Position numbers and translations under genes: made by a program. A DNA stretch of 37,092 nt from a virus: IMG/VR virus record IMGVR_UViG_3300011116_000692, positions 1 through 37,092 of that record. One strand, written 5' to 3'. Positions 1-37,092 of the stretch are shown here, piece by piece. Numbering within the stretch: position 1 is the first letter of the stretch; every line of letters starts with the position of its first letter. Under the pieces are notes generated by a model, which had not been told where the DNA came from, did not search any database, and saw only the letters and a list, made by a program, of their open reading frames with translations.

Positions 1-171
1 GCTGCGGGTACGGCAGCGGCTACGGCTACGGCTACGGCAGCGGCAACGGAGACGGCTACGGCTACGGCGACGGCGGCGGCAACGGAGACGGCGACGACGG
101 CTACGGCGACGGCTACGGCTACGGCTACGGCTACGGCTACGGCAGCGGCTACGGCAGCGGCTACGGCAACG
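1..171. repeat. Degenerate GGCTAC hexanucleotide tandem repeat, left half
   Basis: Tandem 6-bp units GGC-TAC, GGC-AGC, GGC-AAC and GGC-GAC fill this interval and continue from the right end of the window (36980-37092). Because the unit is two codons, gain or loss of units keeps the reading frame. The contig ends inside this array, as assemblers often do in repeats, so the true copy number is uncertain. Confidence 0.9.
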
Positions 172-233
172 GCTCTGTCAGCAATTCGCTGGGGCTTATT
201 GGCGGCAAAATCGTGTGGGGAGAGGGCGCATGA
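3..233 (+). CDS. Gly-Tyr repeat protein, C-terminal part (continues from 36954 across the circular junction)
   Basis: The frame beginning at base 3 is open to the TGA at 231-233 and encodes 76 residues: strict Gly-X alternation (X = Tyr, Ser, Asn or Asp), one irregular patch rich in Gly and Asp (about 87-112), and a non-repetitive tail of about 20 residues ending in VWGEGA. Nearly all X codons are NAC or AGC and nearly all Gly codons GGC, so the DNA is a degenerate hexanucleotide repeat. Base 37092 plus bases 1-2 make a GGC codon, which joins this piece in frame to the start at 36954 for a protein of about 123 residues. The stop overlaps the next start (ATGA at 230-233). No family recognised; low-complexity and probably disordered. 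Function unknown. Confidence 0.8.
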   Translation, partial: CGYGSGYGYGYGSGNGDGYGYGDGGGNGDGDDGYGDGYGYGYGYGYGSGYGSGYGNGSVSNSLGLIGGKIVWGEGA

Positions 234-439
234 GCAACGAATGGTTTGAACTGGCTTGGATCAATTTTACAAAGGCGATCCTGCACGGACGCTATGTCAA
301 TGATAGCGGAACCTCAATCGAGATTGAGCAAGTCCTAACCGTCGAGCAGCGCGAGCAAGTCTATGCGCTGAATGAGGCGCATGATGCCAAATTGCACGAG
401 CTGCTGCGTTCATTTGTGGAGGACACCACCCATGACTAA
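230..439 (+). CDS. Hypothetical protein, 69 aa
   Basis: I chose the ATG at 230 because it overlaps the TGA of the Gly-Tyr protein (ATGA) and has a purine-rich GGGGAGAG stretch just upstream; an in-frame ATG at 215 has no comparable context. The product starts MSNEWFELAW and contains a probable helix with the motif VEQREQVYALNEAHDAKLHE (about residues 38-57). It is acidic with no signal peptide or membrane segment. It is translationally coupled on both sides within a run of small early genes. No family recognised; function unknown. Confidence 0.75.
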   Translation: MSNEWFELAWINFTKAILHGRYVNDSGTSIEIEQVLTVEQREQVYALNEAHDAKLHELLRSFVEDTTHD

Positions 440-854
440 CCCCAACCATACGGACACAAGCCGCAGCGGTGATCTGGTGGAGCGGCTGCGGAGCATGACG
501 CCAGCATCGCCGTTTGCACCGACAGAGAACTTCCCGCCGCACAAAGCCGCCGACCGCATCGAAGCCCTTGAGGCCGAGGTGGAGGGGCTGCGGGAGGTGT
601 TGGAGCATATTACCGATATTGAGCCAGACGCAGACAACATGGGGCGGTTTCACGACATTGCCCGCGCCGCACTGGACACGCTGGCTTGGCAGCGCCGGGA
701 GATCGACCGGCTGACCAAAGGGCTGCGGGATATAGAACGGCTCTGGCGCAGTAACGAACTGACGCTGCCAGATGATCCGTTCGAGGATGGCTATGACGCA
801 GGGTTGCGCACAGCCGGGCGCATGGCGCAAGACATACTGGAAGCCAAACCATGA
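432..854 (+). CDS. Hypothetical coiled-coil protein, 140 aa
   Basis: Start at 432 overlaps the previous stop (437-439) and follows a GGAGG sequence at about 418-422. An upstream in-frame ATG at 372 lies inside the preceding gene and is less likely. The N-terminal third (SGDLVERLRSM, then HKAADRIEALEAEVEGLREV) matches a common phage pattern of small proteins with an LVERLR-type opening and a heptad helix over about residues 40-60. The second half has another helix around AWQRREIDRLTKGLRDIERL. The family is widespread in phages of proteobacteria but has no assigned role. Confidence 0.8.
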   Translation: MTNPNHTDTSRSGDLVERLRSMTPASPFAPTENFPPHKAADRIEALEAEVEGLREVLEHITDIEPDADNMGRFHDIARAALDTLAWQRREIDRLTKGLRDIERLWRSNELTLPDDPFEDGYDAGLRTAGRMAQDILEAKP

Positions 855-1015
855 CGGAAGACGAACTGGCCCTTTACCTTGGCAAGCGCGTTATCGCAGA
901 CGCCGACAAGCTGCGGCTATTCATGCCGGATTGCTTTGCGCGCATTCCTCTTGAATGGGACGGCCACGCATACGAAGTGCGCGTGATCTACCAAGGCCCC
1001 GCCGATGCCGCCTAG
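851..1015 (+). CDS. Hypothetical protein, 54 aa
   Basis: ATG at 851 overlaps the previous stop as ATGA and the frame runs to TAG at 1013-1015. The product begins MTEDELALYLGKRVIADADK and ends RVIYQGPADAA. It keeps the coding style and coupling of the operon, and no longer alternative frame covers these bases convincingly. No motif, membrane segment or family recognised. Confidence 0.65.
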   Translation: MTEDELALYLGKRVIADADKLRLFMPDCFARIPLEWDGHAYEVRVIYQGPADAA

Positions 1016-1088
1016 CCTCCGGCACTGGCTCTGGGTCAACTTTGGCTTCGACATTTACGATTGGGAACCTGATGACTACCGCTTCTAA
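1005..1088 (+). CDS. Possible 27-aa peptide
   Basis: ATG at 1005 overlaps the end of the 54-aa gene and the frame runs to TAA at 1086-1088, giving MPPSLRHWLWVNFGFDIYDW followed by EPDDYRF. Its end overlaps the start of the next gene at 1072. Overlapping starts and stops on both sides suit this operon, but at 27 codons it could equally be just the coupling spacer. No function suggested. Confidence 0.35.
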   Translation: MPPSLRHWLWVNFGFDIYDWEPDDYRF

Positions 1089-1284
1089 GGCCTTCGGCCG
1101 TCCGCCGATCTATCCCTTCGGCCCGATGGCCGTGGGCGATAGCATCGACCTGCCGGCCCCCACTGCGGCCGATGTCAAGCGCATCGCCCGCAACGCCAGC
1201 CAGTACGGGCTGCGCCACGACCGCTGCTATCGCTGCCGCACCAACGCCAGCACACGCGTTACGACCGTCACCCGCGTCCGCTAA
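1072..1284 (+). CDS. Small basic protein resembling the phage DUF7303-type family, 70 aa
   Basis: I start at the ATG at 1072 (MTTASKAFGR). The pattern YPFGPMAVGDSIDLPAP, then a helix with RIARNASQYGLRH, then a basic C terminus with two Cys (CYRC) and a final TRV-type strand, resembles small phage proteins I remember with a MxVGDS...A..YGxRH...R layout; the DUF7303 name is from memory and not checked. Several Arg and Lys suggest nucleic-acid binding, which is inference. It is the last gene before the 1285-1447 regulatory stretch. I see no hairpin terminator directly after it, so early transcription may run into the next unit. Confidence 0.7.
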   Translation: MTTASKAFGRPPIYPFGPMAVGDSIDLPAPTAADVKRIARNASQYGLRHDRCYRCRTNASTRVTTVTRVR

Positions 1285-1313
1285 GTGACTGAAAACAAAA
1301 CAAAAGCAGAACA

Positions 1314-1353
1314 AACTTTCTTCTAAGTCGTTGAAAACAAACAGAAGAAAGTT
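1314..1353. promoter_or_regulatory. Perfect 11-bp inverted repeat upstream of promoter (candidate operator)
   Basis: AACTTTCTTCT at 1314-1324 and AGAAGAAAGTT at 1343-1353 are exact reverse complements separated by 18 bp. The right arm abuts the -35 box of the promoter at 1354-1382. A dimeric regulator binding here could block or recruit RNA polymerase. The loop is A-rich and no U-run follows, so a terminator is unlikely. Confidence 0.6.
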
Positions 1354-1382
1354 CTTGCATTACCCTCAAAGTCTGATATAAT
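1354..1382 (+). promoter_or_regulatory. Sigma-70-type promoter with TACCCTCAAAGT spacer element
   Basis: CTTGCA (1354-1359), 17-bp spacer, TATAAT (1377-1382); taking TTGCAT as the -35 gives 16 bp. The -10 is a perfect consensus. The spacer holds TACCCTCAAAGT (1361-1372), which recurs in the promoter at 33464-33492, near 34066, and as half-conserved copies in the 32996-33310 noncoding region. The expected transcription start is near 1389, at the base of a hairpin. Drives the 83-aa gene at 1448. Confidence 0.75.
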
Positions 1383-1385
1383 GGG

Positions 1386-1415
1386 GCCGTCAAGCAGGGA
1401 AACCTGTTTGGCGGC
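1386..1415 (+). other. 5-prime UTR hairpin with GAAA tetraloop
   Basis: GCCGTCAAGCAGG (1386-1398), GAAA (1399-1402), CCTGTTTGGCGGC (1403-1415) pair over 13 positions with two G-U wobbles. A GNRA loop on a long stem placed at the expected RNA 5-prime end is typical of mRNA-stabilising or protein-binding leaders. No U-run follows, so it is not a classic terminator, and it is too short for a tRNA. Confidence 0.65.
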
Positions 1416-1447
1416 TCTTTGACATTGATGGAAAGGAAAGTGGAGCA

Positions 1448-1699
1448 ATGACAGCCTACACATGGGCAACGTACCCCGAAGATCAAGCGCGCCGCGCAGG
1501 ATGCAAGGTGTCGTGGCGTTACTATGATAAGCGTGAGGACGCGGAAGCCGCATCGCGCGCCGCTGAAAACGACGCGGTTATTCAAAGTAGCCTTGGCTTT
1601 GACTTTGGATATTGCAGCCCCGGCGAGATCAGATGGCGCGAAGCGAACAGCACGCCTGAAGCCGGCGAAAATGGCCGCTGGGAAGTTTGCGTGCCTTAG
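1448..1699 (+). CDS. Hypothetical protein, 83 aa, in its own transcription unit
   Basis: Start at 1448 follows GGAG at 1441-1444, and the leader GGAGCAATGAC resembles the GGAGCAAATGAC leader of the right-hand early genes. The product is acidic and aromatic-rich: WRYYDKREDAEAASRAAE forms a likely helix (about residues 23-40), followed by LGFDFGYCSPGEIRWRE and a C terminus ending GRWEVCVP. I remember similar DFGY-x-CPG proteins in phages and plasmids but no function. It is the only gene between a strong promoter with a putative operator and a strong terminator, so it is independently controlled. A regulatory or host-directed role is conceivable but unproven. Confidence 0.8.
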   Translation: MTAYTWATYPEDQARRAGCKVSWRYYDKREDAEAASRAAENDAVIQSSLGFDFGYCSPGEIRWREANSTPEAGENGRWEVCVP

Positions 1700-1710
1700 C
1701 CCTACAAAAA

Positions 1711-1745
1711 AGCCCCCGGCGGAGTGAGGACCGCCGGGGGCTTTA
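1711..1745. terminator. Strong bidirectional rho-independent terminator
   Basis: AGCCCCCGGCGG (1711-1722) pairs perfectly with CCGCCGGGGGCT (1731-1742) across an 8-base loop. The stem is followed by TTTA on the + strand and preceded by an A-run (1705-1711), a U-run for - strand transcripts. It sits between the converging 83-aa gene (+) and primase gene (-) and probably terminates both. Confidence 0.9.
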
Positions 1746-1771
1746 GCGTGACGACCAGTGGAGCAAACCGA

Positions 1772-4123
1772 TCAGCGCAACCCTACCACCTTCCCCTCGA
1801 CGGTGGCAACCCCCTCATCCTCAATCATGCGGCGCAGGTCCGACTTGCTGTAGACGCGGGCGATGCCCTGTTCAGCAAAGATATGGCGCTTGGTCGGATG
1901 CTCCCGGCTCCCGATCCGGCCAATGTCGACCCAGCCAGCTTCCTTGAACGCGTGCAGCAGAGCCGCTTGCGGCACCTTGGCGGATGAGACGTTCATCGCA
2001 TTTGCGATTGCGTCGCAAACGCGGTGGAACGGACCGCCGACCACGCCCTTCGAGAATGGCCCCATGCGGCGCTGCATCATTTCGACCATATGGCTTTCGG
2101 TCATGCTCATGCTGTGTTCGACCATGTTCAGCTTCCACTCGGTCGCTGGCGGCGCTGCCGCAGGGTTGAACGCCGAGATGTCCCGCTGGTGCAGCCAAGC
2201 GGCGATCTTTTCAAAGCCGCCGCGCTTATACCAGTTCCACAGCCGGTCGGCTGCGTCCGGGTCCATGCGCGGCGCGCTCGACCAGATGCAGAACCAGCGG
2301 CGATCCTGCGAGGGCAGCGAGATCGGCAGCGGGTCGTTCGTAAAGGCGATGACCTGAAGCCGGTTGAGCATTTCGTAAGGGTGCAGCCCCTTGCGGTTGA
2401 TCGTCAACGTCTCAGGCGGCGCGGCGATGATCGGCTTGAGCCGGTTCGCCAGCGCCCGGCGCTCCTTCGCTTCCGGCTCCTTCAACTCGTTGAGGATGAC
2501 CACTTCAGCTTGGAGGCCGTAGCCCCACTGGCTTTCAAGGCCCTTGTTTTCGATGATCGACCGGTTGTGCTGGTGCGGACCGCCCACGGCCCACAGGAAC
2601 GGCGCCCAGAGGCTGTCCTTGCCCGACCCTTCGTCGCCGCCATGTAGCACCGCGTGGTTGACCTTGACGTTGGGCACCTGCACCTTGAACGCCATGACGT
2701 TCAGGACGTGGTTCATTTCCTGTTCGTCCGGGATCAGGGTGCGGCAGTGATCCAGCCACGGCTTGATGTCGCCGTCACCGATCTTGTCGCTGCCCGACAT
2801 ATCCGGGCGGTAGTTGACCCAGCGGTTGCCGTAGATCAGCCCGTCGCGGGCCACCAGCACACCCTCGCCCGCGGCGTAGGTCACGCCGACCAGCGCCTTC
2901 GCGCCGTATTCCTGCCGCCGCTCGTCGAAATAGACGCTGGCCTGCACGCGCGGCTTCTTGCCGTGGATTGACTTGCAGTCGACGTGCCGGAACAGCGCGT
3001 TGAAGACGTTGCGCGGGATTTCCGTGCGGGTCACCATGTCGAAATAGCTGTCGTCCGACTGCACGTAGGCGAAGCGTTCAAACCACTCTGCCTTTTCCAG
3101 CCGCCCCGCTTCCTTGCGCTCGACTTCTTTGACGATAGCAGCCGCTTCGTCCGGGTAGTCGTCGGTCGGCTGGATTTTATCCGCCATTTGCTTCATGCGC
3201 TCGGCGATCAGTTCGTCGCGCAGCCCCGGCAGCACCTTGGGGCCGTCATTCTCGGCGACCCAATCAAGGAAGACGCGGCTGTCAATGTCTTGGCAGTGGC
3301 CGTGATAGCAGCAGAAAGAACGGTCCAGCGGCTTGTAGCGCGCTTCGATGTTGCCGTCGGTGTGCGCCTCATGGTTGGGACAGACAACGCCGCACCAGCC
3401 CTCGTTGTTGACGCGCGACAGCACCAGCGACTTGTCTGACAGCCATTGCAGCACGGTGTCGCCGCCGTTGTCGCGGATGTTGACGGCGCGATACTCAGCC
3501 GTGTCGGCTTCGGCCGGCGTGACGCCCAGCCCGTCGCAGATTTCCTTGAGGGTGTATTCGCGCTTCGGATGGAACTCGACCAGCCGCGCCTCAAAGTTAC
3601 CCCGCCCCTGCTTCAAGTTAACGCTGCCGGGGATGCGGCAGTTGCGGACCGCGTTGGTCGCGCCCGGATCAGTGTAGCCCGCCTCGGCAATCGCCTTGAT
3701 GGCTGCGGTGAACTCCTGCTTGGTCGGCTGGTCCTTGAAGGCGTAGCCCCACTGGAACGACCCTTCGCTTGTCTCCATGATCCACGTCGGCTTGACCGGC
3801 GGGGTCTCCGACTTGGTGCCGATGTCGTCCAGCATCATAAACAGGACGAAGTCGCAGTTCTCGCCCTTTGCCGCTGGCTTGCCGTCAACGAAGCGGTCGA
3901 CGATAAACGAGCCGGTGTTGATGTACCACGCCTCGCCGTCCTTGATCTTCGCCTTGTGCGGCAGGAAGGACGGGAACGTCGCCTTGGGCACCCCGTCGCC
4001 GTGGTAGATAATCTCGCCGTTCTCATCCAGCTTCGGCTTCTGCTTGAGCAGCAGCGCCGTCTCGCCTTCAACGTCAGCTAGGCCTAGAACGAACTCCAGA
4101 AACTTTGTGCGATCCTCACTCAT
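1772..4123 (-). CDS. Primase-helicase (AEP/D5-like primase fused to superfamily 3 helicase), 783 aa
   Basis: Start at 4123 (MSEDRTKF) is preceded by GAGG 8 bases upstream and lies 10 bp after the polymerase stop; upstream starts (4162, 4144) overlap the polymerase and lack an RBS. The N-terminal half has an archaeo-eukaryotic-primase-like core: FVLFMMLDDIG (about 92-102) with acidic residues and ETSEGSFQWGYAF (about 117-129). Cys/His clusters CGVVCPNHEAH (244-254) and CCYHGHC (271-277) look like zinc sites. The C-terminal half has Walker A GGDEGSGKD (495-503, K502), a Walker B-like VVILNE (541-546) and a sensor-like FTND (594-597), as in phage SF3/DUF5906 ATPases. It should prime and unwind DNA for the adjacent polymerase. 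Confidence 0.88.
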   Translation of the reverse strand: MSEDRTKFLEFVLGLADVEGETALLLKQKPKLDENGEIIYHGDGVPKATFPSFLPHKAKIKDGEAWYINTGSFIVDRFVDGKPAAKGENCDFVLFMMLDDIGTKSETPPVKPTWIMETSEGSFQWGYAFKDQPTKQEFTAAIKAIAEAGYTDPGATNAVRNCRIPGSVNLKQGRGNFEARLVEFHPKREYTLKEICDGLGVTPAEADTAEYRAVNIRDNGGDTVLQWLSDKSLVLSRVNNEGWCGVVCPNHEAHTDGNIEARYKPLDRSFCCYHGHCQDIDSRVFLDWVAENDGPKVLPGLRDELIAERMKQMADKIQPTDDYPDEAAAIVKEVERKEAGRLEKAEWFERFAYVQSDDSYFDMVTRTEIPRNVFNALFRHVDCKSIHGKKPRVQASVYFDERRQEYGAKALVGVTYAAGEGVLVARDGLIYGNRWVNYRPDMSGSDKIGDGDIKPWLDHCRTLIPDEQEMNHVLNVMAFKVQVPNVKVNHAVLHGGDEGSGKDSLWAPFLWAVGGPHQHNRSIIENKGLESQWGYGLQAEVVILNELKEPEAKERRALANRLKPIIAAPPETLTINRKGLHPYEMLNRLQVIAFTNDPLPISLPSQDRRWFCIWSSAPRMDPDAADRLWNWYKRGGFEKIAAWLHQRDISAFNPAAAPPATEWKLNMVEHSMSMTESHMVEMMQRRMGPFSKGVVGGPFHRVCDAIANAMNVSSAKVPQAALLHAFKEAGWVDIGRIGSREHPTKRHIFAEQGIARVYSKSDLRRMIEDEGVATVEGKVVGLR

Positions 4124-4133
4124 CGCTTTGTCC

Positions 4134-6095
4134 TCACTTTCCATAACGAACCATCGTGGCAACTTCCGCGTTCAAAGGCAACCCATAGGCCCATGATGGC
4201 GGCGTTGTCATAATCTTGAGCAGCGCGGCCGCTGCGGCGTCAGGCTCGGCAGTCTCCAGCACAATTTCGTCGTGAACGTGCAGCACCACCTCGAACCCTT
4301 CCTCATCCAGCCGCTGAAGCGAATGGCGCAACAGGTCGTTGGCCACCGATTGCGTAATGTTTTCGCAGGCCAACCCGCGCCAGAGACGGGCGCGCGGCCA
4401 TTCCTTCGCGTCGGCTGATGGCTTCCATGAGGCCTTCGCGTAGGTGACGTTGCCCTCTTCATCGAAGCGGGCGAACGGATAGCATAGCACACGCCCTGAC
4501 GGCAGAATATACCAAAGGTGCTGCTTGTCGTAGAGATAGGTCACACGCCCGGCGGAAAACTCCGTGCCGGGGTTGCGCATGGCACCCAAGTAGGCGCGCT
4601 CCAGCGCGTCCCAATAGACCGGCCCCCACGGGTTAGCCCGCCGCCAGCCGTCGACCATCTTGCGGCTGTCGCTCTCCGACAGCAGCACGTTGTAGATGCG
4701 GCCCATCGCGGCGAAGGCGCCGATCCCGCCGGCAAAGCCGCAGGCCAGTTCCTGCACCTTGCCGATCTGGCGCTGGTCCTTGTCCACTTCGTCATACCCG
4801 ACGCGGAAGGTCGCTGCGGCGTTGTGCTTGTATACGTCCTCGCCGCGCTCGAAGATGCCCAGCTTGGCTGCGCCGCTGTTGGTGTTCGAGGCCCACGGGG
4901 TCACCCGCGCTTCAATCGCAGCCCAGTCGGCCACGACCAGATGCTTGCCTTCTTCGGCCATCAGCGCCGGGCGCAGCATCCCCTTCAGCACGTCCGTGAC
5001 GCGCTTGCCGAACTGCGGGACGATCTGGTGCCCGCGCACCATAGCGGTGCGGGTCAGTGCAGGGTCGTCGGCGCAGCGGCGGGGGAAGTTGTGAACCTGA
5101 AGCCCAAATGATGAAGCGCGGCCAGTAGCACTTCCTCCTGCAAACACAAATGCGCCTCTAACTCGGCTGTCTTCCTCATCAGCAAGCGATGCGGCACGAC
5201 TAAACTTCGCAACGGACGAGGCCCAGAGATCATCCGCGCACTGGATAACTTCCGCCACTTCAACCGGGACTTCATCTGGATTTTCCCCCGCTAGTACGAG
5301 CAGGTTTGCTCGCACATTCTTGTCAATCGACAGCTTGGCCTCGCCGTCCTTGTAGACGGTGGCCAGTTTCAGCGCCTGCGGTCCGACCCGCGACAGCACC
5401 CATTCGCGCATTTTCGGGCTGCGGACCGACGTGATCGCGCCTTCAGTAACTTCGCGAACGCGCGCCTGTATATCGTCAGCTTCCGCTGCTGCATAGCGCA
5501 CCGCCGCCAGAGCCAGAGGCTTGTCAAGCAGGACGCCGCGGTCATTGATACGCTCATTGACATGATAATCGCGCAGTTCATCGGCCGACAACTCCCGCTG
5601 TGCTGCGCTGATGGCCCGCATGGCGCGAACATCCTGTTCGCAGTAAGCTACCATTTCGGCCATCAGGTCAGCGTCCTCGCGGAACGTGCCATCAGACTGC
5701 GGGATCGACAACAGGCGAATTAGCTGGCTGCCGCGGTGATCCTTCTTCATCGACGCGCCAGCAAAGCGGCCAACGTCTTCCAGACCGCCCGGCGCGCAGT
5801 TGGCGCGGGCTTGCGTCGCGGTGCAGTAGAACTGCTCCAGCTTGAAATTGATTTGCAGAACGTACCAAAAGATCAGGCGCTCGAAGGCTGCGTTGTGCGC
5901 CTTAATCAGCCCGCGGTGGTTCTTTACGGCTGGTGGGAGAGGCTGGCCGGGCAGCCACGTCCGCACTTCTTCGTCATCGAAGGCGTAGGACATACACAGC
6001 ACTTCGGTGCTTAGGTCCATCGCGTAGTTGTAGACGCCGCGCTCTGGCAGGTTGCACCGGCTGCGCGTCTCGAAGTCAACCCAGAGAATAGCCAT
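4134..6095 (-). CDS. polA: Family A DNA polymerase with 3-5 exonuclease, 653 aa
   Basis: The N-terminal proofreading exonuclease shows Exo I VDFET (D7, E9), an Exo II-like HNAAFE and an Exo III-like YCEQDV. The polymerase domain has motif A VVADWAAIEAR (catalytic D390), an O-helix R442-x3-K446-x3-L450-x3-F454, and motif C HVHDEIV (D609, E610). There is no 5-3 exonuclease domain, as usual for phage enzymes. The position equal to E. coli Phe762 is Leu450, and Tyr766 is replaced by Phe454. The start overlaps the stop of the small gene upstream (TGATG). Replicative polymerase, acting with the primase-helicase encoded 10 bp downstream. Confidence 0.95.
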   Translation of the reverse strand: MAILWVDFETRSRCNLPERGVYNYAMDLSTEVLCMSYAFDDEEVRTWLPGQPLPPAVKNHRGLIKAHNAAFERLIFWYVLQINFKLEQFYCTATQARANCAPGGLEDVGRFAGASMKKDHRGSQLIRLLSIPQSDGTFREDADLMAEMVAYCEQDVRAMRAISAAQRELSADELRDYHVNERINDRGVLLDKPLALAAVRYAAAEADDIQARVREVTEGAITSVRSPKMREWVLSRVGPQALKLATVYKDGEAKLSIDKNVRANLLVLAGENPDEVPVEVAEVIQCADDLWASSVAKFSRAASLADEEDSRVRGAFVFAGGSATGRASSFGLQVHNFPRRCADDPALTRTAMVRGHQIVPQFGKRVTDVLKGMLRPALMAEEGKHLVVADWAAIEARVTPWASNTNSGAAKLGIFERGEDVYKHNAAATFRVGYDEVDKDQRQIGKVQELACGFAGGIGAFAAMGRIYNVLLSESDSRKMVDGWRRANPWGPVYWDALERAYLGAMRNPGTEFSAGRVTYLYDKQHLWYILPSGRVLCYPFARFDEEGNVTYAKASWKPSADAKEWPRARLWRGLACENITQSVANDLLRHSLQRLDEEGFEVVLHVHDEIVLETAEPDAAAAALLKIMTTPPSWAYGLPLNAEVATMVRYGK

Positions 6096-6313
6096 CAGAC
6101 ACCCATGCTCTTTATAGTGCGGCGAATATCGCCAATGATATTCTTGACCGCGCGGCCATCAGAAGGGGTGCGGCTTGTCACCACCATCCGACTATATTCA
6201 CCTCTGCGAAGCGTAATGATCCGGTGCTTGCGTCGGGTAGTCAGTTCAAAAGTCACGCCGGCGAATTTCGCCGTTTCCTCGCGCAATATGCGCTCTATCG
6301 CTCTGTTGTTCAT
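6095..6313 (-). CDS. Small basic HicA-like (dsRBD-fold-like) protein, 72 aa
   Basis: Start at 6313 has a GAGG 7-8 bases upstream. The product (MNNRAIERILREET...) is basic. The pattern KHRIITLRRG, then VTSRTPSDGRAVKNIIGDIR, matches the strand-strand-helix layout of HicA-like small phage proteins, where TPSD-R..KN and a C-terminal arginine helix are typical. The usual HicA catalytic His motif is not clear (only KHR around residue 29) and no HicB-like partner is adjacent, so a toxin role is doubtful. Its place directly before the polymerase suggests a nucleic-acid-binding accessory. Confidence 0.65.
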   Translation of the reverse strand: MNNRAIERILREETAKFAGVTFELTTRRKHRIITLRRGEYSRMVVTSRTPSDGRAVKNIIGDIRRTIKSMGV

Positions 6314-6341
6314 AGGTTGACCTCACTTCATCCGCTACTCA

Positions 6342-6373
6342 CCGGGGCGGGCGAGAGTAGAAACCCGCCCCGG
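6342..6373. terminator. Stem-loop between the 222-aa gene and the HicA-like gene
   Basis: CCGGGGCGGG (6342-6351) pairs perfectly with CCCGCCCCGG (6364-6373) around a 12-base loop. On the - strand it lies just after the 222-aa gene stop at 6389. No long U-run follows, so it may be a leaky terminator or an mRNA-processing or stabilising element that lowers polymerase expression relative to the upstream genes. Confidence 0.6.
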
Positions 6374-6388
6374 CTTTCGCGTCACCCC

Positions 6389-7057
6389 TTAGTCAACGCT
6401 GCGACGGCGACGACGTGGCTGTTCGCCAGTATCATCATCCGCTGCGGGGGCAGCGTCCGGGGTGTTGTCTGCTTCGGCCGACGCTGCGTCCAGCGAGGCC
6501 CAGCCGACGATGTCGAAGACCGGCGTATAGATGCGGCCATACGACTTGTGCTGATAGTGTTCCTTCTTCAGGCGCACCAGCGGCACGGGCTTTTCAGGGT
6601 TCTTGTCCGCCTGATCGGCGATGGCGACCGCGAGGGCCTGCACTGCGCGCTTACCGCCCACCGAGGTGACCGTGTAGCGGGCCTGCAAGCCTTCGTCTAT
6701 GCCGTTGGTGCAGGCCAGCGCCATGCCGATCTGCATTTCCCAGCCGCGCTTCGCGCCGTCCGGGGCCGGGCCGGTTTCCGGCAGCGGTTCAGCAACCGGC
6801 GCCATCTTTTCGGCCAGCACCGTACCGTCGCCCCACGCAATGTAGCCGTGGACAAACGAGAACGGGTTGATCGCCCACACGCTGTCGTCTTCAACTTCGG
6901 TCTGGTCGGCACCGAAAACCCAGTGGCCGGCCTTGTCCATCTTGAGGATGACGTTGCCGCCAGCGGGGCCGACATCTGCCTCAATGGAGCGCAGGGCCGA
7001 CGACAGGGACTGAACCGATGGCAGATTGGCACCGGCAAACTTTACGACATCAGACAT
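6389..7057 (-). CDS. Conserved replication-module protein, possible ssDNA-binding, 222 aa
   Basis: The product begins MSDVVKFAGANLPSVQSLSS. Its core has GHWVFGADQTEVEDDSVWAI (about 44-63), FVHGYIAWGDG, VGGKRAVQALAVAIADQ and KSYGRIYTPVFDIVGW, a beta-rich pattern I recall in many phages beside nuclease and polymerase genes. The C-terminal 30 residues are an acidic Ala/Pro/Asp linker ending in QPRRRRRSVD. Single-stranded DNA-binding proteins often have a beta-rich core and a disordered acidic tail, but here the tip is strongly basic, so this assignment is inference only. It is co-directional with the DUF2800 nuclease upstream. Confidence 0.75.
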   Translation of the reverse strand: MSDVVKFAGANLPSVQSLSSALRSIEADVGPAGGNVILKMDKAGHWVFGADQTEVEDDSVWAINPFSFVHGYIAWGDGTVLAEKMAPVAEPLPETGPAPDGAKRGWEMQIGMALACTNGIDEGLQARYTVTSVGGKRAVQALAVAIADQADKNPEKPVPLVRLKKEHYQHKSYGRIYTPVFDIVGWASLDAASAEADNTPDAAPAADDDTGEQPRRRRRSVD

Positions 7058-7079
7058 TACTGTATTCCTTCTTTCTACG

Positions 7080-8201
7080 TTACTGGACTTTGGCCAACGC
7101 CTTACGGAGCGTATGACCGATTGACGCCACTGCGGGCCGGGGATCGCTCTCCGGGGCCAGAGTGGAGCCGCTTGACACGGCGATCACAAGATCGTCGGGC
7201 AAGTTCTGCTTCGCCTTCTTCAGCAGCTTTTCAGCCGCTGCGGGCGTAATGATCTTTTCCTCGAAAGGCTCGACGCCTGACTGCATCAGGAACGCAGCGG
7301 CCTTGTCGGCGTCGGTCCACTGGCGCGTCGCGCGCTTGTTGACCAGCTTCCAACCGGGAACGCTGTTGCCCTCTTCCATGAGGCCATGCGCCAACTGCTG
7401 CAAGTCCTTAATGAAGGCTTCGACCATCGGGATTTGTTCAAGGTAGTGGGCGATCTGCTCGACCGGCAGCGCCTCAATCTTGGCCTTGGCGATGCGGTCA
7501 ATCGCGCCGGTCATCAGCGGGCAGACCGGCTTGGCTGCGCACCAGCGGCAATGCTCGCCAGCGGCCAGCGGCGCGTCCGGCTTGAGCGCGACCTTGACGG
7601 CGCGGGCCAGTTCGTCCTCGAACTGCTTGATGCGCGCGACGGTCGTCGTCCACCGCTTCACGCTCGGCGGCTGGACGATCACCAGTTCAACGTCGGTTAC
7701 ACCCTCGAAGACCCATGCCGTTGCCGGCGTGCGGATAGCAGCCGCAGCGTAGAACATAAGCTGGGCGTTCTCTTCGACTTCGACAGCAACGCCGTCGCCA
7801 AACTTCCAGTCAAGAACCACAGCCCGACCATCAAGGCGACCAATAAGGTCCACGCTACCGAACACGTCAGGCATAAAATCGCCAAAGCCAACCACGCTCT
7901 CGACCGCATATTCCATCTCCGCTTTCGGATCGACTTCGTCCAGCGCCTTCAGCGCGGGCAGCAGCTTGTTGTCGATCAGGTCGTAGGACAATTCGATACC
8001 TTGGTGCGTGCGCCCCAGATAGTCGAGCGGCTTGCCCTTGCCGTCCAGAACGTCCGCGATGGTATCATGTAGCAGGGTGCCGGTGTCGGCGTAGCTGCTG
8101 CTGGGCTTGGGCGGCATTTTATCCACCAGCGCCACGCTGCCGGGGCAGGCGATGACGCGCTTGGCGGTCGAGCCGCCGACGATACGACTGTGTTGTGCCA
8201 T
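7080..8201 (-). CDS. DUF2800-type PD-(D/E)XK nuclease with Fe-S-type cysteines, 373 aa
   Basis: I start at 8201 (MAQHSRIVGG), with GGAG 7 bases upstream, rather than 8219. Features in order: a first Cys (C19, ACPGS), H45 in TGTLLHDT, D118 in FGSVDLIG, the D-x-K of LDWKFG (D131, K133), and C218/C221/C227 in HCRWCAAKPVC. A distant first Cys plus CxxC and a further Cys around a RecB/Cas4-like nuclease core is the pattern of AddB/Cas4-type iron-sulfur nucleases. DUF2800 genes commonly sit beside a 200-residue partner and a family A polymerase, as here. Likely role in recombination or end processing during replication, acting on DNA in the cytoplasm. Same operon as the 222-aa gene downstream. Confidence 0.88.
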   Translation of the reverse strand: MAQHSRIVGGSTAKRVIACPGSVALVDKMPPKPSSSYADTGTLLHDTIADVLDGKGKPLDYLGRTHQGIELSYDLIDNKLLPALKALDEVDPKAEMEYAVESVVGFGDFMPDVFGSVDLIGRLDGRAVVLDWKFGDGVAVEVEENAQLMFYAAAAIRTPATAWVFEGVTDVELVIVQPPSVKRWTTTVARIKQFEDELARAVKVALKPDAPLAAGEHCRWCAAKPVCPLMTGAIDRIAKAKIEALPVEQIAHYLEQIPMVEAFIKDLQQLAHGLMEEGNSVPGWKLVNKRATRQWTDADKAAAFLMQSGVEPFEEKIITPAAAEKLLKKAKQNLPDDLVIAVSSGSTLAPESDPRPAVASIGHTLRKALAKVQ

Positions 8202-8233
8202 TACTGTACTCCACTGCACTGTTTGAGGCCCTC

Positions 8234-8261
8234 ACCATACACGACAAAAAGTGTTGCGCAA
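8234..8261 (-). promoter_or_regulatory. Candidate promoter for the leftward replication operon
   Basis: On the - strand, TTGCGC (8256-8261), 16-bp spacer, TATGGT (8234-8239). The -35 lies in the palindrome TTGCGCAA (8254-8261). It is divergent from the VRR-NUC gene and leaves a leader of about 25 bases with an RBS before 8201. Confidence 0.5.
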
Positions 8262-8266
8262 GGGGG

Positions 8267-8295
8267 TAGACACACAAAAAATGTTTCACTATTCC
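8267..8295 (+). promoter_or_regulatory. Candidate promoter for the rightward nuclease-helicase operon
   Basis: TAGACA (8267-8272), 17-bp spacer, TATTCC (8290-8295). The ATG at 8303 lies only 7 bases after the -10, so transcripts would be leaderless or nearly so; no Shine-Dalgarno sequence is visible before that ATG, which fits. Confidence 0.45.
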
Positions 8296-8302
8296 ACAGG
8301 GC

Positions 8303-8581
8303 ATGACTGAGAAAGAAATAGAGGCGTACTTCGTCAAGCGCGTGAAGGCGCTGGGCGGCTACGCGTATAAGTTCCGCAGCGTGACGCAGGCCGGCGTGGC
8401 CGACCGCATCGCGTGCTTGCCGAACGGCGAGGCATGGTTCGTGGAACTGAAGAAGCCGGGCGGTCGCCTGTCGGCGCTGCAAGAGATATTCGCCGAAGAA
8501 ATGCAACACACCAAGCAGCACTACGCCTGCATTTGGTCAAAGGACGAGGTGGACGAATGGGTAAGCAAACTAAAGTTGTGA
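8303..8581 (+). CDS. VRR-NUC domain nuclease, 92 aa
   Basis: A stand-alone VRR-NUC (PD-(D/E)XK superfamily) protein: conserved Glu near the N terminus (E7 in KEIEAYF), D34 in AGVADRIACLPNG, and the E-x-K of FVELKKPGGRLSALQ (E48, K50), at normal length for phage members. Such proteins are Mg-dependent nucleases; isolated phage versions cut branched DNA such as flaps or Holliday junctions in some systems. It is the first gene of the rightward set and overlaps the next gene by 25 bp. Start at 8303 lacks an RBS and may be leaderless. Pairing with an SNF2-type helicase is a common phage arrangement. Confidence 0.93.
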   Translation: MTEKEIEAYFVKRVKALGGYAYKFRSVTQAGVADRIACLPNGEAWFVELKKPGGRLSALQEIFAEEMQHTKQHYACIWSKDEVDEWVSKLKL

Positions 8582-8853
8582 GCGTGAAGACGGCCATGAA
8601 GACGACCACGTCGTCGGGCGTTCAGGGCGACAGCACTGAGAGCAAGGACGGCTTTATCTTCGGCTGGGAAGGCACGTCGGTCGAGCCGCTGATCTACGAG
8701 GCGCGCGCTATCGTCGACAACGTCTGGCCGAACACGGCGACGCCGGACGTGGTTCTGGGCGTCTGGGACAACACCCCCATCATGCAGGCTGTCATCGTCG
8801 CGCTGCGCCGCGGGATTGAGATCGGCGAGGGCGACAGCATTGCTACGGCTTAG
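8557..8853 (+). CDS. Hypothetical protein, 98 aa
   Basis: I choose the ATG at 8557 (MGKQTKVVSV), preceded by GAGGTGG, rather than 8413, which lies inside the VRR-NUC gene. The first 30 residues are Lys/Thr/Ser-rich and likely disordered; the rest (IYEARAIVDNVWPNTATPDVVLGVWDN and the following helix) looks folded. It sits between VRR-NUC and SNF2-type helicase genes and overlaps both, so it probably works with them. No family recognised. Confidence 0.75.
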   Translation: MGKQTKVVSVKTAMKTTTSSGVQGDSTESKDGFIFGWEGTSVEPLIYEARAIVDNVWPNTATPDVVLGVWDNTPIMQAVIVALRRGIEIGEGDSIATA

Positions 8854-10150
8854 GGCCTATCAGGACGAGGCGGCGGACTTTTTGTTCGAGCGCGACCGGG
8901 CGATGATCCTCGCACCGGTCGGCGCGGGCAAGACGGCGATCACGCTGACGGCGATGGCGGACATGGTCGACCGCGGCCACGTCAACCGCTGGCTGGTCGT
9001 CGCCCCTAAGCGCGTCTGCACCGACGTGTGGCCGGTCGAGGCGCCGAAGTGGGCACCGACGCTGCGGCTGGCGCTGGCGGTCGGTTCGCCGGCGCAGCGC
9101 ACTGCCGCGCTGGCTGACGACCACGCTGACGCCGTCGTCATCAACTACGACAACCTCGACAAGCTGGGGTCGCTAGAAGGCTTTGACGGGATTGTGTTCG
9201 ACGAACTGACCCGACTGAAGAACCCCGGCGGCAAGCGGTTCAAGGCGCTGGAGAAGCTGATTAAGGATGTGAAGGTGCGCTGGGGCCTGACCGGCTCTTT
9301 CACCTCGAACGGTCTTGAGGACGTGTTCGGCCAGTGCAAAATCATCGACCAAGGGCTGCTGGGCCGCGCCAAAGGCGCCTTCTTGCAGCAGTACTTCATC
9401 TGCATCAACCGCGACTTCGGCCAGTGGACGCCGGCCACCGGCGCGCTGGAGCAGGTCATGCAGCGCATCCGGCCAGCGACCTACGTGCTGGAGCCGGGCG
9501 AGTACAAGGACAAGCTGCCTCCGTGCCATGTCGTCGAGGTCCGCACCGCGCTGGACGACCGCCAGCCCTACGAGAAGATGAAGGTGGACTACGTGGCGCG
9601 CTTCGGCGACGAGCGCGTCATCGCGCAGAACGCCGCGTCGGTCACGACCAAGCTGCAACAGATGGCGTCGGGCTTCGTTTACAACCGCGAAGGGCCGGTG
9701 CCGGTGCATTGGTTCAGCACCCACAAGTTTGACCGGCTGACCGAACTGCTGGACGAGAACCAGCGGGCCAACACCATCGTGGTCTACAGCTATCAGGAAG
9801 AACTGGCCGAGTTGAAGCGGCGCTTCCCGCACGCCCAGACGATTGACGACGAGAACGTCATCGAACGCTGGAACCGCGGCGAGGTCGAGTTGCTGCTGGT
9901 GCATCCCAAGTCGGCCGGCCACGGTCTCAACCTACAGCACGGCGGATGCCATATGGTGTTCTTGTCGCTGCCGTGGTCCTTGGAACTCTACGAACAGACG
10001 GTCGGGCGCCTGCACCGCAGCGGGCAGACGCGCGACGTGTGGGTTTACGTCATGCTGGCGGAAAAGACTATCGACGAACGCATCTGGGCGGCGCTCCACA
10101 ACAAGCGCGCCGTGTCGGAGACGGCAATTGAGGAATTGAAGAATGGTTAA
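8840..10150 (+). CDS. SNF2-type DEAD/DEAH helicase, 436 aa
   Basis: Superfamily 2 ATPase of the short phage SNF2 type. Motif I APVGAGKT (K31), motif II VFDELTRLKN with DE-L-T in place of DEAH, motif III-like GLTGSFTSN, the C-terminal lobe with VYSYQEELAELKRRFP, LLVHPKSAGHGLNLQHG, and motif VI EQTVGRLHRSGQ. I favour TTG at 8840 (reads MLRLRAYQDEA, the usual opening of the family, GAGG about 9 bases upstream); ATG at 8816 would add eight residues. Probably translocates on or remodels DNA, perhaps guiding the VRR-NUC nuclease encoded two genes upstream, which is inference. Overlaps the preceding gene by 14 bp and the next by 8 bp. Confidence 0.92.
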   Translation: MLRLRAYQDEAADFLFERDRAMILAPVGAGKTAITLTAMADMVDRGHVNRWLVVAPKRVCTDVWPVEAPKWAPTLRLALAVGSPAQRTAALADDHADAVVINYDNLDKLGSLEGFDGIVFDELTRLKNPGGKRFKALEKLIKDVKVRWGLTGSFTSNGLEDVFGQCKIIDQGLLGRAKGAFLQQYFICINRDFGQWTPATGALEQVMQRIRPATYVLEPGEYKDKLPPCHVVEVRTALDDRQPYEKMKVDYVARFGDERVIAQNAASVTTKLQQMASGFVYNREGPVPVHWFSTHKFDRLTELLDENQRANTIVVYSYQEELAELKRRFPHAQTIDDENVIERWNRGEVELLLVHPKSAGHGLNLQHGGCHMVFLSLPWSLELYEQTVGRLHRSGQTRDVWVYVMLAEKTIDERIWAALHNKRAVSETAIEELKNG

Positions 10151-10334
10151 GGTATCATGGCAGACGCTGGCAGCGAACCTGTCGAAGTATAACGAGGCAG
10201 AATTACAGCAGATGCTGGACGACGAGGTGTCGCACCACAAGCGCACCGCCATCGCCCGGCGCTTGCACCAGCGTTTCTGCAAACTGCGCACGATGCGCGA
10301 ACGGCGTGAACTAGCAGCGAGGCTGAAGAAATGA
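10143..10334 (+). CDS. Hypothetical basic helical protein, 63 aa
   Basis: Start at 10143 has GAGG 9 bases upstream and overlaps the helicase stop. The sequence (MVKVSWQTLAANLSKYNEAE...) is helical and strongly basic: TAIARRLHQRFCKLRTMRER in the second half. I recall similar short phage proteins with an RRLHQRYC motif next to helicase and DUF3310 genes, without known function. The stop overlaps the DUF3310 start as ATGA. Nucleic-acid or helicase binding is a guess. Confidence 0.75.
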   Translation: MVKVSWQTLAANLSKYNEAELQQMLDDEVSHHKRTAIARRLHQRFCKLRTMRERRELAARLKK

Positions 10335-10570
10335 AGATCAAGTTTGTAGCCGACCCGCGGTACGGCGATGCGGTCAACCCTGACCACTACAAGGTCGGCG
10401 GGATCGAAACCATCGACTATCTACAGGCCAAGCTGTCGCCGGAAGAGTTCGCCGGCTACTGCCGGGGCAATGCCCTAAAATATTTGAGCCGCGCCGGCCA
10501 TAAGGACGACGCGGCTCAAGAGTACCGCAAAGCGATCTGGTATATAGAGCGGCTGATCAGCGCCCCATAG
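10331..10570 (+). CDS. DUF3310 protein (T7 gp1.7-like nucleotide kinase family), 79 aa
   Basis: The core VNPDHYKVGGIETIDYLQAK (about residues 16-35), then FAGYCRGNALKYLSRAGHKD and a final helix KAIWYIERLIS, is the signature of DUF3310, to which phage T7 gp1.7 (a nucleotide kinase) belongs. Length is normal for the stand-alone domain. A role in nucleotide metabolism follows from the T7 homologue; activity here is not shown. Last gene of the rightward set; its 3-prime end overlaps the converging holin-like gene by 14 bp, with no hairpin terminator between. Confidence 0.9.
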   Translation: MKIKFVADPRYGDAVNPDHYKVGGIETIDYLQAKLSPEEFAGYCRGNALKYLSRAGHKDDAAQEYRKAIWYIERLISAP

Positions 10571-10721
10571 CCGAGCGTACGGCGCCCAGACCAGCAGCGT
10601 TCAGCAGCATCCACGACCAATCGGGGATGTTGTAGCCGAGCGCGCTGGCTGCGGAGCCGAGCGCGGCCAGAACGGCAACGATGTAGGTCTTCTTGCCTGC
10701 GAGTTTGTTGAACAGAGACAT
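10557..10721 (-). CDS. Small membrane protein, candidate holin, 54 aa
   Basis: Start at 10721 (MSLFNKLAGKKTYIVAVLAA) follows AGGA with correct spacing; the longer frame to 10772 overlaps the endolysin gene. A basic N terminus (LAGKK) is followed by a hydrophobic segment (about 12-28) and a second weaker one after the PDWSW break (about 33-48), so one or two membrane spans. The position right after the endolysin and the LAGKKTYIVA opening, common in phage holin-like proteins, support a holin. It would form inner-membrane lesions that release the endolysin. Last gene of the late operon. Confidence 0.72.
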   Translation of the reverse strand: MSLFNKLAGKKTYIVAVLAALGSAASALGYNIPDWSWMLLNAAGLGAVRSAMGR

Positions 10722-10725
10722 GGTA

Positions 10726-11115
10726 TTATCCTTTCGGGTAAGCCTTCCACGGAAGTTCCCAATGCGGGCCATCCTTGAAGGTACGCCAATCGCCGCCCCA
10801 CTGGAGCGGCACGTTTTCGGCCGCGGCTGCGGCCTTCACGATCTTGGCCAGCCGATGGTAAAGCGGCCAATCCCAAGACACCTTACCCCCGATCACGGGG
10901 GCTAGGTCAACGGCGTGGCCGGTCAGATGACGCGAGTTCATCGTCTTGGTCGCTCCGTTGGCCATAAGTTGCTTCTGCCGGTCGAGCGTGCGCAGCCCTT
11001 CCAACACCGTGAAGTCGAGGTCCGACGTAGCGGCTGCGCGCTTGACAACGCGGACTAGGTCGGGGTGGACCCCGTCAAGCCGCGACAAGGACTTCTGGCC
11101 GAGGACGATACTCAT
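10726..11115 (-). CDS. Endolysin, M15 family peptidase (D-Ala-D-Ala carboxypeptidase/endopeptidase type), 129 aa
   Basis: Start at 11115 overlaps the upstream stop (ATGA) and has AGGA before it. The zinc-site motifs of peptidase M15 are clear: SRHLTGHAVDLAP (H63, D70) and DGPHWELPW (H118), with LEGLRTLDRQKQL before them, as in short phage endolysins that cut peptidoglycan peptide cross-links. There is no signal peptide or SAR segment, so release by a holin is expected, and a holin candidate is encoded 4 bp downstream. Length is normal for the single-domain type. Confidence 0.93.
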   Translation of the reverse strand: MSIVLGQKSLSRLDGVHPDLVRVVKRAAATSDLDFTVLEGLRTLDRQKQLMANGATKTMNSRHLTGHAVDLAPVIGGKVSWDWPLYHRLAKIVKAAAAAENVPLQWGGDWRTFKDGPHWELPWKAYPKG

Positions 11116-12077
11116 ACGACTTCCTGCCCCCTGAAGTAGGCGTGACCGTTTATAACCTCGCACAGTTCCGGCGGCAATAGCACCCCGTCCTTAATCGTCA
11201 GGACGGCAAAGCCGGGGGTGTGCGGCGTCGAGTTGTTCTCGCCGTACTCGAACTGCGGCAGGTGCGGGTCCGACAGCGTGCCGGTGTCCACGCCCCAGCG
11301 CCGACCGTTATAGTCGCCCCACGGCGTGACCAGCAGGCGGTGCAGGTGCCCGGTGACGATGCTGCGGCCGGACTTGAGGGTGTTGTTGTAGCCGGCGTGG
11401 ATGCCGTTGTGCCAGCGGTGCTTAATCATCAGGTTGTCGTTGACGTTGAGCGACCACGCGAACTCCCAATCGTTGAAGCGGTCTTCCAGCCGGCTAAGGA
11501 CGCCTTCGTACTCGGCGGCGTTCTGCGCCAGCATCCGGTCGAACCGCTGGTCGTGGTTGCCGACGTTCCAGAAGAACTTGCACCGGCGCGGGTCGGCGAT
11601 CAGCCTGATTTCGTGCAGGTGGTCGTCGCAGATGTCCATTTCTTCCTTGACAGCCGGGAGTTTCTCCCAACCGAGCCGGGCGTGGCGGGAGACACGGGCG
11701 CCGTCGAACAGGTCGCCGTTGGCGACGACGACGGTCGGGCGGACATCCTTAATGATTTCCAGCAGGGCCTTGTGCGCGGCCGTCTTCTCTTGGTTCGGCC
11801 ACCAGTGCGCGTCGCTGAACACGACGATGCGTGCGTCAGTGACGCATAGGTCGTTGACGCGCTGGTAGGCCCAACCCTCTTGCCGCCACTGGCTGTTGGC
11901 TTCGCCGCGCGGCGCGGACGGAACGGTTTTAAGGATGATGCCTTTCTTCGACAGGGAGATGCGGCGCGCGTAGACGCCGCGGTCTGTCATACCCAGCATC
12001 GCGCTGACCTTGGCCGGGCTACCCAGCCCGGCCTCCCACGCGGCGATGAACTCTTCGTCGCTTACCGATTTTGTCAT
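11112..12077 (-). CDS. Calcineurin-like metallophosphoesterase with N-terminal HTH-like region, 321 aa
   Basis: All metallophosphoesterase motifs are present: FSDAH (D89, H91), NGDLFDG (D122), GNHD (N174, H175), an H-x-G region at GIHAGY, and GHLH (H244, H246). The first 45 residues (EFIAAWEAGLGSPAKVSAML then TDRGVYARRISL) look like a helix-turn-helix, as in terminase small subunits or DNA-binding resolvase types. Substrate unknown: DNA ends, nucleotides or a signalling nucleotide are possible. It lies inside the lysis cassette, coupled to the endolysin by ATGA, an unusual place for a DNA-repair enzyme. Start at 12077; weak RBS. Confidence 0.9.
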   Translation of the reverse strand: MTKSVSDEEFIAAWEAGLGSPAKVSAMLGMTDRGVYARRISLSKKGIILKTVPSAPRGEANSQWRQEGWAYQRVNDLCVTDARIVVFSDAHWWPNQEKTAAHKALLEIIKDVRPTVVVANGDLFDGARVSRHARLGWEKLPAVKEEMDICDDHLHEIRLIADPRRCKFFWNVGNHDQRFDRMLAQNAAEYEGVLSRLEDRFNDWEFAWSLNVNDNLMIKHRWHNGIHAGYNNTLKSGRSIVTGHLHRLLVTPWGDYNGRRWGVDTGTLSDPHLPQFEYGENNSTPHTPGFAVLTIKDGVLLPPELCEVINGHAYFRGQEVV

Positions 12078-12099
12078 TAAGCTGCTCCCGGTTGGGCAG

Positions 12100-12276
12100 T
12101 TACTTTAGCCCCAGCAACGCCAGCAGAATACCAATTAACAGCATGATAATCGTGCCAGCCACGGTTACGCCGAGGCTTTCCAGACGCTTCAAACGAGCGC
12201 AAATACTATCGTAACGCAGAGCGCAAACCTCTTCGTGCGTGTTGAGCCGGGCTTCAGTCTGGTCAATCGTAGTCAT
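12100..12276 (-). CDS. Membrane protein resembling XhlA-type holin accessory, 58 aa
   Basis: I start at the ATG at 12276 (MTTIDQTEARLNTHEEVCAL). Residues 1-35 form an amphipathic, probably coiled-coil helix with E-A-R-L-x-x-H-E-x-C-x-x-R-Y, and residues about 37-57 are one strong membrane span (VAGTIIMLLIGILLALLGLK). This soluble-helix-then-C-terminal-TM layout resembles XhlA-like haemolysin/holin accessory proteins of phages. No clear Shine-Dalgarno sequence is seen, and a TTG at 12318 is the only alternative, inside the upstream gene. First of the four-gene lysis group. Confidence 0.72.
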   Translation of the reverse strand: MTTIDQTEARLNTHEEVCALRYDSICARLKRLESLGVTVAGTIIMLLIGILLALLGLK

Positions 12277-12296
12277 GGAAGGGTTACTCTGGGTAG

Positions 12297-13916
12297 TTAA
12301 TCGGGCCGCACAGCCCAAGCGGGCAGCGCGTACTGCTGGCGCAGCTTGTTGGCCTCTTCGCCGCGCGAAGGCGCGCGGGCGCCAGCCACGGTTGAGGGCA
12401 GCATTACATAGTTGCGGCGCGGCGGCGGCGCTACACCAGACGCCATAGCGTTGCGGCCGCGTTCGGCAGCGCGGACGGTCATGGCATTGACCCGCGACTT
12501 TGCGCCGAGGCCGAGCAGCGAAGTACCGAGCGCGACCGCCATACCTTGTGGGCCGAGGAACGGGAGCATGGACGCGGCTATCCCCGCTTCGGCTGCTACC
12601 CCACGCAAAGAAGTGGGGGTAAGCATATTGCCTACGAACAGAAGTGCCTTGCTTGACGGCTTCCCGCCTGCAATTTCGCGGATGTATTTCTGCTCTTCGG
12701 GCGTAAAACCCTTCATGCGGCGCGGGCTGTTGACAATCTTGCCGAACTCAGCGCGCAATGCTTGGCCGAATGAAGGCGGGTTTTCCCCGGTCTGTGTGCG
12801 GTTGCGTGCGGCTTCGACCGCGTCATCAAACGCTTCGACATGAGCCTTACGCGCCCAAAGCTGCCGAGCGTTTTTGATCGCCATAGCGCCTTCAGGAGCG
12901 TTCCCGGCCGACACGTTTTTCGGGTCCATAATGAAGTCGTCCAATTTCTGAACGATCATCCGGCCCAAACGGCGTTCATCGCGGTCAAAGCTACCCGCTG
13001 CCGACTTCGCGACGCGGCGCAAAACGTCCAGATTATCAAGACCGAAGTCGTTGCCGCCCTTCACTTCCCGATTGAACTGGTCCAGCACCACCGCGACTTT
13101 AGGGTGCAGACGGCGGTTGAAACCTTGCTGCGTCAATTCCGAGCCGAGAGTAGATGTCAGCGACGACACATTCTGGTTGGGGAATACCATTCCGGCGTTT
13201 TTAGCTTGCGTATACGCAGCGTCTGCTTGCGCCCGAAGCTGCTCTACCGTAGGCCCCTTCGGTGTCTTGACGCCTGCTTTGCCGCCAAGAAAACCACCTG
13301 TAAAGCCAAGCGCCGTCAGCCCCAGCGGGTCTTCTACACCCATGTAGTTGGCCGCAACTGACGGCGCAGCGGCGCCGAAAGCGCCAGACAATGCCTGCGC
13401 CTTTTTCTGGTCGGCCAACACATTAAAGACGCGCTGCGTTGTGCCGGAAAACTTAGGCGCCAGCGCGCCAAACGCATTGGCGGGCGCGGCCGCGCCAGCG
13501 GCCCCTTCGATAATATCGCTGTAAACCTGCTGGCCTTTAGTCGACGGGCGCTGACCAATACCTACCTTTTCGTACATATTCTGGATCGTCTGCGACGGAA
13601 GGGGCACGCGGTCGCCGCCGAACAGGCTGGCGGCGGCGTTATAGCCGAGCGTTCCAAGATCGCTGAGACCAAGGGCCAGAACACCACCAGCCGCACCGGG
13701 TATGGCGCCGACGCCGCCGACCGGCGCACCTGCGATGGCGCCGGCCCCGCCCGCCGTGGCGTACGGAGCCAACGCGCGCGTCGTCACGCCCAGCCAACGG
13801 CCAAGAGAGGTATCTTCTTCCGGTTGCTGCCATTCGATCTTATTAGGATCAATTGGCGGCGGTGTTTTGCCGGAAGGAATGTCATCCCACTTGATGTCAG
13901 CGGCGTTAATCGGCAT
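12297..13916 (-). CDS. Putative internal/ejection protein (P22 gp16 position), 538 aa
   Basis: Start at 13916 (MPINAADIKWDDIP) overlaps the previous stop by 11 bp. The region about residues 50-110 is Gly/Ala-rich and hydrophobic (YATAGGAGAIAGAPVGGVGA and following), suited to membrane insertion. The middle contains helices such as TVEQLRAQADAAYTQAKNAG and EERRLGRMIVQKLDD-like segments, and a second Ala/Gly hydrophobic stretch lies near 440-485. No transglycosylase motif is obvious. Position as the last of three large proteins after the gp14-like and gp7-like genes matches the P22 gp7-gp20-gp16 ejection set, whose products leave the virion to make a DNA channel through the envelope. Confidence 0.75.
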   Translation of the reverse strand: MPINAADIKWDDIPSGKTPPPIDPNKIEWQQPEEDTSLGRWLGVTTRALAPYATAGGAGAIAGAPVGGVGAIPGAAGGVLALGLSDLGTLGYNAAASLFGGDRVPLPSQTIQNMYEKVGIGQRPSTKGQQVYSDIIEGAAGAAAPANAFGALAPKFSGTTQRVFNVLADQKKAQALSGAFGAAAPSVAANYMGVEDPLGLTALGFTGGFLGGKAGVKTPKGPTVEQLRAQADAAYTQAKNAGMVFPNQNVSSLTSTLGSELTQQGFNRRLHPKVAVVLDQFNREVKGGNDFGLDNLDVLRRVAKSAAGSFDRDERRLGRMIVQKLDDFIMDPKNVSAGNAPEGAMAIKNARQLWARKAHVEAFDDAVEAARNRTQTGENPPSFGQALRAEFGKIVNSPRRMKGFTPEEQKYIREIAGGKPSSKALLFVGNMLTPTSLRGVAAEAGIAASMLPFLGPQGMAVALGTSLLGLGAKSRVNAMTVRAAERGRNAMASGVAPPPRRNYVMLPSTVAGARAPSRGEEANKLRQQYALPAWAVRPD

Positions 13917-15558
13917 AGTCGATAGTTCCGTCAGAGTATTGAACGACCCGGCGCCCATTTGCGGTGCCTGTACGGACTACTTTTTTCGCTCCCGGCCGAG
14001 CAGCCGTAGTATTCTTAGGGGTTCCGTATAGGTCTTCCAAAGTCCCAAGTACGCTCAGCGCGCTTTCGTAACCCTGCGTCGGGTCCGTCAGTGCGTCCAG
14101 CATCAACTGAAGTTCGACGTTAGAGTTCATTTCCTGCGCGGACATTCCAGTAGCGTTCTTGATGGCGGTAGCCAGCAGCTTACGCGACGCGGTGATGTCC
14201 GTGAGGGACTTGCTGGTTTCAGTGCCAAACGCGCGTTGAATTTCGCGGCCGGGCGCGGATACGGACAAATAATCCCAGACGTTCGCCGCTGCCCCGCGCT
14301 TAGACGAGGGGATTGCTTCAGCGTTGTTTAGGTTTGTGTACGCGTCGCGAATTTTGCTGATGATTTTAGAGACCTGCTGCTTGGCGGGGAGCGCCTTTTC
14401 GCGTTCGACTTCAATTTCCGCGCGCTTGGTCGCGCGCGTCTTGGCCGCGGCTTCAGCAGGTGTTTCGCGGCCAGCCTGCGCTTCCGCGCGGACGCGGCCC
14501 AGCGGTACCTGCGACGAACCCGGCAGCGGGCTTACTGTCGGCGGCTTGACGCGAACCTGCGCGTAGTCGTTCGGGTTGTACTGCGCCTCAAGCATCGACG
14601 CACCGCCCTGATCCGGGCGGTAGACGGCGCTCTGCAACCCACCGGGCTGCTGTTCGTCCGGCATAATCTGGATGTTGTTGGCGCGCAGAATTTCTGCCAA
14701 CTGCGCGTCCTTGCCGGCGGCAGCGGCGCGCATGGCGTTGAAATCAGACTGCGATACGACGCCGGTCTGCATCATCTGCTGGACGACAGCGCCAAGGTCG
14801 GGCTGCGCCGCACCGCCGTCAAAAGACGCCGGCTTGAACGGGTTGCCCATTGGGATAGAGCGGGGGTCCACGCCCTGCATCCGCAAGTCTTCTGGCGTGG
14901 TGGCCGACCCGCGAGTAGGGCGACCGTCAACGCCGCCAGCCGGCAGCGCGGCATTCGGCGACAGCGCGGGAGCGGCGCGACCGCCCGCAGGCGCGGCGCG
15001 CGCACCATTTTTCGGCTTGCTGATGTCCGGCAGCGGCGTAGCGTAGGACGCGTTGGGGATGCCGGAAATGTTGGCGCCGAACATTTCGCCGCCGGGGCCG
15101 ATCAGTTCCTTGGTGATCGCTTTGCCGTATGTAGCAGCAAACAGGTCGTCCATCGACGCCATCATGCGCGTGAACGTGGGCGCGTCAAACTGATCGACGG
15201 GCATTGCCTTCGCCAGAAGATCGGCGTCTTTAGGGCTGTCTTCAGCAACCCGCGCCAACCACTGAGCGTACGCGGGCGCGCCACCTTCAATGACCGCGGG
15301 GGCCAGACGACGGTGCTTGGCGTAGATTAAGGCTTCGTTGTCAAGCGTCGCCTTAGTGCTTTCTTGCGCGGCCTTCGCCGCCGCGCGCTCTTCCTGCGCC
15401 CGCGCGATTTCCATCTGCTGCTGCGCAACCGCAGTCTGACGCTCGGCGGCGTCCTGCTGGCGCATCATGTTGATCATCTGCGCGTTGCGCGCGATGGACG
15501 ATCCGAGAATGTCGGTCTGCGGTGCTTTGACGCCGAGGGCGATCATCTGGTTAGCCAT
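13906..15558 (-). CDS. Putative internal/ejection protein (P22 gp20 position), 550 aa
   Basis: Start at 15558 lies next to the TGA of the gene before (15561-15563). Residues about 20-75 are a long charged Gln/Ala-rich coiled coil (RQQDAAERQTAVAQQQMEIA). The centre is Pro/Gly/Ala-rich and probably flexible, and a second coiled region follows near 365-410. The C terminus ends GRRVVQYSDGTIDYAD, a short domain frequent at the ends of podovirus internal proteins. By synteny it equals P22 gp20, an ejected protein. Sequence similarity to P22 itself is not claimed. Confidence 0.72.
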   Translation of the reverse strand: MANQMIALGVKAPQTDILGSSIARNAQMINMMRQQDAAERQTAVAQQQMEIARAQEERAAAKAAQESTKATLDNEALIYAKHRRLAPAVIEGGAPAYAQWLARVAEDSPKDADLLAKAMPVDQFDAPTFTRMMASMDDLFAATYGKAITKELIGPGGEMFGANISGIPNASYATPLPDISKPKNGARAAPAGGRAAPALSPNAALPAGGVDGRPTRGSATTPEDLRMQGVDPRSIPMGNPFKPASFDGGAAQPDLGAVVQQMMQTGVVSQSDFNAMRAAAAGKDAQLAEILRANNIQIMPDEQQPGGLQSAVYRPDQGGASMLEAQYNPNDYAQVRVKPPTVSPLPGSSQVPLGRVRAEAQAGRETPAEAAAKTRATKRAEIEVEREKALPAKQQVSKIISKIRDAYTNLNNAEAIPSSKRGAAANVWDYLSVSAPGREIQRAFGTETSKSLTDITASRKLLATAIKNATGMSAQEMNSNVELQLMLDALTDPTQGYESALSVLGTLEDLYGTPKNTTAARPGAKKVVRTGTANGRRVVQYSDGTIDYAD

Positions 15559-15560
15559 GC

Positions 15561-16388
15561 TCAGTTCCCAAACGGGTTGCGAATGCCGCTTGGCGGCATA
15601 GAAAATGCGTTGCGGTTAACAGGACCAATGGCAAGGTCGGAGGCAGAATACCCTCCGATGCCGCCGCCGGCGCCGCTGCCGCCGCGCTTATAGTAGTCTG
15701 TCATCGCGCTATACAGCGGGAAGTCAGTCGCTGCCTGACCGATGCTGCTCAGCGCGCCGGCCATCGCGTTGGCGCTGCCGACATAACCCGATGCGCGGGC
15801 CTGCGCCGCGTTGTAGATGTTGCTGGCTTCGTTCTGGCTCTGCTGCCCCGTGGCGCCGGTCATCACGTTGGTGGCCGACTGACCCGACCCCATCAGCGAC
15901 TGAAGCGGGGTCAGGCGCGCCGAGCGTTCGATCTGGTAGCGGTTAAATGCGTTCGCATATTCTTGGCTAGCCAAGTCCTGACCGAAACGCTGCACACCCT
16001 TCAGCGTGCTGCCCGACAGCAGACCACCGCGCGCAGCCGCGCTGCGCTCTAGTGCCTTCATGCCTTCCGACTGACGGAACTGATAGCCCGGATCGACGTT
16101 AAACTGCTCGGCCCCGAACGGCTTGGCGAGGCTGCCGTAGTCCTTGGCGGTCGTGTCTCCGCCGAGGCCCAGAAGTTGCATGATCTGCTGCTGTGCCGTA
16201 AGCCCGGCTTCGCGGAACGGCTTTTGAAGTTCCAACTGCTGTTGGAACATCCGCTCCTGCGCGGCCTGCGCGTCACGCGCGGCCTGCGCCTGCGTATTGG
16301 CTGCCTTTTTGGCGGCGCTCGACGCGATCAGGCCGCTGCCCACTTTAGCTACGGCACCGACGCCGGCGGCAATAATTGCGGGAGGCAT
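15561..16388 (-). CDS. DNA transfer/ejection protein (P22 gp7-like), 275 aa
   Basis: The N terminus is hydrophobic and Ala/Gly-rich (IIAAGVGAVAKVGSGLIASS), then an Ala/Gln coiled coil with AAQERMFQQQLELQKPFREA. The central block VDPGYQFRQSEGMKALERSA, continuing into ARGGLLSGSTLKGVQRFGQD, is a widely conserved signature of podovirus proteins annotated as DNA transfer or tail-tip proteins. The C terminus is Gly-rich with YYKRGGSGAGGG. It sits first in the gp7-gp20-gp16-like series. Probably packaged in the virion and ejected with DNA. Confidence 0.8.
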   Translation of the reverse strand: MPPAIIAAGVGAVAKVGSGLIASSAAKKAANTQAQAARDAQAAQERMFQQQLELQKPFREAGLTAQQQIMQLLGLGGDTTAKDYGSLAKPFGAEQFNVDPGYQFRQSEGMKALERSAAARGGLLSGSTLKGVQRFGQDLASQEYANAFNRYQIERSARLTPLQSLMGSGQSATNVMTGATGQQSQNEASNIYNAAQARASGYVGSANAMAGALSSIGQAATDFPLYSAMTDYYKRGGSGAGGGIGGYSASDLAIGPVNRNAFSMPPSGIRNPFGN

Positions 16389-16391
16389 GGA

Positions 16392-16808
16392 CTAAATCTC
16401 CATCTTGTACACGTCGTAGGCTGCGCCTAGCGTGTATATCACCTCGCCAGTGGGCTGCATACCCCCTCGGCGGGCGAAGTGTGAAACAAACTTAGCGGAC
16501 GGCGCAATGCGCGCCCAGAGTATTTTGGCGCCGTGCGCCTTAGCGTAGTCAATCGTCGCCTGCCGGGCTTTAGCAGCCCATTTACCGCGGCCTTCCGGCA
16601 GTATGAAAACATGGACTTCGTAGACGCTGGGGGCGCTCCACGCCAAAGCAAAACCGCCATGTTCGCCCATCAAGAACCAGTTGTTCGGTTCGCTGACTGC
16701 GTCTTCAAAGTCCAGTTCGCCTAGCGACGCCGGCCCCAGAAACGGGCGCACGTCGGGGTGGTTCGCCGCTAGGTTTACAACCCCAACGTCGAAGCACCGC
16801 TCCAGCAT
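16392..16808 (-). CDS. GNAT-fold protein (P22 gp14/DUF2824-like position), 138 aa
   Basis: An acetyltransferase-like pattern: YEVHVFILPEGRGKWAAKAR (about 64-83) matches the strand-loop-helix that binds acetyl-CoA in GNAT proteins, followed by YAKAHGAKILWARI and a beta strand near KFVSHFARRGGM. In P22, gene 14 (DUF2824, GNAT-like) lies just before gene 7, as here. P22 gp14 affects head assembly; whether this protein acetylates anything is unknown. Its start overlaps the stop of the 111-aa gene (TAATG type, 16806-16810). Confidence 0.78.
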   Translation of the reverse strand: MLERCFDVGVVNLAANHPDVRPFLGPASLGELDFEDAVSEPNNWFLMGEHGGFALAWSAPSVYEVHVFILPEGRGKWAAKARQATIDYAKAHGAKILWARIAPSAKFVSHFARRGGMQPTGEVIYTLGAAYDVYKMEI

Positions 16809-17143
16809 TAGCTGACCAGACGACCTGACGCGCGGATGTTGATGGCCGAAGCCGTCCCCGCGATGGTCGAAATAAAACCGTTGAGCGGCAGCACGTGACC
16901 GACCAGTTCGGGGAACGTGTAGGTCTCGGACGGCTGGAGCGTCTTGGTCTTGACGATCAAGTTGCTGTTGTCCGCGGTGCCCGCGGCGGTCACGAGGTTG
17001 ACGCTGATCGTCGCCGCCGAACCGCTGTAGTTGGTCGCCGTGAACTTGTCGATGATCGTCTGGACGCCCGTCGAGGTGTATTGGGTCGTCTGGCTATTCT
17101 CGGCGGTCTTGGCCGGGATGATGTTGCTGACAGTGACAGCCAT
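16808..17143 (-). CDS. Conserved structural protein, 111 aa
   Basis: The sequence is beta-rich and small-residue-rich (MAVTVSNIIPAKTAENSQTT...), with no Cys. The VQTIIDKFTATNYSGSAATI pattern and the ending ASAINIRASGRLVS resemble small immunoglobulin-like virion proteins that follow fibre genes in podoviruses. It may be a fibre-associated or head-decoration component. Function not established. Start at 17143, 10 bp after the tail-spike stop. Confidence 0.7.
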   Translation of the reverse strand: MAVTVSNIIPAKTAENSQTTQYTSTGVQTIIDKFTATNYSGSAATISVNLVTAAGTADNSNLIVKTKTLQPSETYTFPELVGHVLPLNGFISTIAGTASAINIRASGRLVS

Positions 17144-17153
17144 GTTCTAGTCC

Positions 17154-19067
17154 TTACGCCGTGATGCCGGTTACAAAGATGCCTTCGCCGCTGGTGCCGC
17201 TGACCCCATCGGTGTCGTAATAGCCCGGCGCGGTGATGGCAACGCTGTTGATCTGGACCTTATTGGTGGCGCCGCCGCTGATAGCGGCGGAATTAAACAA
17301 GGTAGGGTCAATAGTGGCTGCGTCGAGGCCGGTGCCAACACTGAAAACGCCCTGCGCAAACTTGCTAGAGCCGCCGTCAATAGTAGCCGCGATGCGAACG
17401 CCGGTCGCGCTGTTAATGGCCACTGCCGCCGAAGTTCCGTCGCCCGTGTCGGGGTTGTTAATGATGCAGTTCACAGTCACGTTTTGCGACCCGCCGTCGA
17501 TGTCGACCGGCTTGTAAAAGTTTTCGATCATAACCGTGCTGTCAATAGTGACATTAGATTGCTGGCTGATGTAGATGCCGCGGTTCGTAGTTCCCGTGGT
17601 GCCCAAGATTTGCAGCCCCCCGCCGATAACAATAGCGCCGTTGTTTACGCTGCCATGCACCCAGATGCCGTTTTTGCTGACGCCAGTATCGTTCACTTGG
17701 ATATAGCCGCCGGTGATCGTCACCATCGACGCCGCGTTAAGGACGTTGATTTCGATACCGTTACCGTTGCACTGGTCCATTACGCAGTTGCGAAGATGAA
17801 GGTCCAGCTTGCCTGCGGCGACCGAACTTCCGGTCCCATCCACGATAATGCCGTTCGGCACTTGTGAAGTCTCGAAATCGTCGACGAAAATATCGGAAAA
17901 GTCCGCGTTTATGTATAGGCCAGTAGGGTTGACCAGCGACGGAGCGCCCCCAAGCGCCACGTTGCAGCGGTTAAGGTACAGCGACGGATTGCCGCCGGCC
18001 AGAATTGCGGGGGCGCCCTGCGGCCAAAATCCACGGAAGAAGTCGTTGGTGCCGCCGAACGTAGACGACCGGAATACGGTGCAATCGTCTAGTTTAGTGT
18101 ACACTGCGCCGTAGAAGTAGAAGCCGATGATCGGCTCCCACGCCGAGCAGTTGTTGATCTGGCAATTCAGAACGTAATTGACCAGCCACGCCTTGACGGC
18201 GCTGCTTTCGCTGCCGGACGACGGCGGCGTGAGCGCAGAACCCCACCGAGCGCATAGATATTCTACGGTGATGTTGCGGTAATAGGCGCTGGTGCCGCCA
18301 CCGGGCGCGCTGTCCGGGCCGACTTGGATGACGTTGGTCGACGTGTTGGTGCAAAGCACGCGGGTGCCGGTGCCGGTGTTATACCCATCGGGGATCACCG
18401 CGCCGCGCACAGTGCGGTATTGGGTCTGGATTTTCCAAGTGCCGCTAATCCAATAGTCGGCCGGCTGCAAATTGGTTACCGGGCAGAGCGTAACGCACGC
18501 CTGAAGCGCCGACAGGTTTGTGGCCGGAACCGAACTAGAATTGTCGTTAACGACAGCGCCGAACCATTCCGGGTAACCGTTGATGCCGTCCCATTCGCGC
18601 TCCCAATAGAAGTTGGCGGTGTTGGACGCGACGTAGATGCCTTGCAGCGGATCGCTGGGGGCCGTGCCGGCGCGGCAGATGAACGTACCTTCGCGGCCGA
18701 GATCGGTGACAAACGCGATGTCGCCGGCGGTCGGCAGAACGGACGGCAGATCGGCAATCGTGGTGGTCGCAAACGAACCGATGCCGGGGATGTTGTCCAT
18801 CGTCCACAGCACGATGTCGTCCGAGGTGGTCAGGACGAACTTGTAGGTTTCGTTGTTGTCAAGCCAGATTTGCGAGGACGGGCGCCCGGCGCTGTTCAGG
18901 ATGATCGGGTTAGCGTTAGCGACGTTTCCGACCGAAGTCGTATACGTCGTAGCGGGCGTGGTGGTGCCCGCCGCGTACGTGTGCATCTTGCCGCCCGACA
19001 GCGGGACGCCGTTGTTGTCAAAGAACTGCCACCCAGCGCCGCCGAGTGCTGAAAGATTAACGGCCAT
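17154..19067 (-). CDS. Tail spike/fibre with N-terminal virion-binding domain and beta-helix, 637 aa
   Basis: I start at 19067 (MAVNLSALGGAGWQFFDNNG) after GGGACCGAGA; the longer frame to 19166 runs through its promoter. Residues 1-100 carry the common podovirus fibre anchor: GWQFFDNNGVPLSGGKMHTY, TYTTSVGNVANANPIILNS, IWLDNNETYKFVLT. From about 230 to 600 the chain is Asn/Gly/Ser/Thr-rich with regular short strands (SLYLNRCNVAL, IFVDDFETSQ, IVIGGGLQILG), as in right-handed parallel beta-helices of depolymerase-type spikes. It probably recognises, and may degrade, host surface polysaccharide. It has its own promoter. Confidence 0.85.
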   Translation of the reverse strand: MAVNLSALGGAGWQFFDNNGVPLSGGKMHTYAAGTTTPATTYTTSVGNVANANPIILNSAGRPSSQIWLDNNETYKFVLTTSDDIVLWTMDNIPGIGSFATTTIADLPSVLPTAGDIAFVTDLGREGTFICRAGTAPSDPLQGIYVASNTANFYWEREWDGINGYPEWFGAVVNDNSSSVPATNLSALQACVTLCPVTNLQPADYWISGTWKIQTQYRTVRGAVIPDGYNTGTGTRVLCTNTSTNVIQVGPDSAPGGGTSAYYRNITVEYLCARWGSALTPPSSGSESSAVKAWLVNYVLNCQINNCSAWEPIIGFYFYGAVYTKLDDCTVFRSSTFGGTNDFFRGFWPQGAPAILAGGNPSLYLNRCNVALGGAPSLVNPTGLYINADFSDIFVDDFETSQVPNGIIVDGTGSSVAAGKLDLHLRNCVMDQCNGNGIEINVLNAASMVTITGGYIQVNDTGVSKNGIWVHGSVNNGAIVIGGGLQILGTTGTTNRGIYISQQSNVTIDSTVMIENFYKPVDIDGGSQNVTVNCIINNPDTGDGTSAAVAINSATGVRIAATIDGGSSKFAQGVFSVGTGLDAATIDPTLFNSAAISGGATNKVQINSVAITAPGYYDTDGVSGTSGEGIFVTGITA

Positions 19068-19105
19068 TCTCGGTCCCTTTGTTGGACGCCCTTGCGTAAG
19101 CCACG

Positions 19106-19134
19106 ATAGTAAGCGACAAAGGCATTTTTGTAAA
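19106..19134 (-). promoter_or_regulatory. Promoter for the tail-spike gene
   Basis: On the - strand, TTTACA (19129-19134), exactly 17 bp, TACTAT (19106-19111): a good sigma-70 match inside an otherwise co-transcribed late region. CTTACGCAAG (19091-19100) lies at the expected start site and resembles TTGCGYAAG sequences at 8254-8262 and 33091-33099. Confidence 0.6.
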
Positions 19135-19141
19135 TCGCCGA

Positions 19142-21556
19142 TCACAGACGGCTGGTGGAGTAACAATACTGGCGCCAGAACCCGCCGCCATCGCAGATAG
19201 CGATGATTGAGGCGCCGTTCGGGAAAGTGGTCCCCATGTCACTGGCGAAGGCGAAGGAAAAAGTTACGCTGCCGCCGCTGACGTTGGAGATCAAAACGCC
19301 TTCGCCGGACGCGTAGCCGCTGGCGGGGAACGTAATTGTAATCCCCGGAGTGAGGACCAAAAGGTTGGTGCCTTTATCGCCGGAGCCAAGGGTCTTTGAC
19401 CCTGTTACGACATTCTGACCGTTAGTCGCGAAACCCGGCTTATTCGACAGATCGGCAAACGATCCGCTTGTCGCGACAGTCGCGAGGCCGGTCACGTCGG
19501 ACGCCGGGATCGTAGACGACGCGGTGAACGCCGAGGTGCCGTTGCCCTTGACGTAGCCGGTCAACGTGGTCGCGCCAGTACCGCCGTTAGCGACCGGAAG
19601 CGTACCTGTGACCTGCGTGGTCAGGCTGACACCCGACAGCGTACCGCCAAGCGTCAGAGAGCCGCTGCTGGTCACTGTGCCGGTCAGGGTGATGCCGTTG
19701 ACGGTGCCCGTGCCGCTGACGCTGGTAACGGTGCCGGTCGCTGGTGTTGCCCATGTTGGTGCGGATGATGCGCCCTGAGATGTCAGAACCTGTCCGGCAC
19801 TGCCGTAGTTTGCACCAGCAATCCCAAGCTGCCCAGCCGATCCGATGCTGAAACGCTCACTTCCACTGGCGCGGAATGCAAGGCTAGTGGTTCCTTGAAG
19901 CGTGACAACGCCAGCATCTGTAGCGGCCAGAAAACCATTTTCAGCAGATGCGCCACTATTGGTGAACTGAAGAGCAGCCGCGGCGGCGGTTGAATTGGAG
20001 CGAATCCGCGCACCATAGCCGAGGCCAGCAGTCGTGTCCGCGGCGGAGATGTCAAGGCGGTAGCCGGGCGTAGTGTTGCCGATACCGAGGCGTTTATTGG
20101 CAGTGTCCCAAAAGAACGTGCTGTTGTCCTGCGCGTAGACGCCGGATGCGTCGGCGAACACAACAGAGCCAGCGGTAAACGCGGTGCCCGTGCCGGTGCC
20201 GCCGTTAGTGACGCCAAGCGTCCCCGCCATCGTAATGGTGCCGCTGGTCGTGACCGGGCCACCGCTAAATGATAGCCCGGTCGTACCGCCTGACACGTTT
20301 ACGCTGGTGACCGTCCCCGAATACTGATCGTTTGATGTAATGGTGAAGTTCGGGTAAGTTCCCGTGACCGTAGTGGTGCCCGCGCCGGTCAAGGTAACGA
20401 TCTGGTCGGGCGCCGTATTAGTGACCGTGATCGACCCGGCGGTGGTGATCGGGCCGCCAGACACACTGATGCCGGTCCCTGCGGTCAAGTTCACACTAGT
20501 CACGGTGCCGGTATACTGGTCTGACGCGCTGATCGTCACCGACCCCGCACCGTTTGTAATGCTGACGTTGCCGCCCGCTGTCAGCGTCGCGGCTTCCCAA
20601 CGGCTCTGCGGGCCGTCGCCGATCAGGATTTGGCCGTTGCTGATGGGAGACGGGGCGTAAACGTCAGACAAGTTGTGCAGGTCTGGCTCTGCCTGAACGC
20701 GTACAAAGAGCGACCCGGAGCCGCCCGAACCAGCGTTGACAACGGCGGCGACCACGACTTTCGGTAGCGGCGCGGTCGGGGGAACTTTGGTCAAGCCCCC
20801 TGTATACGCAGGGTTGTAGTAGAGGATGTCGCCGTCCACCCACGTTTCGCCGACCGACGACCCGGTCGTATTGATGCCGCGGACAAGCCCGAAATGCGTG
20901 ACGTAGCCAAAACCATTCTTGGCTATGTCCATCGTCGCCACGCCCATGATATACTGGCCGTTGGTGACGCCGGTAGCCGGAGCGCCGGTCAGCACTCCTG
21001 ACGCGCCGACCGAGCCGGTGAACATGACGCACTGGCCGTCAGTAATCGCGGCGCTGGCTTTGATGCGGAAATAGTTTTCTAGACCTACCTGCTGGGTAAC
21101 GCCGTCGTAACCCATGCCGATGTCAAGCGTGCCGTCAGCGTTATTCCACGACACAACGCCGGGGCCGGACACCACTGGCGGCGACGGCGAAGTCGAAAAG
21201 CCGAGGAACCGCACGTTGTCCTGCTGGACCGAAGCCATAGTGCCAAGCGGCGGCTGGGGCGCGACGCCGGTAGCCTGCGCAAGGTCGTTGACGCTGTCCT
21301 CAAGAGAGGCGACCGCCGCGCTTGCATCAGGCGCGGACTGAACGTCCTGCGCAAGCTGGTTCAGCATGGCGTCGTAGGACGCCAGCAAGGAGTTGCTGTC
21401 TGGAACCCCGTCGCTGGTGTCGGCGTTGTCTTGCGTTGCGGTCAGCAGCGACAGAAAGAACCGGTACCATTCACGGCTAACCGCGCCCGTGCGCGGGTCG
21501 AGAAACGCGACGCGGGGCGGGGTAAGATTAGTCGGGTTGATTGGGGCGGACGCCAT
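19142..21556 (-). CDS. Tail fibre-like protein with repeated GTVTSV modules, 804 aa
   Basis: The N-terminal VAFLDPRTGAVSREWYRFFL (about 16-35) is a conserved opening in podovirus tail proteins, followed by a helical stretch (MLNQLAQDVQSAPDASAAVA). From about 340 the protein is Thr/Ser/Gly/Val-rich with degenerate repeats (GTVTSVNLTAGTGISVSGG, SGTVTSVNVSGGTTGLSFSG, GTVTSVSGTGTVNGI), typical of trimeric beta-structured fibres. A central RLGIGNTTPGYRLDIS module occurs in many fibre proteins. The C terminus (SVTFSFAFASDMGTTFPNGA, ICDGGGFWRQYCYSTSRL) may be a tip. It occupies the place where P22 has its gp26 needle. Confidence 0.85.
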   Translation of the reverse strand: MASAPINPTNLTPPRVAFLDPRTGAVSREWYRFFLSLLTATQDNADTSDGVPDSNSLLASYDAMLNQLAQDVQSAPDASAAVASLEDSVNDLAQATGVAPQPPLGTMASVQQDNVRFLGFSTSPSPPVVSGPGVVSWNNADGTLDIGMGYDGVTQQVGLENYFRIKASAAITDGQCVMFTGSVGASGVLTGAPATGVTNGQYIMGVATMDIAKNGFGYVTHFGLVRGINTTGSSVGETWVDGDILYYNPAYTGGLTKVPPTAPLPKVVVAAVVNAGSGGSGSLFVRVQAEPDLHNLSDVYAPSPISNGQILIGDGPQSRWEAATLTAGGNVSITNGAGSVTISASDQYTGTVTSVNLTAGTGISVSGGPITTAGSITVTNTAPDQIVTLTGAGTTTVTGTYPNFTITSNDQYSGTVTSVNVSGGTTGLSFSGGPVTTSGTITMAGTLGVTNGGTGTGTAFTAGSVVFADASGVYAQDNSTFFWDTANKRLGIGNTTPGYRLDISAADTTAGLGYGARIRSNSTAAAAALQFTNSGASAENGFLAATDAGVVTLQGTTSLAFRASGSERFSIGSAGQLGIAGANYGSAGQVLTSQGASSAPTWATPATGTVTSVSGTGTVNGITLTGTVTSSGSLTLGGTLSGVSLTTQVTGTLPVANGGTGATTLTGYVKGNGTSAFTASSTIPASDVTGLATVATSGSFADLSNKPGFATNGQNVVTGSKTLGSGDKGTNLLVLTPGITITFPASGYASGEGVLISNVSGGSVTFSFAFASDMGTTFPNGASIIAICDGGGFWRQYCYSTSRL

Positions 21557-22986
21557 TAAGCAGCCGTCCCGCTGATGACCAGTTCAGCGCCCATGATGTA
21601 AACCCTCACAGGGTCCGTGCCTGACACTTCGTAGACACGGTCGCGGATTTTCGTGGTTATGCCGAGGCGACGCCAGATGGTGCGGTAGCCATAGCGACCG
21701 ATCTTGCCCATCGACTTCCAGTGTTCGTTCGACCACGTATGACCGCCATCGTCAGACCAGCGCAGCATGACCTGCGGGTCGCTGCCCTGACCGCTGTTCA
21801 AGCCTACGCCGGTCTCGCAGTCAAGCTGCATACCGTGCTGGACCGTGCGGGTCAGGGTGTTAGCGCCGGTCGGCAGCGCGCGCCACGACCGCAGCCACTT
21901 CTGGATTTCGCCGTCGTCCTCGTAGGTGTCGAGGTCGAACTTGTAGATTTTGCCGTTCTGGTAATCGCCGATGATGTTCTCGCCGTTGAAGAACATCTGG
22001 CTGTTGCCGCGATGACGGTTGAACTGGCCGTTGGAGAACGACGCGCGCTCATGCCATGCGCCGGTCGCCACGTCGAAGACCCACGTTGTGTTGGCGCTGG
22101 GGAAGTTCAGCACGTAAAAGCTGTGGCCGTCCTGCTGGTAGGTAAACCCTACCGCGTCCGACAAGTCAGAATACTGCTGAAGTTGCCATTCGATGGCGTG
22201 CGTCGAAATGCGCTGGCCGACGTAGCCGGCCGCGCGAAAGACCATGCCCTGACCGCGGGCGTCCTTGCCGAGCCAGTAAATCTGGTTGTCCATCTTGGCG
22301 ATGGAGTACGGCGCGGCGCATCCAAGTTCGTTGTATGCGCCTTGAATGCGCGACAGCGGGAAGTCCAACTGGCCAGAGTTGTACCAGACTTCGGCCGAGT
22401 TGGTGCCGTAGACCCAGACTTCGCGGTGGTCGACAAAGATGGCGACCGCGTTGTCCGGGTTGCCTTCCGCGCTGGCGAATTCCAGCGGGTCGACGCTGGT
22501 GCCGTCGAGCAGCGAGGTCACCCAGATTTTCTGGCTGTTCGGCTCGTTGAAGACGAAATAGCCGTCGAGGTAGCCGACCGTAACCGCGCCGGGGAAGTCC
22601 GGGTCGGTGATCTGCTGGAACACGTCGGTGCTGGAGTTGTAAATGAAGCCGTCCGGATTGGCAGCGATGAAAAGCTGCGTACCGTTGTCGGCCATGCTGA
22701 CCGGACCGCCGCCCGTGACAAGGCCCTTGGCAGTGGCGTTCCAGTTGCTGTCAATCTGGTAAAGCGTGTTGCCAGATACGGCGTAGCCGTAGTTGCCAAA
22801 TTGCCACAGCCCGCGGATTGGGCCGGTGCCAGCCGTCAGCATTCGCACCAGACCCGGCGCGCGCTGGAGGAAGGCAGGTTCTTTGCCCCCTTCCGGTACG
22901 ACTTCCGGGAAGAGGTTGACCATGCGGTTGTCGGCGGCGTTGACGCTGCGGGCGACGTACGCCGACCCAAGGATCGGCGTCTTCAT
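21556..22986 (-). CDS. Packaged DNA stabilization protein, P22 gp10-like tail factor, 476 aa
   Basis: The sequence opens MKTPILGSAYVARSVNAADN then MVNLFPEVV, the hallmark of the P22 gp10 family (tail accessory factor that closes the portal vertex). Repeated aromatic/Gly strands (GLWQFGNYGYAVSGNTLYQI, IYWLGKDARGQGMVFRAAGY, HSFYVLNFPSANTTWVFDVA) suit a beta-propeller. Length matches P22 gp10. Encoded directly after the gp4-like gene with overlap TGATG, as in P22. Structural; acts in the tail hub. Confidence 0.92.
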   Translation of the reverse strand: MKTPILGSAYVARSVNAADNRMVNLFPEVVPEGGKEPAFLQRAPGLVRMLTAGTGPIRGLWQFGNYGYAVSGNTLYQIDSNWNATAKGLVTGGGPVSMADNGTQLFIAANPDGFIYNSSTDVFQQITDPDFPGAVTVGYLDGYFVFNEPNSQKIWVTSLLDGTSVDPLEFASAEGNPDNAVAIFVDHREVWVYGTNSAEVWYNSGQLDFPLSRIQGAYNELGCAAPYSIAKMDNQIYWLGKDARGQGMVFRAAGYVGQRISTHAIEWQLQQYSDLSDAVGFTYQQDGHSFYVLNFPSANTTWVFDVATGAWHERASFSNGQFNRHRGNSQMFFNGENIIGDYQNGKIYKFDLDTYEDDGEIQKWLRSWRALPTGANTLTRTVQHGMQLDCETGVGLNSGQGSDPQVMLRWSDDGGHTWSNEHWKSMGKIGRYGYRTIWRRLGITTKIRDRVYEVSGTDPVRVYIMGAELVISGTAA

Positions 22987-23696
22987 CAGTAGTTACCTGC
23001 GTAGATGTTGTACCGCTGACGTGTGGCCACAAGGCTGTACGGCATGGACATAACGTCGTCGGGGTTGTTGATGCGCTTGAGGTCGCGCTTGGCGGTCATG
23101 GCGATGCGCTTGACCTGCGGCGACGGCTCCATGCCGAATTCTGGTGCGATTTCGCACGCCAGATTGTAGCGGAACGCCCGCAGGTAGCCCGGCGGGAAGT
23201 GCAGTTCGGTGGCCAGCGTGGCCGGGCGCGACAGTTCTTCGACCGAAATGAAGTGCCACTCCAGCGCGCGCGTCGGGCGCGGGTAGATGAACATTTCGAT
23301 GTCGGGGTACGTCATGTTGACGAAGATAACCTGCGGGTACGTCGAGGTGACGGTCTTGACCGCGATACCGTCGTACTGCTGCTGGTTGATAAACTTGATG
23401 CCGTAGCTGACGCCCGTGCCGGGGTCTTTGAAATAGGTCGCGTCATCCAGCAGGATCGGGCGGTTGCCGACAAAGTCGCCGCTCGGACCCATCGTGCGCG
23501 ACAGTTCGCCGGCCGGCCAAGTGAACACCTGATCCTGTGTCGAGAAGACAGACAGCCGCTCAGTGTTCCAGCTTTCGATCATCTGGTTCATTGCGAACAG
23601 CGCGTCATGCGACGTTTCAGCCGAAGGCACTTCGCCTTCGGCCAGAACGCCCAGAAGGCGCAGCGAACCGTTAATGATGTCGCCAGCGGTCGTCAT
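22986..23696 (-). CDS. P22 gp4-like tail accessory (DNA stabilization) protein, 236 aa
   Basis: The N-terminal helices (TTAGDIINGSLRLLGVLAEG, SHDALFAMNQMIESWNTERL) and the conserved FPPGYLRAFRYNLACEIAPE block (about 180-199) match the P22 gp4-like tail accessory family, which binds beneath the portal. P22 gp4 itself also has reported muramidase activity; no catalytic motif is claimed here. Size is somewhat larger than P22 gp4. The following overlapping gene is gp10-like, repeating P22 order. Confidence 0.88.
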   Translation of the reverse strand: MTTAGDIINGSLRLLGVLAEGEVPSAETSHDALFAMNQMIESWNTERLSVFSTQDQVFTWPAGELSRTMGPSGDFVGNRPILLDDATYFKDPGTGVSYGIKFINQQQYDGIAVKTVTSTYPQVIFVNMTYPDIEMFIYPRPTRALEWHFISVEELSRPATLATELHFPPGYLRAFRYNLACEIAPEFGMEPSPQVKRIAMTAKRDLKRINNPDDVMSMPYSLVATRQRYNIYAGNY

Positions 23697-23699
23697 GGT

Positions 23700-23897
23700 T
23701 TAGTCTTCCTGCGCTGCGCGACGGCGTCCGTTGCGCTTGGGTTCCGTCATTTCGTTGACAGGCTCGTCATCGACCGCCGCAGAAGGCGTGTCGAGATCGT
23801 AGCGCATCCAGCCGTTCATTTCATCATAAATCGCTTCGTCTTCAGCAATAGCGACTTTGGCACCGTGAACGGGGTGGGTCAGATAGATAATTGCCAT
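23700..23897 (-). CDS. Hypothetical protein, 65 aa
   Basis: A short acidic protein with a basic tip: MAIIYLTHPVHGAKVAIAED, then EAIYDEMNGWMRYDLDT and a Lys/Arg tail KRNGRRRAAQED. The opening IYLTHPVHGxKVA with later GW-x-R-Y is a pattern I recall in small phage head-neck operon proteins with no defined role. It ends 4 bp before the gp4-like start. Confidence 0.7.
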   Translation of the reverse strand: MAIIYLTHPVHGAKVAIAEDEAIYDEMNGWMRYDLDTPSAAVDDEPVNEMTEPKRNGRRRAAQED

Positions 23898-23913
23898 GTA
23901 TCACCTGTAATTA

Positions 23914-23937
23914 ATGGGCGGGCCGAAACCCGCCCAT
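23914..23937. terminator. Stem-loop after the 83-aa structural gene
   Basis: ATGGGCGGG (23914-23922) pairs perfectly with CCCGCCCAT (23929-23937) around a 6-base loop. On the - strand it lies between the 83-aa and 65-aa genes. Only a weak T-rich stretch follows, so it is probably a partial terminator or RNA-stability hairpin reducing downstream tail-gene expression. Confidence 0.6.
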
Positions 23938-23946
23938 CATTTCGCA

Positions 23947-24198
23947 TTACGCGACGACAGCGAACTGCCACTTGGTGCCATCGGAGATGAACATCTTGCC
24001 GAGGCCGGTAGCATTCGTCGTCACACCAATCGAACCGGCGGGGGCCGACGTGGTGGTCGAGTTAGCGGTAATTGCGGTCGTCAGGAAGTAAATCCCTGCG
24101 CCCGACGAGAAGGTGAGGACCGAACCACCAAGCAGCTTGGCAGCATCGACGTTGCCGTCCGAGACCTGATAGGCCGAACCGCCGTTAGGAAGAGCCAT
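23947..24198 (-). CDS. Putative small virion protein, 83 aa
   Basis: A small, neutral, beta-rich protein (MALPNGGSAYQVSDGNVDAA..., TFSSGAGIYFLTTAITANST, MFISDGTKWQFAVVA) encoded right after the major coat gene, with a good RBS (AGGAG, 24206-24210). Its location, size and Thr/Ala/Gly composition suggest a capsid decoration or head-fibre component. Bounded by hairpins on both sides (24219-24242 and 23914-23937), consistent with separate control of dosage. No family recognised. Confidence 0.75.
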   Translation of the reverse strand: MALPNGGSAYQVSDGNVDAAKLLGGSVLTFSSGAGIYFLTTAITANSTTTSAPAGSIGVTTNATGLGKMFISDGTKWQFAVVA

Positions 24199-24218
24199 TG
24201 TAATTCTCCTATAAAGGT

Positions 24219-24242
24219 TGGCCCCCGGCTAACCGGGGGCCA
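24219..24242. terminator. Perfect 10-bp stem-loop after the coat gene
   Basis: TGGCCCCCGG (24219-24228) and CCGGGGGCCA (24233-24242) pair perfectly with a 4-base loop. On the - strand it follows the coat stop by 8 bp and is followed by ACCTTTATAGG, a short T-stretch. Likely a leaky terminator giving high coat and lower downstream expression. Confidence 0.7.
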
Positions 24243-24250
24243 GATTTAGG

Positions 24251-25459
24251 TTAGCCCCAGATGCGGCAAGCCATCTGCGGACGGATCGTGCTGTAGCCGT
24301 ACAGAACGTCGATACGGCAAGGCATACGGTCGTTGTTGATGTCGTACTGACGGACAACGCGGAGCGAGATACCGTTGTGGACAGCGCGCGAAGCCATGTC
24401 GACGCCCTGCGGGAGCAGAAGGTCGGCGGTGGCGAAGGTGATCGCGTCCTTGTGGTAGACGAGGTTCTGAGCGTACTGGCCGCTGGCGGCACCGACGAAC
24501 ACAACAGCCTTGCTGTTGCCCGGCAGAGCGTTGACAGTGGCAAGCGCGTGAGCAGCCGAGTAGATCGGGGCCACGGTGATGCTGCCGGCGCCCGAACCGT
24601 TCAGAGTTACGTCAGCCAGAGCGACGAACTGGAACAGCGAACCGGTGCTTTCGCGGGTCTGCGGGTTGACAGCGTAGCAGTCAGCGACGGTGAACACGTC
24701 ACCAGCCTTGACGGTCGCACCGTTACCAGCGCCGGTGATGGCGATGGTGGTGGCGCCTTCCGACGACACAGCCGCCGAAGTCGTACCGCCGGTGGCAGTA
24801 CGCGAACCGCAGGTGAACTGCTTGATCGACTGCGACATGTTGACTTCGTCGAAGCCAAGCACGCCGGTGCCCATCAGGCCGTTCTTGAACTGACGGCTGA
24901 TCGTGTCGGTCGGGTTGAACAGACCCTTCAGGCCTTCAACGAGACCGGCGTTGGCTGCCGGGTTCACAGTGGCGTAACGCGGCGACATGACGGCAGCGTT
25001 TTCGTTCAGCTTCTGCTGGGCCTGAAGCAGAACCAGCGAGGTAGCCGGGGTCGTGCCCGGAGTACCGACCGAGTTACCGATGGTGGCGTAAGCGTTAGCA
25101 ACGTCAGCGTCGATGCTCGAAGCAAGCTGCGAGATACGCGGCTTGAGAACGCGCTCGGCGAAGTCGTCAAGCTGCATGGTCAGTTCGGCGGTGGTGAAGT
25201 TCACGCCGATGTGCTTCTGGCTGGCAACGGTCAGCGTGGTGTACTGTTCGTTGTCGTCCTGCACCTGAAGGGCAGCACCATCGGTCACCAGAGCGCGGTC
25301 CGGCAGGCGGATGCGCAGGGTCGAGCCGATCTTGGCGCCTTCGACGGCGAAGCTGTCGTCGTACTGACGGTTCACGTTGCGGGTGAGCACGAGGTTGTTC
25401 TCGAGGATTTCGAGAGCCTTCCGCGTGATCATGTCGATAGTAAGAATGCTGTTAGACAT
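24251..25459 (-). CDS. Major capsid (P22 coat-like) protein, 402 aa
   Basis: The N-terminal helix MSNSILTIDMITRKALEILE, then VLTRNVNRQYDDSFAVEGAK and IGSTLRIRLPDR, plus LQVQDDNEQYTTLTVASQKH, matches the P22 gp5-like coat family (HK97 fold with an extra insertion domain). The mid region around AVSSEGATTIAITGAGNGAT is the likely Ig-like insertion. Length is close to P22 gp5 (about 430). Preceded by the scaffold and portal genes as in P22. Major building block of the icosahedral head. Confidence 0.93.
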   Translation of the reverse strand: MSNSILTIDMITRKALEILENNLVLTRNVNRQYDDSFAVEGAKIGSTLRIRLPDRALVTDGAALQVQDDNEQYTTLTVASQKHIGVNFTTAELTMQLDDFAERVLKPRISQLASSIDADVANAYATIGNSVGTPGTTPATSLVLLQAQQKLNENAAVMSPRYATVNPAANAGLVEGLKGLFNPTDTISRQFKNGLMGTGVLGFDEVNMSQSIKQFTCGSRTATGGTTSAAVSSEGATTIAITGAGNGATVKAGDVFTVADCYAVNPQTRESTGSLFQFVALADVTLNGSGAGSITVAPIYSAAHALATVNALPGNSKAVVFVGAASGQYAQNLVYHKDAITFATADLLLPQGVDMASRAVHNGISLRVVRQYDINNDRMPCRIDVLYGYSTIRPQMACRIWG

Positions 25460-25474
25460 GGTGGTAGTCCCAAA

Positions 25475-26266
25475 TTAGCGGTTGCGGTGTTGCGCCTCGT
25501 ACTTCTTGATCTGCCGCATCCGTTCCGCTTCGATCCATTCCGACGCGCTCATCGACTTGGTCGAACGCGGGTCAGTGGTGTCATACGCGGGCGAGCCAGA
25601 AACTCGCGGTGTGACAGGTGCAATCGGTGCCGGGGCATTCGATGCTTTGCGGACCGGCGGATTGGAGGACATTGACGCCTCAATCTTACCGATCTCTTTA
25701 GCCTGCAAAATCGGGTCCAAACGGGCGATCCGCGATGCTTCCTTGGGATTGGAGCCGAGCCAATAAAGAACTTCGGGTCCAATATCAGAAGCCTGAATGC
25801 TTTTCGCCATGTATTCCGTGACGGGGAGGTTGGGGTTGTAGGCGACTTGATCGAAGTCGTCGTACTTATCCCGCACTGCCTCTTCACGGTCGTGGTACTG
25901 CTCAAGCAGAGACTGCTGTTGCTTCGCGGCTTCCCGCTGGGCCAGCAGTTCTTCAGCCTTACGCTCTGCCAAAGCCTCGGCGTAAGCCTCGTAGGTCTCA
26001 AAGTTCTCTGGCGCGATGTCCGCAGGCGTAGATGCCTGACGGGCTTCGAGTTCAGCGAGACGTTGAGCCTGCTCGCGTTCCCACTTGCGTTGTTCCCTTG
26101 CAAGCCGCTTGCCGACAATTGCGTCCAGTTCTTCTTGTGTGAAGGTCTTGGATGCTTCCTGTTCGACAGGCATTTCCGGCGTCGTGTTTTCTTCGGGCTG
26201 GGCTACTGCCGTGGTGTCCAGTTCCGGCGCGGCTTCCACCGCTTCATTGGGGACATTCTCGTCCAT
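25475..26266 (-). CDS. Scaffolding protein, 263 aa
   Basis: An acidic, Glu/Gln/Ala-rich, mainly helical protein. The first 40 residues are disordered and acidic. Then come long helices (FTQEELDAIVGKRLAREQRK, then WEREQAQRLAELEARQ, and AEALAERKAEELLAQREAAK), and a basic C-terminal helix (SEWIEAERMRQIKKYEAQHR), where P22 scaffold binds coat. Position between portal and coat and length (P22 gp8 303 residues) support the call. Directs procapsid assembly and leaves before packaging. Confidence 0.88.
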   Translation of the reverse strand: MDENVPNEAVEAAPELDTTAVAQPEENTTPEMPVEQEASKTFTQEELDAIVGKRLAREQRKWEREQAQRLAELEARQASTPADIAPENFETYEAYAEALAERKAEELLAQREAAKQQQSLLEQYHDREEAVRDKYDDFDQVAYNPNLPVTEYMAKSIQASDIGPEVLYWLGSNPKEASRIARLDPILQAKEIGKIEASMSSNPPVRKASNAPAPIAPVTPRVSGSPAYDTTDPRSTKSMSASEWIEAERMRQIKKYEAQHRNR

Positions 26267-26319
26267 GTGTGTTTGACCTTCTCAAGTCACCTGATGATCC
26301 GCACCAGTACGGTTTTTTG

Positions 26320-26598
26320 TTATTCGTAAACGACAGTCACCTTCGGCGAGGTGCCGCCCACGACAACATAAAGTCCTTCATCAAACCAGATGCCGCCATC
26401 GTCGCCGGTAAACTGGTACAGGCCGGGGGCAGCAGCGGAAAACTGCGCGACAATGGTGGTCCCGCTGGTGGACGCGGTCGCGGTGTTGTAAACGGCGACA
26501 GTCGGGAGCGTGCCCGAACTGACGAAAATCGACTTCAGCTTGCCAGCGCCGACCTTGATCTGCGAGGTAGCTTCGAGGTATGCGTATTGAGCAGCCAT
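26320..26598 (-). CDS. Conserved small structural protein, 92 aa
   Basis: A beta-rich protein: MAAQYAYLEATSQIKVGAGK, SGTLPTVAVYNTATAST, AAAPGLYQFTGDDGGIWFDE, LYVVVGGTSPKVTVVYE. Phages with this gene order often encode such a 90-residue protein between portal and scaffold, perhaps a head-completion or decoration protein. No catalytic feature. A 53-bp spacer without a clear promoter precedes the scaffold gene. Confidence 0.72.
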   Translation of the reverse strand: MAAQYAYLEATSQIKVGAGKLKSIFVSSGTLPTVAVYNTATASTSGTTIVAQFSAAAPGLYQFTGDDGGIWFDEGLYVVVGGTSPKVTVVYE

Positions 26599-26607
26599 AA
26601 CCGTTCC

Positions 26608-26970
26608 TTAAGCCAAAAACTTGAGCTTATACAACGTGGAGTAGTACAGCCCGAAAATCTCGTCGATAATGTTCTGGAGCGGTGTACACTCCTTATCGAC
26701 GACCTTATAGCGCATTTTCTCAAGGTCTTCTAGCTGGCCTTCGAGAAACTCTACGACGTTGTTCGTTTTCTTAGCCGACATCAGCGAAATCGGGCCGATC
26801 AGGCCGTACTTGCCCTGATAGGCTTCCGCAAACTTGTCTGCCAAGTCGATGATGCCGTCGTAGAACCCGTTTAGGGCGACGTGCTTGGCGTAGCTACGCG
26901 TGTTGAGGTGCGCGGAATGGGCGACATCCCGCGCCAGAAACATCATTCCGACAAAATCCGCGCACTTCAT
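26608..26970 (-). CDS. All-helical protein, possibly DUF5856/Dps-like, 120 aa
   Basis: The pattern RDVAHSAHLNTRSYAKHVAL (about 14-33) followed by NGFYDGIIDLADKFAEAYQG resembles ferritin-like/Dps four-helix proteins; I recall phage members named DUF5856. H18/H21, H30, D38 and D42 sit where a diiron or Dps site might be, but the full ligand set is not certain. Only 120 residues, shorter than Dps. It is tucked between the portal and the 92-aa structural gene, so it may be a virion part or protect DNA. Start overlaps the portal stop (26970). Confidence 0.6.
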   Translation of the reverse strand: MKCADFVGMMFLARDVAHSAHLNTRSYAKHVALNGFYDGIIDLADKFAEAYQGKYGLIGPISLMSAKKTNNVVEFLEGQLEDLEKMRYKVVDKECTPLQNIIDEIFGLYYSTLYKLKFLA

Positions 26971-29246
26971 TACATCATCCCTTCTGGCGTCATATCAGGT
27001 TCTTCTGGCGGCGTCTGAGCGCCCATGTCCGGCATTTCAACGCCTTCTGGCGCCGTCATACCGCCCATTTCGGGCATTTCAGGCGCTTCGTTCGGCTCTT
27101 CCATTTCCGGCATTTCGCGCATCTCTGGTGCGCCGCCGATCAGGTCGCCAGTGTCGAGCGCGGCCGCGATGGTGCCCATGACGATGTCTTGGATTTGTTC
27201 CGGCGTCATGGACTGCTGGACGGCCGAGATGCGCTTGGTCTCGGCGTTGTAGGCGTCGATTTCCGCCTTGTAGCGGTCGACTTCCATCTTCTGCTGCTCT
27301 GTGCTGTCCTGAATGTTCTCCATAATGTCGGAGACGCGGTTCAGTTCCTGCGTCAGGGCTTCGATCTGCTGCTGCGCCGCCATCATTTCCGGCGTCTGGT
27401 CGCCGTCCGACAGCACCTTCGGGTCCAAAATCTTCTTGAACCGTGCGGCCATCTCCTGCGCGCCCGGCCAATCCATGTTCTTGATGAACAGGTCGCCGGC
27501 CACCGCCCAAAGCTGGGGGTTGGACTGCAAAATCTGGCTCATGGCGTCGAGGGCTTCCTGACGCTTGGTCATATAGCCGGGCCCGGTGGTTACCATAACG
27601 TCGTAGGTGCCAACGCCGGGGTTGTAGACCTTTTCGATCAGCGCGCCCATCTGGTCGCGGATTTCCTTGACCGGTTCCTGCTGGTCAGGGTTGAACTTGA
27701 CCATGCCGACTTCGCCGTCCGCACCGATGATGCGGGCGATGCGCTGGGTGTCGTAAATCTTCGGGATCAGGTCGACGATCTGGCGCGTGATATGGCGGAT
27801 CGCGCGGGCGAGGTTATCCACATAGTGGTACGTGCCCGTGTCGCCCTGCTTTTCGCGCGCGATGATGGCCTTGGCCGACCGCTCATTGCCACCCTGCCCG
27901 ATTGACGCGTCGTACTGGCCGGTGGTGGCCTTGATGTCCTCGCCAGCGCCCATTTTGGCCTGAATAAGGCCCGTCTGGGGCAGCGGCGGCTGGGCGCGCT
28001 GCGGCAGCGGCAGGATGTTGCCGGCGCCGTCTGTAACGTCGGGGTTGACTTCCAGATACGGCCAGTTGGTCGTATTGGCAGTCTTCCACTGCATTTCGTA
28101 GCCTTCGAACTGGCCACCGTAGCCGATGAAGGGCGCCTTGGGGGCCAGCGCCAGCATTTCTGCCTCTTGGCTGGTCCAGTAGTTGTACATCCGCTGCGCG
28201 TCCTTGGCGTTGCGGACGAGGCCCGAAATGAAGATGCGGCCTTCGACTTCCCATTCGTTGCCGATCACGCGGACGACGGGTATCCACTTGCCCGGCCATT
28301 CGCGCTCTTCCAGCACGTCAAAGCCGTTGGTCTTCATCCACATGACCTTGGCGCGGTTTACCACGCGGCTGCGCAGCGGCTTGCCAAACAGCGCCATAAG
28401 CTGCTTGTCGCGCGGCGTGCGGGCGAACGCGGTCTGGTTGTCCGGGTAAAGGTGCAGCGTGGCCTTCTCGTACGACTTGTAGAAGTACTCCGCGATGCGG
28501 ATGGTGTCTTCCTGAAGCCATGCCGAGATGCCCTGATCGCCCACGCCTTGCGCGTAGAGCGTCGAAATGGGCGTAGCGTCCGGGAACAGGCGCTCGTACT
28601 CGTCCTTGAGGATGTCTTCGGTGATGAAGCACCATTCAGCGTCGGCGCCGCACGGGTCTTGGATCGTCGGGTCCATGTAGACCGAGAACGCGTTGCGCAC
28701 GCGGCCGATCTTGATGTCCTGATCGAAGGTTTCGTCGTTGCAGTACTCGGTCAGCAGGCGGATGTAGCCTTCGCCGTAGGTGACCTGATTGTCGCAAGCC
28801 GTGTCGTAGGCCACGTCGGCGTCGGACATATACTCGATATGCCGCACGACGCCGTTAAAGATTTCCGCGACCTGCACGTCGGCGTTGTCATCGGCGGGGA
28901 TGACCTTGCCGCTGGGGCGGTTCTGGCGCTGCTCGTTGGTGACCTGACGGACGTGCTGCGGCAGCTTGTTGATCGTCAGGCACGGACGGGCGTTGATCGT
29001 CTGGCCCTGCACGGCCCCGCGGGTTGCCAGCACGTCGGCTGGCCACTGCCACTGGTTATCAGGCGACCCGGCCATGAAGCGCAGGTCGTCCAGTTCGTCT
29101 TCACGGCTGTCCGAGTACGCCGCCTGCGCCATTTGCAGGCGGTGACGCATGGTCGCCATCTTGTCGTTGTCACCCGACGCGTCTGCGGGGTTCGAGCCGA
29201 CGTTGGCGACCTGTCCAGCCTTGTTGATACCAGTGGGGTCTGCCAT
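26970..29246 (-). CDS. Portal protein, P22-like, 758 aa
   Basis: P22-type portal: the segment SREDELDDLRFMAGSPDNQW, then ARPCLTINKLPQHVRQVTNE and QRQNRPSGKVIPADDNAD, is the family signature, and TYGEGYIRLLTEYCNDETFD follows. A C-terminal helical part (QQIEALTQELNRVSDIMENI, then QQKMEVDRYKAEIDAYNAET) corresponds to the barrel. The last 60 residues are an unusual Met/Glu/Pro-rich low-complexity tail (EMPEMEEPNEAPEMPEMGGM). Length near P22 gp1 (725). Forms the dodecameric DNA gate and binds gp4 and the terminase. Start overlaps the GroES stop (TGATG). Confidence 0.95.
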   Translation of the reverse strand: MADPTGINKAGQVANVGSNPADASGDNDKMATMRHRLQMAQAAYSDSREDELDDLRFMAGSPDNQWQWPADVLATRGAVQGQTINARPCLTINKLPQHVRQVTNEQRQNRPSGKVIPADDNADVQVAEIFNGVVRHIEYMSDADVAYDTACDNQVTYGEGYIRLLTEYCNDETFDQDIKIGRVRNAFSVYMDPTIQDPCGADAEWCFITEDILKDEYERLFPDATPISTLYAQGVGDQGISAWLQEDTIRIAEYFYKSYEKATLHLYPDNQTAFARTPRDKQLMALFGKPLRSRVVNRAKVMWMKTNGFDVLEEREWPGKWIPVVRVIGNEWEVEGRIFISGLVRNAKDAQRMYNYWTSQEAEMLALAPKAPFIGYGGQFEGYEMQWKTANTTNWPYLEVNPDVTDGAGNILPLPQRAQPPLPQTGLIQAKMGAGEDIKATTGQYDASIGQGGNERSAKAIIAREKQGDTGTYHYVDNLARAIRHITRQIVDLIPKIYDTQRIARIIGADGEVGMVKFNPDQQEPVKEIRDQMGALIEKVYNPGVGTYDVMVTTGPGYMTKRQEALDAMSQILQSNPQLWAVAGDLFIKNMDWPGAQEMAARFKKILDPKVLSDGDQTPEMMAAQQQIEALTQELNRVSDIMENIQDSTEQQKMEVDRYKAEIDAYNAETKRISAVQQSMTPEQIQDIVMGTIAAALDTGDLIGGAPEMREMPEMEEPNEAPEMPEMGGMTAPEGVEMPDMGAQTPPEEPDMTPEGMM

Positions 29247-29515
29247 CAGAAAATACCAATCACTTCAGGATCGCGCATCATCAGGTAGTCCTTACCTTCG
29301 ATGGTGACGTTTTGGCCCGTGTAGTCGCCGAACAGTACGTGATCGCCGACAGCGACGCTCATCGGCCCTAGCGTGCCGTTTGGCAGCCGCTTGCCCGGCC
29401 CGACAGCCTTGACGACGCCAGAGGTGAGCGGCTTCGTCTCCAGCAGGATGATGACGCCCTGCTTGGCTTCGTCGCGCTCTACGACAATACAATCGCTAAG
29501 TGGCCGGAATTGCAT
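29246..29515 (-). CDS. Phage GroES-like co-chaperonin (Cpn10), 89 aa
   Basis: Full-length Cpn10 pattern: FRPLSDCIVVERDE at the start, the hydrophobic mobile-loop tripeptide in QGVIILLET (about 19-27), GVVKAVGPGKRLPNG, VAVGDHVLFGDYTGQNVTIE and a final KDYLMMRDPEVIGIF. The loop is shorter than in E. coli GroES but keeps the I-I-L contact for GroEL. It starts with TAATG overlap to a small basic gene and is followed by the portal gene, so it is expressed late with capsid genes. It likely lets host GroEL fold coat or other head proteins, as T4 gp31 does. Confidence 0.92.
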   Translation of the reverse strand: MQFRPLSDCIVVERDEAKQGVIILLETKPLTSGVVKAVGPGKRLPNGTLGPMSVAVGDHVLFGDYTGQNVTIEGKDYLMMRDPEVIGIF

Positions 29516-29658
29516 TACTTTTTCTTGCCCTTCTTGGCGGCTTCGCGCTTCACCGAGTAGGCGATGGCGACGGCCTGCTTCTGCGGCTTACCGGCGGCGA
29601 TTTCCGCCTTGATGTTCTTGCGGAACGCGCCCTTGCTGGTGGACTTCGCGAGAGGCAT
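29515..29658 (-). CDS. Small Lys/Ala-rich basic protein, 47 aa
   Basis: ATG at 29658, TAA at 29515-29517 overlapping the GroES start. The product MPLAKSTSKGAFRKNIKAEI then AAGKPQKQAVAIAYSVKREA ends KKGKKK. The GKPQKQAVAIA motif is one I recall in very small phage proteins of head operons. Strongly basic (about one third Lys/Arg); a DNA-condensing role is a guess. Confidence 0.75.
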   Translation of the reverse strand: MPLAKSTSKGAFRKNIKAEIAAGKPQKQAVAIAYSVKREAAKKGKKK

Positions 29659-29671
29659 CTTACTCAGCCTT

Positions 29672-29833
29672 TCAAAAATTTACGGGCTTACGCGGTGGCG
29701 TGCCGGGCTTAACGATATTGGGTAACGGTGACGGTTTTACCGGCGCGCCCTTTCGCGGTAGCGGGACGGGGTTTGCGCTCGATGCGTGAGCCAAAATAGA
29801 CCGCATATGGTCCATATCGTTCTTCTTGGCCAT
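29672..29833 (-). CDS. Small Pro/Lys-rich protein, 53 aa
   Basis: ATG at 29833 directly follows the stop of the 110-aa gene; TGA at 29672-29674. The sequence begins MAKKNDMDHMRSILAHASSA and then is rich in Pro, Lys and Val (KGAPVKPSPLPNIVKPGTPP), likely disordered. No family recognised, and it is too short to assign. Coding is supported mainly by its coupling within the cluster of small basic genes. Confidence 0.6.
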   Translation of the reverse strand: MAKKNDMDHMRSILAHASSANPVPLPRKGAPVKPSPLPNIVKPGTPPRKPVNF

Positions 29834-29834
29834 T

Positions 29835-30167
29835 TTACTTCCTCTTGACCGGTGTTTCCTTCATCCGCACGGTCGTGCTGATGACGGACGGCTTTTTGCG
29901 GGCCAAGGCGCTTTCGCCGGCTTCCAGCTTCTGGACACGCTCGGCGCGGGCCAGCGCAGCCTTGGTGGCTGCCGCGGCGGCCGGCGACATGGTCGGCGTG
30001 GCGGGCTTTTTGGCCGGCATGGCCTTAGCGATGCGGCTTTCGCCGGCTTCCATGCGCTGCATACGCTCGGCACGGGCCAGAACGCTCTTGGTGTCCATAG
30101 CGAAGCCGGGTTTGGCGGCAGGCTTTGCGGCTTTCGGTGGGGCCATGCGGCCGATCATCTTTGGCAT
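29835..30167 (-). CDS. Lys/Ala-rich basic protein with internal duplication, 110 aa
   Basis: The protein holds two copies of one unit: SVLARAERMQRMEAGESRIA (about 28-47) and AALARAERVQKLEAGESALA (about 70-89), each followed by KKP-type linkers, with Pro/Ala/Lys-rich segments around them (APPKAAKPAAKPG). The composition resembles H1-like or other DNA-binding tails. Starts at 30167 next to the previous stop. A virion DNA-associated role is possible but only inferred. Confidence 0.72.
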   Translation of the reverse strand: MPKMIGRMAPPKAAKPAAKPGFAMDTKSVLARAERMQRMEAGESRIAKAMPAKKPATPTMSPAAAAATKAALARAERVQKLEAGESALARKKPSVISTTVRMKETPVKRK

Positions 30168-30317
30168 TTACTTGCCTTTCTTGGCGGTTTTGGCGCTCTC
30201 GCGGAACGCTTTGGCAGTCGGGGCGCCCTTGGTGCCGGGCTTGCGCATTTTCTCGCCTGATCCGGCCGCAATGCGGGCCTTTTTGGCGTGAATGTTGGCG
30301 TAGAGACCTTTTTTCAT
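30168..30317 (-). CDS. Small conserved basic protein, 49 aa
   Basis: ATG at 30317, TAA at 30168-30170. The product MKKGLYANIHAKKARIAAGS then GEKMRKPGTKGAPTAKAFRE ends KTAKKGK. The MKKGLYANIHAK...AGSGEKMR-PG...APTA-AF pattern is one I recognise as frequent in small phage proteins near terminase and portal genes, with no known function. Overlaps the 88-aa gene by 4 bp. Confidence 0.8.
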   Translation of the reverse strand: MKKGLYANIHAKKARIAAGSGEKMRKPGTKGAPTAKAFRESAKTAKKGK

Positions 30318-30580
30318 GGGCATTTCCACCGCTTGAGGCTTGCTTTTGCCCGTTCACCGTCTTTGGCCTTCGCAGCCACAGCACCCATGCGGGCGCAAAA
30401 ACTGGCTTTACGGCCCGCGTCAGCCTTGGTTTTGGGGTTCGGCGCAGGCGCCTTGAGGTTTGACCCGGTTTCGCGGTTGTACTTGGCCCGGCCCTTGGCG
30501 GTCAGGCCAGCGCCCTTGGACGCCGGCAGCTTTTCGCCGCGGCCGACCGCCAGAGACACTGACTTTTTCTTGCCGGCCAT
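30314..30580 (-). CDS. Small basic protein resembling DUF6321, 88 aa
   Basis: I start at 30580 (MAGKKKSVSLAVGRGEKLPA), the ATG after the terminase stop (30582-30584); the longer frame to 30646 lies within the terminase gene. The motif GLTAKGRAKYNRETGSNLKA, then ADAGRKASFCARMGAVAAKA, is typical of small phage proteins I remember as DUF6321-like. Very basic (many Lys and Arg), one Cys in SFCARM. First of five small basic genes after the terminase; role unknown. Confidence 0.8.
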   Translation of the reverse strand: MAGKKKSVSLAVGRGEKLPASKGAGLTAKGRAKYNRETGSNLKAPAPNPKTKADAGRKASFCARMGAVAAKAKDGERAKASLKRWKCP

Positions 30581-30581
30581 C

Positions 30582-32108
30582 CTAAGAACCCATCCAAGAT
30601 GTAGAAATTCCGCCGCTAGAGTACCCCCGACGCGGCGTCTTGTCAACGCGCGCTTCGCGTGCGCCTAGCGGAAAGGCAAAAGTGACCGCGATGGCGTCGG
30701 CGGCGTCCGGTGAGGACAGCCCGCGTGCCTTCATATCCTTCTTGCTCTCCAAAAAGATCGTGCCCTTGCTGTCCGGCTTGGTGCGGGGGCCGATCAGGTC
30801 GCTTTTCAGGAAACGGTCCTCTGGAATTGACGCCGTTTTCAGCCAATCACGCATGGCGCCCCACATTTCGGCACGCTTGTTGCCGTACATTAGCTGTTTT
30901 GAGGCCTTGTTGCCGAAATTCACGCCGCGGACCTTGTACCGCTGCTCTTTCAGGCGGTCGACGACGCCCGCGCCGAGACCGCCCTCGTCGATCACGACCA
31001 GCGCCGGCTTATATTCCTCTATCGCGTCGATCACGTGCCCGACGACTTCCATCGTATCGGCGCCGCGCAGGCGCTTGATGGCGATGATGTCGCGGCCCTG
31101 CCGCACGGCGATGACGGTGGCGTCCGAACCGAAGCGTGCCGGGTCGACGCCGAGCGCGATGGGCGCCGTCTCATCCTTGTAGCGCGGGCGCTTCATGGCG
31201 TCGTCGACGACATTGACCGGAATGAACTGGTCGTCGCCTTCTGACGGGAACTGCCCGTAGACTTCGACGTTGGCTTGGTAGCTGTCCGAGCCGTATTCGT
31301 CGATGATCTGCTGGTAGAGGTTCTTGTCGGTGCCCTCGACCTCGCGCGCGTCGATGTTGCGCGTGCGCCAGAACGCCCGCTTGGCGTTGAACGCCTCGTA
31401 AAAATAGCCCGTGTTGCGGCGCGGGTTAGAGAAGGCCAGATGGAAGCGGTGCGGCGTGTTCTCGGTGAAGAAGCCGTTGGCCACCGACCAGATGCTGTCG
31501 GGAATACCGCTGGCTTCGTCGAAGATCAGCATCACACCGTCGAAGTTATGCACCCCGGCGTAGCTGTCGGGGTTCTCTTCGGACCACAGCCGCCCTTCGA
31601 CCGACCAGTAGCGCGTGCCTTTCTTCAGGTCGCGCTCGACGATCTCGGTCAGCCACTTGGCCGGCATGATGCGCGTCGCGGCCACCTCGAACCAGTGGCT
31701 GTTCAGCGCCATCGCCAGCCACTTGGTAATTTCCGCCCATGTCACCGAGCGCAACTGGGCTTCGCTATTGGCCGAAATAATAGTGGTCGACCCGATGCGG
31801 GTCGAAAGCATCCAGATGGTCAGCCAAGAAACCAAGGCAGACTTACCAATACCACGGCCAGAAGCAACAGCCTCACGAAACGTGTCATAGTCAATCTTCC
31901 CGTTGTTTTGCTTAATATGGTCGCGGATGTCGGTGAGAATTTGCCGCTGCCATTTACGCGGGCCTTGGAAGTGTTCGAGCGGTGTGCCCTGTTCGCCCCA
32001 CGGAAAGACCAGCAGTACGAAAGCTAGTGGGTCATCCTTGATCGCCGGGGACCACAGGCGAGACATCAACTCCATCTCGTCCGCTGCGGAGTAGATCGGC
32101 TGCTGCAT
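30582..32108 (-). CDS. terL: Terminase large subunit, 508 aa
   Basis: ATPase: adenine-binding region FQGPRKWQRQIL (48-59), Walker A VASGRGIGKSA (81-91, K89), Walker B VMLIFDEA (192-199, D197/E198), and a coupling-motif-like LAFSNPRRN. The nuclease domain opens with LGVDPARFGSDATV, a second acidic motif ALVVIDEGGLG, and a final acidic cluster SSPDAADAIAVTFA. Length is normal. It pumps DNA into the procapsid through the portal and cuts the concatemer. The start lies 77 bp inside the small-subunit gene. Confidence 0.95.
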   Translation of the reverse strand: MQQPIYSAADEMELMSRLWSPAIKDDPLAFVLLVFPWGEQGTPLEHFQGPRKWQRQILTDIRDHIKQNNGKIDYDTFREAVASGRGIGKSALVSWLTIWMLSTRIGSTTIISANSEAQLRSVTWAEITKWLAMALNSHWFEVAATRIMPAKWLTEIVERDLKKGTRYWSVEGRLWSEENPDSYAGVHNFDGVMLIFDEASGIPDSIWSVANGFFTENTPHRFHLAFSNPRRNTGYFYEAFNAKRAFWRTRNIDAREVEGTDKNLYQQIIDEYGSDSYQANVEVYGQFPSEGDDQFIPVNVVDDAMKRPRYKDETAPIALGVDPARFGSDATVIAVRQGRDIIAIKRLRGADTMEVVGHVIDAIEEYKPALVVIDEGGLGAGVVDRLKEQRYKVRGVNFGNKASKQLMYGNKRAEMWGAMRDWLKTASIPEDRFLKSDLIGPRTKPDSKGTIFLESKKDMKARGLSSPDAADAIAVTFAFPLGAREARVDKTPRRGYSSGGISTSWMGS

Positions 32109-32544
32109 GGTTGCGGTTGTCCTCTAACTGGTGATGGGCGTCTGGCACGTCAGTGTACAGCCCCTCAATGACGCGGGTCTGCGCGCGTTCGAGCGCGCCG
32201 ATCACCGAAATGGTCTGGTCGACCGACACGTCGATCTGCTGCTTGGCCACCCAACCGTGCTGGTGCTTGAGAATGTTGAGCGCCGCAGTGGCGTCGCCGT
32301 CCGCGGCCGCGTCGTGCAGCGTCTTGGCCGCGGTGTACTCGCCGTCCGCCCGGCCTTTCATCTCGGCCATCTCGACCAGCGGGTCGAACTCATGCAGCCG
32401 GCGGTACTGTGCGGGGGTCAGGCCAGCGGCCAGCGCGAGGCTGTCGCCCTTCAGGCCGTACTTCGCCGCAGCATAGATTGCCTCCAGCCGCGCCTCAGTC
32501 GCCTCCGGGCGCTCCGGGGAGTAGGGCAGGGTGTAGAAAGTCAT
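32032..32544 (-). CDS. terS: Terminase small subunit, 170 aa
   Basis: I start at 32544 (MTFYTLPYSPERPEATEARL); the frame is open further upstream but crosses a terminator and promoter. Residues about 25-60 (AKYGLKGDSLALAAGLTPAQ, then YRRLHEFDPLVEMAEMKGRA) look like a helix-turn-helix with a following helix. The helix TAALNILKHQHGWVAKQQID and later segment match small subunits of P22-like phages. The last 25 residues are read through sequence also encoding the large-subunit start. No Shine-Dalgarno sequence; a promoter ends 6 bases upstream. Recognises DNA for packaging. Confidence 0.85.
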   Translation of the reverse strand: MTFYTLPYSPERPEATEARLEAIYAAAKYGLKGDSLALAAGLTPAQYRRLHEFDPLVEMAEMKGRADGEYTAAKTLHDAAADGDATAALNILKHQHGWVAKQQIDVSVDQTISVIGALERAQTRVIEGLYTDVPDAHHQLEDNRNHAAADLLRSGRDGVDVSPVVPGDQG

Positions 32545-32550
32545 GGCGCC

Positions 32551-32579
32551 ACAATAAGTGATGCAGCCGGCGTTGGCAA
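32551..32579 (-). promoter_or_regulatory. Late promoter, probably giving leaderless terminase mRNA
   Basis: On the - strand, TTGCCA (32574-32579), exactly 17 bp, TATTGT (32551-32556), then GGCGCC and the ATG at 32544. The expected start site coincides with the A of ATG, which explains why no RBS is visible. It would drive the whole structural operon. Confidence 0.6.
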
Positions 32580-32584
32580 CTTGC

Positions 32585-32630
32585 AAAAAAAAGACGGGGG
32601 CAGTGTGCGTCAATGAGAGGCCGCCCCCGT
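32585..32630 (-). terminator. Rho-independent terminator upstream of the late operon
   Basis: On the - strand, ACGGGGGC (32623-32630) pairs with GCCCCCGT (32594-32601) around a 21-base loop, then C and an eight-T run (32585-32592). It would stop - strand transcripts coming from the noncoding region or the right arm before the terminase promoter. Confidence 0.85.
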
Positions 32631-32791
32631 GCGATTGATACGGGCGTAGCACATTTTTCAAAAAATAAAAAATTGTTTGTGACCCCACCCCGTGACAGTC
32701 ACGCGGCGCTCGGCCCCACCCCCCGCCACCCCCCGGCCGGCCGTCAGCCGAAAAGCATTCGCTCGCGCCGGGCGCGTTGGACCTTTTTGCC

Positions 32792-32809
32792 TGTAGGCAA
32801 TGTAGGTCA
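32792..32809 (+). repeat. Iteron-like cluster 1: two 9-bp units TGTAGGCAA / TGTAGGTCA
   Basis: TGTAGGCAA (32792-32800) is followed directly by TGTAGGTCA (32801-32809), the same 9-bp period as in the cluster at 33131. They lie in noncoding DNA just after the C-rich tract. Confidence 0.7.
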
Positions 32810-32885
32810 CGCGAAACCCATTTGCTGGCGCGGCGCGCAGGAACATTTGGTTTCAATTGATACCAACCCGGCAGAAATTTATTAG

Positions 32886-32927
32886 TGCCATTATGGCAGC
32901 GATATTTTTATTGCTGCCATTTTGGCA
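32886..32927. promoter_or_regulatory. Two 13-bp palindromes, TGCCATTATGGCA and TGCCATTTTGGCA
   Basis: The first palindrome (32886-32898) is perfect; the second (32915-32927) has one mismatch. Centres are 29 bp apart, and a further ATAATGGC half-site follows at about 32931-32938. Between them GGCAGCGATA and TATTGCTGCC can form a stem. Typical spacing for paired operators. Confidence 0.55.
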
Positions 32928-33130
32928 ACGATAATGGCTAGACGGCCTGTTCTGGAACGGAAGTGGAACACAACCGGAACAAAATCGAACTCGGCCTTTG
33001 AGGGTATCAGAGTACCCAAAAGCGCTCGACGCGCTCTAAGGCCTCTTTCCGGGCAATTTTGAGGGTAGTGCAAAAATGCCACACTTTTTGTTGCGTAAGG
33101 CGTGGGGAGAGAGCGCCGGGAGAGAGGGCG

Positions 33131-33157
33131 TGTAGGCGATGTAGGCAATGTAGTCAT
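33131..33157 (+). repeat. Iteron-like cluster 2: three 9-bp units
   Basis: TGTAGGCGA (33131), TGTAGGCAA (33140) and TGTAGTCAT (33149) are adjacent with a 9-bp period; the third unit is degenerate. Confidence 0.75.
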
Positions 33158-33367
33158 CGTTCTACAGTCGCAGCCAATAGTAACGTTATTGCGAACCATT
33201 CTTAACTAGAAAAACATTTTCAATTTGTATCAAGTCCCATAGCCTAAACCGCCTACAACCCCAATTCGAGCCGCGTTTTCTGCGGCCTTGCGCGTAGGCT
33301 ATCCTCAAAGTTTTCACTACCTAACCGGCCGCCTACAAGACCGACAACGCAACACATTCTGTGTCGC

Positions 33368-33389
33368 TTACTGACACCCGTGTAAGTAA
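33368..33389. promoter_or_regulatory. 22-bp near-perfect palindrome (candidate operator)
   Basis: TTACTGACAC-CC-GTGTAAGTAA: arms of 10 bp with a single mismatch. It lies about 75 bp before the -35 of the early promoter. Confidence 0.5.
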
Positions 33390-33410
33390 CGTCACAAATT
33401 GTGCAGCACA

Positions 33411-33455
33411 TGTAGGCAATTGTAGGCGATTGTAGGCGTTCTAAACCGCCTACAA
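33411..33455. repeat. Iteron-like cluster 3: three 10-bp units plus an inverted copy
   Basis: TGTAGGCAAT (33411), TGTAGGCGAT (33421), TGTAGGCGTT (33431) are directly adjacent, then CTAAACCGCCTACAA (33441-33455) carries an inverted copy. The same 15-mer occurs at 33244-33258, and another inverted GCCTACAA is at 33331-33338. The cluster sits just upstream of the early promoter. Confidence 0.8.
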
Positions 33456-33463
33456 TTTTAGGG

Positions 33464-33492
33464 CTTGAACCTACCTTCAAAGTGTGTAGATA
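33464..33492 (+). promoter_or_regulatory. Rightward early promoter with TACCTTCAAAGTGTG spacer element
   Basis: CTTGAA (33464-33469), 17-bp spacer, TAGATA (33487-33492). The spacer holds TACCTTCAAAGTGTG (33472-33486), the element also present between -35 and -10 at 1354-1382 and, as a perfect 15-mer, at 34066-34080. Leader of about 25 bases with CGGAGC before the first gene at 33525. Confidence 0.65.
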
Positions 33493-33524
33493 GAGGGTAG
33501 TTCAACACCACGGAGCAAATGACC

Positions 33525-33677
33525 ATGAAAACTACGTTTGAAGTCTACACCCACTTTGGGCGCGTGATTTCCCGCCACGTATGTGACCACACCAAGGAAA
33601 CCCACCACCGCGCGGCCGAGGAAGCGCGGCTTGCGTGCGCGGCTTACCCCGGCACCGCTTGGGTACGCCAACGCTGA
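33525..33677 (+). CDS. Hypothetical protein, 50 aa
   Basis: ATG at 33525 follows GGAG by 9 bases; an in-frame ATG two codons earlier (33519) is too close to it. The product MKTTFEVYTHFGRVISRHVC then DHTKETHHRAAEEARLACAA ends YPGTAWVRQR: His-rich, with two Cys, one likely helix between two strands. First gene of the right early operon. Its stop lies at the beginning of a 55-bp cassette repeated after the clamp-like gene. No family recognised. Confidence 0.72.
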   Translation: MKTTFEVYTHFGRVISRHVCDHTKETHHRAAEEARLACAAYPGTAWVRQR

Positions 33678-33728
33678 CAACCCTAGGGGCGGCCATCCAG
33701 CCGCCCCACCAAACCGGAGCAAATGACA
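33674..33728. repeat. 55-bp direct repeat, copy 1 (stop codon, hairpin, RBS)
   Basis: Identical over 55 bases to 34773-34827. It begins at the stop codon of the upstream gene, contains a perfect 8-bp stem (GGGGCGGC 33686-33693, GCCGCCCC 33700-33707, loop CATCCA), and ends with CGGAGCAAATGACA just before or at the next start. It also creates a minimal ATG-ACA-TGA reading frame at 33723-33731. Confidence 0.95.
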
Positions 33729-33943
33729 TGACACCTAATACCGAACACAATGCCGACATCGTGATCACTGGCGACACTGGCCGCTACGTCGTCTGGTGGA
33801 AGGACGACGTGATCGCCAATGCCGATCAGGTGGGCCTCCACCTGATCGTGCGCGGCGCGCTTGAACGCGACCTGACCATCTACGACGCAGCCAAGGGCCA
33901 ATGGCTTTCCGGCACCGTCGCCCAGCTAGACCGGGAGGCCTGA
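33728..33943 (+). CDS. Hypothetical protein, 71 aa
   Basis: Start at 33728, directly at the end of the 55-bp cassette whose CGGAG provides the RBS. The product MTPNTEHNADIVITGDTGRY then VVWWKDDVIANADQVGLHLI is acidic and beta-rich with an aromatic VVWWKDD core. No catalytic motif, Cys or membrane segment. It is followed after 3 bp by a tiny membrane protein. No family recognised. Confidence 0.72.
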   Translation: MTPNTEHNADIVITGDTGRYVVWWKDDVIANADQVGLHLIVRGALERDLTIYDAAKGQWLSGTVAQLDREA

Positions 33944-33946
33944 CCC

Positions 33947-34051
33947 ATGCTGATCGACCTTGAACCCTACCTGCCCTTCAACGCGTTCGTTGTGCTGGCC
34001 CTAGCCGCGATTGGCTATCTGGTTTGCTGGCATGAGACCCGCCGGAAATAA
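33947..34051 (+). CDS. Small single-span membrane protein, 34 aa
   Basis: ATG at 33947 preceded by GGGAGG. The product MLIDLEPYLPFNAFVVLALA then AIGYLVCWHETRRK has one hydrophobic span (about 11-27) and a basic C terminus, so an N-out/C-in topology is likely. It is too short for family assignment. Could be an early host-membrane-directed peptide; that is only a suggestion. Confidence 0.6.
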   Translation: MLIDLEPYLPFNAFVVLALAAIGYLVCWHETRRK

Positions 34052-34065
34052 AAACTGTTTCACTT

Positions 34066-34080
34066 TACCTTCAAAGTGTG
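34066..34080 (+). promoter_or_regulatory. Second perfect copy of TACCTTCAAAGTGTG upstream of the clamp-like gene
   Basis: The same 15-mer as at 33472-33486, followed after about 20 bases by the shared leader ACACCACGGAGCAAAYGAC. A -35-like TTTCAC lies 17 bp before 34081, but no good -10 is seen (CCACAC), so it may be a regulator site or a weak, activator-dependent promoter. Confidence 0.55.
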
Positions 34081-34116
34081 CCACACACTGCGAACCGACA
34101 CCACGGAGCAAACGAC

Positions 34117-34776
34117 ATGACTGCAATCAATATGACTATCCCCGCCGCTTACCTCGACGCCGCGCTTTGCGCCGTATCCAAAGAGGAAACTCGCTACTAC
34201 CTGCGCGGCGTATTTCTGGACGCGCGCGGCTTTATTGCCGCAACCAATGGCCATATCGCCTTTGCGGCCGTCTATCCCGACGCCGCGTGCCTAGCGGATG
34301 TCGCATTTGACCTGCCCGGATCCCTGCCCGGCATTATCGTGCCCGAAGCGGCGCTGAAAATTGTAGCCAAGGGTAAAGGCGGCTTCGTTACGGTTGAGCG
34401 CGACGCCAACGGCATATGGTGGCTGACGCGGGGGGCCGTTCGGGCGCACTTCGAGCCGATCGACGGTTCCTTCCCCGACTGGACCCGCATCGTCCCCGAA
34501 GCGCCCGCAACCGAAACGGCCGCGCACTATCAGCCGCAATATGTCGCCGCCTTGGGGGCCATGGCATCCGCGCTGCGCGACGGCAAAAAGGGCAACGCCT
34601 TCCTGTATCATATCCACCAAGCGGGCGAGGCCCCGGCGCTTGTCACCTTCCCCCGTGAATGCAAAACGCTGGCTGACAAGCCGGGCGCCCGGCTCGATTG
34701 CTGCGCCGTGCTTATGCCTATGCGCAACACCGACCATAGCGGCTTTGACCGTGCCGCGTTCCTCTCGCAATACTGA
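34117..34776 (+). CDS. Sliding-clamp-like (DNA polymerase III beta-like) protein, 219 aa
   Basis: Start at 34117 after CGGAGCAAACGAC. The pattern RYYLRGVFLDARGFIAATNG (about 28-47) followed by HIAFAAVYPDAA, then GIIVPEAALKIVAKGKGGFV, WWLTRGAVRAHFEPIDGSFP and DWTRIVPEAP, matches beta-clamp strands and the FPD-x-x-R-I-P loop of DnaN-type proteins. With 219 residues it has about two clamp domains, not three, like reduced phage clamps that would need a different oligomer. It probably tethers the phage polymerase to DNA, but it sits with early genes far from the polymerase gene. Confidence 0.72.
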   Translation: MTAINMTIPAAYLDAALCAVSKEETRYYLRGVFLDARGFIAATNGHIAFAAVYPDAACLADVAFDLPGSLPGIIVPEAALKIVAKGKGGFVTVERDANGIWWLTRGAVRAHFEPIDGSFPDWTRIVPEAPATETAAHYQPQYVAALGAMASALRDGKKGNAFLYHIHQAGEAPALVTFPRECKTLADKPGARLDCCAVLMPMRNTDHSGFDRAAFLSQY

Positions 34777-34827
34777 CAACCCTAGGGGCGGCCATCCAGC
34801 CGCCCCACCAAACCGGAGCAAATGACA
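34773..34827. repeat. 55-bp direct repeat, copy 2 (stop codon, hairpin, RBS)
   Basis: Exact copy of 33674-33728, spanning the TGA of the clamp-like gene, the same 8-bp stem (34785-34792 with 34799-34806) and CGGAGCAAATGACA. Flanking bases differ on both sides, so the shared block ends sharply. Confidence 0.95.
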
Positions 34828-35082
34828 ATGACCTACATTGCAATCTTTACCCGCTACCTTGGCCCTACCAACACTAAGGGGAGCCGCGTTAAAGCCACAC
34901 GCGGCGGCCTTAGCGTGACCATACCGCTTGACTATGCGTCCGACCTAGTCGAGCGCCACAAGAAAGCCGCATGGGCTCTCATGGTCAAATACGGCTGGAA
35001 CGACCGGGACGTTGCACTGGCTGGCGAAACGCCGGACGGCAAAGGCTACGTTTTTGTCGCTGTGCCGCGCGGACAGGCCTGA
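34828..35082 (+). CDS. Conserved hypothetical phage protein, 84 aa
   Basis: I start at 34828, matching the position of starts after the shared leader; an ATG at 34822 would add two residues. MTYIAIFTRYLGPTNTKGSR then VKATRGGLSVTIPLDYAS and HKKAAWALMVKYGWNDRDVA match a small phage family I recall (TNxKGSRxKA...AAxAL..K..W). No known function. Basic and probably folded (beta strands, then a helix). Confidence 0.8.
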   Translation: MTYIAIFTRYLGPTNTKGSRVKATRGGLSVTIPLDYASDLVERHKKAAWALMVKYGWNDRDVALAGETPDGKGYVFVAVPRGQA

Positions 35083-35084
35083 TC

Positions 35085-35249
35085 ATGGCGGACGGACATA
35101 TCAAACCGAACTACGGCGCCACCGAAGGGGAGCGGCTGCACCACAAGGCCATGCAGGTCGGCAGCGCCGCCCTGCTGGCCCGGCTACTGGCCGAACACCC
35201 GGCGATTGTTGATCGCCTGTTACGCAAGCAAGAGGAGCAAGCACAATGA
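35085..35249 (+). CDS. Hypothetical helical protein, 54 aa
   Basis: ATG at 35085, 2 bp after the previous stop; the longer frame to 34971 lies inside the preceding gene. MADGHIKPNYGATEGERLHH then KAMQVGSAALLARLLAEHPA ends KQEEQAQ: mostly helical. ATGA overlap with the next gene. No family recognised. Confidence 0.65.
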   Translation: MADGHIKPNYGATEGERLHHKAMQVGSAALLARLLAEHPAIVDRLLRKQEEQAQ

Positions 35250-35563
35250 CACAAGCAACACACACGCCGGGGCCGTGGACCGCCGAATATTCAAACTATG
35301 GGGACGAAATATGGTTCGGCGGCTATGGTGCCGGAATGTGGACCGTGGAGCCGATCGGCGCGTATTTGGACGGCGCGTCAAAGGAAAACGCCCACCTAAT
35401 CGCCGCCGCGCCTGAATTGTTGGCGGCGCTGGAAGCGCTACGTGGGGAAGCGGAAATGCTGCGCAGGCAATACGGCCGCGAAGGCAATACCGAGTGGGCC
35501 GATAGGCAGGCTTGGCTGGTGGAAAAGGCTGACGCTGCAATCGCCAAAGCAAAGGGAGAATAA
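35246..35563 (+). CDS. Conserved phage protein of the HTPGPW...IAAAPELLAAL type, 105 aa
   Basis: It begins MTQATHTPGPWTAEYSNYG and has ENAHLIAAAPELLAALEALR (about 48-67), a hallmark pair found in very many phage and prophage hypothetical proteins of proteobacteria. The C-terminal third is a charged helix ending KADAAIAKAKGE. No experimentally known role. Start overlaps the previous stop (ATGA) and has GAGGAGC upstream. Confidence 0.88.
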   Translation: MTQATHTPGPWTAEYSNYGDEIWFGGYGAGMWTVEPIGAYLDGASKENAHLIAAAPELLAALEALRGEAEMLRRQYGREGNTEWADRQAWLVEKADAAIAKAKGE

Positions 35564-35566
35564 GCC

Positions 35567-35821
35567 ATGTTTAACCCACACTTTGACCGTACCGATTGGC
35601 GATTGGCCGGCGACCGCCGGCTGATCGAAGCAGCCCGCGAGAGCGGCCACGAACTCTGCATCGCGCTAGGGGAGCGACTAGAGGCTTGCGACGACTTCGC
35701 CAACATCATCGCGGACCTGATCGCGGAGCGCGATGAACTAAACCAACGCTGCGATGCCCTGCGCCGCGAACTGAACGAACTGCACGAGGCGCTTAAAAGC
35801 GCCGGGACCGAAACCCTGTAA
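35567..35821 (+). CDS. Coiled-coil hypothetical protein, 84 aa
   Basis: MFNPHFDRTDWRLAGDRRLI, then helix LCIALGERLEACDDFANIIA and heptads LIAERDELNQRCDALRRELN (about 50-69). Acidic and likely a dimeric coiled coil. Preceded by AGGGAGAA. Stop overlaps the next tiny frame as TAATG. No family recognised. Confidence 0.75.
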   Translation: MFNPHFDRTDWRLAGDRRLIEAARESGHELCIALGERLEACDDFANIIADLIAERDELNQRCDALRRELNELHEALKSAGTETL

Positions 35822-35880
35822 TGGCCGGGCTGCTATTCGCCCTACTGCTAGGGCTGCTATGCCTGATATTGGAGGACTGA
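35821..35880 (+). CDS. Possible 19-aa hydrophobic peptide
   Basis: ATG overlaps the previous stop (TAATG) and the frame reads MAGLLFALLLGLLCLILED, almost entirely a membrane span. Its last codons contain the GGAGG RBS of the next gene. It may be a real micropeptide or only a translational coupler. Confidence 0.4.
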   Translation: MAGLLFALLLGLLCLILED

Positions 35881-35884
35881 ACTA

Positions 35885-36109
35885 ATGACCGTGACACTGA
35901 GCAAGACACCCACCGCCATCCTGACAGAACATGACCTGCTAAAACAGGCCGCAGAGGCCCTACGGGCGCAAGAGCGGCTCCGGCTGGACATGAGGGCCAG
36001 CGACGAGCGGCTACGCGTCCTACGCCGCCAAATTGAAGCCGCAACCGGCTACCGGGGCCTTGCCCCGCACCACCTGACCCAAATGTGCCGCGCAAGGGGG
36101 CTGCTATGA
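35885..36109 (+). CDS. Hypothetical basic helical protein, 74 aa
   Basis: ATG at 35885 after GGAGG. LTEHDLLKQAAEALRAQERL and RASDERLRVLRRQIEAATGY form long helices, and the C terminus is basic (LTQMCRARGLL). ATGA overlap with the next gene. No family recognised. Confidence 0.72.
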   Translation: MTVTLSKTPTAILTEHDLLKQAAEALRAQERLRLDMRASDERLRVLRRQIEAATGYRGLAPHHLTQMCRARGLL

Positions 36110-36300
36110 TTAAACTTCGCAATTTTATCTGGACCGTGCGGTGCCGCCTGATCCGCTGGCTGGCTGGCAAAAATGGCGTTGCGATCAACGTAAACCTAGA
36201 CCCCCAAAGGGGTCTAGTCATGGATTTGGGTGCGCTGCATTATTACCGCAACGTCACGGTTCTCAACGGTTTTACATTTGAGGGGCAAACCAATGACTGA
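36106..36300 (+). CDS. Hypothetical protein, 64 aa
   Basis: I start at 36106 (MIKLRNFIWTVRCRLIRWLA), overlapping the previous stop. The N terminus is an amphipathic basic/aromatic helix that could lie on a membrane; the rest is beta-like (GVAINVNLDPQRGLVMDLGA). The gene contains a perfect DNA hairpin at 36196-36217. No family recognised. Confidence 0.7.
   Translation: MIKLRNFIWTVRCRLIRWLAGKNGVAINVNLDPQRGLVMDLGALHYYRNVTVLNGFTFEGQTND
36196..36217. repeat. Perfect inverted repeat inside a coding gene
   Basis: CTAGACCCC (36196-36204), loop CAAA, GGGGTCTAG (36209-36217): a flawless 9-bp stem within the 64-aa gene. Confidence 0.7.
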
Positions 36301-36652
36301 CATCGAACAGAGGGCACTGGCGCTGCTGAATGAGGTGCTGGCAGAGCGCCCGTTTGGGCCTAACGACAACTACATTTATGTAACCCTCTGCCGCGCCATC
36401 GAACAGCACGAAGCCTTCCGGCAGGAGGTGAGCGATGCGGTGGAAGGCACTTTGCGTAGCGTCTCTCATTGGCAGGGCTGCGATGTTGAAAAGTTTCGTG
36501 CCGCGCTGTCCCGCTTCATTATCTCCAAGCCCGATCTGCTGGTTGAGGTGCTGGATGAAATTGGCGTCTGGGATCCAGACCGCATCGACCGTTTTCGCGC
36601 AGCCATCGAGAAGCGCGGCGGCAAGATTATTTTCAACGAGGAGCAAAAATAA
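36293..36652 (+). CDS. Hypothetical protein, 119 aa
   Basis: Start at 36293 (MTDIEQRALALLNEVLAERP), overlapping the previous stop by 8 bp. The N-terminal helix followed by LCRAIEQHEAFRQEVSDAVE is a pattern I recall in small phage proteins that open with ALALLNEVxxER and have AIEQHEAFRQEVSDAV; function unknown. The C-terminal half is helical with SRFIISKPDLLVEVLDEIG. Stop overlaps the next start (TAATG). Confidence 0.8.
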   Translation: MTDIEQRALALLNEVLAERPFGPNDNYIYVTLCRAIEQHEAFRQEVSDAVEGTLRSVSHWQGCDVEKFRAALSRFIISKPDLLVEVLDEIGVWDPDRIDRFRAAIEKRGGKIIFNEEQK

Positions 36653-36954
36653 TGACTGACATCGTAACCATCAATGGCGTTGACTACGCGCCTATTGCTG
36701 ACCGCCCGACCGGCACCCGCGCAGTTGTCGTGGTGGATCGTGGCTGGATTTTCGCTGGCGACGTAACCCGTGAGAATGGCCGCATCCGCCTGTCCAATGC
36801 GCTGCACGTATTCAAGTGGGAGAGCATCGGGTTCGCGGGGATGATTGCCGACCCGAAGAAGGCCAAGGCAGACCTTCGCAAGATTGCTGACGTTGATATG
36901 CCAGCGGGTGCAGAGGTGTTCTGTGTTCCCGTAGCCGACAAGTGGGGGCTGTGA
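36652..36954 (+). CDS. Conserved hypothetical phage protein, 100 aa
   Basis: MTDIVTINGVDYAPIADRPT, then GTRAVVVVDRGWIFAGDVTR, a beta-barrel-like pattern (VDRGWIFAGDV) I recall in small phage proteins, followed by LHVFKWESIGFAGMIADPKK and a final PAGAEVFCVPVADKWGL. No known role. Stop TGA (36952-36954) overlaps the start of the Gly-Tyr gene as TGATG. Confidence 0.82.
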   Translation: MTDIVTINGVDYAPIADRPTGTRAVVVVDRGWIFAGDVTRENGRIRLSNALHVFKWESIGFAGMIADPKKAKADLRKIADVDMPAGAEVFCVPVADKWGL

Positions 36955-37092
36955 TGCCCCCAACCACATTTATGCCTGTCGGCTACGGCTACGGCTACGG
37001 CTACGGCGACGGCTACGGCTACGGCAGCGGCTACGGCAGCGGCTACGGCTACGGCTACGGCAGCGGCAACGGCGACGGCTACGGCGACGGCG
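36954..37092 (+). CDS. Gly-Tyr repeat protein, N-terminal part (continues at base 1)
   Basis: ATG at 36954, preceded by GTGGGGG and overlapping the previous stop. It encodes MPPTTFMPV followed by alternating Gly and Tyr/Asp/Ser/Asn up to the window end. The last complete codon ends at 37091; base 37092 with bases 1-2 gives GGC and the frame goes on to the stop at 231-233. Total about 123 residues, about half Gly. No signal peptide. Function unknown. Confidence 0.82.
   Translation, partial: MPPTTFMPVGYGYGYGYGDGYGYGSGYGSGYGYGYGSGNGDGYGDG
36980..37092. repeat. Degenerate GGCTAC hexanucleotide tandem repeat, right half
   Basis: Continuous units of GGC plus TAC/GAC/AGC/AAC up to the last base, matching the array at 1-171. 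The window is cut in the middle of the array. Confidence 0.9.

Follow-up and report, generated by a model that had tools for sequence, protein, structure and literature searches.

The hexanucleotide array that opens the virus record studied here (the window, 37,092 bases at its full length) is the 3′ part of a gene for a near-pure chain in which glycine alternates with a variable residue (Gly-X), and this gene forms a two-gene module with an overlapping partner gene directly upstream, whose product is predicted to be Sm-like. The overlap and the pairing recur in relatives, the Gly-X protein is conserved at the protein level, and the length of the array varies in 6-bp steps. As a tentative reading, to which we give somewhat less than an even chance, we propose that the module consists of an Sm-like protein and a separate, length-variable, disordered, Tyr-rich tail, and that the two build a ribonucleoprotein assembly.

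Tandem repeats in the window were located with TRF, which returned one period-6 segment at each end of the record (Table 1); the record start and the record end both lie inside one array. In frame 3, the array at 1–174 reads CGYGSGYGYGYG...GNGSVSNSLGLIGGKIVWGEGA-stop. When the end of the record is joined to its start, a single in-frame ORF runs from the ATG at 36954 to the stop at 231–233, with 123 residues, a figure that is the length of the joined record ends and from which the real repeat number may differ. The joined protein is MPPTTFMPVG-(Gly-X)n-GSVSNSLGLIGGKIVWGEGA, with the core pattern FMPVG-(Gly-X)n-GSVSNS, where X is Tyr, Asp, Asn, or Ser. Because the frame is preserved at the join and intact relatives hold both caps in one protein (in locus L006, MVPTTFMPVG...TVSNSLGLVG), we infer that the gene is closed across the record ends. 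The two termini of the record do not overlap exactly, and so circularity is not proven in that way. Several further contigs, like the window, end inside the array, which suggests that assemblies break there. The sequence-only reading had presented the array as a gene in its own right: the period-6 array is real and coding, but since the record starts and ends inside it, the reported feature is the 3′ part of the gene that begins at ATG 36954. The strict alternation that had also been claimed is broken in the window protein at GGCG, DGGGN, and GDDG. Across all six frames of the whole window, only the Gly-X gene contained uninterrupted stretches of at least four G-[YDNSHFC] units. The longest of them had 18 units, whereas none of 100 triplet shuffles gave more than 4.

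Table 1. Features of the window, and Gly-X genes miscalled in other records.
Feature	Position	Strand	Evidence or remark
Gene preceding the partner	36293–36652	+	Four close relatives have homologues adjoining the pair
Partner gene, 100-aa predicted Sm-like protein, wider DUF6948 superfamily	36652–36954	+	259 viral relatives; iterative HMM; AF2 model
TGATG stop/start overlap, partner/Gly-X	36952–36956	+	Sequence; seen in relatives
Gly-X gene, 5′ part: cap MPPTTFMPV, then (Gly-X)n, runs on at position 1	36954–37092	+	Frame kept across the join; cap F/M-x-P-V/I-G conserved
Hexanucleotide array, first segment	36980–37091 (listed to 37092)	+	TRF period 6, 18.7 copies, 84% match, score 154
Hexanucleotide array, second segment (feature of the sequence-only reading)	1–174	+	TRF period 6, 29.5 copies, 77% match, score 173
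Gly-X gene, 3′ part: remaining array, cap GSVSNSLGLIGGKIVWGEGA, stop 231–233	1–233	+	C-cap T-V-x-N-S conserved in relatives
Next gene 3′ of Gly-X	230–439	+	ATG 230–232 overlaps the Gly-X stop (ATGA)
Miscalled Gly-X gene, L085	2815–3105		
Miscalled Gly-X gene, L218	1786–2031		
Miscalled Gly-X gene, L224	1222–1794		
Miscalled Gly-X gene, L084	2788–3114		

The Gly-X gene of the window lies among small genes, outside the structural operon and on the opposite strand, and the gene order makes it plausible that it belongs to an early operon. Homologues of the gene that precedes the partner share 46–51% identity with it (L004, L006, L008, and L017), and no homologue of the gene that follows the Gly-X gene was found beside the pair in L004–L083. 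Two further repeats were observed in the window: a 42-bp unit present 1.9 times at 27002–27081, inside and near the 3′ end of a P22-like portal gene (26970–29246, − strand), and a 29-bp near-perfect direct repeat at 32878–32933, which is AT-rich against a genome of 61% GC and is possibly a regulatory or origin site.

An open frame alone is no proof of coding here, because none of the three forward frames of the GGCTAC unit contains a stop. Judged by comparisons among relatives, however, the Gly-X frame is the coding frame. The glycine codon is nearly homogeneous within one array and differs between arrays (mostly GGC; GGA in 18 of 19 units in L176; GGG in 42 of 43 units in L054), and the peptide stays Gly-X; the serine codons are AGC in the window and mostly TCC in other arrays. 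The same frame also holds the conserved end caps, F/M-x-P-V/I-G and T-V/I-x-x-S/T...R. The earlier proposal of a protein-coding Gly-X gene is thus borne out by codon, cap, and register comparisons. Among low-GC phages (e.g., L086, L092, and L098), some arrays at loci under 40% GC use GGC as the sole glycine codon, and array codons therefore do not track genome composition. The smallest Gly-X protein, downstream of position 3297 in L061, has 33 residues (8 units) and keeps both caps: MTPIMRPVGYGPGGGMGYGYGYGTVESSRRRRL.

Over 2558 units from 77 loci that were found by the partner alone, X was Tyr in 49.5%, Asp in 20%, Asn in 13.7%, Ser in 6.4%, and Phe in 2.6%. This Tyr-rich composition is unusual, because aromatic residues are strongly under-represented in the low-complexity regions of prokaryotes and phages (PMC6821194). 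The mean net charge was −7.2 for the array, +2.0 for the C-cap tail, and −0.6 for the partner; in the window, the net charge is 0 for the partner and −9 for the Gly-X protein. By these means, the charges of partner and array are not complementary.

The pairing of the two genes was examined in both directions. A scan of viral contigs with the partner protein of the window gave 259 relatives, of which 80 were kept. A Gly-X gene lay directly downstream of the partner in 77 of these 80 loci, that is, in all 77 that were testable; the other three contigs stop 53–67 bases past the partner. In the window, the start codon of the Gly-X gene and the stop codon of the partner overlap by one base in TGATG, and the same overlap was found in 57 of the 77 relatives, with a 4-base overlap in 10 more (67 of 77 with a stop/start overlap), so that translation of Gly-X is probably coupled to that of the partner. 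In the reverse scan, viral contigs were searched with a DNA pattern that encodes nine Gly-(Tyr/His/Asn/Asp) units and takes no account of neighbouring genes, which returned at least 120 loci. Among the matches listed, 90 short Gly-X ORFs had 350 or more bases before them, and after profile iteration a partner homologue was immediately upstream in 74 of these 90. Of the 88 superfamily matches in Gly-X contigs, again among the matches listed, 78 were followed by a Gly-X run no more than 500 nt away. Of the 16 Gly-X ORFs without a partner immediately upstream, several are acidic DG-type linkers (L091, L117, L136, and L200), which we set aside as unrelated sequences picked up by the DNA pattern, and two others, L111 and L124, still have a partner nearby, directly downstream in L124. 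In L111 (about 315–921, − strand), an ORF of roughly 200 aa that looks homing endonuclease-like by eye lies between the partner and the Gly-X gene. Gly-X arrays also occur in another setting: a DUF7666-like domain (PF24703) followed by a Gly-X array was seen in L124 (1659–2282, E = 3.9e-29) and, by eye, in L148 (3279–3836), in − strand coordinates.

Gly-X repeats at the same locus, which the sequence-only reading had proposed to look for in related phages, were also found in named phages. In 10 of the 10 phage records with DUF6948 that were examined, a Gly-X ORF adjoins the DUF6948 gene, downstream in nine and upstream in one; these are Pectobacterium phages Sabo and Koroua, Dickeya phage Setonix, Iodobacter phage PhiPLPE, Vibrio phage IKEMa6-1, Chlorobiaceae phage CV-1-33, two spring-water phages, and two gut contigs. 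More distant homologue pairs are gp37/gp38 of Eggerthella phage PMBT5, gp018/gp017 of Rheinheimera phage Barba1A (24.5% identity), and a pair in spring-water phage cthkR962. The hosts of phages with the module thus belong to three or more bacterial phyla and comprise Eggerthella, Rheinheimera, Pectobacterium, Dickeya, Iodobacter, Vibrio, and Chlorobiaceae. One locus, L107, is a natural fusion, with DUF6948 at residues 38–119 followed by about 43 Gly-X units, the sole fusion among the loci examined. Second copies of the partner, the pair, or the Gly-X gene within one contig were seen in L161, L205, L116, and L107. In the gut contigs L220 (1764–2297) and L222 (1656–2336), a short Gly-X patch precedes a globular domain (xYxIDGxxTII...FAHGETLxEA), and the L220 protein had no match in Pfam.

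In several phages, the neighbouring genes encode SSB, a helicase loader, RecE, RecT, Erf, or an exonuclease; these neighbours fit work on nucleic acids, yet they are typical of phage early regions. A scan of genome contigs returned four MAG contigs only, and the superfamily profile run over 398 Pseudomonadota genomes found the known MAG only, which suggests that the module is nearly restricted to free phages. The PF22253 profile matched 0 of 4 MAG genomes and 0 of 14 controls, a negative that carries no information. Public annotations misread the Gly-X gene, with wrong-frame MVMVMV or MAMALA proteins in cthkR962, CV-1-33, and ctRVW222 (for miscalled genes, see Table 1).

We also analyzed the length of the Gly-X gene in close relatives. 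Loci with more than 93% identical partner genes gave 52 pairs, which share members and are not independent; 40 of the pairs differ in length, 39 of them by an even number of residues. When the loci were grouped into clusters (our own grouping), 12 of 13 showed only even differences, with a chance probability of 0.0017. In metagenomic loci with identical partner genes, the arrays differ by 2 to 120 residues, the difference of 120 being that between L059 and L060, which may be two different genes. Rheinheimera phage isolates from one host strain carry a Gly-X gene of 210, 216, 240, or 252 bp between constant flanking genes. For the 54 isolates in the first paper, sequencing used paired reads of 125 bases, so these allele lengths appear to rest on short reads (PMC6715854). 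Neither the transcriptome paper nor the genome paper on the Barba phages (PMC9305737, PMC6715854) names the repeat gene in its main text. These results agree with the earlier suggestion that 6-bp steps alter the length without breaking the frame; length varies, and relatives keep the frame, contrary to the outcome that the sequence-only reading had named as its refutation. Phase variation was rejected as an explanation, because length changes in 6-bp units keep the gene on.

Searches of Pfam, PHROGs, and NCBIfam with the Gly-X and partner proteins of the window gave nothing significant. An iterative HMM joins several sequence flavours, including Pfam DUF6948 (PF22253), into one superfamily, which includes members that share about 10% identity. 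PF22253 itself matches within this superfamily (L129, 1.1e-30; L152, 1.5e-31; L102, 1.5e-23), but the partner of the window gave no match to it even at E ≤ 10, and the gathering cut-off of 27 bits was not reached. The window partner is a founding member of the iterative-HMM superfamily and has a Gly-X ORF immediately downstream; as it lies beyond the reach of PF22253, it is placed in the wider DUF6948 superfamily and not in DUF6948 itself.

The structure of the window partner was predicted with AlphaFold2 from 63 superfamily rows (mean pLDDT 89, pTM 0.74). With this model, the leading 50 PDB matches in Foldseek were Sm/LSm proteins, complexes with them, or constructs based on Sm-like proteins, with a best E of 1.1e-3 and a TM of about 0.5. 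VIA-align gave a Z of 8.1 for Lsm1 and 7.5 for the Sm-like protein 3by7 (rmsd 2.3 over 68 residues). A second AF2 model was made for the L107 fusion, which represents a distant branch with about 11% identity to the window partner. Its N-terminal helix and barrel were mostly above pLDDT 90, and its top PDB matches were again Sm/LSm proteins, with a Z of 8.3 that was still 7.3 at rank 50. Across the two models, the best Foldseek E values to Sm proteins were about 1e-3 and 1e-2, with TM about 0.5. A VIA Z near 8 and a TM near 0.5 are at the edge of meaning, in the range where a shared barrel may be coincidental. Because two distant models agree and their lists of Sm matches are nearly uniform, we have moderate confidence in the prediction that the partner has an Sm-like five-stranded barrel fold. 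By sequence, no Pfam LSM or Hfq match was obtained at the cut-offs used, and the superfamily profile had no sequence match among PDB chains. The Gly-X part of the L107 model was mostly below pLDDT 50 and had no secondary structure, in agreement with the disorder that had been suggested for the Gly-Tyr chain, although such a model is uninformative on fibre formation.

The module was compared with known systems. It is linked to DUF6948 by the iterative HMM and by canonical members (L129, L152, L102, and L107) that stand beside, or are fused to, Gly-X arrays; the window partner, however, has no match to the Pfam family, itself without a stated function. Sm proteins with low-complexity tails include SmD1 and SmB, with Gly-Arg tails, and LSm4. 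The module resembles Sm/LSm/Hfq proteins of this kind in its predicted barrel and its disordered, Gly-rich, dipeptide-like tail, fused in L107, and differs in that the tail is usually a separate protein, that X is Tyr, Asp, Asn, or Ser and not Arg or GFGGQ, and that the partner has no sequence match to the Sm family. The environmental Sm-like protein 3by7, which is presumably from a cyanophage (its PDB title gives an uncultured source only), shares the predicted fold class but is 10% identical to the window partner. With silk fibroin and prion-like Tyr-Gly domains, the arrays share the alternating, Tyr-rich, Gly-spaced pattern, with Gly at every second residue over the 2558 units; unlike these, they contain many Asp, Asn, and Ser residues, are acidic and variable in length, have a dedicated partner gene, and show no homology. 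Finally, phrog_18306, an unlabelled family of 242 positions, is matched weakly by the Gly-X array at 57–139 (E = 0.01) and by DUF6948 at about 151–234 (E = 1.5e-6 and 8.7e-8), which suggests that it contains both parts of the module; the order, however, is opposite to that of the usual gene pair, and the window proteins have no match to it. We found no family described with the Gly-X composition in Pfam, PHROGs, NCBIfam, or the literature, as the sequence-only reading had supposed. In the literature searched, mostly without subscription journals and preprints, DUF6948 was unnamed and nothing relevant on glycine-tyrosine phage proteins was found, and mention elsewhere is possible; as far as can be told, the Sm-like/Gly-X partnership has not been described.

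Sm-fold proteins commonly form nucleic-acid-binding rings, and some of them have Gly-rich disordered tails. Under the ribonucleoprotein reading, the first gene (36652–36954) would give the small predicted Sm/LSm-like barrel, and the second (36954 to 233 across the ends) would give, by coupled translation, the (Gly-X)n chain with its fixed short end caps. The Sm-like protein would form a ring or other oligomer and bind nucleic acid, most likely RNA, and this oligomer would recruit the Gly-X protein, which would serve in trans as its low-complexity tail. In this chain, the tyrosines would be weak stickers and the glycines spacers, with Asp, Asn, and Ser keeping the chain soluble and acidic, and the pair may build or tune a ribonucleoprotein assembly early in infection, to the presumed benefit of the phage. 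Unequal exchange or slippage in 6-bp steps would set the length of the tail with the frame kept. The pairing seen in both directions, the stop/start overlap, the L107 fusion, the conservation of the peptide, the even length steps, and the agreement of two fold models speak for this reading; the borderline structural scores, the negative sequence searches against Sm families and PDB chains, the finding of a single fusion, and the DUF7666 fusions of L124 and L148 speak against it. Direct binding of RNA by the array is unlikely, because the partner has no net charge and the Gly-X protein is strongly acidic in the window. Multivalent Tyr contacts are plausible, since the synthetic peptide GYGYGYG self-assembles, forming amyloid-like fibrils (PMC10510724), and a scaffold or condensate role of the Gly-X protein is possible. 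In Acinetobacter baumannii, Hfq has a disordered tail of GGFGGQ repeats, the number of which matters for regulation and fitness (PMC11617691). The more specific version, in which a split Sm-like ribonucleoprotein of phages in at least three phyla has its Gly-X length retuned by 6-bp steps and nucleates an RNA/DNA assembly in the infected cell, we consider doubtful.

The main rival explanation is that the Gly-X protein self-assembles, as a silk- or amyloid-like beta-sheet or a gel, and that the partner is a chaperone, cap, or neutraliser and not an RNA binder, so that the two would form a client/chaperone or toxin/antidote-like pair. Strict Gly-X alternation is the pattern of silk fibroin, a constant overlapping pairing would suit a chaperone made just before its client, and both caps, the hydrophobic one at the N-terminus and the basic one at the C-terminus, persist even in L061 with its 8 units. 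The fibrils of GYGYGYG (PMC10510724) also speak for it. However, the scattered Asp, Asn, and Ser residues and a mean charge of −7 disfavour tight sheets, the AF2 array has no beta structure, with pLDDT mostly below 50, and an Sm-like fold would be an unusual chaperone; we regard this explanation as unlikely, if well worth considering. The predicted Sm-like fold and the acidic array could also be read, by analogy, as a device against a ring protein of the host, such as Rho or Hfq, with the Gly-X chain mimicking or displacing nucleic acid. Rof, an Sm-like inhibitor of Rho (PMC11018626), would be a precedent, but hosts as different as Eggerthella, Chlorobiaceae, and Gammaproteobacteria would need to share one conserved target, and we judge this quite improbable.

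A virion adsorption or surface protein was suggested by the public label “adsorption protein” of PMBT5 gp38, which looks like a low-complexity match, and by the poly-Gly domains in the tail-fibre adhesins of T-even phages (PMC8409303). A surface filament had also been raised in the sequence-only reading. This role is very improbable: the Gly-X gene is coupled to a small, cytosolic-looking, predicted Sm-like partner, it stands among small genes and genes for replication and recombination (SSB, helicase loader, RecE, RecT, Erf, and exonuclease in several phages), and in the window it is on the strand opposite the structural operon. It is hardly credible that the array acts as DNA or RNA (a recombination site or an mRNA spacer), or slips idly, with an incidental peptide. 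The preference for GGC even in AT-rich phages and the fast changes in array length would agree with this, but arrays built from different DNA units (GGC, GGA, and GGG) all encode the Gly-X peptide, length changes preserve frame and register (39 of 40 differences even), the end caps are conserved, and the association spans superfamily members at about 10% identity.

If the Sm-like mechanism is true, the module is made of known kinds of parts in a split, length-variable arrangement that is undescribed as far as can be told; a wrong mechanism would leave the pair without any known analogue. The module explains a class of genes that is misframed by automatic annotation and broken by short-read assembly, and DUF6948 gains a testable role. 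Tyr-rich low-complexity proteins that may form condensates have mostly been studied in eukaryotes, and here unrelated phages maintain a gene of its own for a near-pure Tyr-Gly chain, beside that of a predicted Sm-like protein, with natural length variants in cultured isolates. If the split-ribonucleoprotein reading is true, it would be a prokaryotic-virus counterpart of the tailed Sm/LSm proteins, in which the number of stickers is an evolving dial, and if both proteins act together, the pair would be a minimal and genetically simple system that links sticker number to function.
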